Shown piece by piece: positions 1 through 51,224 of a stretch of DNA of 51,224 nucleotides; the first letter of the stretch is position 1, and every line of letters starts with the position of its first letter. The DNA is from Chlorobiota bacterium (GTDB taxonomy: Bacteria > Bacteroidota > Ignavibacteria > Kapaibacteriales > UBA961): positions 1-51,224 of the forward strand of contig BJGZ01000017.1 in the NCBI GenBank assembly GCA_014191195.1, read 5' to 3'. The notes under the pieces were generated by a model. The model was not told the DNA's origin and did not search any database. It was given only the letters and a program-made list of their open reading frames with translations. A program made the translations under genes and the position numbers.

Positions 1-705
1 TAATGGAATTGAGTGTTAATATTGTTAACAGTATGTATTATATAGTAGTTAGGGGTTTTCTTTATTGTCTATTTTTGTTCTGTTATTACTTTATATCAGT
101 ATGTAACTACTCTTTCTTCTCTCTTTTCACTCTTACTTGACTATTGGGAATACTATATAATATGTGTTCACATTAATAGAAAAAATCACCACCTGTTTTT
201 AAGTGTTAAAACCACTGAATGTTTTACTATACATCAACCTGTTTTGAGGATCAATGGAATCACAATTGAAAGTAACTTTTTTCTTGAATTATCAGAAATA
301 AGAACAGATAATTCTACTTCATATTCATATTATTAATGTATTTTTTTATTTCTCAAACCCATAAACTTCAAAAGGGCAGATTACTAAAGATGGCATTAAT
401 ATTAGACTCTTTAAAAAAAATTATCAGACTTTAAAATAATCTTAATTAGAAATCAGTATCTCCCTATTTATAAAACAAATTGTTGCTACAAACTAATATT
501 CTAACAAATTCCTTATTGATATAATCAAGAGTAGGGCATATTTATGAATGTGAGTACATTTCACTAATAAGTATTAAAACTATTTTTCCCCAATATTTGC
601 CTGCATAAATTTACAAAATATCAACTGCAAATATATTACTCAATTACTACATAATTTTCCTGTCGATATTTTTTATACTTGTCATATCTATTGCACATAT
701 CATAC

Positions 706-730
706 ACACAGTGTATACACAGTACACAGT
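706..730. repeat. Three clustered ACACAGT direct repeats
   Basis: ACACAGT occurs at 706-712, 717-723 and 724-730. The first two are linked by the self-complementary GTGTATACAC at 711-720. The spacing suggests a possible protein-binding site or local replication slippage. In such AT-rich DNA a chance origin cannot be excluded. Confidence 0.3.
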
Positions 731-855
731 AATAATACATACATTATTTGAGTACTTTATATTTGATTATATAAGTTTTTACCTCTTATAAAAGCAAGAC
801 ACAGCATGGGTTTTCAGGTTTTTTATTGTATTGTTTTAATGACTATAAAATAAAC

Positions 856-867
856 TTGGCATGCCAA
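856..867. promoter_or_regulatory. 12-base perfect palindrome, possible operator
   Basis: TTGGCATGCCAA is a perfect inverted repeat 110 bases before the start of the repeat protein at 978. Its GC-rich centre stands out from the AT-rich surroundings. That fits a dimeric regulator site, but no cognate regulator gene is visible in the window and the assignment is speculative. Confidence 0.3.
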
Positions 868-977
868 ATGCAAAGTATCATTTGTGCGACATTATATCAC
901 TACAAAAACAATCTATTTAGGGTTCGCACATTGTGTTTGAAAGTTATGTTATTTCATTTTTATAAAGGGTTATTGCT

Positions 978-1277
978 ATGAAAAGTATCATGTATATGCT
1001 CGTAGTTTTTGCATTTGGAACATCATTATATGCAAAACACCAAGTGTTGGGTCAGTCACCAAGAAGCGCGAAAGTTTACAATACTAATGCCTTTACACAT
1101 GTAGTATTGGGTCAGTCACCAAGAAATGCGAAAGTTTACAATACTAATGCCATCACACATGTAGTATTGGGTCAGTCACCAAGAAATGCGAAAGTTTATA
1201 ATGAAAAAGCTTTGTTTTCTGAGAATGGGATTATAAAAAAACCAGTTCTTGCTATATTCAATGAAAAAGACAAATAA
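978..1277 (+). CDS. Small exported protein with tandem 20-residue repeats
   Basis: This 99-residue protein matches no family I know. It opens with a signal peptide: a Lys near the start, a hydrophobic core MYMLVVFAFGTSL and an Ala-x-Ala-like site ending LYA at about residue 19. The mature part is two full copies and one partial copy of a 20-residue unit, VLGQSPRxAKVYNTNAxTHV, then a different tail ending NEKDK. At the DNA level the unit is 60 bases (1044-1103, 1104-1163, then a partial copy from 1164) and the copies are almost identical, so the duplication looks recent. A Shine-Dalgarno-like AAAGGG (964-969) lies 8 bases before the ATG. A rho-independent terminator follows at 1394-1431, so it is probably transcribed alone. 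It could be a secreted peptide precursor, a surface adhesin fragment or a structural repeat protein. I assign no function. Confidence 0.6.
   Translation: MKSIMYMLVVFAFGTSLYAKHQVLGQSPRSAKVYNTNAFTHVVLGQSPRNAKVYNTNAITHVVLGQSPRNAKVYNEKALFSENGIIKKPVLAIFNEKDK
1044..1200 (+). repeat. 60-base tandem repeat, about 2.6 copies
   Basis: The copies start at 1044, 1104 and 1164, and the third diverges after about 37 bases. Within the aligned part the copies differ at only a few positions (GTGTTG/GTATTG, AGCGCG/AATGCG, CTTTAC/CATCAC). The period is a multiple of three, so the reading frame is kept. The units abut with no spacer. Confidence 0.9.
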
Positions 1278-1393
1278 TCATTTAGGGAAATTCAAACATT
1301 ATAGATTTAGGGTTTGGAACAATGAATACAGTTAATAGGGCTAATAAATAGGGTGTTCAATATTAGAAGAATATATTCTTAATTAAGAATAAT

Positions 1394-1431
1394 AAAAACC
1401 GATAATTATATCTATAGTTATCGGTTTTTTT
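1394..1431 (+). terminator. Rho-independent terminator after the repeat protein
   Basis: AAAAACCGATAA (1394-1405) pairs with TTATCGGTTTTT (1418-1429) around a 12-base loop and runs straight into a T tract. It sits 117 bases after the stop codon of the repeat protein and 64 bases before the next gene, separating the two transcripts. Confidence 0.8.
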
Positions 1432-1494
1432 ATTAATTCTAATACTTTTGATTCTGTAAATTGACAATCATATATCATACATGAATAAACAATA

Positions 1495-2562
1495 ATGATA
1501 AAAAAGAAGAGAATTCTTATTGATCTAGATAGATTGAAAGATGTGCATAATGGCTTAGGACAAATTGCTTTGAATTTTGGAAAGTATATTCAAGATCTAA
1601 AAGATGATAGATTCGAGTTTACTTTATTAGTACCTAAACAATACATCGGATATTTTGGAAATAATGTTAACTATGAAACAATTTCAATAAAAAGAAGATA
1701 TTTCCCTTATTTATGCCCAGATTATGATCTGTGGTATACAATTCATCAAGACTCTTCTTTCTTTCCTTCTAATAAACAGACACCATTTATTCTTACAATA
1801 AATGATTTAAACTTTTTAGAAGACAAAACTCCATCCAAAGCACAAAAAAGATTAAAACGCTTGCAATCCAAAATTGATCGTTGTACTATTATCACGGCTA
1901 TTTCTCATTATACAGAAAGTGTTATCAGAAAGAATCTGGATATAAAAGATAAACCTTTACATGTTATTTATTTTGGCGTAGAAAACCCAATAGAAAAGCA
2001 AGCAAAAAAGCCTTCATATGTTAATTCTGAGTCATTATTACTTTCTATAGGTGTTATTCAACCAAAGAAAAATTTGATGGTTTTAGTGGAGATGATGAAG
2101 TATATCCCTGATAATTATCAATTGATTTTAGCTGGCAATACCGAAGGTACATATTCAGAGCAAATTCAAGAAAGAATTTTTCAATTGGGATTAGAAAATA
2201 GGATTATGATGCCTGGCAAAATAACTGATGATGATAAGTACTGGTTATTATCGCATTGTACAGCTTTATGTTTTCCATCTAAACTAGAAGGAATGGGAAT
2301 TCCTCCAATTGAAGCAATGCGTTTTGGTAAGCCTGTTTTTGCTTCAACATTTTCTAGTATTCCAGAAATCTGCAAAGAATATGCTTATTATTGGGAGAAT
2401 TTTGAACCTCGTAATATGGCTAACTTTTTTCTAAAGCACCTAGAAGAATTTCGCATGAATCCAGAAAAAGAACATCAGTTAATTGCGTTTTCTGAACAAT
2501 ATAATTGGAAGGATTCACTGATGAATTATCTAGATTTATTTGATCAATGTTTAAACAAGTAA
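1495..2562 (+). CDS. GT4-family glycosyltransferase
   Basis: This 355-residue protein has the GT-B fold layout. The N-terminal half (to about 170) starts with RILIDLDRLKD and carries the acceptor-side domain. The C-terminal half carries the nucleotide-sugar side, with SIGVIQPKKN around 185 and an EX7E motif at Glu265 and Glu273 inside EGMGIPPIEAM, the usual GT4 donor-binding signature. No membrane segment is visible, so it should act at the inner face of the membrane, transferring a sugar from a nucleotide donor to a growing glycan. The O-antigen ligase-like and GT-C genes just downstream on the other strand support a role in surface polysaccharide assembly. The sugar and acceptor cannot be read from sequence. 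Its stop lies 6 bases from that of the converging DUF6428 gene. Confidence 0.85.
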   Translation: MIKKKRILIDLDRLKDVHNGLGQIALNFGKYIQDLKDDRFEFTLLVPKQYIGYFGNNVNYETISIKRRYFPYLCPDYDLWYTIHQDSSFFPSNKQTPFILTINDLNFLEDKTPSKAQKRLKRLQSKIDRCTIITAISHYTESVIRKNLDIKDKPLHVIYFGVENPIEKQAKKPSYVNSESLLLSIGVIQPKKNLMVLVEMMKYIPDNYQLILAGNTEGTYSEQIQERIFQLGLENRIMMPGKITDDDKYWLLSHCTALCFPSKLEGMGIPPIEAMRFGKPVFASTFSSIPEICKEYAYYWENFEPRNMANFFLKHLEEFRMNPEKEHQLIAFSEQYNWKDSLMNYLDLFDQCLNK

Positions 2563-2568
2563 TTACTA

Positions 2569-3042
2569 TCAACAACAACCCGAAGCTGGGTTGCAACTTT
2601 GCTGATTTGTAGATTGTAATTCAGATAACTTCACTTTCTTTTTTACTACAGGTATACCGCAGCTATCTTTTGCAAGACAATCTGTTTGTTTTGGAATCAT
2701 CATAAATACATTATTCATTGTCTGCACACCATATCTACAAATTGTATCACCTTGATACTCAATTTCAACTTCATGGTCTTCATTACCTAAAATAGATGAA
2801 GCTTTATCGATAATTCCAATGAGTTTTTCAGAGGATAATCTATGATCTATATCATCTGCAATCCATAACTGAAAAGATATAGTATGTTCTTTTCTTTCAG
2901 TTCCTCCACAGTCAATAAAATGTTTTGTTGTTAAACCAACTTCTGTGATATGGAAATGACTTGGTACAATATTGCCATTGGGTTCTATAAATACTAATGC
3001 TTGACTTCTTTTTATTTGATTTACAAACTCTGATAATGTCAT
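2569..3042 (-). CDS. DUF6428 family protein
   Basis: This 157-residue cytosolic protein matches my recollection of the DUF6428 family. The conserved stretches are PSHFHITEVG, KHFIDCGGT, FQLWIADDIDHRL, VEIEYQGDTI and a cysteine-rich end (CLAKDSCGIP, then CNPASGCC with Cys150, Cys156 and Cys157). The family is common in Bacteroidota and, as I remember, often lies beside ArsR regulators and arsenic genes. The cysteines and conserved His would suit soft-metal or metalloid binding. None of those partner genes is present here: the neighbours are polysaccharide genes. Length and both ends look complete. The function is unproven. Confidence 0.75.
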   Translation of the reverse strand: MTLSEFVNQIKRSQALVFIEPNGNIVPSHFHITEVGLTTKHFIDCGGTERKEHTISFQLWIADDIDHRLSSEKLIGIIDKASSILGNEDHEVEIEYQGDTICRYGVQTMNNVFMMIPKQTDCLAKDSCGIPVVKKKVKLSELQSTNQQSCNPASGCC

Positions 3043-3066
3043 ATTTTATCCTTTTATGAATGAAAA

Positions 3067-4413
3067 CTATGATTCATTAGTATGTGTAGATGATAGCATT
3101 TTTCGATCTTCGGCTAGATATCTTGCACAACCAATTAAAGCAATCATAAATCCTGTAGTTAACAAACCAGATCTACTTTCAAATACACCTTCGGCAATAT
3201 TAGTAATACAATAAGACACCAATCCTGCTGCCGAACCTAATGCTATGATTTGAATCAAGGCATCATGGCGATTCCTTCTAGCTGTCCATACTCCAATAAT
3301 GATATAGTATATAATTATCATCCAAAAAGTAATTGCTAAAGGTATGCCTGCTTTAAATAGTAAACCTGAGTATCCATTATGAGAATATACTGCTCTAATA
3401 TGTGCCTTTAGTAATAAATCATAGCGCAAATGATCTTTTTGAAATCCATTTCCTCCTAAAGGATATCGTGCTACCCCTTTCATTACTTCTCTTGTTTCTA
3501 ATACTCTACCTAAATATGATTTATCTGTATTGATATTCACACTGCTAGAAAGTCTTGTTTGTATCACCACAAATGCAATTTCTGCTAGATTAGAGTAAAA
3601 TGTCATAACAATAAATCCTGCTGCTACTAAAAACATTGAAAATACTGTCAAAAATTTACGTCTGCCAGATGCTTCCAAAAAAAAGACTAAAAACACTAAA
3701 CTTGCTAAAAAAGCTACCCATGATGTTCTAGCCAATGAAGCTAGCAAAACAAGTAAAAAAACTGATGTTAATCCAATGGCAAACACCCTTAGCTTATTAC
3801 TTTTAACTGTTATCAATGTTAATAAAGCAATGATTCCAGCTGCTCCAAACAGTGGAGCATCATTTCTAACCCCTTTATATAATACTTCATAACCATAATC
3901 CAATGAAGAAGTTATCTTCCTATATTCCATTAAATTAACTATACCAAATCCAACTAATACACATGATAATAGGAATATTAGATAGTGAATTTGTTTTTCC
4001 GTTCTAAAATGTTCTCGAATTGGAAAATAATACAACATTAATAATAATAATTGCCAGCTTCTAGCCCATTGCAATGGCTCTACATCATTACCCCAAGAAA
4101 CAAAAACAGTACATACAGAAACAATATAAAATATACTCGCTAGGATATCTCCGCCATTGCGGATAATCTTTTTTCTTTTCACTAATAATTGCCAGATAAA
4201 CCAAATAGCTAAAGAAGAATGATAGAAAGCGCCTAATATAGTTTCTGTTAATCCAATTCCTGAATCTGTGGCTTTACAGAAAAATGGCATACTTATAATT
4301 ACTATAAAAAGCCATAATCTAGCTAAAACAGAATCATTAGGTCTTGCATTGTTATATGTTAAAGAATCTTCTATTACTATTTCCTTTTTAACAGTAGATA
4401 ATCCTGTCGCCAT
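3067..4413 (-). CDS. O-antigen ligase/polymerase-like membrane protein
   Basis: This 448-residue protein has about a dozen hydrophobic segments. A large loop at about residues 290-345 contains SYLGRVLETREVMKG, YPLGGNGF and YSHNGYSGLLFKAG. That is the Wzy_C/O-antigen ligase pattern, with the GxG and the His of HNGY as landmarks. Members either polymerise repeat units or join polysaccharide to lipid A core in the periplasm; the sequence does not separate the two. The first codons overlap the end of the upstream GT-C gene by 37 bases, so the two are probably translated from one message. The next internal Met (about residue 40) would remove the overlap but lies just before a hydrophobic segment. 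Confidence 0.8.
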   Translation of the reverse strand: MATGLSTVKKEIVIEDSLTYNNARPNDSVLARLWLFIVIISMPFFCKATDSGIGLTETILGAFYHSSLAIWFIWQLLVKRKKIIRNGGDILASIFYIVSVCTVFVSWGNDVEPLQWARSWQLLLLMLYYFPIREHFRTEKQIHYLIFLLSCVLVGFGIVNLMEYRKITSSLDYGYEVLYKGVRNDAPLFGAAGIIALLTLITVKSNKLRVFAIGLTSVFLLVLLASLARTSWVAFLASLVFLVFFLEASGRRKFLTVFSMFLVAAGFIVMTFYSNLAEIAFVVIQTRLSSSVNINTDKSYLGRVLETREVMKGVARYPLGGNGFQKDHLRYDLLLKAHIRAVYSHNGYSGLLFKAGIPLAITFWMIIIYYIIIGVWTARRNRHDALIQIIALGSAAGLVSYCITNIAEGVFESRSGLLTTGFMIALIGCARYLAEDRKMLSSTHTNES

Positions 4414-5810
4414 ACAATATCTGGATATATTGTCGAATCCATAGTTGATATCGATGATCCATCTTTGTCATATCTATCTATTGTTTGATATGCATCTATA
4501 TGTCTTGTCTGTATAAGCTTGATTTGAGATCTTGTTGCATTCAAAAAGATATAATCTGGTTTCTCATTCTCTATAATATCATCCATTGATGCAGTTGTAA
4601 TATGTTTTGCTTTATTAATCCATACTAAAGAATTAATATCGATTATTCTCTTTTTGGTAAAATAACCTATCGCTCCAACATCACCAGCTACTATTGTTTC
4701 TAGTTTATTACCCTTGAAATACTCAGAATTTTGCAATCTATCATAAATATTCTGGGTTATCCTCTCTGGAGTTGATTTGGCACTTATACCAAACCATATA
4801 ATAAGTGGAATTACTAATACAATCTTAGATTGTACTATAGTTTCTAGTCGCTTAATCCATAGTTGATGCGATAAAATTTCTACCATTCCTACTATATGCA
4901 ATATTGCCATAAATAATAGCGGATATCCATACCAAGACCAAATAGATGGTCTTGCTAATAAATATGCCAATGCATATAACACATACCAGCTTACATTGAT
5001 AAACATCCAATGCGAAAGCTTAATTCTTGCATAGATAATCCATAGGAAGCTTAAAAAAACTATACTATGAAATACTAGGCTCATTGGCTCTGGTGCAAAT
5101 AATTGCATAGCTGTAATGACAAATCCTTCAGAAATATGTTCTGATTTTGCCATTAATGATTGAGGTAGTGGACTTTGATATACTAATTGCATGATGAACA
5201 TACCGATAAGCGCAATCATAAGTCCACAAAGTGCCGGTAGTATCGTTTTTTTCCAGCCATATACAACCCATAAATAGACTACACTGATTATGGCTAATAT
5301 TGCAGCTTCTGGACGAATAAAAAACATGATAGCAGATAATGCTGGAATACTTACTATATATATATGTCGATTCTTAACTGCTAATAATAGAAGTATATAG
5401 CAAAGTGCCAAGAATGGCATTTCCATGCCACCTACAGAAACTCTTGCTAATAAAGGACTTAATGATATCATCAGGCCAAATATCAGATTATATGATTGTT
5501 TTGTTGGGTTTATAAATAGATCTCTACTTAGCCATAATACGGAACACTCAATTAAGATATTCAATAATGGAATAATCTTTTGAGGAAAGTAGCTAAACAA
5601 AAATAATGGGGTGAGAATTAAAGCATATAAAGGACATGTAACTGCTTGTACCCAAATATCTAATGAGAAAACAAATTGTCCATGCTGTACCAAATTTGAT
5701 GCATATTGAAATGTTATAAATGCATCATCATATAGTGGAAATACATACCAAGCTATACATCTGCACAGGAATAAAACGATAATGGATATAAAAAATATTC
5801 TAGGCTTCAT
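4377..5810 (-). CDS. GT-C family membrane glycosyltransferase
   Basis: This 477-residue polytopic protein has an Asp-Asp pair (Asp28-Asp29, in YDDAFITFQYASN) in the first periplasmic loop. That is the hallmark of GT-C enzymes, which use polyprenyl-phosphate sugars. About ten membrane segments follow, then a soluble C-terminal part containing GDVGAIGYFTKKRIIDINSL, typical of bacterial AftB/ArnT-like proteins. It would add a sugar to a lipid-linked or exported glycan on the periplasmic side. It is the upstream partner of the overlapping O-antigen ligase-like gene. No promoter was recognised in the 200-base gap upstream. Confidence 0.75.
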   Translation of the reverse strand: MKPRIFFISIIVLFLCRCIAWYVFPLYDDAFITFQYASNLVQHGQFVFSLDIWVQAVTCPLYALILTPLFLFSYFPQKIIPLLNILIECSVLWLSRDLFINPTKQSYNLIFGLMISLSPLLARVSVGGMEMPFLALCYILLLLAVKNRHIYIVSIPALSAIMFFIRPEAAILAIISVVYLWVVYGWKKTILPALCGLMIALIGMFIMQLVYQSPLPQSLMAKSEHISEGFVITAMQLFAPEPMSLVFHSIVFLSFLWIIYARIKLSHWMFINVSWYVLYALAYLLARPSIWSWYGYPLLFMAILHIVGMVEILSHQLWIKRLETIVQSKIVLVIPLIIWFGISAKSTPERITQNIYDRLQNSEYFKGNKLETIVAGDVGAIGYFTKKRIIDINSLVWINKAKHITTASMDDIIENEKPDYIFLNATRSQIKLIQTRHIDAYQTIDRYDKDGSSISTMDSTIYPDIVWRQDYLLLKRK

Positions 5811-5924
5811 TACTATTATTTGTTTGCTTCAATTCATTTTAGGACTCATGACAATCAAATTTAGTGATTCTCTTCAAAGAATTATCCTATTAATTCAACT
5901 CTAAAATGTAGATCATACTAATAA

Positions 5925-5970
5925 TAAAAAAAGTTCTTCGAAATTCGCTGTACAAATTCTGAAGAACTTT
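5925..5970 (-). terminator. Rho-independent terminator for the minus-strand barrel gene
   Basis: AAAGTTCTTC (5930-5939) pairs with GAAGAACTTT (5961-5970). Read on the minus strand the hairpin is followed by a run of T residues. It sits about 50 bases after the stop of the outer-membrane protein gene at 6019-7107, in the gap before the GT-C gene, and would insulate the polysaccharide genes from it. Confidence 0.75.
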
Positions 5971-6018
5971 AAAACATCTCTCATGCAAAGATGAAATCAC
6001 TATTTCTTAAAACGATGA

Positions 6019-7107
6019 TTAATGTGATCCACCAAATCTATATGATAATCCAAATGAAACAAGATAATCAGCAAATGCGGCATCTCCATTTGTGAACACA
6101 CCAGCATTGGTTTTTTGAATATCATCATAACTCTGAACACGATTTCTATACATTGCTATAGGTGCACTTAAAAATGCAGCAAAGCCTTTGTAAAAGTAAC
6201 CAGCACCTGGTTCAACAGACACTGCATATCCTGGTCTTCTAAATCCTGCGCTTCCACCAATTATATCACTAGAAGGTACCCCTTCAAATCTTCCACCTAG
6301 ATATATATTCCAACCGTCCATAGAATTATAAAAAGCACCTAATCTGCCACCATATTGGTCTGGACATGAATATTCCATTGTACCTGTTCTTGTTTTTATG
6401 CCATTAGTTTCTTTGGGATTAGCCATATAGAATACATTTGAACTAATACCAATTTCATGATTTATAGGATGATAACCTTGAATATCAATATTCAAGCATG
6501 TTCCACCATCACCAGGTTGAATTGATTGGTCGACAACTGTCTCAATATCTACATTTCTATTAGCGCCTTGATTATAAAATAAATCTTTATAATCATAAGA
6601 ACCACTAGGTAATTTTGCACCTAATGTAATTGAATAATTATATTCATTATCTAATGGGTCGAATAACCAATAGCCAATTCCTACACGTATATCAGCTAAT
6701 CCATTGGATGTAGTCTTATGGCGCTCACCTAAACCTGGTGCAGGAGGATTTCCGCCATGCTCATACATAGATGATCTAGTGTGATATACAAATGGTATAG
6801 TAGTATTAACAAAAATCCTATCTGTGATTCCATAATTTAAAGTAAGATCTAAGAATGAAGAATGATTAATTACTTCAGTTCCTTCTGCTACCCTATTTGC
6901 CTCTTCATGATCGCCACGAAAATGACGAAAACTCTTAAAATATCTAAAACCCGATTGAAATTGAAATTCACCTTCTTTAAGGTTTATAGATGAACCCATT
7001 CCACCGCCACAAACTGAACTACCTCGAGTAGCTACACAACCTTGTGATTTACACTCAAGAAAAGTAAAAAGGAAAAAAAACGTTAATAATGATATTATAC
7101 GAATCAT
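6019..7107 (-). CDS. Outer-membrane beta-barrel protein, transporter-like
   Basis: This 362-residue protein starts with a signal peptide (MIRIISLLTFFFLFTFLEC, likely cut before GCVATRG). The mature part is rich in alternating aromatic/polar strands such as FLDLTLNYGITDRIFVNTTIPFV and ends in Phe-Gly-rich strands (LVSFGLSYRFGG), as in barrels inserted by BamA. The pattern resembles the phenol-degradation MetA-like transporter family, whose substrates are mostly unknown. Cysteines near the mature N-terminus (GCVATRGSSVCGGG) might form a disulfide. It appears monocistronic, with its own terminator at 5925-5970 and a 276-base divergent gap to the esterase gene. Confidence 0.7.
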   Translation of the reverse strand: MIRIISLLTFFFLFTFLECKSQGCVATRGSSVCGGGMGSSINLKEGEFQFQSGFRYFKSFRHFRGDHEEANRVAEGTEVINHSSFLDLTLNYGITDRIFVNTTIPFVYHTRSSMYEHGGNPPAPGLGERHKTTSNGLADIRVGIGYWLFDPLDNEYNYSITLGAKLPSGSYDYKDLFYNQGANRNVDIETVVDQSIQPGDGGTCLNIDIQGYHPINHEIGISSNVFYMANPKETNGIKTRTGTMEYSCPDQYGGRLGAFYNSMDGWNIYLGGRFEGVPSSDIIGGSAGFRRPGYAVSVEPGAGYFYKGFAAFLSAPIAMYRNRVQSYDDIQKTNAGVFTNGDAAFADYLVSFGLSYRFGGSH

Positions 7108-7383
7108 TGGGAATATCCTATTTTCAATTTATACTAGTATGACTATCATTTCTAAAATAACACATATGTCATTTATTTCAAACGCATAATTGCAAAACTA
7201 TTTCTAAAACATAAAAATACGATTAAATTCTTATTTTGCGGTCAATATATAGAATTGTCTAGTGAGCCACATAGGCAGTCTAGCAATATATAGATTTTGT
7301 TATTCCAGGAATGTACAGATTAACATCCTGTTCAGCACATAAGAACATTCCATTTCATATCGCTGAAGTTTTAAGAGGTTCTG

Positions 7384-8502
7384 ATGCGATTTTTCATTTC
7401 TATATTTTTCATTTCTTTAACTTTTAACATTTGTGTTTTAACAGCTCAATCTATTAGGGAACAAGCTGATAAGGCCTTTGCGAATAAAAATTATCATCAA
7501 GCATCTATCTTGTATGATCAATGGGTCAAGGCCTTACCAAATGATTATTATAGTCATATCCAATTAGCTATATCGTATATACATATTAAAAATAATCACA
7601 AAGCAGCTTTAACACTGTGCACAGCAATTAATGCTGGTTTGCAAGAGGAATTTCTTGTCCAAGACACATTGTTTACTCCCCTTTTTATACATTTTGATAC
7701 ACTCTTTATACATCAATTACAACTGCCACTGCATAATGGAATGACTATCCAAGATTTGGTTATTCAAAAGATAAAAGAGCAATCTAAGGCATCTAAATTC
7801 CCTTTGAAATTTACTGAACAGAAAAGAATGGGTAGATACCGAGTATTATATCCCACTAATTATGATAGTTCTTTACAGTATAATCTTTGTTTATTATTAC
7901 ATGGCAATAGTCAAAAACCAGAATTTATATTACAATGGGTACAATCATTACACATAAAAAATACAATATTTATTAGCCCAGAAGCACCATATCTTAAGTT
8001 TAAAGAATCTATATATGCAGGTGAGTCAAGGTTTTCTGCCGCAGGTGAAGATCAATTCTTTCCAGATACATTAAAGGATGATATAATTAATATGTCTGCC
8101 GAATGGTATCATGATGTATTACTTGATGCTTTAAAAACTTTACCAATAAACAATCATAAACCTGCTATTATGGGTTTTTCTCAGGGAGGCTTTTATTCTA
8201 GTGTATTGGCTTCTAGATATGCTAAAGATATTTCAACGGCAATCGTTCTTTGTGGAAGTATGTATAAAGAAGGTAAAATTGTAAAAAGTATAGAAGATCT
8301 AAAAAAAAATAATGTAGATCTATTACTTATTCACGGCACAAAAGATATGGTAGTTCCATTTCAGACAGCTGAATTATTTCGCAATGTACTCATTGAAAAA
8401 CAAGTTCAGCATACATTTGTACCATTTGATGGAGGCCATTGGCCATCTATTGAAATGCATACTATTATTCAAAAATGGTTTGACGATCATTTTTCCAAAT
8501 GA
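7384..8502 (+). CDS. Exported TPR-like alpha/beta-hydrolase (esterase)
   Basis: This 372-residue protein has a signal peptide (MRFFISIFFISLTFNICVLTAQ), so it is periplasmic or secreted. Residues about 25-95 look like two TPR helices (QADKAFANKNYHQASILYDQW and the repeat after it). From about 150 an alpha/beta-hydrolase fold follows, with a visible triad: Ser266 in GFSQGG, Asp321 in HGTKDMVVPF and His352 in GGHWP. The order and spacing fit the phospholipase/carboxylesterase (PF02230-like) group, which cleaves short acyl esters. The TPR part may recruit a partner. AGAGG stands about 8 bases before the ATG. The MOSC gene follows 7 bases after the stop. Confidence 0.75.
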   Translation: MRFFISIFFISLTFNICVLTAQSIREQADKAFANKNYHQASILYDQWVKALPNDYYSHIQLAISYIHIKNNHKAALTLCTAINAGLQEEFLVQDTLFTPLFIHFDTLFIHQLQLPLHNGMTIQDLVIQKIKEQSKASKFPLKFTEQKRMGRYRVLYPTNYDSSLQYNLCLLLHGNSQKPEFILQWVQSLHIKNTIFISPEAPYLKFKESIYAGESRFSAAGEDQFFPDTLKDDIINMSAEWYHDVLLDALKTLPINNHKPAIMGFSQGGFYSSVLASRYAKDISTAIVLCGSMYKEGKIVKSIEDLKKNNVDLLLIHGTKDMVVPFQTAELFRNVLIEKQVQHTFVPFDGGHWPSIEMHTIIQKWFDDHFSK

Positions 8503-8509
8503 AAAAATT

Positions 8510-9310
8510 ATGATAGATCCCGTAATTTCTCAATTAGTTATATACCCTATCAAAGGATGTGCTGGGATATATCTAGATAGAAGCACAATTGGTATGTATG
8601 GACTAAAAGGAGACAGAGATTTTGTAATCGTAGATCAATCTGGAAAATTTCTAACGCAAAGACAATTCCCATCAATGGCTTGTATTCAGCCCAATGAAAC
8701 AGAATCAGGATTATTGTTATATGCCCCTGGAATGGAACCTCTTCTATTAAATAAAGACATGATACATTATGGATCAGATATATCTGTTTCTGTATGGGGA
8801 GAATCTTTACAAGGATCTGATTGTGGAGATACTATTGCAGACTGGTTTAGCACTTATGTACAATATCCATGTAGATTAGCTAGGCGTGGTAAAGATTTTA
8901 CAAGATATGTACAATCGGGAAACATAATGCGAGATATTCAAACAAGCTTCTCTGATTCTTATCCGATTTTATTAGTATCAGAAGATTCATTATTTGAGCT
9001 TGAAAAAAGAGCAGGAATGGCTATCCCAATAGATAGATTTAGAGCAAATATCATCATTCGTGGAATGCAACCATTTGCAGAAGACAATTGGGAAGACATA
9101 ATGCTTTCATCATATCAATTCAAAAAGGGTAAGCCTTGCTCTCGTTGTATAGTTACAACTATAGATCAATCTACAGGAATTAGAATGGGAGATGAACCCC
9201 TAAAAACGCTAAATAGCTTTAGAAAAGACCCAAAAGGTAAAGTCCTTTTTGGGGTATATATTTATCCAGTAAGTGACCAAGAAATCACAATAAGCCGTTC
9301 CTTTTTCTAA
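8510..9310 (+). CDS. MOSC domain protein, mARC/YcbX-like
   Basis: This is a 266-residue protein counted from the ATG at 8510. The same frame opens at 8384, but that part lies inside the esterase gene and does not resemble the family. The N-terminal MOSC_N beta-barrel begins SQLVIYPIKGCAGI, followed by the MOSC domain with RFRANIIIRG, KPCSRCIVTTID (Cys210, Cys213) and GDEPLKTLNSFRKD. In mARC and YcbX the conserved Cys of this segment binds the molybdenum cofactor, and the enzymes reduce N-hydroxylated compounds using ferredoxin-type electrons. No ferredoxin domain is fused here, so an external donor would be needed. The last 26 bases overlap the converging VWA gene. Confidence 0.85.
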   Translation: MIDPVISQLVIYPIKGCAGIYLDRSTIGMYGLKGDRDFVIVDQSGKFLTQRQFPSMACIQPNETESGLLLYAPGMEPLLLNKDMIHYGSDISVSVWGESLQGSDCGDTIADWFSTYVQYPCRLARRGKDFTRYVQSGNIMRDIQTSFSDSYPILLVSEDSLFELEKRAGMAIPIDRFRANIIIRGMQPFAEDNWEDIMLSSYQFKKGKPCSRCIVTTIDQSTGIRMGDEPLKTLNSFRKDPKGKVLFGVYIYPVSDQEITISRSFF

Positions 9311-11468
9311 GGAACCATTCAATAGCAAATGCACACAGTGCAGCAGTTAAAAGCCACACCATATTCCATAAAGGAATTTCACTTTTTTCTACTGTTGAGA
9401 TTATAGCAAAACGAGGGTTTTTCTTTAAATCATTGAGAAAGTTTTTTACATTATCAACCGTATAAAATTTTCCACCAGATCGATCTGCCATAGCATGCAA
9501 TAAAGAAGCATTCATCTGCAATTGTTGATATTCTATGGATTCTGCACCAATTGTAAATCTGCCATTATCAGAGCCCTTTGCATTGCTAGCCTGTGCAATA
9601 CCAGAATAATAATAATCACCCTCTTTTAAACCAGCAATCGAGCCACTATATAATCCACTACCAGAAGATGCTAGACTCAATTCTCTTTTAGTGCCATTGC
9701 CAGTAATTGTAATATGTACAGAAGCATTATCTACAGGATTTAAGGAAGCATCATATACTTGGCCAGTAAATTCCACAGTTTCACCAGCAGCATAAAACTT
9801 TTTTACAGATCGTATCTTAATCGTTTTTTCTTTTTCCGAGGCACCCAACCACTGTAAAGATTGATCAATAAAAGAACTTAACACATTTGGAATATCCTTA
9901 TTTCCCCTGGCTTGTTCAGGAGCATTAGCCATTAATTGCCATCTATATATTCCATATCCAGCAATAGCAATAGATTTTGATCCAGCAAAAGTCCTACTCA
10001 TCATCAAAGGTTCATCAATAGGAGAATTTCCTACTTTAAATGTAGATAATATTTCAGTTTCTGGCTTAGGTTCAATAAATGTTTCAGTTTTAAATAAAGG
10101 AGGTAAACTATTCCAAATGTCTTTATCTCTATCAGTTCCAGTTATTTTCATAATAGGACTAGCCAAACCGGCTTCTTGTACTTGAGGAGAAGCAAGAAAT
10201 TCTTGTGGTCTTGATGCCCGAACAGTAAAAGGAAGATATGGTTCAAGTGCTCTAAGTTTCTGATAATCAAGGTTTTGCGAAGCAATAAAAAATATGGGTT
10301 TTCCCTGTTCAGCTTCTTTTGCAATCAATTGTATGATAGATTGCGGAGTTTGTGCAATAGGAAAACCAATCAAAATAATAGACTCAGCATCTTTAATATC
10401 AGCAGCAGTTGGAATAGGAGCATAAAATTCACTACCCAATTTTTGAATATATGATTTTACTTGAGCATCAGGGATTTGTTCAAGAATAGATTTCACAAAA
10501 GTAATGTCTGCAGAAGGCGAACCAGCAAAGAGGGCGATTACTCTTTTATGTTTCAGAACAGTAATAAATTCTGATAAAGAATTATTTTTTATCGTAATCT
10601 CATTTGCTAAAGGTTGAATTGATGCAGTTAATTTATGAATTCCAGGATTAGAAGGAATAATTGTAAATCCAACAGAATATGTTTGTAAGGTGTTGACAAT
10701 ATTTAGTGTTTGCTTACCAACAATATTTCCATTATCATATAAAGAAAGTGAAGCTATAGTATTATTTGGGAAACCTGATGCTTGAACAGTAATCGATACC
10801 GGAACTTTTGAACCAGTATAACATAATTCATTAGAAAGAATTGATTGTATTGAAAGATCTTTTGGAGGCATCGAATCACCAATACCAACTGTATACACAG
10901 GACGTCCAAAATAATCTAATTCATATAAAGGATTTGCCCCAGAGTTAACAGCCCCATCAGTAAAAATAATAGCTGCTCTAACAGAGGATTCATCATCTGC
11001 ATATGATAAAGAAGATAATGCTTTGGTGATATTTGTACCTAATTGATTAGCAATAACAGAATCTACAGAAGCAATATTTGGATATGTATCCTTAACATCA
11101 AGGCCAAAAGACATAATCTTTATTGCTTCACCCAATGATTCTACATTTGCATCTTTCAATGCTTGGGAAAGGTCTTTAGCCCTATTCCTCGAGCCATCTT
11201 TCATCCCCATCGATAAAGATTTATCAACTATAACTGCTAATCTGGGCTCTTTGATAGAAGCACGAACCAAAGAGAGAATAGGTTCGAATACTGCAAATAA
11301 AAGTAAACATAATCCAAGAGATCGTAAAGCAATAAGAATGCTTTTTCTAACAGAAGATAACGGAGGAACAGGATTTTTATAAGCCCAGATGGAAAATATA
11401 ATGGATATAAAAAATAATAGAAATAATATCCACCAAGAACCAGATAAACCAAGAGTATAAGAATTCAT
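9285..11468 (-). CDS. Membrane-anchored VWA domain protein (BatA-like)
   Basis: This 727-residue protein has two N-terminal membrane segments (about 11-29 and 43-63). A von Willebrand A domain follows, with a complete MIDAS start Asp82-x-Ser84-x-Ser86 in VDKSLSM and TDGAVNSG later. Then come Ig-like/beta-sandwich parts, a glutamine-amidotransferase-like stretch (about 310-400) and a final membrane helix ending RKRNGLL. This resembles the large membrane VWA proteins found near Bat/aerotolerance and MoxR genes in Bacteroidota, thought to bind partner proteins through a metal-bridged contact in the periplasm. No MoxR ATPase or DUF58 gene lies nearby, so it acts here without its usual operon. Its role is not known. 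Confidence 0.7.
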   Translation of the reverse strand: MNSYTLGLSGSWWILFLLFFISIIFSIWAYKNPVPPLSSVRKSILIALRSLGLCLLLFAVFEPILSLVRASIKEPRLAVIVDKSLSMGMKDGSRNRAKDLSQALKDANVESLGEAIKIMSFGLDVKDTYPNIASVDSVIANQLGTNITKALSSLSYADDESSVRAAIIFTDGAVNSGANPLYELDYFGRPVYTVGIGDSMPPKDLSIQSILSNELCYTGSKVPVSITVQASGFPNNTIASLSLYDNGNIVGKQTLNIVNTLQTYSVGFTIIPSNPGIHKLTASIQPLANEITIKNNSLSEFITVLKHKRVIALFAGSPSADITFVKSILEQIPDAQVKSYIQKLGSEFYAPIPTAADIKDAESIILIGFPIAQTPQSIIQLIAKEAEQGKPIFFIASQNLDYQKLRALEPYLPFTVRASRPQEFLASPQVQEAGLASPIMKITGTDRDKDIWNSLPPLFKTETFIEPKPETEILSTFKVGNSPIDEPLMMSRTFAGSKSIAIAGYGIYRWQLMANAPEQARGNKDIPNVLSSFIDQSLQWLGASEKEKTIKIRSVKKFYAAGETVEFTGQVYDASLNPVDNASVHITITGNGTKRELSLASSGSGLYSGSIAGLKEGDYYYSGIAQASNAKGSDNGRFTIGAESIEYQQLQMNASLLHAMADRSGGKFYTVDNVKNFLNDLKKNPRFAIISTVEKSEIPLWNMVWLLTAALCAFAIEWFLRKRNGLL

Positions 11469-11718
11469 AAAGAAATAAATAAAAACAAATCTGAATTGAA
11501 TAGGATTGAAAAACGCTTGTAAAACAAAATTAGTTTATGATATAGAAAGATCTTAAATACCCTCAAAAACTTGATTGTTATAGAGTAAATTCAGAAATTT
11601 TTCATGATTATTTAATAAGACTTATTTTTTTTCTAAAAAAAACCATGTTTTTCACTAAATTTGTCTCGCAGCAAAAATAATTCCCATCTCTCCTTATTGA
11701 CGCAAGGCAAAATCTGCC

Positions 11719-13986
11719 ATGTATAAGCGTACTTTTTCGGCAAAAAAAATATTAGTGCCAGCAAGCGCAACCGAAGTATTTTCAATCTTGGCAATACTTG
11801 CAGGACTTCTTGTAACCTTCTTTATGACATCAGAAGGGCCTATAAGGCTAATTGGTATTTGTATTACCATCTTAGCTGGTTTTGGCCATTTTATGTTAGT
11901 ATCACAAAGGCTTTCTAATTCTTTTGAATCCCACAGAGGCTCATCTGCTGTTCCCCCAGAATTTAGGGTAACAATTATGCCAGGGCAAGCAGGTAAAAGA
12001 ATGGTTTTTGATGGATTTGAAAGCACTTTAGATGATACCAGAGCAGCAGAATTTGAAAAAATGCGATCTAGGCCAATGCCACAAGTTCAGTCTAGAGTAA
12101 AAGATGCGGAAAAACTTCAGCAAGACGAACCAATAGTTGAAGAAGAACAGCCAATGAAGGCTAGCATAAAAGCTCCTCCAATAATTCCAGCTTCAACTGA
12201 ACAGCAATCTTCTTTGTCTGAAATAGAAGATGTAGGCGAAGGAATACGTATTATTCGCAAACAAAGTTCAGGAGGAATTGTCATAAAAAAGACAATATAT
12301 AACGATACGAATGAGACGGATAGTGAAACAATACAGCCTCTTAAAAAAGAATTTACTGTCGATACACCATATTTAATTAAAGAGCATGAATTATCTGAAC
12401 CAATCATTAGCGAACAAATACCTGAAGAAACCTATCAAATAGAAGATAATATAGAGCCAGTATCTAATCACAAAAGGGCAATTTTAGAAGTTTCAATTCT
12501 AGATTTCATGGAAGAAAATGAGCCAGCTCCTAGTGAGCCTAGAAAAGAATTTGATTTTCTATTGGCAAGAGTACTAATGGCTATAAGATCTGTAATTGAT
12601 GCTAGAACAGCTGGATTTGCTTGGGCGAACCATGATAAAAAACAATTAGTGATTGAATCATATATATCAGAATCTAAAGACAACTTTACGCAATTAAGAA
12701 AACTGCCTTTTGGCAATGATGTGATAAGTCAAATTGCACATTCTGGTAAACCAGAAATTCTTACAGAGATACATCCTTCAGCTGAATTAGACCTTTTATG
12801 TTATTATACAGCTGCTGCCAAAACAATTTCTTTTATAGGTGTACCTGTTTATTTTAATGGTAATGTTATTGGCGTCCTATTTGCAGATTCTGATCAAATT
12901 GATGCTTATGATGCTATGAGCATAGGATTTTTAGGAAATTTCACCAAACTAATTACGGGTTTGGTTCAAAGTTATACAGGAAAGTACGACTTATTACAGG
13001 CAAGTAGAGCACTTGATGCAATTACCAGATTTAGAACTATTATATCTTCATCAGGTGATGGAATTGCCGATTTATGTGCTGCATTATTAGAATCAGCAAG
13101 CGAAGTAGTTGAATTTACTACAATGGGAATTGGGATGTTCGATTATGAACAACAAGCTTGGACAGTATATCAGGTATATTATAGGCAAGTAGAATCTGAA
13201 AAGATGTTAGGGATGCATATCGATTTAGAATATTCTTTAATTGGCAATACTATTTTAACTGCACAAACTACTGCCCTTGCTTCGATAACAGATGAGCTAA
13301 GAGTATGTGATTCTGAAATATCAGTAAATGGTGGATATTTTCTTGCAGTACCATTAAAATCTCAATCTCATAATTATGGAGCTTTGTTTTTAGAAGGAAC
13401 TGGTACTTCATTGCCATCTCATGATATCAATATCATTGAAATGTTAGGAGAACAAACAGGAACCATCATAGAACAATTACGATTCCATGAGATGTTTCGT
13501 TCTACAGCATTAATGGATGAAACAAAAGGTTTATTTAATTACAAAGCATTTTATGCCCGAATGACAGAAGAAACCGCAAAAACAAGAGATTTTGGAAATC
13601 CTTTTTCTTTAGCATTAATCAAAATGGATACGTATGAATCCATGGAAAATTTACCTGAAATAGAAGATGACTTATTGATGCATGTGATAAAAAAAGTAAA
13701 ATCAAATATGAAAGAATATGATATTATCGGTGAATTCGAAGGAAAAACGATTGTAGTAGCATTAATTGGACAAACTCTTGCAAAATCTCATATATGGGGA
13801 GAAAGAGTTAGAAAAGAAATAGCAAGTGCTATAACCGAGATTGGTAATAGACGATTAACTGTAACAGTAAGCATTGGAATTGCTCAAGCACATTCTTATG
13901 ATAAAGCAGATTCTTTAATAAGAAATGCATCTAGTTCTTTACAGTTAGCTTCCGAAAAAACAAATTCTGTTATTGTATACAGTTAA
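11719..13986 (+). CDS. Membrane GAF-domain protein with degenerate GGDEF domain
   Basis: This 755-residue protein carries two membrane helices near the N-terminus (about 18-36 and 41-62). A long acidic low-complexity linker (about 90-270) follows, then two GAF-like sensor domains (about 275-420 and 430-600) and a GGDEF-like fold (about 605-755). The GGDEF signature is replaced by GEFEG (residues 671-675, in YDIIGEFEGKTIVVAL) and the usual metal-binding Asp pair is not evident. It is therefore unlikely to make cyclic di-GMP and may act as a sensor or scaffold. The helix-rich C-terminal end SIGIAQAHSYDKADSLIRNA is well preserved, so the fold is kept. uppP starts 3 bases after its stop, which suggests cotranscription. 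Confidence 0.75.
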   Translation: MYKRTFSAKKILVPASATEVFSILAILAGLLVTFFMTSEGPIRLIGICITILAGFGHFMLVSQRLSNSFESHRGSSAVPPEFRVTIMPGQAGKRMVFDGFESTLDDTRAAEFEKMRSRPMPQVQSRVKDAEKLQQDEPIVEEEQPMKASIKAPPIIPASTEQQSSLSEIEDVGEGIRIIRKQSSGGIVIKKTIYNDTNETDSETIQPLKKEFTVDTPYLIKEHELSEPIISEQIPEETYQIEDNIEPVSNHKRAILEVSILDFMEENEPAPSEPRKEFDFLLARVLMAIRSVIDARTAGFAWANHDKKQLVIESYISESKDNFTQLRKLPFGNDVISQIAHSGKPEILTEIHPSAELDLLCYYTAAAKTISFIGVPVYFNGNVIGVLFADSDQIDAYDAMSIGFLGNFTKLITGLVQSYTGKYDLLQASRALDAITRFRTIISSSGDGIADLCAALLESASEVVEFTTMGIGMFDYEQQAWTVYQVYYRQVESEKMLGMHIDLEYSLIGNTILTAQTTALASITDELRVCDSEISVNGGYFLAVPLKSQSHNYGALFLEGTGTSLPSHDINIIEMLGEQTGTIIEQLRFHEMFRSTALMDETKGLFNYKAFYARMTEETAKTRDFGNPFSLALIKMDTYESMENLPEIEDDLLMHVIKKVKSNMKEYDIIGEFEGKTIVVALIGQTLAKSHIWGERVRKEIASAITEIGNRRLTVTVSIGIAQAHSYDKADSLIRNASSSLQLASEKTNSVIVYS

Positions 13987-13989
13987 GCT

Positions 13990-14832
13990 ATGAATATACT
14001 CGATGCAATTTTACTTGGCATTATTCAAGGTCTCACAGAATTTTTACCTGTAAGTAGTACAGCACATCTAACCATTGTGGGTAAATTATTGGGCATCGTG
14101 CAGTCTGGGGAACTATGGACAGCGCAAATTGCAGTTATGCAATTAGGAACATTAGCAGCTATACTTATCTATTTCAGACATGATGTCTTTGGCATTTCTG
14201 CCGCATTTTTAAAAGAAAATCTTACCAGAAATAGGCTTCCAGCAATACAGCAATCTATGAATTCCAAAATGGGTTGGTATATTATTTTTGGCTCTATACC
14301 TATTATAACAATAGGATTAGCATTTAAAAAAGTTATCGAAGGCGATATTACTAAAAGTCTTTTTTTAATCGGTATTATGCTGATAATCATAGCCTTATGT
14401 ATGGCTTATGCAGAAAAAAAAGCATCGTTTTTAAGAACAATTCATGATATAAAATTAAAAGATGCATTGCTAATTGGCTTAGCACAAGCACTAGCATTAA
14501 TACCAGGTTCTTCACGCTCTGGCACTACTATTACAGCTGGACTTTTTTTAGGTTTAAATAGAGAAGCTGCTGCAAGATTTTCTTTTTTATTAAGTATTCC
14601 AGCAGTTTTAGGTAGTGGAATATTAGAACTTAAAAAGGCAATTCCAATAGTTTCAGGCGAAGATTTTAGTTCATTAATGATTGCAACTATTATTTCTGGA
14701 ATTAGCGGCTATGCTGCGATTGCTTTTTTATTGAATTATTTACGTTCTAAATCTATTGGCATATTCATTTATTATCGTCTTGCTCTTGGTTGTTTATTGT
14801 TGTTTTTAGCAGTGTCTGGCATACTTTCATAA
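13990..14832 (+). CDS. uppP: Undecaprenyl-diphosphatase
   Basis: This 280-residue polytopic membrane protein removes a phosphate from undecaprenyl diphosphate, recycling the lipid carrier for peptidoglycan and surface polysaccharide synthesis. Both family signatures are present: GLTEFLPVSSTAHL (residues 14-27, with Glu17 and His26) and PGSSRSGTT (172-180, with Arg176). Length is normal for UppP/BacA. It starts 3 bases after the GAF protein and probably shares its transcript. The gene supplies the carrier that the polysaccharide genes at 1495-5810 would use. Confidence 0.95.
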   Translation: MNILDAILLGIIQGLTEFLPVSSTAHLTIVGKLLGIVQSGELWTAQIAVMQLGTLAAILIYFRHDVFGISAAFLKENLTRNRLPAIQQSMNSKMGWYIIFGSIPIITIGLAFKKVIEGDITKSLFLIGIMLIIIALCMAYAEKKASFLRTIHDIKLKDALLIGLAQALALIPGSSRSGTTITAGLFLGLNREAAARFSFLLSIPAVLGSGILELKKAIPIVSGEDFSSLMIATIISGISGYAAIAFLLNYLRSKSIGIFIYYRLALGCLLLFLAVSGILS

Positions 14833-14851
14833 AAAAAACGAGCAGATTTAT

Positions 14852-15610
14852 ATGATTGTCTCTATACGTATACATACATCATTGTATCAGGCAGATTTAT
14901 CAAAACCGATTATTGCTTCATTTCCTCTGCAATCAGGAAATAATAATCCATCAGCTTTCCATTTACCAATGCCACATTTTTCCCCATTCTCTATGGGTGA
15001 TTTTGTAGGCTCTACAGCTTTAGGTGGACCAGTTAATTGCTCAATTCTTGTGATTGCACCTCATGGTAATGGAACGCATACCGAATGTGTAGGCCATATT
15101 TCTAAACAACCTTATTATATAGCACATACATTAAAGAAATTCAATTTTTTTGGATTATTACTTACTCTCTCCCCTATTAAAGCTCCTAATGGCGATATGA
15201 TAATTTCTAAAGAAATGATTCATCATGCTCTTGAAAACCATATAATACCCGAAGCATTAATTATAAGAACATTTCAAAAAGATAGAGATAATATTGAGTG
15301 GTCAGGGAATAATCCTCCTTATTTTACTGCTGATGCAATGGAATACATAGCACATAAAGGGATTCAACATTTTTTGACAGATTTACCTTCTGTAGATCCA
15401 GAAATAGATAATGGAGAATTGGCTGCTCATCATGCATTTTGGCAATATCCTGATAATATAAGAACAGAAGCAACAATCACAGAAATGGTAAATCTTAATA
15501 ATGATATTCGTGATGGAATATATCTAGTTTCCATTCATATTGCACCATTATTATCGGATGCAAGCCCAAGCACGATAGTACTTTATGAACTTTTCGCTCA
15601 GAATATATAA
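14852..15610 (+). CDS. Cyclase-family (kynurenine formamidase-like) metal hydrolase
   Basis: This 252-residue cytosolic protein has the PF04199 signature as HGNGTHTECVGH (near residues 70-81), where family members usually have HxGTHxDxPxH. The metal-ligand Asp position is taken by Glu. LTDLPSVDP and ELAAHHAFW near residues 175-200 match the second half of the active site. Relatives include bacterial kynurenine formamidase and cyclases acting on amides or lactones. The substrate here cannot be told, and no other tryptophan catabolism gene is present. Its stop codon overlaps the deoC start by one base (TAATG), so the two are translationally coupled. Confidence 0.75.
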   Translation: MIVSIRIHTSLYQADLSKPIIASFPLQSGNNNPSAFHLPMPHFSPFSMGDFVGSTALGGPVNCSILVIAPHGNGTHTECVGHISKQPYYIAHTLKKFNFFGLLLTLSPIKAPNGDMIISKEMIHHALENHIIPEALIIRTFQKDRDNIEWSGNNPPYFTADAMEYIAHKGIQHFLTDLPSVDPEIDNGELAAHHAFWQYPDNIRTEATITEMVNLNNDIRDGIYLVSIHIAPLLSDASPSTIVLYELFAQNI

Positions 15611-16290
15611 TGAACATTACAATAGAACAATTAGTGCGTATGATAGACCATACTCTTTTAAAAAATACAGCAGTTAAAAAGGATATTGAATTACTTTGTT
15701 CTCAAGCCTTAGAGTATTCTTTTGCAACAGTTTGCGTTCATCCCTTTTATGTTGGGATTTGTTCAAGCTTATTACATAGAACTTCTACAAAAGTGTGCAC
15801 CGTAATTGGATTTCCACATGGAATGCATAAAACTGGAGCAAAAGTGTCGGAAACTTTGCAAGCATTACATGATGGAGCCCAAGAGATTGATATGGTAATA
15901 CAAGTTGGTGCATTATTAGATGGCGAAAAAGATATTGTGTGGAATGATATCCGTTCTGTTACAGATACCGCGCATCAATCTGGCGCTTTAGTTAAAGTAA
16001 TCATTGAAACATGTTTATTAAATACAGATCAAAAAATAATGGCAGCTGAATTGGTTGCAGATGCAGGTGCAGATTTTATCAAAACATCTACTGGATTTGC
16101 AGGCGGTGGAGCTATAGCAAGCGATATACATTTATTAAGAAAACATCTTCCGGTTGATATAGGGATTAAAGCATCAGGTGGAATAACTACATATCAATCT
16201 GCATTAGAAATGATTGAAGCAGGCGCTCAAAGAATCGGCACAAGTAATGGCATTCATATTATTAATGAATTAAAGAATACTCTAGCATAA
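15610..16290 (+). CDS. deoC: Deoxyribose-phosphate aldolase
   Basis: This 226-residue class I aldolase splits 2-deoxyribose 5-phosphate into glyceraldehyde 3-phosphate and acetaldehyde during deoxynucleoside salvage. The Schiff-base Lys is Lys158 in DFIKTSTGF, and the second active-site Lys is Lys187 in GIKASGGI. The N-terminal MIDHTLLK and VKVIIETCLL segments are also typical. It is coupled to the cyclase-family gene upstream by a one-base overlap. No other deo gene (deoA, deoB, deoD) is in the window. Confidence 0.95.
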   Translation: MNITIEQLVRMIDHTLLKNTAVKKDIELLCSQALEYSFATVCVHPFYVGICSSLLHRTSTKVCTVIGFPHGMHKTGAKVSETLQALHDGAQEIDMVIQVGALLDGEKDIVWNDIRSVTDTAHQSGALVKVIIETCLLNTDQKIMAAELVADAGADFIKTSTGFAGGGAIASDIHLLRKHLPVDIGIKASGGITTYQSALEMIEAGAQRIGTSNGIHIINELKNTLA

Positions 16291-16366
16291 AGTTAATCAT
16301 TAATAACTCCGTATTTTTGAATTCCCTAATTAGAAAACTAAATCGATTATTGGAGATAAAGCCAGC

Positions 16367-18040
16367 ATGGTAGACAACAAAATCATTTTCTCAATGATAG
16401 GCCTAAGTAAAGTATATAAGCCAAGTAAAACGGTATTAAAAGATATTTATTTGTCTTTTTATTATGGGGCAAAAATTGGCGTATTAGGTTTGAATGGAGC
16501 TGGTAAATCTTCATTGTTAAAAATAATTGCGGGTATCGATCAAGATTATATTGGTCAAATTACCAGTAATAAAGATGTCACTTTTGGCTACTTGTCTCAA
16601 GAGCCAGAAATGGATCACAATAAAACTGTAAAAGAAATTGTTGAAGAAGGCGTACAAGAAACAGTCAATCTGCTTAAAGAATATGAATCGATTTCTGCAC
16701 AATTTGGTGATCCTGATGCAGATTTTGAAATATTAATGGAAAAACAAGCTAAACTTCAAGAAAAAATAGATCATGCTAATGCTTGGGACTTAGATAGCAA
16801 ACTAGAATTGGCAATGGAAGCACTTAGATGTCCACAAGGTGATGCATTGATATCTGTGCTTTCTGGTGGAGAAAAACGTCGTGTTGCTTTATGTAGATTA
16901 TTATTGCAACAACCCGATGTATTATTATTAGATGAACCTACCAATCACTTAGATGCAGAAACTGTTGCATGGCTAGAAGTGCATTTACATAAATATCCAG
17001 GTACTGTTATAGCAGTAACTCATGATCGATACTTTTTAGATAATGTTGCCGGATGGATATTAGAATTAGATCGTGGACAAGGCTTTCCATTTGAAGGCAA
17101 CTATACAAGTTGGCTAGAACAAAAACATAAACGTTTAGTAGTTGAAGAAAAGCATGTGTCTGCTAAACAGAAAGTTCTACAAAAAGAATTAGAATGGGTT
17201 CGGATGAACCCTAAAGGACGTCAGGCAAAAAGTAAAGCTCGTATAGCTTCTTATGAAAGAATGGTAGAAGAACAACAAGAATCTCATAATGAGGACATTG
17301 AAATTTATATTCCACCAGGACCCCGTTTGGGCTCTACGGTTATAAAAGCAGATAATCTAGCAAAAGGCTTTGGTGATAGACTTCTATTCGAAGATATCAG
17401 CTTTGATTTACCTCCTGGAGGTATAATCGGCGTCATCGGAGCTAATGGTGCCGGAAAATCAACATTGTTTCGCATGATTACTGGCCAAGAACAACCAGAT
17501 AAAGGGATTATTAAAATCGGTGAGACAGTAAAACTTGGCTATATAGATCAAGATCGACCTCTTAACAATGACAAAACTATCTGGGAAGAAATTTCTGGAG
17601 GTGATGACATGTTGCATTTAGGTTCTCGAGACATGAATTCTAGAGCATATGTTTCAAAATTTAATTTTAGTGGTACAGATCAACAAAAAAAATGTAGCGT
17701 TCTTTCTGGTGGCGAAAGAAATAGAGTTCACCTTGCAAAAATGTTAAAAGATGGAGCAAATGTATTGCTTCTAGATGAACCAACTAATGATTTAGATGTA
17801 AATACTTTAAGAGCTCTAGAAGAAGCTTTGCAGAATTTTGCAGGATGCGCTGTGGTGATTTCTCATGATAGATGGTTTTTAGACAGAGTTGCTACTCATA
17901 TTCTTGCATTTGAAGGTGATAGCAAAGTGACTTGGTATGATGGCAATTATTCAGAATATGAAGCAGATCGCCATGCTAGATTAGGTACTTCTGCAGATCA
18001 GCCACATAGATTGAAATATCAAAAGTTGACGCGAGAGTAA
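16367..18040 (+). CDS. ettA: ABC-F translational throttle ATPase EttA
   Basis: This 557-residue protein has two ABC ATPase domains and no membrane segment, as in ABC-F proteins that bind the ribosomal E site and gate translation by ATP level. Walker A of domain 1 is GLNGAGKSS (41-49) with the signature LSGGEKRRV. Domain 2 has GANGAGKST and LSGGERNRVHLAKML. The linker VRMNPKGRQAKSKARIASYE (about residue 282) is characteristic of EttA rather than Uup or YheS. It is complete at both ends. rsmD follows after 3 bases. Confidence 0.93.
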   Translation: MVDNKIIFSMIGLSKVYKPSKTVLKDIYLSFYYGAKIGVLGLNGAGKSSLLKIIAGIDQDYIGQITSNKDVTFGYLSQEPEMDHNKTVKEIVEEGVQETVNLLKEYESISAQFGDPDADFEILMEKQAKLQEKIDHANAWDLDSKLELAMEALRCPQGDALISVLSGGEKRRVALCRLLLQQPDVLLLDEPTNHLDAETVAWLEVHLHKYPGTVIAVTHDRYFLDNVAGWILELDRGQGFPFEGNYTSWLEQKHKRLVVEEKHVSAKQKVLQKELEWVRMNPKGRQAKSKARIASYERMVEEQQESHNEDIEIYIPPGPRLGSTVIKADNLAKGFGDRLLFEDISFDLPPGGIIGVIGANGAGKSTLFRMITGQEQPDKGIIKIGETVKLGYIDQDRPLNNDKTIWEEISGGDDMLHLGSRDMNSRAYVSKFNFSGTDQQKKCSVLSGGERNRVHLAKMLKDGANVLLLDEPTNDLDVNTLRALEEALQNFAGCAVVISHDRWFLDRVATHILAFEGDSKVTWYDGNYSEYEADRHARLGTSADQPHRLKYQKLTRE

Positions 18041-18043
18041 GAT

Positions 18044-18625
18044 ATGAGAATTATCAGCGGTCGTTTTAAAGGGCTAAGTTTTGGAAATAAAATATTTGAA
18101 GAAACTAGGCCTACTACCGATCGTATGCGTGAGTCTATATTCAATGCCTTATCTCATTATATCAATTTTGAAGATGATAATATTGAAGTATTAGATATGT
18201 GCGCCGGCACAGGAGCATTAGGATTTGAAGCAATAAGTAGAGGAGCTAAACGCTGCATATTTGTAGAGAATCAATTACATATTGCCCAAGAAATAAGACA
18301 TTCCGCTCACTCTTTAGGCATTCCGCAAAATCAATCTCCAATTGCAGTTCAAGATGCTTTAACTTTTTTTAATGGATTTTTTCTTAAACAATTACCAGAT
18401 TATGTACCCGTATATTGGAATTGTATTTTTTGCGATCCACCATATATTGCAAGAATATTGAATAAAATCTTACATGAAATAGAAAAAACTAATAGCCTAT
18501 GTCCTCAGGGAATCCTTATTGCAGAACATGATATTATTGAACATATCCTCTTACCAAAAGGCTTTTCTACACTTACATCACTTACTTTTGGCAAAACTAT
18601 TGTCGATATTATTCAAAAAGATTAA
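18044..18625 (+). CDS. rsmD: 16S rRNA guanine-966 N2-methyltransferase
   Basis: This 193-residue SAM-dependent methyltransferase opens MRIISGRFKGLSF, followed by TRPTTDRMRESIFNAL, the SAM-binding loop LDMCAGTGALGFEAISRGA and the catalytic (D)PPY motif CDPPY. These are all RsmD hallmarks. It methylates G966 (E. coli numbering) of 16S rRNA in the small-subunit P-site region. It lies 3 bases after ettA, so two ribosome-related genes are paired in one transcript. Confidence 0.93.
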   Translation: MRIISGRFKGLSFGNKIFEETRPTTDRMRESIFNALSHYINFEDDNIEVLDMCAGTGALGFEAISRGAKRCIFVENQLHIAQEIRHSAHSLGIPQNQSPIAVQDALTFFNGFFLKQLPDYVPVYWNCIFCDPPYIARILNKILHEIEKTNSLCPQGILIAEHDIIEHILLPKGFSTLTSLTFGKTIVDIIQKD

Positions 18626-18643
18626 TCATTCAAGACAAATATT

Positions 18644-19276
18644 ATGGAAATCTCATCCTTTATAGATTTATTTCTTCATTTAGATAAATATTTAGCTGAT
18701 TTAGTAATTCATTATGGATCTTGGGTCTATGGAATTCTCACTATAATCGTTTTTTGTGAAACCGGTTTAGTAATCACTCCTTTTTTACCCGGTGACTCAT
18801 TATTATTTGCCATCGGAGCCCTTTGTGCTGTTGGATCTTTGAATCCATTTATTATCGCTCCATTATTATTTATTGCTGCAATTTCTGGAGATAATCTTAA
18901 TTATTGGTTCGGTAGAACAATAGGTTCAAAAGCATTCTCTAATCCTGATTCTAAAATTTTTAAGCAATCTTATCTCCAAAAGACACAGTCCTTTTATACC
19001 AATTATGGTAGTAAAACAATTGTTATTGCGCGTTTTGTACCAATTGTAAGAACATTTGCCCCATTTGTTGCTGGATTAGGTAAAATGAATTATCGCGTTT
19101 TTTTGTCTTTTAGTGTTGGGGGAGCACTTCTATGGATAATATTACTTATTTCAGCTGGTTACTTTTTTGGGCAAATTGAATTTGTTAAGAAAAATTTCTC
19201 TGTAGTCGTTTTGGCAATTATTGCTATTTCTATTCTACCAGCTATTTTTGAAACATTCAAAACAAGAAAATATTAA
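18644..19276 (+). CDS. DedA family (VTT/SNARE-associated) membrane protein
   Basis: This 210-residue membrane protein has the family signatures ETGLVITPFLPGDSLLF (about 40-57), SGDNLNYWFGR (re-entrant loop) and RFVPIVRTFAPFVAGLGKM, including the two conserved Arg residues. Recent work links DedA proteins to flipping of undecaprenyl phosphate or phospholipids across the inner membrane, which would complement uppP in the same block. The start codon lies 18 bases after rsmD. Length and motifs are complete; the exact substrate is unassigned. Confidence 0.88.
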   Translation: MEISSFIDLFLHLDKYLADLVIHYGSWVYGILTIIVFCETGLVITPFLPGDSLLFAIGALCAVGSLNPFIIAPLLFIAAISGDNLNYWFGRTIGSKAFSNPDSKIFKQSYLQKTQSFYTNYGSKTIVIARFVPIVRTFAPFVAGLGKMNYRVFLSFSVGGALLWIILLISAGYFFGQIEFVKKNFSVVVLAIIAISILPAIFETFKTRKY

Positions 19277-19317
19277 TCATTCCTGTTCTATTATCATACA
19301 TTAAAAGCATTAGTATT

Positions 19318-19785
19318 ATGAATAAGCAATTAGATATTTCTGAAAAAGATAAAGAACAGATTGTTCAAGGTCTTTCTCAATTATTGGCAGATACATTTTC
19401 TATATATATTAAAACTCATAATTTTCATTGGAATGTTTCTGGACCAATGTTTGTTACTCTGCATACATTATTCGAACAACAATATACAGAGCTAGCTTTG
19501 GCTATAGATATCATAGCCGTAAGAATAAGGGCTCTCGGCGCTTTTGCTCCAGGATCATTTAAAGCGTTTCAGGATTTAACTTCCATACCAGATATGGAAG
19601 ATATTCCAGATGCACTAACAATGATTGCTTTATTAGTGGAAGACAATGAAACTATCATCAAAACTGCAAGGTCTATTATTCCTTTAGCTGATAAAGCCTA
19701 TGATACACCAACTGCAGACCTTGCAACAGCAAGGATTCTTGTCCACGAAAAAACAGCTTGGATGCTTACTTCTTTATTAGGCTAA
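19318..19785 (+). CDS. dps: Dps-family ferritin with an altered ferroxidase site
   Basis: This 155-residue four-helix protein is of the Dps family, whose dodecamers store iron, remove peroxide and protect DNA. THNFHWNVSGPMFVTLH and FEQQYTELALAID are textbook Dps. Ferroxidase ligands His37, His49, Glu53 and Asp64 are present. The Glu that normally follows Asp four residues later (DxxxE; Asp78/Glu82 in E. coli, from memory) is Val68, a GTA codon one base from GAA. Iron oxidation may therefore be weakened, leaving iron or DNA binding. The N-terminus is short and poor in Lys, so direct DNA binding is doubtful. It heads a run with msrA, an SDR and a photolyase. Confidence 0.9.
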   Translation: MNKQLDISEKDKEQIVQGLSQLLADTFSIYIKTHNFHWNVSGPMFVTLHTLFEQQYTELALAIDIIAVRIRALGAFAPGSFKAFQDLTSIPDMEDIPDALTMIALLVEDNETIIKTARSIIPLADKAYDTPTADLATARILVHEKTAWMLTSLLG

Positions 19786-19809
19786 CTCATTATACCACAT
19801 AAGGATTAT

Positions 19810-20463
19810 ATGCAGTTTTTTCTATATTGTTTTTTCTGTTTTACTTTGTATTCATGCAATGGTGCAACTAAATCTCCCTCCAATGAACAAGGAAAAAAAA
19901 TAATGGATGCTACTATTCAAACTTCTGATTCAGTTGCTTATGCAACTTTTGGAGCTGGTTGTTTTTGGTGCGTAGAAGCTGTTTTTCAAGATTTACATGG
20001 TGTTATTATTGTTGAAAGCGGATATATGGGTGGCTCTTTAAAAGATCCAACATATAAAGAAGTGTGTTCTGGTTCTTCAGGGCATGCGGAAGTTTGTAGA
20101 TTAACATTTGATCCTCGAAAAGTTACATTTAAAGAATTGCTCGAGGTGTTTTGGCAAACTCATGATCCTACTACGCTTAATATGCAAGGTAATGATATCG
20201 GTACTCAATATAGATCTGCTGTATTTTATTATGATGAAAATCAAAAGAAGGAATCAGAGTTCTATAAGCAAGAATTAGAAAATGCACATATATTCAGCAA
20301 AACAATAGTCACAACTTTCGAGCCTATTTCTACATTTTATAAAGCTGAAGATTATCATCAAAACTATTATTCTCAAAATGAGAATCAACCATATTGTGCA
20401 TTTGTGATAAAGCCAAAAGTTGAAAAATTTAGGAAGATTTTTTCTAAAAAACTTAAACCTTAA
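19810..20463 (+). CDS. msrA: Peptide methionine sulfoxide reductase A, lipoprotein form
   Basis: This 217-residue enzyme repairs methionine-S-sulfoxide in proteins. The active site is GCFWC with catalytic Cys51. YKEVCSGSSGHAE, FWQTHDPTT and EDYHQNYYSQN are the other conserved blocks. Residues 1-16 form a lipoprotein signal with lipobox LYSC (Cys16), so the enzyme should sit in the periplasm. A second ATG at 19903 (Met32), with AAGGA 9 bases upstream, would give a cytosolic form without the signal, so two products are possible. AAGGA also precedes the first ATG, at 4 bases. There is no MsrB domain or msrB gene beside it. Confidence 0.92.
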   Translation: MQFFLYCFFCFTLYSCNGATKSPSNEQGKKIMDATIQTSDSVAYATFGAGCFWCVEAVFQDLHGVIIVESGYMGGSLKDPTYKEVCSGSSGHAEVCRLTFDPRKVTFKELLEVFWQTHDPTTLNMQGNDIGTQYRSAVFYYDENQKKESEFYKQELENAHIFSKTIVTTFEPISTFYKAEDYHQNYYSQNENQPYCAFVIKPKVEKFRKIFSKKLKP

Positions 20464-20464
20464 T

Positions 20465-21247
20465 ATGAATAATACCTTTGCTTTGATTACAGGTGCCTCT
20501 TTTGGAATCGGAAAAGAGATTGCAAAAGTAATGGCAGCTCATAAGCATAATCTTATCTTAACAGCAAGATCTGAAGCCCCTCTACATGCTTTAGCTAAAG
20601 AATTAGAAGAACAGTATCACATTTCTACTCATATTATTGTATGTGATTTATGTGTTCCTGAAGCAGCATATCAATTATGTAAAGAAATAGAAAACTTACA
20701 TTGTTCAATTGATATTCTGGTAAATAATGCTGGCTTCGGTGTCTATGGAGAATTTATCGATTCTGATTTGTCTAAACAACAAGACCTGATTCAGTTAAAC
20801 TGCATTGCTCTTATGCAATTATGCAAACTATTGTCCAATCAATTAAAAGCTAATAAAGGTAAGATTCTAAATATTGCTTCTGTTGCCGCTTTTTATTCTG
20901 GACCTCTTATGGCGGTTTATTATGCATCTAAAGCTTTTGTATTAAGTTTTTCCGAAGCGCTTGCATTCGAATTAGCTCCATTAGGAATTAGCGTAACTGC
21001 ACATTGTCCTGGCCCAACTAAATCCAATTTTCAACAATCTGCCGGTATGCACAAATCTCGCCTATTTAGTATTATGCCCGTTCCTGAATCATATCCTGTT
21101 GCTTTGCATGCTTATACAGCAATGATGAAAGGTAAAACAATTGCTATTCATGGGCTTAGTAATCGTATTATGTTAATACTCAGTTTATTCGTGCCACGAT
21201 TTCTTAAGGTAAAAGCAGTACATGCATTCCAAAGTAGTAAAGCATAA
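20465..21247 (+). CDS. Short-chain dehydrogenase/reductase
   Basis: This is a 260-residue SDR read from the ATG at 20465, one base after the msrA stop. The frame extends back to 20420, but the extra 15 residues overlap msrA and lie outside the fold. The Rossmann start is ALITGASFGIGKEIA, with NNAGFG in the middle, the catalytic Ser in NIASVAAFYSGPL and the YxxxK pair in YYASKAF. The family reduces or oxidises carbonyl/alcohol groups using NAD(P)H, and this subgroup (DltE/YqjQ-like) has no assigned substrate. Its last 26 bases overlap the photolyase gene, a pairing I recall from other Bacteroidota. A role linked to the photolyase is conceivable but not shown. Confidence 0.85.
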   Translation: MNNTFALITGASFGIGKEIAKVMAAHKHNLILTARSEAPLHALAKELEEQYHISTHIIVCDLCVPEAAYQLCKEIENLHCSIDILVNNAGFGVYGEFIDSDLSKQQDLIQLNCIALMQLCKLLSNQLKANKGKILNIASVAAFYSGPLMAVYYASKAFVLSFSEALAFELAPLGISVTAHCPGPTKSNFQQSAGMHKSRLFSIMPVPESYPVALHAYTAMMKGKTIAIHGLSNRIMLILSLFVPRFLKVKAVHAFQSSKA

Positions 21248-22763
21248 TAATGCTAAAACACTCAGACTTATCCTAGGAGACCAGCTTAACTCCAATCACT
21301 CCTGGTTTTCTACAAAAGATGATTCTATTGTATACATTATGATGGAAACTCAATCAGAAACTTCATATGTAAAACATCATATTCAGAAAATTACCGCCTT
21401 CTTCTCTTCTATGAGAAACTTCTCGAATGAATGTTCGATTAGTGGAAATAATATACATTATATAACATTAGATGATAGTGATAATAAACAGGGTATTTCT
21501 GCTAATTGCGAACATTTTATTACATCACATAATATACTTCATTTTGAATATCAGCAACCTGATGAATGGCGTTTACAGGAAGAGTTAAGGGTATTTTGTG
21601 AAAAAATATCTATTACATCTACAATGTATTCGACAGAACATTTTTTGTCTGACAAGGATGATTGGATAACTGTTTTCAAGGGAAAGAAGACTGTCCCAAT
21701 GGAGTCTTTTTATAGATATATGCGTAAGAAATATTCGATTCTCATGGATGGGACAAGTCCTGTAGGTGGAACATGGAATTATGATCATGAGAATAGAAAA
21801 TCTTTACCTCATCAAGATATATTAATTCCCCCTTTGGAATTTCAACATAATGTATCAGATCTAGTACTGATGTTAGAATCAATGGGTGTTGAATCAATAG
21901 GAAAAATTAATAAAGAATCATTGCCATGGCCAATTTCTAGAAAAGAGTCTTTAGAATTATTATCATATTTTACTACACATCTTTTAAAACAATTTGGTAC
22001 ATATCAAGATGCAATGACAGAGAAGTCCATTTTCCTTTTCCACTCACGATTATCCTTTTCACTCAATACTAAACTATTGAATCCCTTAGAAGTAATACAA
22101 GCTGCCATTGATGCATGGCAAGCTTCAGAAGAAACTATTTCATTATCTCAGGTAGAAGGTTTTATACGCCAGATACTTGGATGGCGTGAATATATGAGAG
22201 GTATTTATCGAGAATATATGCCCGATTATTCCTCATTGAATTTTTTTAATCATCAGAATACATTGCCGAAGTGGTTTTGGACAGGTGAAACAGACATGAA
22301 TTGTATGAGCAAAGCGATTAATCAATCACTTGAATATGCTTATGCTCATCATATTCAAAGACTTATGATCATTGGTAATTTTGCATTATTAGCTGGAATT
22401 AATCCAGATGAATTAGATGCTTGGTACTTAGGCATCTATATAGATGCTATCGAATGGGTTGAATTACCAAATACAAGAGGCATGAGCCAGTTTGCAGATG
22501 GTGGCATTGTTGGTACTAAACCGTATATATCTAGCTCTTCTTATATACACTCAATGAGTGATTACTGCAAGAATTGTAAATATGATAGAAAAAAGAAATA
22601 TGGTGAAAATGCATGCCCATTTAATAGTTTATATTGGCAGTTTTACAACCGTAATCGAGAGCAATTAAAAGGAAATCCAAGAGTTTCTTTAATGTATAAA
22701 GTATTTGATTCAATGAGCTCTGAAGAAAAAGAGCAGATTCTTCTTCATCAGCCTACATATTAA
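21222..22763 (+). CDS. Iron-sulfur bacterial photolyase/cryptochrome (PhrB-like)
   Basis: This 513-residue protein belongs to the DPRP/FeS-BCP branch of the photolyase family. It opens LRLILGDQLNSNHSWF (antenna domain), followed by the helical FAD-binding domain with EGFIRQILGWREYMRG and GGIVGTKPYISSSSYIHSMSDYC. Four cysteines (Cys361, Cys449, Cys452, Cys465) have exactly the spacing 88-3-13 that I recall for the [4Fe-4S] ligands of Agrobacterium PhrB (Cys350, 438, 441, 454). That enzyme repairs (6-4) photoproducts in DNA using blue light and may carry a lumazine antenna. A photoreceptor role is the alternative. The gene starts inside the SDR gene and ends the stress run that begins with dps. 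Confidence 0.92.
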   Translation: MHSKVVKHNNAKTLRLILGDQLNSNHSWFSTKDDSIVYIMMETQSETSYVKHHIQKITAFFSSMRNFSNECSISGNNIHYITLDDSDNKQGISANCEHFITSHNILHFEYQQPDEWRLQEELRVFCEKISITSTMYSTEHFLSDKDDWITVFKGKKTVPMESFYRYMRKKYSILMDGTSPVGGTWNYDHENRKSLPHQDILIPPLEFQHNVSDLVLMLESMGVESIGKINKESLPWPISRKESLELLSYFTTHLLKQFGTYQDAMTEKSIFLFHSRLSFSLNTKLLNPLEVIQAAIDAWQASEETISLSQVEGFIRQILGWREYMRGIYREYMPDYSSLNFFNHQNTLPKWFWTGETDMNCMSKAINQSLEYAYAHHIQRLMIIGNFALLAGINPDELDAWYLGIYIDAIEWVELPNTRGMSQFADGGIVGTKPYISSSSYIHSMSDYCKNCKYDRKKKYGENACPFNSLYWQFYNRNREQLKGNPRVSLMYKVFDSMSSEEKEQILLHQPTY

Positions 22764-22868
22764 AGTGTTAATTGATGTTAAATGAGATGTGGGGATTTGT
22801 TTAAGGGATACACTTGCTATAATTTGATTTATACTGTTTGTATTAATTATCATTTTATAGGATATGTT

Positions 22869-23420
22869 ATGAAAAAATATGCGCTCTTTATCGTCTTATG
22901 TCAATGTTGCATTGCTTCACATCTTTATGCTCAGTATTCAGTTGAACTACATACTGGTCCTGCAATAGCAAGTACTAATCTTGATAATATATATGGCACT
23001 GCCCTTTATTATGGAGTTAATATTAATTATAGGGCAAAAGGTTCTGAATTTGAGTGGAGTATTGGCGCCAATCAATTAACATTTTCAGAGACATCATCAA
23101 CAATTGCTGGTGATATGGAAAGCAATGAATATTATATGCCTGTTCTTATTGGTTTAAAAAGATATTTATCTGATGATAGTAAGATAAAGCCTTTTATTAT
23201 GATGGAATTGGGTTTGAATTATTGGAAAAGTGATGCAAGGCTTGCTGGCCTTTTTGTAGAGAAAACCGGTAGGACACTTATGTATACTTTTGGTGGCGGA
23301 GGTGCTATGGAAATTAAGCCGAATATAAATGCTACCCTAGGACTTTATTATAATAGCATTGGAACAACAGAATCAATCATCTATTATACTGTATTAGGCG
23401 GATTAAAATTTACATTATAA
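22869..23420 (+). CDS. Small outer-membrane beta-barrel protein
   Basis: This 183-residue protein is read from the ATG at 22869, where a clear signal peptide starts (MKKYALFIVLCQCCIASHLYAQ, cleavage after YAQ or LYA). The frame is open from 22782, but the extra 29 residues are polar and precede the signal. The mature part is a small barrel of about eight strands: YSVELHTGPAIAS, YYGVNINYRAKG, FEWSIGANQLTF and others, ending in YTVLGGLKFTL with a hydrophobic terminal residue. It resembles the OmpW/outer_membrane_beta-brl class without a specific match. It abuts crtW tail to tail, stop against stop. Confidence 0.65.
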   Translation: MKKYALFIVLCQCCIASHLYAQYSVELHTGPAIASTNLDNIYGTALYYGVNINYRAKGSEFEWSIGANQLTFSETSSTIAGDMESNEYYMPVLIGLKRYLSDDSKIKPFIMMELGLNYWKSDARLAGLFVEKTGRTLMYTFGGGGAMEIKPNINATLGLYYNSIGTTESIIYYTVLGGLKFTL

Positions 23421-24095
23421 TTATTCTTTTAGAGAATATAATTTCCACCATGGCGTACCGGGAGAATCATGATGTTCATGATGATAACCAAAAAAATAAC
23501 AAGTTATCATAGCATACACATGGTTTTTGGTTAGAGTTCTGGCATTATGAGGCTGCATTAGATCTGTATGAGGTGTTCTATGTGGAAGATAAGTTCCAAA
23601 AGTAAATAATTGAAGTGCACCAAGTAAAGAAGGCAAAGCCCATAGAAGCCACAGGCTTGATTGGGAATATCTTAATTGCAAGATATTAAATAGCGCGCCC
23701 ATGATAACTAATTGCGATATCGTAGTATAGTGTATCATAAATCGGAGAAACCAAGTAATATACCATTGAGACGAATCAAAATCTGGATCATATTCGGTTC
23801 CTGGAAAACGATGATGATTCATATGATTTTTGATTAATCGCTTAAATGACATACCAGCAAACAAAAAGCAAGCAAACCATCCAATGGTATTGTTTGCTTT
23901 TTTGTGTAAAGAGACAGTCCCATGCATGGCATCATGTGCAGTAATGAAGAGTCCCACACTTAGATAGGTTTGCACATATATATGGAACCACATGCTAATA
24001 GAATCAAAAGAACAAGTAACAGTTTCCAAAATATAGAAACAGTGAAGTATCCATGCAGAAATTATAAATAAGCCGATTGCTATTCCCATAATCAA
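23421..24095 (-). CDS. crtW: Beta-carotene 4-ketolase
   Basis: This 224-residue membrane di-iron enzyme places keto groups at C4 of beta-ionone rings, giving echinenone and canthaxanthin from beta-carotene. The histidine boxes are complete: HDAMH (54-58), HMNHH (91-95) and HHEHH (205-209). The CrtW-specific stretches YDPDF, TFGTYLPHR, PHNARTL and ITCYFFGYHHEHH, followed by TPWWKL, separate it from general desaturases and from CrtR/CrtZ hydroxylases. It starts 7 bases after the accD stop, so it is transcribed with accD and probably the ABC ATPase before it. Length matches CrtW. Its substrate could come from the lycopene cyclase half of the fusion at 38586-40601. Confidence 0.9.
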   Translation of the reverse strand: MIMGIAIGLFIISAWILHCFYILETVTCSFDSISMWFHIYVQTYLSVGLFITAHDAMHGTVSLHKKANNTIGWFACFLFAGMSFKRLIKNHMNHHRFPGTEYDPDFDSSQWYITWFLRFMIHYTTISQLVIMGALFNILQLRYSQSSLWLLWALPSLLGALQLFTFGTYLPHRTPHTDLMQPHNARTLTKNHVYAMITCYFFGYHHEHHDSPGTPWWKLYSLKE

Positions 24096-24102
24096 GCTTG
24101 TA

Positions 24103-24954
24103 TTATTGTACTCGATATTCCATCAATGTTGATAGAACATGAGAAAGGGTATCATGTAAATTTTTTCTATGAACAATCATATCAAGAAAACCATGTTCTA
24201 ATAAGAACTCAGAACGCTGAAAACCTTCAGGAAGTTTTTTCCGAATCGTTTGTTCAACTACTCTGGGGCCAGCAAATCCAATCAAGGCTTTTGGTTCTGC
24301 CATGATAATATCACCTAACATAGCAAAAGAAGCACTTACACCACCAGTAGTTGGATCTGTAACAATTGAAATATACGGTAAATGATGTTCTGCTAATTCA
24401 CTTAGTATTGCACTTGTTTTAGCCATTTGCATCAAAGATAAAGCAGCCTCCTGCATACGGGCGCCACCAGATGTAGCAATAACTACAAATGGCATATTTT
24501 GTTTGATTGCAAGTTTTGCTGCACGATAGAACTTTTCTCCAACAACAGACCCCATACTACCGCCCACAAAGCCAAAATTCATACAAGCAAAAGAAATAGG
24601 CTTTCCATCAATATTTCCATAACCAACAGTTAAAGCATCATTGGCATCAGAACGCTTATAAGCATCTTTTAAACGATCTATATAAGGTTTTGTATCAACA
24701 AATTTCAAAGGATCTGAAGAAGTAATAGAAATCTCTGTTTCAACAAAAGAACCTTCATCAAAAAGTATATCAATATATTCTTTAGAAGTAATACGAAAAT
24801 GATGGTCACATTTAGTGCAAGTGAATAATTGCTCTTCAAATTGTTTTCTATAAATCATTTCACTGCATGAAGGACACTTTACAAAAAGTCCATCAGGCAT
24901 ATCTATTTGTTGGGAATGTTCAATATTCTTTTTAGAACGTAAAAACCAAGACAT
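24103..24954 (-). CDS. accD: Acetyl-CoA carboxylase carboxyltransferase subunit beta
   Basis: This 283-residue protein transfers carboxyl from carboxybiotin to acetyl-CoA, with AccA, making malonyl-CoA for fatty acids. The N-terminal zinc ribbon has four Cys (27, 30, 46, 49). The crotonase-fold part has VVIATSGGARMQEA, DPTTGGVSASFAMLGDI and PKALIGFAGPRVVEQT, all typical of AccD. It is complete. It stands between the PhnC-like ATPase (36 bases upstream) and crtW (7 bases downstream). Transcription with crtW would tie ketocarotenoid formation to membrane lipid synthesis. Confidence 0.95.
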   Translation of the reverse strand: MSWFLRSKKNIEHSQQIDMPDGLFVKCPSCSEMIYRKQFEEQLFTCTKCDHHFRITSKEYIDILFDEGSFVETEISITSSDPLKFVDTKPYIDRLKDAYKRSDANDALTVGYGNIDGKPISFACMNFGFVGGSMGSVVGEKFYRAAKLAIKQNMPFVVIATSGGARMQEAALSLMQMAKTSAILSELAEHHLPYISIVTDPTTGGVSASFAMLGDIIMAEPKALIGFAGPRVVEQTIRKKLPEGFQRSEFLLEHGFLDMIVHRKNLHDTLSHVLSTLMEYRVQ

Positions 24955-24990
24955 ACTTTACTCTACAGTTCATGAATAAATAATATTCTA

Positions 24991-25758
24991 TCAGCGGATA
25001 TGAATTTCCACTGCATCTTCTCCGTAAATTTCTCGAAATCTTTCATCGGTAATTTCATGGGGTAAACCTTCAAAAACTATCACGCCATCTTTTAATGCAA
25101 TAGCTCGTGTAGCATATTGGCGAACTAAACTTAAGAAATGGAGATTGCAAATAACTGTCTTACCCATTTCTTTATTTATTTTTTCAAGATAATTCATAAC
25201 TGAATGAGAAGTTGCGGGATCTAAACTAGCAACAGGCTCATCAGCCAATACAATAGAAGGATTTTGCATCAAAGCCCTTGCTATTGCTACTCTTTGCTGT
25301 TGGCCACCGCTTAAAGCATCAGCACGAATCATTGCTTTTTCTGGAATACCTACAATCTCTAAATTGTGTAATGCTCTTTGAATATCATCATCAGAGAATT
25401 GATGGGATAAAGATTTCCACAAAGGCATAGATCCAAGTGTGCCACTTAAAACATTTTCAAGTACTGAACGACGTTTTACTAAATTAAAATGCTGAAAAAT
25501 CATTCCACAATCACGTCGATGATTTCTGAGCTCTTTGCCTTTTAACTGAGTAATATCTTTATCACGGAACAAGATAGTTCCAGAACTAATTTCATGTAAT
25601 CTATTAATACAGCGCAATAATGTTGATTTACCGCTTCCGCTCAAACCAATTATAGCAAGGAATTCGCCTTCAGCAACATCAAAAGTAATATCTTTGAGAG
25701 CCGTATGACCATTTGCATAGGTTTTTACTACATTCTTTGCGCTGAGTATCGTAGCCAT
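24991..25758 (-). CDS. phnC: PhnC-like ABC transporter ATP-binding protein, orphan
   Basis: This 255-residue single ABC ATPase has Walker A GLSGSGKST (38-46), signature LSGGQQQR and Walker B IVLADEP. The stretches NLVKRRSVLENVLSGTLG, ADEPVASLDP and TVICNLHFLSLVRQYATRAI are diagnostic of PhnC, the ATPase of phosphonate/phosphite/phosphate-ester importers. No permease (PhnE) or binding protein (PhnD) is in the window, and the next gene is accD. It must work with a transporter encoded elsewhere, or it has taken on another partner. The first codon lies 183 bases from the divergent MATE-like gene, so a promoter should lie there. Confidence 0.8.
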   Translation of the reverse strand: MATILSAKNVVKTYANGHTALKDITFDVAEGEFLAIIGLSGSGKSTLLRCINRLHEISSGTILFRDKDITQLKGKELRNHRRDCGMIFQHFNLVKRRSVLENVLSGTLGSMPLWKSLSHQFSDDDIQRALHNLEIVGIPEKAMIRADALSGGQQQRVAIARALMQNPSIVLADEPVASLDPATSHSVMNYLEKINKEMGKTVICNLHFLSLVRQYATRAIALKDGVIVFEGLPHEITDERFREIYGEDAVEIHIR

Positions 25759-25941
25759 TACAATTTGTTTTATTACATAGCATTACTATTGATTAACAAA
25801 ACTACGAATTTAGATTCTCTTATGGTAATTCATAATAAGAATCATAAAATGATGTCATAAATCTTGATATGATACGTCAAAACAACAATTCCAATCATTA
25901 TATAAAAATATCATTGTATATTTTTATTAACACTACCTTTT

Positions 25942-27261
25942 ATGTCTTTAAGCAGCAAACTATCTCTCTCTTCAATTTTCCTTTTTTGGTCTCCATTATC
26001 TGCAACTTGGCTTATGATGGCTGCCGAAGGCCCATTATTAACTTCATTAATAGCACGATTATCAGAACCTAAATATAATTTAGCAGCTTATGGTGTAGCT
26101 ACCGCAATCGCCATGATTATAGAATCTCCAATTATTATGATGTTAAGTGCATCAATTGCATTGGTAAGAGACTCATATTCGTATAGAGCATTAAGAGGAT
26201 TTTTAATCAAATTAAATATATTGATTACCCTTGGAATGATTATAACTATTATTCCTCCTGTTTTTTCTGTGATAGCTTATAATATATTACATCTTACCAA
26301 ACCAGTTGCTGATTTAATGTATGGTTGTTTGGTTTCTATGATATGTTGGCCTGCAGCGATAGGATTTAGGAGATTTTGGCAGGGATTATTGATTAGAGCT
26401 CATTTAACAAAAAGAGTTGCTGTTGGTACAGTAGTTAGATTATCCACTATGTTTGGAACCGCACTTTTATTAGTACATTTCACTCATTTTTCTGGTACAA
26501 TCATAGGTGGTACTTCATTAACTGTTGGAGTAATACTTGAAGCTTTAGCAACCAGAATTATGGTACATGACACTATAAAAAAACTGTTAATTCAAGAAGA
26601 GATCAAAACTGAACACCCTTTAACTACATCATATATGATGAGTTATTATTTCCCATTAGCTTTAACAAGTTTAATAGGGATGGCATCGGTACCTATCCTT
26701 ACTGTTTTTATAGGTAGAAGCCCAATGTCTTTAGAATCATTAGCAGTATTGCCAATAATAGAATCTTTTGTCTTTATCTTTAGAAGTTTTGGATTTTCTT
26801 TTCAAGAGGTAGGTTTAGCTTTACTTGGACAAGGCAATAAATACTATAAAGAATTAGGAAGATTTGCTTTGATTGTTGGAATTACAACAACAGCTGCTTA
26901 CAGTTTTATTGTTTATTCCCCAATGGTTTACATCATTTTATCAAATCTATATGGTCTCACACCTGATTTAGTACAATTCTCTATTATTCCCTGTAGAATT
27001 CTCTTCTTTTATCCTTTTCTCTCAGTCTCTTATGCCTATTTTCGTTCTGTATTAATGAATTCAAAAAAGAATTCCTCGGTTACATATTCAACAATTATTG
27101 AAATTATCGGAATGATTGGAATAGTTATTCTTACGGAGACTATATTTTATCCTGTAGGCATCATTACTGCTGCTGTAGGACTTGGTATTGGCCGCTTAGG
27201 TGCACAATGGTATTTAATCCGTTCTTTTAATGAAATTGTAAAAAGACCAATACTAAAATAG
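25942..27261 (+). CDS. MATE/ANK-like polytopic membrane transporter
   Basis: This 439-residue protein has about twelve membrane segments in two similar halves, the layout of the MOP superfamily (MATE, MurJ, Wzx, ANKH). Its conserved start, TWLMMAAEGPLLTSLIARLSEP then NLAAYGVATAIAMIIESPIIMM, resembles bacterial proteins annotated as multidrug exporters and, as I recall, the progressive ankylosis (ANKH) group that exports ATP, citrate or pyrophosphate. No Na+-coupling motif decides the substrate. It is monocistronic and converges on the propeller lipoprotein gene with a 9-base overlap. Confidence 0.6.
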   Translation: MSLSSKLSLSSIFLFWSPLSATWLMMAAEGPLLTSLIARLSEPKYNLAAYGVATAIAMIIESPIIMMLSASIALVRDSYSYRALRGFLIKLNILITLGMIITIIPPVFSVIAYNILHLTKPVADLMYGCLVSMICWPAAIGFRRFWQGLLIRAHLTKRVAVGTVVRLSTMFGTALLLVHFTHFSGTIIGGTSLTVGVILEALATRIMVHDTIKKLLIQEEIKTEHPLTTSYMMSYYFPLALTSLIGMASVPILTVFIGRSPMSLESLAVLPIIESFVFIFRSFGFSFQEVGLALLGQGNKYYKELGRFALIVGITTTAAYSFIVYSPMVYIILSNLYGLTPDLVQFSIIPCRILFFYPFLSVSYAYFRSVLMNSKKNSSVTYSTIIEIIGMIGIVILTETIFYPVGIITAAVGLGIGRLGAQWYLIRSFNEIVKRPILK

Positions 27262-28509
27262 AAATCTTTTTTTTGCTTGAACTGCCACTATTCCAGACTT
27301 ATCAGAACAAGGGAATGCAATGCTTCCACCACGTAAAACTGCTGGTAATGGTAAAAAATCTGTTCTAGAAGAATTACCCTGATCTGCAAAAGAGAATTGA
27401 GATTCTAGGACACCAGATTTGTTAAAAATGAAGAAGTCTGAAGCTGATTCCTGGTGTTGTGCTAGCATGCCAACATTTGATTTACTTACCAATAATGGTG
27501 CAGCTGCTTTTGCACTTACATATACATGCCATTGTTTATGACCATTCAAAGTAAATCCTGTTATCATACTTCTAGCTTGTTCAGAAATTCTTGGCTCTGA
27601 ACACACTAAATATAGCATAGAGTCATCTGCAGATAAAAAGCGAGGTGTCTCCTTAATCATTGTTTCCCAGCATTTGGCGCCATTATCACCAAAACAGAAC
27701 AGAACTGGGGTTTTTGCTATTTGATCTATACGTACACCACCTACAAATACTTTACCATCAATGATTAATGGCTGGGTAGTTAATCGAATAAAAGGCAAAG
27801 TAGCTTTCCAACGTAATTTTCCTTCTGGATTCCAACATACTAATGTATCTGTACCACCTGAGATATTAATAGATTGAGCAGAATACAAATTACCATGTGC
27901 ATCTGCACTGATATTTCCAATTGGGATTGAAGATCTATCTTGACGCCATATAACTTTACCATCAAATCCTACTTTAAATATTGACGTATCACCACATGCA
28001 ACAATACCATCAGAAACAGATAATAAGTCTAACCAAATAATAGAGCCTTTATTGGCATGTAATAATTTCTTCTTCCATATAAGTTTTCCAAGTGGATCTA
28101 TTGCAGACATATATCCTGAAGTAGAAACAGCATATAAATTTCCCGATTTGTCCCTACACATACCACTTGCTATATACCCCTTATTATTCGAAATTTGGAT
28201 AATCCATTGAATATTCGATGAATTCCCCATACCTATATATCCACTTTCTGTTGCGAATGCTACATTTACTTCATCTATTGGTAATAAAGATGATAATCCA
28301 AGCGAATCTGCAACTGGGAATTGTTCAAATATTGCAGTTTCTGCAGAAAATTTATCTGCAACAATCATAAAGTTATTTGCCCTACTTGCTCCACCAGAAC
28401 TACATTGTTGCAATACACTTGCTAATTCAGAACTATTATGAGAACTTCCACATCCATTAATAATGATTGTTAAGCAAATAGAATACAAGATATAAAGGTT
28501 TTTGATCAT
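27253..28509 (-). CDS. PQQ-like beta-propeller lipoprotein
   Basis: This 418-residue protein has a lipoprotein signal with lipobox INGC (Cys20). The rest consists of beta-propeller blades of the PQQ/WD type, seen as repeated segments such as SGNLYAVSTSGYMSAIDPLGKLIWKK (split across positions 119-145), DGKVIWRQD and PEGKLRWKATLP. It is related to BamB-like and quinoprotein propellers, but the enzyme's PQQ-binding residues are not recognisable. A scaffold or assembly role in the periplasm is more likely than catalysis. The start codon overlaps the stop of the PBP4 gene by one base, so the two are coupled. Confidence 0.7.
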   Translation of the reverse strand: MIKNLYILYSICLTIIINGCGSSHNSSELASVLQQCSSGGASRANNFMIVADKFSAETAIFEQFPVADSLGLSSLLPIDEVNVAFATESGYIGMGNSSNIQWIIQISNNKGYIASGMCRDKSGNLYAVSTSGYMSAIDPLGKLIWKKKLLHANKGSIIWLDLLSVSDGIVACGDTSIFKVGFDGKVIWRQDRSSIPIGNISADAHGNLYSAQSINISGGTDTLVCWNPEGKLRWKATLPFIRLTTQPLIIDGKVFVGGVRIDQIAKTPVLFCFGDNGAKCWETMIKETPRFLSADDSMLYLVCSEPRISEQARSMITGFTLNGHKQWHVYVSAKAAAPLLVSKSNVGMLAQHQESASDFFIFNKSGVLESQFSFADQGNSSRTDFLPLPAVLRGGSIAFPCSDKSGIVAVQAKKRFLF

Positions 28510-30401
28510 TAATGAACTCCATTACTGGTATAATTCTGATAACTAAAATTTGCTATAGCCGCACCAATTTTATTTTCTAGTTGTTTGAAATTAGATACAT
28601 TCGGACCATTATTAATGATAGAAAATACAACCTGATCACCATCTTTGGTAAATGCATATCCACTTAATGCACTTGTATTTCTTAGTGTACCTGTTTTAGC
28701 ACAAAGATTGTTTTCAGCATATGTTCCAACCATTCGCTTTCTTAACGTTCCATCTACTCCAGCAATAGATAGCGTCTGCTTAAAAGCTTCACCAAATTTC
28801 ATTTTTATAGCTTTTTCTAGCAACATTGTTTGAACATAAGCAGAAAATAGATTTTTTCTACATAATCCACTTCCATCATTAATACATAAGCCATCTACAG
28901 GAATACCACATTGAGATAAAGCATTTTTGACAGTTTCTGTAGCTACTTTACCAGTATTAATATGTCCACCAGCATAGGCACCAACCATTTTATACACATG
29001 CTCTGCAAGGAAATTATCGCTATTCTTATTTACCAAAGAAATCATATATGCTAAAGGCCTTTTAAATTCTACAATAGTTTTAGCATTCGAAGGTGATGAT
29101 TTCCTTCCTAATAAGCCATTTTGAACATGAATTCCCGCTAATCGTAATTTTGATGATAGCACTCCAGCAGCATAAATATCTGGATATTTCATTGTATAAG
29201 TTGCTGCAATAGTTCCTTTACCACTTGCATTAACCGTAATCAGCCCATGTTGATTATGTTGAATAGAAATTCTTGCAATCGGTGCTCTGCTTTTCTTTTT
29301 TCTTTTAGGTGCCCTAGGTGCATCACCATTTCTTTGTAGATCTTGGAAACTAGAGCCAATCTTCCACCAAGCATGAGATCGCTTTTTAGATGATTTCTTT
29401 ACTGGCTTTTTAATCGTTTTTTTAGATGGATTTTTTGCTGCTTTCTTTACTGATTTTTTACTGTTACTTTTCTCAACTTTTATAGTTTTCTTCTTAGCAT
29501 TCTTTGTTTTAACAGTTATTTTTTTTGAGACTATATTATTTTTTGAAGACTTTTTGGATTTGGATATTATGGTATTGTGCACAGAAGGAATAGATCGATT
29601 TACAAACACTGCATCTGATGCAGGAATGATTTGTGTTTGACCACCTACAATATCAACTACAAATTCATTTTTATGTATTCCTAGAGCAGTAATTGGAGCC
29701 AAAGGCTCTACTATCTCATTATCGCCACTATATATATGCCTTTGAGTTATATTGTCAAAATAGCTAGCATCAGCATATATTCCTCCATTAATTGAGATAA
29801 TCCCCTTTTGCTTTAATTGAAGAGCCAATGCCGTAATATCTTGCTCATCTAATAGTGCATCACCAAATCCTTTTAGATATATATCCCCATTTAATACTCC
29901 ATTTTCTATCGCTCCATCACTCAATACTTGAGTAGGAATCATATAATCTGAGCCCATCGTATAAAAAGCTGAAAAACTTGGAAATAATTTTGTTGTAGAA
30001 GCAGGTGTCAGATATTGATGTGGATTTTTTTCAAATAATACTTCATGCTGTTTTAATGTAAGTATTCTTATACTTGTTTTGCTACTACTAGCAATACCTT
30101 CGGCATCAATCAAATTTTGGATAATCGATCTAAAATTAACAACTGCTTTTGTACTATCAGCTGAAGTTAAAATAGGAACTTTTTTATTAGTCGGATTTAG
30201 ATTATTAGTTGTATGTGATTCTGGTTCATTACAAGAGGCACCAATCAGAGGTATTCTTTCTGCAAAAGCTGCATACAGAATAATTCCCAAAAGAAAAATA
30301 GAAGTAACAATCCTGATGCCTGCAAATTTCCATGATCTAGAAATACTAAGCGAAGCCAGCCTAGGTTTTTGCGCACGGCGCTGCCTAATCTTTTTTATCA
30401 T
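28509..30401 (-). CDS. dacB: PBP4-type D-alanyl-D-alanine carboxypeptidase with lysine-rich insert
   Basis: This 630-residue serine peptidase removes or cuts D-Ala links in peptidoglycan. The active-site motifs are all there: Ser135-x-x-Lys138 (ASTTK), Ser461-Asp-Asn463 and Lys569-Thr-Gly571. The N-terminus is a basic cytosolic stretch and a membrane helix (about 28-47), so it is anchored and faces the periplasm. An insert at about 280-375 is extraordinarily basic, with 26 Lys in residues 281-340 and then APKRKKKSRAP. It interrupts the accessory domains between the SxxK and SxN motifs. Normal PBP4 has no such segment, and it could bind teichoic-like or acidic polysaccharide or lipid. It is coupled to the propeller lipoprotein gene. 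Confidence 0.85.
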   Translation of the reverse strand: MIKKIRQRRAQKPRLASLSISRSWKFAGIRIVTSIFLLGIILYAAFAERIPLIGASCNEPESHTTNNLNPTNKKVPILTSADSTKAVVNFRSIIQNLIDAEGIASSSKTSIRILTLKQHEVLFEKNPHQYLTPASTTKLFPSFSAFYTMGSDYMIPTQVLSDGAIENGVLNGDIYLKGFGDALLDEQDITALALQLKQKGIISINGGIYADASYFDNITQRHIYSGDNEIVEPLAPITALGIHKNEFVVDIVGGQTQIIPASDAVFVNRSIPSVHNTIISKSKKSSKNNIVSKKITVKTKNAKKKTIKVEKSNSKKSVKKAAKNPSKKTIKKPVKKSSKKRSHAWWKIGSSFQDLQRNGDAPRAPKRKKKSRAPIARISIQHNQHGLITVNASGKGTIAATYTMKYPDIYAAGVLSSKLRLAGIHVQNGLLGRKSSPSNAKTIVEFKRPLAYMISLVNKNSDNFLAEHVYKMVGAYAGGHINTGKVATETVKNALSQCGIPVDGLCINDGSGLCRKNLFSAYVQTMLLEKAIKMKFGEAFKQTLSIAGVDGTLRKRMVGTYAENNLCAKTGTLRNTSALSGYAFTKDGDQVVFSIINNGPNVSNFKQLENKIGAAIANFSYQNYTSNGVH

Positions 30402-30438
30402 AATATGTATTCTTTAACGATGAAAGGTTGGGCTTTTT

Positions 30439-30468
30439 GGTGTTTAGTTTGCTGCAAAACAAAACACC
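30439..30468. promoter_or_regulatory. Imperfect inverted repeat in the dacB/valS divergent gap
   Basis: GGTGTTTAGTTT (30439-30450) pairs with AAACAAAACACC (30457-30468) at 11 of 12 positions around a 6-base loop GCTGCA. No T run follows on either strand, so it does not look like a terminator. It could be an operator shared by both genes, or an RNA hairpin in the dacB leader about 37 bases before its start. Confidence 0.35.
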
Positions 30469-30656
30469 GGCTCACAAACATAAAAAAAAATCTTCATTGA
30501 AAAGAATTTTCATATTAATCACTTGCATTTCTCACATTGTTAACCTGTATTCACTGCAAAAGATTTCGTAATTTGCAGCCAGTATTAAACATTTTCATTT
30601 CCTTTACTCTGTATACTTTCTCACATTGAAATGTGTACAGGGCGGTCAAATCATTT

Positions 30657-33350
30657 ATGAGCGAACTTTCAAAAGCATATGAGCCAGCTGCAATTGAACA
30701 AAAACATTATGCAGAATGGATGTCCAAGTCTCTGTATAGATCTTCTCCAAATCCACATAAGAAGCCATATTCCATATTAATGCCTCCACCAAATGTGACG
30801 GGTGTTTTAACTATGGGACATGTTATAAATCATACGATACAGGATATTTATATTCGCAGAAATCGCATGGCTGGTTTTGAAACTTGCTGGTTCCCTGGAT
30901 TAGATCATGCAGGTATTGCCACGCAAACAAAAGTAGAGCAACAACTTCGCGAACAAAAATTATCACGTCATGATGTAGGTAGAGATGCTTTTTTAGAAAA
31001 AGTATGGGAATGGCGTTATCAGTATGGTGATAAAATTCTTCAGCAATTACATTCTATTGGTATTTCTTGTGATTGGAATAGAACTTTATTCACAATGGAT
31101 GAATCTGCTTCTCATGCGGTTACTGAAACATTTATACGCTTATTTGATGAAGGTTTAATCTATCGTGGAAAAAGAATTATCAATTGGTCTCCAATTGCTC
31201 AATCTGCATTAAGTGATGAAGAAGTTACTTTTAAAGAAGTACAAGAATATATGTATACACTAAGATATTCACTTAAAAATGGCAATGGATATCTTACTGT
31301 TGCAACGGTAAGGCCAGAAACAATTTTTGGCGATGTTGCTATTGCAGTAAATCCCAAAGATGAACGATATAATCATTTAATAGGAACAATGGTTATAGTG
31401 CCAATTACTGGAAAAGAGATACCAATAATAGCTGATGACTATGCAGATCCTAGTTTTGGGACAGGTTGTGTGAAGATTACTCCAGCGCATGATCCAAATG
31501 ATTTTGAAGTAGGTTTAAGGCATAATCTTAGTATGCCAAATGCGATCAATCCAGATGCTACATTAAATGAATTAGCAGGTGAATTTGCTGGCTTAGACAG
31601 ATTTGTAGCCAGAAAGAAAGTAGTTGAAAGATTACAATCGATAGATTTAATTGAAAAAATTGAGGACTATACCCATAATGTAGGGTTTTCTGAACGAGGT
31701 GGAGAACCAGTTGAACCATATTTAAGTGATCAGTGGTTTGTAAATATGAAACCATTGGCTAAACCAGCACTTGATGCGGTTATGAATGGTGATATTACAT
31801 TTTATCCTCATCATTGGACAAAAACCTATGAACATTGGATGTCCGGAATCCGTGATTGGTGTATTTCACGTCAATTATGGTGGGGACATCGTATTCCTGT
31901 GTATTATGCTCAAGATGGATCATTTACAGCTGCAAACTCTGAGGCTGAAGCAAGAAAAAAACTTGGTTTACATCAATCCGATATTTTAATACAAGATCCA
32001 GATGTTCTCGACACTTGGTTTTCTTCTTGGTTATGGCCAATGACAACCATGGGGTGGCTTGCCGATGGCAAAACTGAAAAAACAGCAGACCTAAGCTATT
32101 ATTCACCCTCTGATTTATTAGTAACTGGCCCAGATATCATTTTTTTCTGGGTAGCAAGAATGATCATGGCATCATTAAAATTTACTGGTAAAATTCCCTT
32201 TAAAGATGTGTATTTCACAAGTATCATTCGTGATGGCAAAGGCAGAAAAATGTCTAAATCATTAGGCAATTCACCAGATCCATTACATGTAATCGAAAAA
32301 TATGGCGCAGATGCATTACGATTTACAATTGTCTATTTAGCACCTTTAGGTACAGATGTTCGTTTAGAAGTACAAGAACAAGATGTACCGCAAGTAGAAT
32401 TTGGAAGGAATTTTGCCAATAAATTATGGAATGCAGGCCGTTTTCTATCGATGAAAAAAGATGAAAATCCGTGTGAAGGAATTGAGCATATTTTATCAAT
32501 CGATGAAATGTCGGCTGCAGATGCATGGATTTATTCACGCTATCAAACTACAATTCAAACAGTGCAAACAAATCTTTCAGAATATAAAATTACTGAATAT
32601 GCCAGATGCTTACATGAGTTCATATGGAGAGATTTCTGTGATTGGTATATAGAAATTGTAAAATCTGAAATTACACATGCACATGATAGTAAACAGAAAG
32701 CTCAATTGGTTCATTTTGCGCTTTCAATGTTTGATGGAATTCTAAGACTATTACATCCTGTAATGCCATTTATCACCGAAGAATTATGGCAATCTCTAGC
32801 AATAGAGAAATATACTACAAGCATCAGTACAGCAGCATTGCCAGAGTTTAATCAGGATGCAGTGCAAACTACCATTGAATCTTCATTTGAATTATTGCAA
32901 ATGATTGTAGAAGAAATTAGAAAAATGAGAGCATTAAGCAATATTCAAAATCATCAGAAATTACCAGTTATCATAAAAGTAGATGATATATTGCTTCAAG
33001 ACTTCTTTATAGCTCAATCTTCTACAATTACATCCTTAGGTAGGGCATCTCAGGTAATTATAGATAAAAATATTCCAAAACCAGAACATTGCTTAGCTTC
33101 TGTTATACGAGGAATAGATATTTATATAGAAACAGCCGATGCCATAGATAAAGACAAAGAAATAGCCCGATTAACTAAAGAATCAGAAAGGCTTTCAGGT
33201 TTGATTCAATCCATAGAGCGTAAATTAAGTAATCCTGGATTTGTTTCTAAAGCACCTGAACATGTAATACAATCAGAAAAGGAAAAATTGAATTCTATCA
33301 AAGATTCATATGCTAAAGTACAAGAGAATTTACACTCATTTTCAAAATAA
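30657..33350 (+). CDS. valS: Valyl-tRNA synthetase
   Basis: This is an 897-residue class I synthetase. I chose the ATG at 30657 (MSELSKAYEP), preceded by AGGGCGG 10 bases upstream. A GTG at 30633 in the same frame would add 8 residues that the family lacks. The HIGH motif is seen as TMGHV after PPPNVTG, and the KMSKS loop as GRKMSKSLGNSPDP. The editing domain (TVRPETIFGD and GTGCVKITPAHDPND) is intact, so threonyl-tRNA(Val) can be cleared. The C-terminal part ends in the coiled-coil arm (KESERLSGLIQSIERKLSNP). No T-box leader was recognised upstream. Confidence 0.96.
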   Translation: MSELSKAYEPAAIEQKHYAEWMSKSLYRSSPNPHKKPYSILMPPPNVTGVLTMGHVINHTIQDIYIRRNRMAGFETCWFPGLDHAGIATQTKVEQQLREQKLSRHDVGRDAFLEKVWEWRYQYGDKILQQLHSIGISCDWNRTLFTMDESASHAVTETFIRLFDEGLIYRGKRIINWSPIAQSALSDEEVTFKEVQEYMYTLRYSLKNGNGYLTVATVRPETIFGDVAIAVNPKDERYNHLIGTMVIVPITGKEIPIIADDYADPSFGTGCVKITPAHDPNDFEVGLRHNLSMPNAINPDATLNELAGEFAGLDRFVARKKVVERLQSIDLIEKIEDYTHNVGFSERGGEPVEPYLSDQWFVNMKPLAKPALDAVMNGDITFYPHHWTKTYEHWMSGIRDWCISRQLWWGHRIPVYYAQDGSFTAANSEAEARKKLGLHQSDILIQDPDVLDTWFSSWLWPMTTMGWLADGKTEKTADLSYYSPSDLLVTGPDIIFFWVARMIMASLKFTGKIPFKDVYFTSIIRDGKGRKMSKSLGNSPDPLHVIEKYGADALRFTIVYLAPLGTDVRLEVQEQDVPQVEFGRNFANKLWNAGRFLSMKKDENPCEGIEHILSIDEMSAADAWIYSRYQTTIQTVQTNLSEYKITEYARCLHEFIWRDFCDWYIEIVKSEITHAHDSKQKAQLVHFALSMFDGILRLLHPVMPFITEELWQSLAIEKYTTSISTAALPEFNQDAVQTTIESSFELLQMIVEEIRKMRALSNIQNHQKLPVIIKVDDILLQDFFIAQSSTITSLGRASQVIIDKNIPKPEHCLASVIRGIDIYIETADAIDKDKEIARLTKESERLSGLIQSIERKLSNPGFVSKAPEHVIQSEKEKLNSIKDSYAKVQENLHSFSK

Positions 33351-33401
33351 AGATTTTTAGTATGTGCGTGTTTTCGCAATCAAATAAGGACAATAAATTT
33401 C

Positions 33402-35276
33402 ATGCAACAACAACAGCCAATTGACAAACGTAGTTTTATTGGTTTCATCCTGATTACTATTATTGTTACCGGATGGGTAATATGGATGAGTACTCATCAA
33501 AGGACAGTAAATCCAACAGTTACTGAAACAAAACAGAAAATCAATGCAAATCAAGCTGCAGCTGTAAATACAACTAATGCACCTACAAATCAACCTACTA
33601 TTTCTGAAAGTAAGGAAGATTTTGTTCGCATTGAAACTGATTTAGTTCGCATAATGCTTAGCACAAAAGGTGGATCTATTGCACGATGGGAATTAAAGCA
33701 ATATTCTTCATGGCATGATAAAACATATAAAGGTGTCCCAGTTCAGCTTATAAATGCAAAAAATCGTGAAGCTGCAATCACTTTTATTGGACCAGAAGGA
33801 AAAAAAGTAGACACAAGGGGCATGAATTTTAGTTTTGAAGGTGATCAAAGATCTTTTACACTGAAAGGAAATGACTCATTAACTATTACAGCAAAAATTA
33901 TTCTTGCCCCTGGAAGTGAAATCATTAAAACTTTTACTCTATATGGCAATACATATGCATGTAAAGCTGGAATTACATTAAAAAATATGGAGAATTTTTT
34001 ACCACAGCGCTATTATGATATGAGTTGGAAAGGTGGTTTAAAATTCCAAGAGCAAAACAGTGTCGATGAATCCAATACCTCTGTAGCTCTTGCCTCTGTT
34101 AGTGGACAAATAGAAGAATATGATGCAACTGATTTTGCAGTTCCTACTACTGGCCAAACAATAGGTGCTATTGATTATTTAGCAACACGAACTAAGTATT
34201 TTGTTTCCGCTATAATTCCTGAAAAAATTAATCCAGATGCCATGGGTTTTGTAGAAGGAATCAGAATCGGCGCATTAGGTAATGGTTATACTGAAAAGTA
34301 TTCATTAGCATATAGAGTTCGATATACCGGAGGGCAGCAAACTGATGGTTTCACATTTTATATTGGACCTCAAATTTATGATACATTGCAACATTATGGT
34401 ATAGAAAAAACAATCAATTTTGGAACATTTTATGGCGTAAAATGGCTAGTTGCACCAATTGGTGAATATATTATGTTACCAATGCTGCGCTTTTTACACA
34501 TATTTATATCTAATTATGGAATAGCAATACTTGTATTCAGTTTGATAATGAAATTGCTTCTCTATCCATTTAGCGTTTCTCAAATGAAATCGATGCAAAA
34601 AACAAAAACTGTTCAACCATTGATTCAAAAGATACAAGAGAAGTTTAAAGATGATAGAGTTGCTTTATCTCAAGAAACAATGAAAGTTTATCAAGAATAT
34701 GGTATAAACCCAGCTGGTGGCTGTTTACCTATGATTTTACAAATGCCTATATTAATTGCATTGTGGGCAGTTTTAGGAAGTTGGATGGATATTCGCCAAG
34801 CTAATTTCTTTGGCTGGATAACAGATTTATCTGTCCCTGATGTCTTATTTGATTTAGGTTTTAAATTACCATTATTCCAAATTGACAAATTAAGCGGTTT
34901 AGCATTATTGATGGGATTGGCAATGTTTATTCAACAAAAAATGACAATTACCGATCCAAATCAAAAATCAATGGTATATATTATGCCTATCATGTTTACA
35001 TTTATGTTCTCTGGTTTTCCTGCCGGACTAAATGTTTATTATTTTACTTTTACTTTGCTAGGCATTTTACAACAAGTGTGGGTTACAAAACTCTCTAAAA
35101 ATAAAATTACTTTGGATGATCTTAAAAAAATGCCAAAATCCGAAGGTTGGTTTGCAAAAAGGATGAGAATGGCCCAAGAAATTGCCCAACAACAAAAAGC
35201 TGGTGGTACAGCAAGTAAATCATCTAAGAGACAACCAATAGGCAATAAACTGCCTAATTCAAATAGAAAAAAGTAA
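33402..35276 (+). CDS. yidC: Membrane protein insertase
   Basis: This 624-residue inner-membrane protein inserts and folds membrane proteins with or without Sec. The N-terminal helix is at about 12-30, followed by a large periplasmic P1 domain (about 60-345) and the five-helix core starting near IGEYIMLPMLRFLHIFISNYG. The cytosolic coiled hairpin and INPAGGCLPMILQMPILIALW are typical of the YidC/Oxa1 core. The C-tail is basic (RMRMAQEIAQQQK and onward to NSNRKK), which may contact the ribosome. AAGGA lies about 11 bases before the ATG. A strong terminator follows at 35298-35334. Confidence 0.96.
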   Translation: MQQQQPIDKRSFIGFILITIIVTGWVIWMSTHQRTVNPTVTETKQKINANQAAAVNTTNAPTNQPTISESKEDFVRIETDLVRIMLSTKGGSIARWELKQYSSWHDKTYKGVPVQLINAKNREAAITFIGPEGKKVDTRGMNFSFEGDQRSFTLKGNDSLTITAKIILAPGSEIIKTFTLYGNTYACKAGITLKNMENFLPQRYYDMSWKGGLKFQEQNSVDESNTSVALASVSGQIEEYDATDFAVPTTGQTIGAIDYLATRTKYFVSAIIPEKINPDAMGFVEGIRIGALGNGYTEKYSLAYRVRYTGGQQTDGFTFYIGPQIYDTLQHYGIEKTINFGTFYGVKWLVAPIGEYIMLPMLRFLHIFISNYGIAILVFSLIMKLLLYPFSVSQMKSMQKTKTVQPLIQKIQEKFKDDRVALSQETMKVYQEYGINPAGGCLPMILQMPILIALWAVLGSWMDIRQANFFGWITDLSVPDVLFDLGFKLPLFQIDKLSGLALLMGLAMFIQQKMTITDPNQKSMVYIMPIMFTFMFSGFPAGLNVYYFTFTLLGILQQVWVTKLSKNKITLDDLKKMPKSEGWFAKRMRMAQEIAQQQKAGGTASKSSKRQPIGNKLPNSNRKK

Positions 35277-35297
35277 ATAATAGCTCTTGAATCAATT

Positions 35298-35334
35298 AAA
35301 GAGCATCGCTTTAAAAAAGCCTTGCTCTTTTTTA
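35298..35334 (+). terminator. Rho-independent terminator after yidC
   Basis: AAAGAGCA (35298-35305) pairs with TGCTCTTT (35323-35330). An inner GCTTT/AAAGC stem (35308-35312 with 35316-35320) extends the hairpin, and a T run follows. It lies between yidC and the GT-C/TPR gene and would end the valS-yidC transcript. Confidence 0.85.
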
Positions 35335-35354
35335 TTACATAATATGGAATAGAT

Positions 35355-37211
35355 ATGTTAAAAATGCCACTTTATCTTTATGGTAAAGCTAAAAGTGAAT
35401 ATATACCTCCAGCAGATCCAACATGGAAAGTATATAGCAAATTATTTGCTCCTTATATTATTCTAGCTATTTTAACTTTTGCCTTTTATATGCCAGCAAT
35501 GCATTATGATTATTCTTATCTAGATGATAATTCATTAATTCTAGATAATGCAACATTTAATGCAAATATTTCTAATCTAAGTAAGATTTTTAGTACAAAT
35601 TATTATGGTGCTTTGTATAGGCCCTTTCTATTTGGCAGCTTTATTATTGATGCTCAGTTTAGTGGCATACAACCTCAAGCATATCACTTTGCTAATATCA
35701 TTTACTTTGTAATTTCTGTTTTACTTGTTTGGCGATTAATTACCGTATTGTATGGTCAAGGCCCCATCCAATTTGGATTTATCTTATTATATGCCTTCCA
35801 TCCTTTATTCGTTCCTTTAGCAGCATGGATTCCAGGAAGAAATGATTCATTATTAATGATGTTCTGGATACCTAGTTTTTTATTGTATTATTCTTATAAA
35901 GCTTATGGCGGTAAGTGGCGCTTATGGCTTCATTTAGCATTTTATATGTGCACATTGTTTACCAAAGAATCTGCAATCGTTTTGCCTGTTCTCTGTTTTT
36001 TTGCAGATTATTTATTGATAGCTAAGCCCGATAAAAAAAATGGATTTTTACATAATTTCATTGGCATTCTTCAAAGAAATACATTGCCCATCATTGGTTG
36101 GATTGCATTATCTGTAATTTTCTTGTTGATGCGTTATTCTGCATTAAAAGGAATTCCTCCATCAGGTGATATTGTAGGCCCATTTGAATTATTGAGAAAT
36201 ATTCAAACAATTCCAATCATCATTGCAAAAGCTTTTATTCCATTAAAGCTATTCGTTTTAGGTAGTTATGATTGGGGCATGACAGGTTTAGGGCTTGGAA
36301 TAATCGGTATCATAGCAGGAATTCTTATGAATAGAAAAGTAGAAGGATCTACTATTCTATTTTGGATTCTGTGGTTTTTACTCATATTACTGCCAACAAT
36401 GGCTGCAAGTAGAAAAAATGGTGATATTTATTTTACATATGCCGAACATCGATCTTTCTTACCTTTTATCGCAATATTAGTACTATTAATAGAGATATTG
36501 TTTAAAAGTATTTCTAGTAATAATTGGACATTAATGAAGGTATTTACCTTCCTTCCTGTAGTTTTTGTCTATGCAGCAATTGCGTGGAATTATTTACCAT
36601 GTTATGAAAATAGATTGTCATATTGGACACAAGGAGCAAAAGTATATCCTGAAAAAGCAGAAATTCAACATGCACTTGGAAAAGCTTTGTATACTGCAGA
36701 CAAACCATTATTAGCTGTTCAGGCATATAAAAAAGCCATAGAGCTTTCTCCTGATCAAGACATCTTTTATAGCGATTTATCTAAAGTATATTTATATGGC
36801 CTTAATCCAGATTATGAAAAAGCAATTGCGGTACTAAAAGTTGCTGATTCTTTAGAATCTCAAGACCCAACTGTATTTCAAAACTTAACAGTTGCTTATG
36901 AAAAGAAAAAAATGATTCCCGAAGCATTAAAAGCTGCCGAAAAAGCTGTTAGGCTTTCTCCTAATGGTGCTACATTCCTTAATAATCTCACATTGCTATA
37001 TTTTGCAAATAAAGATTATGTTAATGCAGAAATAATGGCTAGACGAACAATCAAAGCCCAGGATAATATTTTGTCTTGCTATACTATCTTATTCGATATA
37101 TTAATTACACAAAAACGTTATTTAGAAGCTGCAGAATTAGTTCCTCGATTAGTTAAAATGGGGGTAAAAATTCCCGAAGCTGCAATGCAACTTTTACAAC
37201 CGTATTTATAA
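35355..37211 (+). CDS. GT-C membrane glycosyltransferase with C-terminal TPR domain (TMTC-like)
   Basis: This 618-residue protein has about ten membrane helices. An Asp-Asp motif (Asp57-Asp58, in YSYLDDNSL) sits in the first periplasmic loop, together with YRPFLFGSF, FHPLFVPLAAWIPGRNDSL and FTKESAIVLP, the pattern of TMTC/DUF1736-type O-mannosyltransferases. From about residue 425 three or more TPR units follow (AEIQHALGKALYTADKPLLA, QDIFYSDLSKVYLYG and others). Such enzymes transfer sugar from polyprenyl phosphate to protein or lipid, with the TPR part holding the acceptor. It lies after the yidC terminator, and tyrS starts 31 bases downstream. Substrate unknown. Confidence 0.72.
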   Translation: MLKMPLYLYGKAKSEYIPPADPTWKVYSKLFAPYIILAILTFAFYMPAMHYDYSYLDDNSLILDNATFNANISNLSKIFSTNYYGALYRPFLFGSFIIDAQFSGIQPQAYHFANIIYFVISVLLVWRLITVLYGQGPIQFGFILLYAFHPLFVPLAAWIPGRNDSLLMMFWIPSFLLYYSYKAYGGKWRLWLHLAFYMCTLFTKESAIVLPVLCFFADYLLIAKPDKKNGFLHNFIGILQRNTLPIIGWIALSVIFLLMRYSALKGIPPSGDIVGPFELLRNIQTIPIIIAKAFIPLKLFVLGSYDWGMTGLGLGIIGIIAGILMNRKVEGSTILFWILWFLLILLPTMAASRKNGDIYFTYAEHRSFLPFIAILVLLIEILFKSISSNNWTLMKVFTFLPVVFVYAAIAWNYLPCYENRLSYWTQGAKVYPEKAEIQHALGKALYTADKPLLAVQAYKKAIELSPDQDIFYSDLSKVYLYGLNPDYEKAIAVLKVADSLESQDPTVFQNLTVAYEKKKMIPEALKAAEKAVRLSPNGATFLNNLTLLYFANKDYVNAEIMARRTIKAQDNILSCYTILFDILITQKRYLEAAELVPRLVKMGVKIPEAAMQLLQPYL

Positions 37212-37242
37212 TTTAATCAGACCCTATCTTATCCTGAATACT

Positions 37243-38463
37243 ATGACAATATTCCCTACTTTAAATGAACAAATGGACATTCTGCGTACAGGTGTAGCAG
37301 AAATTTTTCCAGAAGATGAAATTGTAAAAAAAATTGAACGATCCATTACTACAAAAAAACCTTTAATAATTAAATTAGGATGCGATCCAAGCCGTCCAGA
37401 TTTACATATTGGCCATGCAGTTGTGTTAAGAAAAATGCGATCTTTTCAGGATTTAGGACATCAAGCAATTTTAATAATTGGTGATTTTACTGGAATGATT
37501 GGTGATCCAACGGGTAAGTCTAAAACACGTCCTGCCTTATCATTAGAAGAAACCAGAGCAAATGGCTTAAGTTATTTTGAACAAGCTTCATATATATTAT
37601 CAGAATCAAATCTGACAATCAAATATAATTCCGAATGGCTTTCTACTATGTCATTTGCAGATATCATAAAGCTTGCTGCTCAATATACGGTTGCACAAAT
37701 GCTAGAAAGAGATGATTTTTCTAAGCGCTTTCATGCAAATGAACCATTAAGTATTCATGAGTTTTTATACCCACTTGCCCAAGCAATGGATTCTGTAGCA
37801 ATAAAATCTGATATAGAATTAGGTGGAACAGATCAAAAATTTAACTTAATTGTTGGACGTGAAATACAAAAAGCATATGGTGTAGAACCCCAAGGTATTA
37901 TCATTATGCCAATCTTAGAAGGCACTGATGGTATTGAAAAAATGAGTAAATCACTGGGAAATTATATTGCAATTACCGATACTCCACGTGAAATGTTTGG
38001 CAAGGTGATGTCTATTCCAGATACCTTAATTACTCGCTACTATCAATATGCCGCAATGGAAAGTGAATCTAAAACAAAAGAACTTTCTATTGGTTTAGCC
38101 GAGGGCTCAATTCACCCACGGCAAGCTAAGGTTGATACTGCCATTGGAGTAGTTGCAGTGTATCATGGCAAAGAAGCTGGGCAAGCTGCTTTTGAAGAAT
38201 TCGAAAGAATCTTTGTTAAAAAAGATTTACCAGATATTGTAGATGAAAGATCAATATCTGAATTAGGGTCTAATCCTTTGATAGTAGATGTTTTAGCACA
38301 TACAGGAATGGTTACTTCTAAAGGTGAAGCTAGACGTCTTATTCAAGGTGGCGGTGTAAGCATAGATGGTGAGAAAGTTAGCGATATTTCTCAAACTGTA
38401 GATATTTCCAATCCAAGAATTATTAAAGTTGGTAAAAGAAAATTTTTAAAAATTATGATGTAA
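37243..38463 (+). CDS. tyrS: Tyrosyl-tRNA synthetase
   Basis: This is a 406-residue class I synthetase charging tRNA(Tyr). The GCDPSRPDLHIGH block (HIGH at 55-58) and EKMSKSLGNYIA (KMSKS) are present. The C-terminal S4-like RNA-binding domain reads SKGEARRLIQGGGVSIDGEKV. The form of the HIGH region matches the TyrZ-like type rather than the E. coli TyrS type. It is complete, 31 bases after the GT-C/TPR gene. I see no T-box leader. Confidence 0.95.
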   Translation: MTIFPTLNEQMDILRTGVAEIFPEDEIVKKIERSITTKKPLIIKLGCDPSRPDLHIGHAVVLRKMRSFQDLGHQAILIIGDFTGMIGDPTGKSKTRPALSLEETRANGLSYFEQASYILSESNLTIKYNSEWLSTMSFADIIKLAAQYTVAQMLERDDFSKRFHANEPLSIHEFLYPLAQAMDSVAIKSDIELGGTDQKFNLIVGREIQKAYGVEPQGIIIMPILEGTDGIEKMSKSLGNYIAITDTPREMFGKVMSIPDTLITRYYQYAAMESESKTKELSIGLAEGSIHPRQAKVDTAIGVVAVYHGKEAGQAAFEEFERIFVKKDLPDIVDERSISELGSNPLIVDVLAHTGMVTSKGEARRLIQGGGVSIDGEKVSDISQTVDISNPRIIKVGKRKFLKIMM

Positions 38464-38585
38464 AACATGATGTAACATGTCATATTTCATTTATTTTTCA
38501 TTATTCTTGTTATCATTACTATAAACTAAGTTCCTATTCCTTTCATAAGAAGCCTGCAATAGGATTTGTATTCTAAACCTGAATA

Positions 38586-40601
38586 ATGAATACTTCTTTA
38601 AGCTCACATATTCCAATCAATGCAAAAAAGTATGATTATATTTTTGCAGGTGCTGGCGTTTCAGCTTGTTTAGTATTACTAGAATTGCATAGACAAAATC
38701 TTTTGCATCAAAAAAATATTCTTTTATTAGATCCTACCCTTCATAATACTAATGATAAAACATTTTGTTTCTGGGCTAATGAACAAGAAACAATTCTAGA
38801 AATTCTCTCTCCGTTTATTTCTCATTCTTGGTCTCACATTCAAATTTCAGATACAAAAGTTGATAATATTAGCCCATTAACTTATAATCATATAGAAAGC
38901 ATTTCTCTGTATCAAGAAATTGAGAAGCTTGAAAAAATCTATTCATGGGATAGATTATTTTGTGCGGTTGAAGATATATCAAGAAATGATACTGGAGCCT
39001 ATGTATGTACAAAAGAGTTGCTGTATTATGCTGATATTGTATTTGATTCTAGAACTCCTACATATCTTTCAAAGGAACATTTTCAAACACATATTTATCA
39101 AAGTTTTATTGGTTGGACGATTCAGTTAAACAAGCCTCTGTTTGATGTCGATACATTTAGAATGATGGATTTTAATATTGAACAAGACAATTCTACACAA
39201 TTTGTATATGTTCTACCATTTACGTCTTCGCAAGCATTAGTTGAAATCACAAGATTTGGTTCAGATCTCATCCAAAAGCAAAGTGCTGAACAAAATCTAC
39301 ATCACTATATTAAAGAACAATTCGGGGAATATTCTATAATAGATAGAGAGCATGGATGTATTCCCATGAGTAATGTAAAGATAGACAATGAAATCAAGCA
39401 TGATATTATTCTGTTAGGTGCCAGAAATTATCTTACTAAACCTAGTACTGGATATACATTTAAATCTATGTTTTATCACGCTAACAATATCGTTGATAAA
39501 ATATCATTATATCAAGATGTAAACTCTCTTAATATAGAATATACTCAGATGTCTAAAGGGCGTTTTGCTTTTTATGATTCATTATTATTACATATCTTAC
39601 ATACAAAACCTCATCAAGGAAAACCTATTTTTCAAGCTTTATTTCGTAGTGTAGATACAAAACATATTTTACGGTTTTTGGATGAAAAAACTTCGCTTAC
39701 AGAAGATATTTTGCTTTTTATTGCATTACCTTGGACGCCTTTTTTACAAGCTCTTGTACAAAAATTTATTACACTTTCTTGGTTAAGACCACTTCTTTTA
39801 ACATGTCTAACCATAATGTTATATGCACTTGGATATAATACAAATTCTCAACAAATCATAGGATATGGAATACTTGTAATAGGATTATTTGTTGTAGGAA
39901 TTCCACATGGAGCTGTTGATCATATCCTTGAAATGGGACATTGGGACATAAAAAGAACGCCTTCATTTATTATCAGTTATTTACTTTTATCTTCAATATT
40001 TGGATCTATCTGGTTTGTGTATCCTCCTTTGGCATTATTTCTTTTTATTGGATATTCTTGTTGGCATTTTGGAGAAGCAGACGGAAAGCAATGGGGATTT
40101 CATCCTTTAATTTCTTTTTTATGGGGATTCATTGTTCTGCTCTATATATTAACCAGCCATTTAACAGAAACAAATAGCATTACCAATTCTATTGCCAATA
40201 TTACTTTTTCTTGGCAATTCCCTGTGTGGATATTCTTACCATTTTTCTTGTTTTCTATCTTTAAGAAACAATATTCTTTATCAATAACTATTATATGGCT
40301 TATGATATCAAGCCAAATTCCTTTGCTATTGGCTTTTGGTATGTATTTTATTGGACAGCACAGCATAACAAGTTGGGGACACATTAAAGATCATATCAAA
40401 CAAAGTAATATTGCGATTTGGAAAAAAGCTTTGCCCTTTCACGCTGGGGCGTGGTTAATGCTTTTGATATTCTTTATATTAAGGCCACAAACATCTGTAT
40501 TAGATACAGATATATTTGTTCATTGGGGAACATTTTTCATATTTATTTCTTGTATTAGTTTCCCTCATAGCATAGCTATGCATAGATTATATCTAAAGTA
40601 A
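38586..40601 (+). CDS. Fused lycopene beta-cyclase and Brp/Blh beta-carotene 15,15'-dioxygenase
   Basis: This 671-residue two-domain protein should convert lycopene to beta-carotene and cleave that to two retinal molecules. Residues 1 to about 395 are a full Bacteroidota-type CrtY: dinucleotide-binding YDYIFAGAGVSA (16-27), KTFCFWANE, VFDSR, LPFTSSQALVEITRF, GCIPMSN and LTKPSTGYTF. From about 400 to the end there are roughly seven membrane helices with the Brp/Blh histidine motifs: PHGAVDH (His441, His446), WHFGEAD (His494), GQHS (His592) and PHSIAMH (His661, His666). There is no stop or frameshift at the junction, and both halves have normal length. The gene stands alone after tyrS; crtB, crtI and rhodopsin are not in the window. 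Each domain call is strong. Channelling between the domains is inference. Confidence 0.92.
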   Translation: MNTSLSSHIPINAKKYDYIFAGAGVSACLVLLELHRQNLLHQKNILLLDPTLHNTNDKTFCFWANEQETILEILSPFISHSWSHIQISDTKVDNISPLTYNHIESISLYQEIEKLEKIYSWDRLFCAVEDISRNDTGAYVCTKELLYYADIVFDSRTPTYLSKEHFQTHIYQSFIGWTIQLNKPLFDVDTFRMMDFNIEQDNSTQFVYVLPFTSSQALVEITRFGSDLIQKQSAEQNLHHYIKEQFGEYSIIDREHGCIPMSNVKIDNEIKHDIILLGARNYLTKPSTGYTFKSMFYHANNIVDKISLYQDVNSLNIEYTQMSKGRFAFYDSLLLHILHTKPHQGKPIFQALFRSVDTKHILRFLDEKTSLTEDILLFIALPWTPFLQALVQKFITLSWLRPLLLTCLTIMLYALGYNTNSQQIIGYGILVIGLFVVGIPHGAVDHILEMGHWDIKRTPSFIISYLLLSSIFGSIWFVYPPLALFLFIGYSCWHFGEADGKQWGFHPLISFLWGFIVLLYILTSHLTETNSITNSIANITFSWQFPVWIFLPFFLFSIFKKQYSLSITIIWLMISSQIPLLLAFGMYFIGQHSITSWGHIKDHIKQSNIAIWKKALPFHAGAWLMLLIFFILRPQTSVLDTDIFVHWGTFFIFISCISFPHSIAMHRLYLK

Positions 40602-40616
40602 AGTATGATATAATTC

Positions 40617-42902
40617 TTACATTTTTATACTTAATCCCAAAAAATACGTTCTAGGTCTGCTTGGGCCATAAACATAGCCTGCATCTCTTTTTATTCCAAT
40701 ATCAAAATCTTTTTGAAAAGCATTTGTACAATTTTGAACTCCAATATTCATTGTTACATCAAAACTAGAATTAAATTGATGATCAATATCTATTTTAATA
40801 TTGTTTTCAAAAAAAGAGGGAGTTTCGTTAAGCACATCTTGATTAATAAAGCCTGCATAATGCTGGGCAATCATAGAACCTGTATATACACCGGAAAAAT
40901 TTAATGAAACTAACTGATTAAGATTCCAAGAAATCACATAAAAACCATAATGATTTGGTGTCCTAAAAAAACTACTATTATTATTTTCAACTGTATTAGA
41001 CCATTGCACTGGAATGTCATATATACTATTTTGAAATGTATAACCACATTGAAAGCTGATAGTTTTTTTATACTGAATTTTAGGGTTTATGGTTATCCCA
41101 GCAATATAAGCAGCATTGCCATTTCTTCTTTCTAACAATATATCGCCATTATTAGCTAAGCCTTTTTTTTCTAAAATAAATACATTGTTTAGTGTAGTAT
41201 TAAAAACATCAATTGTAACTCCTATAGACCAATCATCAAGATATTTATTTATATCTAATGATCCACTAAATGCATGAGAATATTCAGGTTGCAGATCTTC
41301 TTTATTCTTTATGATAATTCCCCCACTATTTACTTGAGAAATATGAAGATCTTCATCAAATACTTGCGGAGCCCTGAAACCTTTTGCATATCCAATTCTA
41401 CCTTGGATATCAGGTGATATTTTATATAATACATTCACTCTAGGACTAAAAACGGGTATCCCAACCAAATTATGATAATCCAATCTACCGCCTACTAGTA
41501 TATTAACTATATCCTCATATTCACATAAATCTTGAAAGTACAATCCTAATTGTGCTGCTTTTTGATTAATTAATCGATTATACGACGGTGCTAAGTCTTT
41601 TAATGTATTGGAGTTATACTCTAGACCTGAAACTACTGTGTGAGTTCCACCAGCAATCTCACCTAATGTTCCTGAATATTGAAGTCCACAAACTAGACTA
41701 CGATCTATGGATATTCCGTATGCATTTTCATCGAATCCAGAACCATAATAACTATCTCTATCTAATAATTGGTATTGTAAATACGATGAAAATTTATGAA
41801 GCTTACTTTCAGTAAATTGTTCATATGTTATTCCAGCATTCAAAATATTGTGTGTTGTAGATTCAGTAATATCTGTTTTATGAAATGGTTGGTCAAATTT
41901 ATTTCCTCCTCTTCTAAATTCATACATAGTAAAACCAGTACATATAATTTTTGACAATTCTGAAGGTTTATAAAATGTTTTCATCGATACAGATGTAGCT
42001 CGTATTTGTCCTATTTCAGAAAATCCATCATTATTCATATCCCATTGACTTCTATTTCTGTTAAATCCATGTATAGATATTCCAGCATTTATTTCATCAT
42101 TTACAATATCAGTCCCAATCATATATGTTTGATCATTAGATTTTCCATCTATCCATGCTTGATTAGTTGTACAATACGCTGTATTTGTTTGTGGTTCCTT
42201 TGTAATAATATTTACGGTTCCTGCAATTGCACTACTACCATACAGTGAAGAACCTCCGCTTCTAACAACTTCCACTCTCTCTATCATATTTGTAGGAATT
42301 TGTTCTAATCCATATACGCCTTGAAGACTACTAAAAATTGGTCTACCATCTATTAATATCTGACTATATGCACTTTCTAAACCATTCATTCTTAAACCGC
42401 TAAAACCACAATTTTGACAATTATTCTCGATTCTAAGTGCTGGTTGAAAGCTTAATCCTTCAGATAATACCACAGATTGCGTAGCTTTAATGATCTTTTG
42501 ATCTATTAAACTACATTGTATTGGTGCATCTTTACGTAATACTTCACTGCGGGTTGCTGTTATAATTACATTTTCTAGTTTTAAAAAGTCTTCTTGAAGA
42601 TCTATATCATCAACTTGTACATGTGCATTATTAATATATACTTGAATTTCTTTAGAGATACATCCAATTGACGATACTTTTAATGTGTAATTTCCCTTTT
42701 GAAGATTTGATATGGTAAACGTGCCCTTTTTTCCTGTTATTGAACCCGTCTTAGTATTTGATACAACAATATTTGCTCCAATAATGGGCTTATTATTAGA
42801 TACTACCCTACCTGTCAGCTTGTAAGTATCTGCATATATATCAGAAGATAGTACAAGTATCACAACTGTTATAAACAATAGTCTTAACATAAAGCACATC
42901 AT
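40617..42902 (-). CDS. TonB-dependent outer-membrane receptor
   Basis: This 761-residue protein has a signal peptide (to about DIYA, residue 24) and a carboxypeptidase-regulatory-like beta-sandwich (about 26-105) typical of Bacteroidota receptors. The plug domain has IDGRPIFSSLQGVYGLEQIP and VEVVRSGGSSLYGSSAIAGT, and a 22-strand barrel ends YFLGLSIKM. It takes up a substrate using TonB energy. A Cys pair in NCQNCGF (Cys162, Cys165) sits in the plug. As I recall, this signature is shared by a BtuB/HmuR-like subfamily. Cobalamin, haem or a metal chelate are all possible; no cobalamin riboswitch was recognised upstream. The stop is 15 bases from that of the converging crtY-blh gene. Confidence 0.85.
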   Translation of the reverse strand: MMCFMLRLLFITVVILVLSSDIYADTYKLTGRVVSNNKPIIGANIVVSNTKTGSITGKKGTFTISNLQKGNYTLKVSSIGCISKEIQVYINNAHVQVDDIDLQEDFLKLENVIITATRSEVLRKDAPIQCSLIDQKIIKATQSVVLSEGLSFQPALRIENNCQNCGFSGLRMNGLESAYSQILIDGRPIFSSLQGVYGLEQIPTNMIERVEVVRSGGSSLYGSSAIAGTVNIITKEPQTNTAYCTTNQAWIDGKSNDQTYMIGTDIVNDEINAGISIHGFNRNRSQWDMNNDGFSEIGQIRATSVSMKTFYKPSELSKIICTGFTMYEFRRGGNKFDQPFHKTDITESTTHNILNAGITYEQFTESKLHKFSSYLQYQLLDRDSYYGSGFDENAYGISIDRSLVCGLQYSGTLGEIAGGTHTVVSGLEYNSNTLKDLAPSYNRLINQKAAQLGLYFQDLCEYEDIVNILVGGRLDYHNLVGIPVFSPRVNVLYKISPDIQGRIGYAKGFRAPQVFDEDLHISQVNSGGIIIKNKEDLQPEYSHAFSGSLDINKYLDDWSIGVTIDVFNTTLNNVFILEKKGLANNGDILLERRNGNAAYIAGITINPKIQYKKTISFQCGYTFQNSIYDIPVQWSNTVENNNSSFFRTPNHYGFYVISWNLNQLVSLNFSGVYTGSMIAQHYAGFINQDVLNETPSFFENNIKIDIDHQFNSSFDVTMNIGVQNCTNAFQKDFDIGIKRDAGYVYGPSRPRTYFLGLSIKM

Positions 42903-42955
42903 GACGTATTCACATTATACTTGAATTAACATAATTACTACATATATAACTAATA

Positions 42956-42989
42956 AATAAAAAAGCACATCGATATGTCGATGTGCTTT
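42956..42989 (-). terminator. Rho-independent terminator for rpsP/ffh
   Basis: AAAGCACATCGA (42962-42973) pairs perfectly with TCGATGTGCTTT (42978-42989) around a 4-base loop. On the minus strand a T run follows the hairpin. It lies about 25 bases after the rpsP stop and before the divergent region of the TonB receptor. Confidence 0.9.
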
Positions 42990-43012
42990 AATATATGACT
43001 ATTTTATGTTAA

Positions 43013-43627
43013 TCAGTCTTGGGCTTCTTCTGCTGCTGCTTCAGCTGCAGGAGAATCAGTAGTTTCTGCTGAAACTGGTGCTGCTTCTTCTGTAACAGGC
43101 GCAGTTTCAATTACTTCCACAACTGATGCTGCGTCTACAACTGGTGCTGCTTCCACAACTGGAGCTGCTTCCACAACTGGTGCTGCTTCCACAACTGGTG
43201 CTGTTTCTACAACTGGAGCTGCTTCCACAACTGGAGCTGCTTCTTCGACTGGTGTAGGAGGAGCATTTTTACGAGCTAAGCGAGAAGCTTGTTTACGAAA
43301 ATAACGAGCGGTAGCATTTTCTTTGTGTTTAGCAATAGCTAATTCAATTTCTTCTGCTGTTTTACCTTTGAATTCCATTTGGCGACGAAGCATAACACCA
43401 TCAACACTCATTAAAGAGCGAACGATGTCTGTTGGCTGGGCACCAGTATTCATCCAATAGATTACTCTATCATGCTTAAAATTCAAAGTGGATGGCTTAT
43501 GCATTGGATCATAATATCCAACACGTTCCAAAAAATCACCGTCACGACGTGAACGACTATCGACGGCTACAATATCATACGTTGGTGCTTTCTTACGGCC
43601 TTTACGGCGTAAACGAAGTTTTACCAT
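43013..43627 (-). CDS. rpsP: Ribosomal protein bS16 with long Ala/Val/Pro/Glu tail
   Basis: This 204-residue protein is about twice the usual S16 length. Residues 1 to about 85 are the S16 fold of the 30S subunit (VKLRLRRKGRKKAPTYDIVAVDSRSRRDG, split 2-30; ERVGYYDP; VIYWMNTGAQPTDIV). A basic linker (RYFRKQASRLARKN) follows, then an acidic low-complexity tail of APVVEA hexapeptide repeats (about 125-175) and an Ala/Glu-rich end. Extensions of this kind occur in Bacteroidota/Chlorobi S16 proteins, but the repeat-driven form here is conspicuous. The gene follows ffh by 42 bases and is ended by the terminator at 42956-42989. Confidence 0.95.
   Translation of the reverse strand: MVKLRLRRKGRKKAPTYDIVAVDSRSRRDGDFLERVGYYDPMHKPSTLNFKHDRVIYWMNTGAQPTDIVRSLMSVDGVMLRRQMEFKGKTAEEIELAIAKHKENATARYFRKQASRLARKNAPPTPVEEAAPVVEAAPVVETAPVVEAAPVVEAAPVVEAAPVVDAASVVEVIETAPVTEEAAPVSAETTDSPAAEAAAEEAQD
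43129..43250 (-). repeat. 18-base tandem repeats in the rpsP tail
   Basis: Units related to GCTGCTTCCACAACTGGA (plus strand) repeat about six or seven times with an 18-base period. They encode the APVVEA hexapeptide and vary slightly by substitution. The period keeps the reading frame, so length changes by slippage would be tolerated. Confidence 0.85.
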
Positions 43628-43669
43628 GAGATACCCTACTCAAGTTAAGGGTGAATAAAATCCGGTACT

Positions 43670-45028
43670 TCAGCGTCTGAATCCGGTAGGTATTTTGAAA
43701 TTCGGCATTTTCATTCCACGAAGTTTTTGCATTGGATTGTTTTGGTTTTGAGACATATTTTTCATCATTTTTTGCATGTCTTCAAATTGTGTCAACAAAC
43801 GATTGACATCGCTAATTGATGATCCACTACCTAATGCAATTCTTCTTTTACGAGAGCCACCTAAGATTCTAGGATTATTACGTTCTTCTTTAGTCATAGA
43901 CAAAATAATTGCCTCTACTTTTCCGAATGCTTTATCATCCAATTGAACATTTTGCATGGCTCGGTCCATTCCAGGGATCATGCCGAGAAGATCCTTTAAT
44001 GAACCCATTTTCTTTATCACCCGTAATTGCTCCAAGAAATCTTGAAGCGTAAATTGATTTTTACGGATTTTTTCTTCTAAACGTTCTGCTTCCTTATCGT
44101 CAATCTCCTGTTGGGCCTTTTCTACAAGGGTAATAATATCACCCATTCCCAATATTCTAGAAGCTATACGATCAGGATGAAATTGTTCTAATGCTTCAAC
44201 CTTTTCTCCAACACCAATAAACTTAATTGGCTGGCCTACTACTTTCTTAATCGATAGTGCAGCACCACCCCTTGTATCACCATCCAATTTTGTAAGAACA
44301 ACACCAGTCAAAGACAAACGATCATGGAATGCTTTGGCAGTATTTACAGCATCCTGACCTGTCATGGCATCGCATACGAATAAAATTTCGCGCGGTTTAG
44401 TTTCAGTTTTAATGTGCTCAATCTCTTGCATCATCTGCTCATCTATCGTAAGGCGTCCTGCAGTATCGATAATGACGATGTCACGAGCATAATTCCTAGC
44501 ATAACCAAGAGACTCTTTTGATATTTCTACCGGATTTTTACCTTCAGAAAAATATACCGGAATATTAATTTGCTGTCCTAACATTTTTAATTGGTCAACA
44601 GCAGCAGGACGATAAATATCGCCAGCTACTAATAATGGTTGACGTCCTTTTTTCTTTAGGTATAATGCTAATTTTGCGCAAAAAGTGGTTTTTCCAGATC
44701 CTTGCAAACCAGCAACCATAATCACAGTTGGAGGAGAAGAATTAAAATTAATTTCTGATTTCCCTGTTCCCATCAAAGCAACAAGTTCATCATGAATCAA
44801 TTTTACTATCATTTGTCCAGGTAAAATATTACCCTTTACCTCCAAACCCAGCGCCTTTACTTGAACTGTTTCTATAAATTCCTTAGCAATAGAAAAATTA
44901 ACATCAGCATCTAGCAATGCATTACGCACTTCTACCAAGGCTTCTTGTATATTTTCTTCTGTAATCTTAGACTGCCCACGTAAACGTTTTAAGGCAGATT
45001 CAAGTTTGCTTTGTAAATTCTCAAACAT
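43670..45028 (-). CDS. ffh: Signal recognition particle protein Ffh
   Basis: This 452-residue GTPase binds signal peptides of nascent membrane proteins and docks with FtsY. The N domain begins MFENLQSKLESALKRL. The G domain has Walker A GLQGSGKTT (107-115), DTAGRL and TKLDGDTRGGAALS. The M domain starts near FTLQDFLEQLRVIKKMGS and contains SRKRRIALGSGSS for 4.5S RNA binding and a Met-rich end (FEDMQKMMKNM). It is complete. rpsP follows it on the same transcript. The 112-base gap upstream to argD probably holds its promoter. Confidence 0.96.
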   Translation of the reverse strand: MFENLQSKLESALKRLRGQSKITEENIQEALVEVRNALLDADVNFSIAKEFIETVQVKALGLEVKGNILPGQMIVKLIHDELVALMGTGKSEINFNSSPPTVIMVAGLQGSGKTTFCAKLALYLKKKGRQPLLVAGDIYRPAAVDQLKMLGQQINIPVYFSEGKNPVEISKESLGYARNYARDIVIIDTAGRLTIDEQMMQEIEHIKTETKPREILFVCDAMTGQDAVNTAKAFHDRLSLTGVVLTKLDGDTRGGAALSIKKVVGQPIKFIGVGEKVEALEQFHPDRIASRILGMGDIITLVEKAQQEIDDKEAERLEEKIRKNQFTLQDFLEQLRVIKKMGSLKDLLGMIPGMDRAMQNVQLDDKAFGKVEAIILSMTKEERNNPRILGGSRKRRIALGSGSSISDVNRLLTQFEDMQKMMKNMSQNQNNPMQKLRGMKMPNFKIPTGFRR

Positions 45029-45140
45029 TTCTAATTTCCGGCAAATGCCAAATAGTGAGCCACAAAAATAAAGTAATTATAAGTTATGAACAAGAATTTA
45101 TGTGAAAATGTATGTAATCAGAATAAATATAGATAAAATC

Positions 45141-46325
45141 TTATTGTTTCAGTGACTGTAGGGATATCTTTAAGCCATTAATAAATTCGTCAATTTCTTC
45201 TTTCGATATTGTTAATGGAGGTAATAATCGCAATACATTGATTGCAGTTGCATTTGTTATAATATTCTGTTTTAATAATTCTGTTACTAATGCTGAGGCC
45301 TCATACTTAAGAACTATTCCTTGCATACATCCACATCCTCTAATTTCTATTATGTGGTCAGAAAATTCTTTTTGCACTTCATGTAGTGCATCTTTTAAGT
45401 AACATCCCATTTCTTTTGCATTATGTTGCACACCATTTTTTAGTTCTTCCATTACAACAATGCCCGCTACACATGCCAACGCATTACCTCCATAGGTGGT
45501 ACCATGCATCCCTTTTTCAATTACTTTAGACAATTCATCTGTTGTCACAATTGCTCCCAATGGAAGCCCGCCGCCCATACCTTTGGCCATCACAACAATA
45601 TCTGGTTTTATAAGATATTTATCAAAGTAAAAGAAAGATCCAGTTCTTCCTGCACCTGCTTGAACTTCATCTGCAATGATCAAGAAATTATACTGTTCTT
45701 TTAATGATTCTAGAGCATTTATAAATTCTGGCTCAGCATGAATAATTCCGCCTTCGCCTTGTAAAAATTCTAAAGCTACCGCACATGTATGTTCATTGAT
45801 AGCGGAATGAAGAGCATCGATATCATTAAAAGGAAGTACATGCATATTTGGTAAAAATGGCCCCATTCCATCTCGATAAATTGCTTTATCCATTAAACTT
45901 AATGAGCCATATGTTCTACCATGAAATCCACCATGGAAAGCATAAATATCTGTTTTATTATGTTTAGATCCCCATAGCCTTGCAATTTTAATTGCTCCTT
46001 CAAAACTTTCAGCACCTGAATTACTAAAGAATACTCTTTGATAAGAACCTAATTCACATATCAGTTCAGCAAGTCTTACTTGACTTTCTTGATAAAAGAA
46101 ATTTGAAACATGCATTGACTTTTGTGCTTGCTTTACTACTGCATCAACAAGTTTAGGATGGCTATGTCCTAATGCATTTACAGCAATACCACTAAGAAAA
46201 TCTAAATATTTCTTTCCTGATGTATCGTAGAGATAAGATCCTTTACCGTAGTCTAATTCTATAGGTAATCTTCGATAATTTTGAAATAATACTTCGTGTT
46301 CTCGGCTAATTATATCTGTACTCAT
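45141..46325 (-). CDS. argD: Acetylornithine/ornithine-type aminotransferase
   Basis: This 394-residue PLP enzyme of class III transfers an amino group to N-acetylglutamate semialdehyde in arginine synthesis. Landmarks are NSGAESFEGAIKIAR, FHGRTYGSLS, ADEVQAGAGRTG (Asp219-Glu220) and the PLP Lys248 in MAKGMGGGLPLG. ArgD is the best name, but succinyl-ornithine and other omega-amino-acid aminotransferases look alike. No other arg gene is nearby. It ends a run aspS, RND adaptor, DUF2203, argD, separated from the DUF2203 gene by 23 bases. Confidence 0.85.
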   Translation of the reverse strand: MSTDIISREHEVLFQNYRRLPIELDYGKGSYLYDTSGKKYLDFLSGIAVNALGHSHPKLVDAVVKQAQKSMHVSNFFYQESQVRLAELICELGSYQRVFFSNSGAESFEGAIKIARLWGSKHNKTDIYAFHGGFHGRTYGSLSLMDKAIYRDGMGPFLPNMHVLPFNDIDALHSAINEHTCAVALEFLQGEGGIIHAEPEFINALESLKEQYNFLIIADEVQAGAGRTGSFFYFDKYLIKPDIVVMAKGMGGGLPLGAIVTTDELSKVIEKGMHGTTYGGNALACVAGIVVMEELKNGVQHNAKEMGCYLKDALHEVQKEFSDHIIEIRGCGCMQGIVLKYEASALVTELLKQNIITNATAINVLRLLPPLTISKEEIDEFINGLKISLQSLKQ

Positions 46326-46348
46326 AGCATTGTTATATAATTAATAAT

Positions 46349-46747
46349 TTAATCTTTATAAAAGGAACTATTATAAACAGACGGTAAAGGCTTTCTTCCA
46401 GAAAACCCTTCATAAATTCCATGATAATGACTTATAGTTTCTTCATCACTACGCCAACATAAAAGGATTTCATTTCCTTCTAATAATGAAGGGAAATCTA
46501 CAAGCCCAACTGAATAGCTCCAATCTTTGTACTCACAGCCTAATTCTTCTAATTCTATATATAAATCTTGCAGAGATTCGGCTAAAGCTACACAATCTTC
46601 ATCATCTTCGGGCTTTCCTAAACCACTAGAAATAACAAAGGAAGCTCGATCTTTTAATGCTGATCCAAAACGTAAAATATCTTTGACAATACTTTTTACT
46701 AATGGTAATGTAGCTATTGCTTCTTGAGAGGTAAAGTATTTTTTCAT
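46349..46747 (-). CDS. DUF2203 family protein
   Basis: This 132-residue soluble protein is a complete DUF2203 member: KKYFTSQEAIATLPLVKSIV at the start, then LQDLYIELEELGCEYKDW, GLVDFPSLLEGNEILLCWR and ISHYHGIYEGFSGRKPL. The family is widespread and has no established function. It starts 6 bases after the RND adaptor stop, so it is translated from the same message. Confidence 0.85.
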   Translation of the reverse strand: MKKYFTSQEAIATLPLVKSIVKDILRFGSALKDRASFVISSGLGKPEDDEDCVALAESLQDLYIELEELGCEYKDWSYSVGLVDFPSLLEGNEILLCWRSDEETISHYHGIYEGFSGRKPLPSVYNSSFYKD

Positions 46748-46753
46748 GAGTAT

Positions 46754-47812
46754 TTATTTGATATACAATGGTGTAGCTTTAACATTACTGCCCGGTTTCA
46801 TTAAAGAAACTCCGGCAACTAATACAGTATCCCCTATATTCAAACCTTTTATAATTTCTAATGAAGATGCTGTTCTCATTCCAGCTTCTATAGGTTTAGG
46901 CTTTGCTTTTCCTTGTTTTAATAAAAATACTCGTAAACCTCGAATATCTGGTACGATAGCCTCATTTGGAATCATGATAGCTTTTTCTTCTACAGATAGA
47001 GGAATTTCTATATCTGCAAAAGCTCCTGGTGTACATTCTCCTTTCTTATTTGCATACAGTGCAATGATCTTTGTTGTTCTCGAAATTGGATCAATCATTG
47101 GATTTATTGCACTAATTTTAGCGTCGAATTGTTGTTCATTTCCATATACATGGAATTGAATATTCATATTTTTTTTAATTAAAGAAGTATATTTTTCTGG
47201 AATAGAACATTCAATTCTTATGGGGGAAGAATTTACCAATTGAGAGATTTTAGTGCCTTGTGACACAAAACTTCCTTCGCTTATTTCTTTTAGGCCAATA
47301 GTTCCAGAGAAAGGAGCTTTGATTTCTGTTTTAGCAATAGCTGCTTTCAACATTTGAAAATCTGATTGCAGCGTAATGACAGTATTATCAGCTCTTTCAA
47401 GTAATTCAGCGCTGGTACCGCCACCTTTTAGAAGTTCTTTTTCTCTTTTTGCATTGATTTCTGCTAAATCGATTAATGCTTTTACTTTACTTAATTGTGC
47501 TTGTAATTCGGCATCTTCAAGTTTAACAAGGACACTACCCTTGTGAACAAAACTACCTTCATTAATAAATAATCTTTTAATTCTTCCACTAATTTCTGGA
47601 GCAATCGCAATTTCATCTTGAGGAAGTAATGAGCCTGAAACATGAAGTAATCTTGTAAGAATTGTATCTTTAACTATGATATACGTAGATGCAATTGGAC
47701 TTAATAATCGTTTATTTTTTGAGATATCGGGAATGGTTGAATGTTTGGTGCCAAACCATATTCCTGCAGATATAGCTAGAATCAATACAATATAAATAGT
47801 AATTTTTTTCAT
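46754..47812 (-). CDS. RND-type periplasmic adaptor (HlyD/AcrA family), orphan
   Basis: This 352-residue membrane-fusion protein has an N-terminal anchor (KKITIYIVLILAISAGIWFG). The split biotinyl-lipoyl domain shows as EISGRIKRLFINEGSFVHKGSVLVKLE and IKAPFSGTIGLKEISEGSFVSQG (in two stretches), with a helical hairpin between about 110 and 165. A beta-barrel and membrane-proximal domain end the protein. Such proteins link an inner-membrane RND pump to an outer-membrane channel for efflux. No pump or TolC gene lies in the window. It sits 3 bases after aspS, an unusual place. Confidence 0.82.
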   Translation of the reverse strand: MKKITIYIVLILAISAGIWFGTKHSTIPDISKNKRLLSPIASTYIIVKDTILTRLLHVSGSLLPQDEIAIAPEISGRIKRLFINEGSFVHKGSVLVKLEDAELQAQLSKVKALIDLAEINAKREKELLKGGGTSAELLERADNTVITLQSDFQMLKAAIAKTEIKAPFSGTIGLKEISEGSFVSQGTKISQLVNSSPIRIECSIPEKYTSLIKKNMNIQFHVYGNEQQFDAKISAINPMIDPISRTTKIIALYANKKGECTPGAFADIEIPLSVEEKAIMIPNEAIVPDIRGLRVFLLKQGKAKPKPIEAGMRTASSLEIIKGLNIGDTVLVAGVSLMKPGSNVKATPLYIK

Positions 47813-47815
47813 TGA

Positions 47816-49594
47816 TTATTTCTTTATTTCTACATTGATACCTAATTCACCGAGTTGTTTTGCAGCTACCCGAGAAGGTGATTGTTCCATTAAAGCATAT
47901 GCGCTTGTAGTTTTTGGAAAAGCGACAACATCTCTAATATTTTCTGTACCTGCAACCAACATAGATAATCTATCAAAGCCAAAAGCAATGCCACCATGTG
48001 GTGGTGCACCATATTGCAATGCGCTTAATAAAAAGCCAAATTTCGATTCGGATTCTTCTAAAGTAAAACCTAATAAATCGAACATTCTTTGTTGAACAGC
48101 ATTTTGATGTATACGAATACTTCCACCAGCAACTTCATATCCATTGATAACCAAATCATGTGCTTTTGCTCTAGCTTTTTCGGGTGCTGAATCAAGCAAA
48201 TGAACATCTTCATTCATAGGCGCGGTAAATGGGTGATGTCTGGCGATATAACGATTTTCTTCAGAACTAAATTCAAGTAAGGGAAATTCTGTTATCCAAA
48301 GAAAAGAGAATGTACCTATTACAGCATCTAATATTCCAGTTCTTTTGGCAATTTCGGTTCTTAGAGCGCCGCCAATAATACAGGCTCTTTCCCATTCTCC
48401 GGCAGCAATAAGTATCATATCTCCTTTCTCTGCAGAGCAAGCCGAAAGAATACTTTGTAATTCGTCTTCTGTTAGAAATTTTGCTATTGGAGATTGAATA
48501 TCTCCTTCAATACTCCATTTGATCCATGCTAATCCACCGGCCCCATATTTTTTTGCATGTTCTGTTAATTCATCTATTTGTTTTCTAGAGAAACCAGCAC
48601 ATTGTTTAGCATTCAGAGCTATAATTGCACCATCTTGTAATGAACAAGCATCTTGAAACACTTTAAATGCTGAATTATTAACCACATGAGTAATTGAAGT
48701 TAATTCAAGAGAATAACGGGTATCAGGTTTATCGCTACCAAATCTATTCATCGCTTCATGAAAGCTCATTCTGGGGAATTCAGAAGGAATATCTTGTTCA
48801 AGAAGTTCTTTCCAAACAGTGTGAATAAATGTTTCGGCTAGATTGATAATTGTGTCTTGTTCAATAAAAGACATTTCGACATCTATCTGTGTAAATTCTG
48901 GCTGACGATCTGCACGTAAATCTTCATCTCTAAAACATTTTACGATCTGCATATATCTATCAAAACCAGAAATCATCAATAATTGTTTATACAATTGAGG
49001 GGATTGAGGTAAAGCATAGAACAAACCATTATGTACTCTGCTAGGAACAAGATAATCACGTGCACCTTCGGGTGTTGATTTTGTTAGTATAGGTGTTTCT
49101 ACTTCTATAAAATCATGCTCAGCAAAAAAGCGATGCGTTAATTGATAGAGTTTATTACGCATGATAAAATTTTTCTGAAGTGTAGGCCTACGTAGATCTA
49201 GATAGCGATATTTCAATCGTAATTCTTCATTTGCAAGATTTTCATCGCTAATCTCAAAAATTGGAACCTCAGCTTTATTAACAATATGTAAATGCTGCGC
49301 TACAACTTCGATTAAACCTGTGGGTATATTCATATTAGGATTTTCTCGCATTCGAACAGTGCCCTTTATTGCTACCACAAATTCTGCTCTAAGTTCTTTA
49401 GCAATTTCACCTATTTCGGGCATTTCATCTCTTTCGATAATCACCTGGGTAATGCCATAGCGATCTCGAATATCCAAAAAAGTAACACTACCAAAATCTC
49501 TTCTGCGATGTATCCATCCATTTAAAACAACTTCATTGCCACTGTGTTCTGGTCTTAAAAAACCACATGTTACCGTACGCTGTAAAAAAGACAT
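47816..49594 (-). CDS. aspS: Aspartyl-tRNA synthetase
   Basis: This is a 592-residue class II synthetase of the bacterial type. The N-terminal OB domain has GWIHRRRDFGSVTFLDIRDR. The class II motifs are visible at YRYLDLRRP (motif 1 region), FRDEDLRADRQPEFTQIDVE (motif 2) and GIAFGFDRLSML (motif 3). The bacterial GAD insert lies between about 310 and 410. It attaches Asp to tRNA(Asp). Without gatCAB data I cannot tell whether it is discriminating. It heads the transcript that continues with the RND adaptor. Confidence 0.95.
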   Translation of the reverse strand: MSFLQRTVTCGFLRPEHSGNEVVLNGWIHRRRDFGSVTFLDIRDRYGITQVIIERDEMPEIGEIAKELRAEFVVAIKGTVRMRENPNMNIPTGLIEVVAQHLHIVNKAEVPIFEISDENLANEELRLKYRYLDLRRPTLQKNFIMRNKLYQLTHRFFAEHDFIEVETPILTKSTPEGARDYLVPSRVHNGLFYALPQSPQLYKQLLMISGFDRYMQIVKCFRDEDLRADRQPEFTQIDVEMSFIEQDTIINLAETFIHTVWKELLEQDIPSEFPRMSFHEAMNRFGSDKPDTRYSLELTSITHVVNNSAFKVFQDACSLQDGAIIALNAKQCAGFSRKQIDELTEHAKKYGAGGLAWIKWSIEGDIQSPIAKFLTEDELQSILSACSAEKGDMILIAAGEWERACIIGGALRTEIAKRTGILDAVIGTFSFLWITEFPLLEFSSEENRYIARHHPFTAPMNEDVHLLDSAPEKARAKAHDLVINGYEVAGGSIRIHQNAVQQRMFDLLGFTLEESESKFGFLLSALQYGAPPHGGIAFGFDRLSMLVAGTENIRDVVAFPKTTSAYALMEQSPSRVAAKQLGELGINVEIKK

Positions 49595-49669
49595 ATCTTA
49601 TACCGAAATTGTAGAATCAAAAGAAAATCGTAGTTTCATGCATCAATAATCAAAAGATATACTAATAAT

Positions 49670-50002
49670 ATGATTGCAAAATTCTATCTATATATACTAT
49701 ACTCAATCTGTATAATGAGTTGTATGCTAAGCTCTTGTGCAGATGATATAACTGAGCAAGATAAAGAATTCATAACTGTATATACTGAAATTTTAAAAGC
49801 AAGAGAAACATATCCTGATACATTAAGTAGCAATAAAGCGGTTAAGAAAATATTGAACACTGTTAAGCTAAGTGATACTGCATTTTCTAAAATGTATAGG
49901 GAATATTCACAAAATCCAGAGAAAATGAGAGCATTATTGGACTCAGTACGCTCTCATTTAGAATTAGAACTTCAAGTAGCTGATACTAATTCAAAAAAAT
50001 AG
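49670..50002 (+). CDS. Small lipoprotein, DUF4296-like
   Basis: This 110-residue protein has a lipoprotein signal with lipobox LSSC (Cys23). The mature part is helical: EFITVYTEILKARETYPDTL, then FSKMYREYSQNPEKMRALLDSVRSHL. The layout resembles DUF4296 lipoproteins of Bacteroidota (an acidic helix, a Tyr-containing helix, then NPEKM), but the match is weak. Function unknown. It is divergent from aspS, with a 75-base gap, and converges on the PlsY-like gene with a 3-base gap. Confidence 0.6.
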   Translation: MIAKFYLYILYSICIMSCMLSSCADDITEQDKEFITVYTEILKARETYPDTLSSNKAVKKILNTVKLSDTAFSKMYREYSQNPEKMRALLDSVRSHLELELQVADTNSKK

Positions 50003-50005
50003 AGT

Positions 50006-50587
50006 TTATTCTTTATCAGTATTCTGTTGAATAATGTGTCTTATATCATCTAAATTTCTGATAAATAATGTCATACAAAGTAAAAGTGCAAATAAAGTAT
50101 GTTCAGCTATTTCTGTAAATGGTATAATCTGGAATGTGTTTAAAATCAATGCTGGTGTAGTTGGTGATAATAATGCAGTTCCTATTATTCCGCTCATCAT
50201 TGCAATTGCTTTTTGTTTTCCTAACACACCATAACCAGTTAGCCACATAATTGCAAAAAGAATAATAAGAAATGGGCTTGTTATGATTGCTGCACCTGTA
50301 GCCGACCAAAATCCTTTATTTCTAAACCGGGCAAAAGGATTAAATGTGTGGAATAAAGCTGAACTTGCTGATCCTAAAGCTATAGCAGAAAAAGTTCCAA
50401 AAACACCATAACCGATAAGTCCTGCTATTATTGGTATACAAAAAGCCAAAGAATTAATGATAATCTTTTGATTTTTGCTAAGAGGTGCAAATGCTTGGGA
50501 CTTGCGGAGTACATCTTCAAATGGAATTGCTCCGCAAAGTGCTCCTAGACCAGGCATCATTAGTAATTCAATAATATTATTTTGCAT
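50006..50587 (-). CDS. Degenerate PlsY-like membrane protein
   Basis: This is a 193-residue protein from the ATG at 50587. The frame is open up to 50635, but the extra residues add little of the fold. Five to six hydrophobic segments align with PlsY, the acyl-phosphate:glycerol-3-phosphate acyltransferase. GALCGAIPFEDVLRK matches the GSIPxxYLxxR start, with Ser replaced by Ala20 and Arg28 kept. HTFNPFARFRNKGFWSATG matches HxFPVFLxFxGGKGVATA with the double Gly lost. RNLDDIRHII matches the HxxNIxRL end with His lost. The SGNxGATN motif of PlsY is absent. It may bind but is unlikely to catalyse the normal reaction. The PlsY relationship is inferred. Confidence 0.55.
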   Translation of the reverse strand: MQNNIIELLMMPGLGALCGAIPFEDVLRKSQAFAPLSKNQKIIINSLAFCIPIIAGLIGYGVFGTFSAIALGSASSALFHTFNPFARFRNKGFWSATGAAIITSPFLIILFAIMWLTGYGVLGKQKAIAMMSGIIGTALLSPTTPALILNTFQIIPFTEIAEHTLFALLLCMTLFIRNLDDIRHIIQQNTDKE

Positions 50588-50685
50588 ATATTTAAGGCTT
50601 ATGAAATGCTTCACTATTATATGCAAAATAATCAATTTATGATGTCTTTACTTTATTAGATTCAATAACATTTTCATTAATACAT

Positions 50686-51224
50686 ATGAAATCTCAGATT
50701 CCATCGGTTTTACAATTATCTAAGCCACTTATTCTAGCTTCTCAATCTCCTAGACGTCGATTATTACTTGAACAATTAGGTCTTACATTTAGTGTAATTC
50801 CAGCAGATATTGATGAATTAGCATTACCACTTGATATGATTCCTTCAGAGTATGTTCAGGCTCTTGCTTGTTCAAAAGCCAATGCCGTTGCAGCAAAATT
50901 AGGTAAAGAACCAGCTATCATATTAGGGGCAGACACAATAGTAGTAATAGATGGGAACATATTGAATAAGCCAGGAGATGCTAATGAAGCATATTCTATG
51001 CTAAGATCTTTAAGTGGTAGAACTCATTTTGTATATACTGGTATTGCTATTACTCAAGTTCCTTCAATGAAAATAATATCTTCATATCAAATGACAGAAG
51101 TAACATTTAGAATATTAGAAGACGATGAAATCTATGCATATATAGCAACTGGATCGCCAATGGACAAAGCAGGTGCATATGGAATTCAAGAGGATTTTGG
51201 GGCAGTATTTGTGCAAAAAATTGT
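50686..51224 (+). CDS. maf: Maf-family nucleotide pyrophosphatase, partial at the window end
   Basis: The first 179 codons are seen and the gene runs off the window. The start ATG is at 50686, followed by MKSQIPSVLQLSKPLILASQ in which ILASQSPRRRLLLEQLG is the Maf hallmark. IILGADTIVVIDG, ILNKPGDANEAYSMLRSLSG and YIATGSPMDKAGAYGIQ complete the family blocks, including the DTxV and KPxD elements. Maf hydrolyses non-canonical or modified nucleoside triphosphates (dTTP/UTP-like) and in Gram-positives affects septum formation. It is divergent from the PlsY-like gene with a 98-base gap. Confidence 0.93.
   Translation, partial: MKSQIPSVLQLSKPLILASQSPRRRLLLEQLGLTFSVIPADIDELALPLDMIPSEYVQALACSKANAVAAKLGKEPAIILGADTIVVIDGNILNKPGDANEAYSMLRSLSGRTHFVYTGIAITQVPSMKIISSYQMTEVTFRILEDDEIYAYIATGSPMDKAGAYGIQEDFGAVFVQKI

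Follow-up and report, generated by a model that had tools for sequence, protein, structure and literature searches.

A lycopene cyclase–Brp/Blh fusion protein in aquatic bacteria predicted to make retinal from lycopene in a single polypeptide

The window analysed here (the whole 51,224-nucleotide stretch of DNA) encodes one protein in which a lycopene beta-cyclase (CrtY) is joined to a Brp/Blh beta-carotene dioxygenase, the last two enzymes from lycopene to retinal, which serves bacterial rhodopsin as its light-absorbing chromophore. We consider it very probable that this fusion is a bifunctional membrane-bound enzyme making the chromophore of the host proteorhodopsin, an explanation that includes a single origin of the fusion, a partition of beta-carotene between two fates and acquisition of the window copy from another lineage. 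The N-terminal, FAD-dependent CrtY half would act on the membrane and cyclise both ends of lycopene to give beta-carotene, and the C-terminal Blh half, predicted to be a membrane-helix bundle with histidine-bound iron, would cleave beta-carotene at the 15,15′ position into two molecules of retinal. Both activities are assigned from protein family, conservation and genomic context, and on these grounds the role from lycopene to retinal put forward in the first-pass annotation appears well supported.

The fusion gene (38586..40601, + strand) is a single ATG-to-TAA open frame of 671 codons (671 aa). Its CrtY half (residues 17-389; 38634..39752, +) matches Pfam PF05834 (Lycopene_cycl; E 2.6e-47, 162 bits against a cut-off of 23.4) over positions 1-378 of the 380 in the profile, and its Blh half (residues 433-668; 39882..40589, +) matches Pfam PF15461 (BCD; E 2.9e-30, 106.2 bits against a cut-off of 28) over positions 2-266 of 267, so that a full cyclase and a full dioxygenase share one frame, as had first been read from the sequence. 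The Blh half also passes the subfamily cut-off of NCBIfam TIGR03753 (Brp/Blh) with 117.7 against 95.25 bits. Between the halves, the junction (residues 390-432; 39753..39881, +) consists of the CrtY end and the first Blh helices, with no extra domain. The CrtY half matches NCBIfam TIGR01790 and TIGR01789 at full length but under their cut-offs (72.8 against 215.2 bits for the equivalog TIGR01789); stand-alone Bacteroidota CrtY proteins likewise score under the NCBIfam CrtY cut-offs, which points to a limit of the models and not of the fusion protein. We claim CrtY membership at the family level only, and because of the sub-threshold equivalog scores the CrtY half could possibly be a one-end cyclase giving gamma-carotene. 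An alignment of 50 fused proteins shows G22 and G24 of the FAD (dinucleotide) binding motif FAGAGVSA (38643..38666, +) to be invariant, together with Glu220 in LVEITRF (39243..39245, +), a candidate catalytic acid that we take to be the equivalent of the ‘FLEET’ Glu in Pantoea CrtY. AlphaFold modelled the two halves, and the junction between them, with confidence (mean pLDDT 90.7, pTM 0.81), and the N-terminal half has a fold matching flavoproteins of the geranylgeranyl reductase/UbiH/PHBH type; a sequence search of the PDB gave no solved homologue for either half. An Rfam search of the window gave no match, and a promoter scan gave no more sites than shuffled sequence.

The host genome (2.41 Mb, 100% complete) belongs to a lineage placed in Bacteroidota; among named records, a Candidatus Kapaibacterium MAG came out as its closest relative. 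A profile search of the genome gave a single lycopene cyclase and a single Blh, in each case the fusion gene, and no second Blh. Phytoene synthase-like genes are present (two of three are nearer to hopanoid HpnC/HpnD), as are phytoene desaturase homologues, and the carotenoid hydratase family PF04240 is absent. For phytoene desaturase, the best match appears divided between the ends of contigs G000:C9 and G000:C19 (L006, L008), most likely by an assembly break. The single host rhodopsin (RYVDWLLTVPLMCVEF) lies on another contig (G000:C15:14442-15110, E 4.8e-41) and has proteorhodopsins as its best PDB matches. It carries D..T..E (DTE) at the proton-pump positions and a Met at the colour-tuning site, which we take to mark the green type of Bacteroidota. 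A Gly of this rhodopsin presumably sits at the position of bacteriorhodopsin Trp138 and of the carotenoid-fenestration Gly of xanthorhodopsin, which serves as a lead.

Blh and opsin go together in related genomes: among 80, Blh is found in 14 and an opsin in 15, with all 14 Blh genomes within those 15 (P about 1e-14 if the two were independent, a figure inflated by kinship of the genomes). One genome of the order carries an opsin (G020:C3:2331-3002) with no detectable Blh, and may take up retinal from outside or produce it by another route. Of the fused loci, 21 have an opsin gene in the same orientation 4-130 bp upstream and 6 more have one nearby; in 28 the flanks contain none, and in 9 the flank is too short. 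In the window, a TonB-dependent receptor gene lies beside the fusion (40617-42902, − strand); congener G004 (L158) lacks it at a locus that is collinear in other respects, the fusion there being only ~217 bp away from rpsP.

The host has no other cyclase and no other known retinal-forming enzyme, so the beta-carotene made by the fusion would have two fates: some would be cleaved to retinal, and some set free as substrate for a CrtZ-like hydroxylase, which would yield a zeaxanthin-type carotenoid that possibly serves as an opsin antenna. The candidate hydroxylase is a 151-aa PF04116 protein encoded in the host genome and present in every congener searched. It is homologous to Aquimarina ORFs situated between crtI-like genes and crtY, and it has no NCBIfam match; its motifs are, in our assumption, those of CrtZ (beta-carotene hydroxylase). 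The CrtZ call is made from PF04116, the carotenoid-cluster neighbours in Aquimarina and the motif, not from an NCBIfam equivalog. If the call is right, beta-carotene must leave the fusion, since no other cyclase is present; this argues against strict channelling and for a partition, with a partial hand-over between the two halves. The first-pass annotation had instead expected little free beta-carotene; in its strict form this would be tight channelling, in which beta-carotene stays on the protein and all of it becomes retinal. The physical fusion of the two enzymes and their short, conserved junction speak for such a scheme, but a CrtZ-like hydroxylase here and in every congener, in need of the beta-ring that only the fusion makes, renders it improbable and weakens the expectation of little free beta-carotene. 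The 1:1 ratio of making and cutting subunits pointed out in the same place is trivially true for one polypeptide.

The histidines of the Blh half bear on its catalytic state. In a passage of PMC9227343 that quotes Kim et al. 2009, mutation of His21, His78, His188 or His192 in a studied marine Blh is given as leaving <5% activity. We mapped these residues to H441, H494, H592 and residue 596 of the fusion by motif and spacing, and compared the columns in 65 fused and 51 stand-alone Blh domains. The counterpart of His21, His441 (IPHG; 39906..39908, +), is kept in 65/65 fused and 50/51 stand-alone domains, the exception being one gap. Three others are present in 65/65 and 51/51: His494 (WHFG; 40065..40067, +), matching His78, His592 (QHS; 40359..40361, +), matching His188, and the universally conserved His661 (FPH; 40566..40568, +). 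At residue 596, four positions after His592 and equivalent to His192, the window has Ser, and the fused clade as a whole has G (46), S (15) or A (4). The fusion retains three of the four studied histidines, and the description of the Blh histidine motifs as intact holds for H441, H494, H592 and H661 but not for the His192 equivalent. This +4 His occurs in 0/65 fused and 29/51 stand-alone domains, and its absence from 22 of the 51 stand-alone proteins indicates that the residue is not family-defining. Two residues, His525 (40158..40160, +; 65/65 fused and 11/51 stand-alone domains) and Glu528, never vary within the fused clade but do so outside it, and may substitute for the absent His192.

The loss of the His192 equivalent in all fused members and the invariant His525/Glu528 pair peculiar to them could also be taken to mean that the activity of the Blh half is gone or altered, so that it binds or hands over carotenoid or acts on another substrate while retinal is made otherwise. 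This is quite unlikely given the four other invariant histidines, a dN/dS of 0.19 (see below), the lack of a second Blh in a 100% complete genome and the strict co-occurrence with opsin; moreover, stand-alone Blh proteins encoded beside opsins also do without the +4 His (e.g. L139, L142, L143, L145, L149, L153).

Comparison with a congener copy (L013), which is 85% identical to the window fusion and has a frame open throughout, gives dN/dS values of 0.23 for CrtY, 0.19 for Blh and 0.52 for the junction (43 codons). Purifying selection acts on both the CrtY and the Blh half. In 62 of 64 fused members, 31-35 residues separate the CrtY profile from the Blh profile; nothing was thus inserted, and the CrtY end continues into the first helices of Blh itself. 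The junction has the highest dN/dS of the three parts, as might be expected if a protease cut the fusion there after translation and the cell used two separate enzymes; its almost fixed length and its modelling as helices with high confidence make this very unlikely.

The join itself recurs widely. Our scan of 84,980 species genomes returned 79 loci encoding a relative, and after removal of duplicates, with the window copy counted, 64 scored loci hold an intact one-frame join; a TGA-recoded locus (L026) is one further case. The same join elsewhere, the open frame in the congener and the dN/dS values exclude chance or a read-through error. Although crtY and blh are adjacent and overlapping in unfused relatives, a sequencing or assembly error merging two neighbouring genes has a negligible chance of being the source, as the join recurs in 63 other scored loci and, with a conserved frame, in the congener. 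The first annotation was right that the fusion is real, and the scan places the architecture in about 65 aquatic bacterial genomes. The fused proteins form a widespread clade, and the fusion is not peculiar to the window genome. One fused homologue (L078:3529-5663) appears to be frameshifted in its cyclase part, which is read in two overlapping frames; it is a pseudogene or a sequencing error. In an even draw of 395 genomes of the phylum, 58 have a Blh match, and four of these (G000, G003, G006, G118) encode it together with CrtY in one frame of >640 aa. Another long frame (G292, 958 aa) was considered as a second, longer Blh fusion and rejected: its upstream part has no Pfam domain and resembles an open frame in high-G+C DNA, and a Met stands directly before the Blh domain, which is a stand-alone Blh.

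Trees built from either half and from both bear on the origin of the join. A single branch sets the fused proteins apart in the tree of the CrtY half (SH-aLRT 96), and the same holds for a careful joint tree (support 83/90; 84% of bootstrap trees); most simply, with moderate support, the fusion would have arisen once. In the Blh-only tree, however, a split pair (L098) forms a long branch within the fused clade, so that L098 may possibly represent a later fission or a second fusion event. At 10 of 11 junctions examined in unfused relatives, a candidate start codon for blh, in a different frame, lies no further downstream than the end of the crtY stop, and two unfused genomes (L148, L150) have the gene order opsin-crtY-blh. 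We infer a direction from overlapping separate genes to fusion. The starting state would be the neighbouring crtY and blh of aquatic Bacteroidota, overlapping in different frames, and a change such as a small indel at the overlap would have brought the two reading frames into register and eliminated the crtY stop.

The fusion has, judging from its phylogeny, moved between distant bacterial groups. In congeners G003 and G006 the fused protein is 35-36% identical to that of the window and belongs to a different clade, and their opsins are the sister of the window opsin (support 99, 82-84% identity). The fusion gene sits between tyrS and rpsP in the window and in congener G004, and no fused gene was found next to tyrS in G002, G003 or G006. 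On the simplest reading, the window lineage would have swapped its own opsin-linked copy for one from a Bacteroidia-like donor at a new site. The window copy looks like a horizontally acquired replacement, vertical inheritance being disfavoured by the trees and by the comparison of loci. A copy labelled Myxococcales (L069, PBLQ01000057.1, a Myxococcota MAG) is nested among Flavobacteriales, suggesting a transfer or a mislabelled bin. Viral origin or spread was set aside: no relative was found on viral contigs, and the best BFVD match is a stand-alone lycopene cyclase of a giant virus.

The recoded locus (L026:3355-10201; JAGXIV010000027.1, ‘bacterium isolate LH_M94’) has a fused CrtY-Blh frame broken by TGA alone. 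Every in-frame stop across the matched region is TGA (13/13), and four of them stand in (nearly) invariant Gly columns, for which reasons a reading of the locus as a pseudogene was rejected. UGA is read as Gly in Gracilibacteria/Absconditabacteria, and the host is probably a member of that group. Translated with code 25, the contig encodes a rhodopsin, crtY-blh, phytoene synthase (crtB), phytoene desaturase (crtI) and a Na/Ca exchanger; the rhodopsin is of the sodium-pump type, with an NDQ motif and E about 1e-73 to solved sodium pumps. The UGA=Gly reading would make the host a CPR bacterium equipped to produce retinal by itself, in contrast to the rhodopsin-bearing Saccharibacteria, which have no blh (PMC9296517). 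As a speculative extension, possible though doubtful, the fusion could be a valve at a branch point: the Blh half would catch only a share of the beta-carotene on its way out of the cyclase, so that a single protein would determine how much retinal is made relative to the hydroxylated carotenoid antenna of a fenestrated proteorhodopsin, and the compact retinal module would have passed between phyla, including to a CPR-type bacterium with UGA=Gly that then made its own retinal.

The fusion would give aquatic bacteria another, widespread way of making retinal, one that is counted as two ordinary genes when crtY and blh are searched for separately. It would be a natural, ready-made enzyme for converting lycopene to retinal, its fused and split natural versions allow a direct test of the hand-over from cyclase to cleavage, and so compact a gene may aid the movement of rhodopsin phototrophy between lineages. 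The architecture had been thought not to be commonly described; in agreement with this, the full-text literature, with thin coverage of subscription journals and preprints in which an earlier mention is possible, gave no description of a bacterial CrtY-Blh fusion.

Compared with the separate CrtY and Blh of proteorhodopsin bacteria, the fusion has the same families, full-length domains and operon order (L148, L150), and differs in being one polypeptide that lacks the +4 His and has the invariant His525/Glu528. The opsin-crtY-blh operon with overlapping crtY and blh (G259, G214) is alike in gene order and content and differs in encoding two polypeptides in different frames; it is presumed to be the pre-fusion state. 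Among cyclases, the CrtYc/d type is unrelated to the FAD-dependent CrtY. The nearest described protein comes from a eukaryote and unites four enzymes, with a CrtYc/d cyclase fused to Blh (PMC10016063). It resembles the bacterial fusion in joining a cyclase to Blh for retinal production and differs in its type of cyclase and in the two further enzymes fused to it, which, together with its eukaryotic host, points to an independent fusion.
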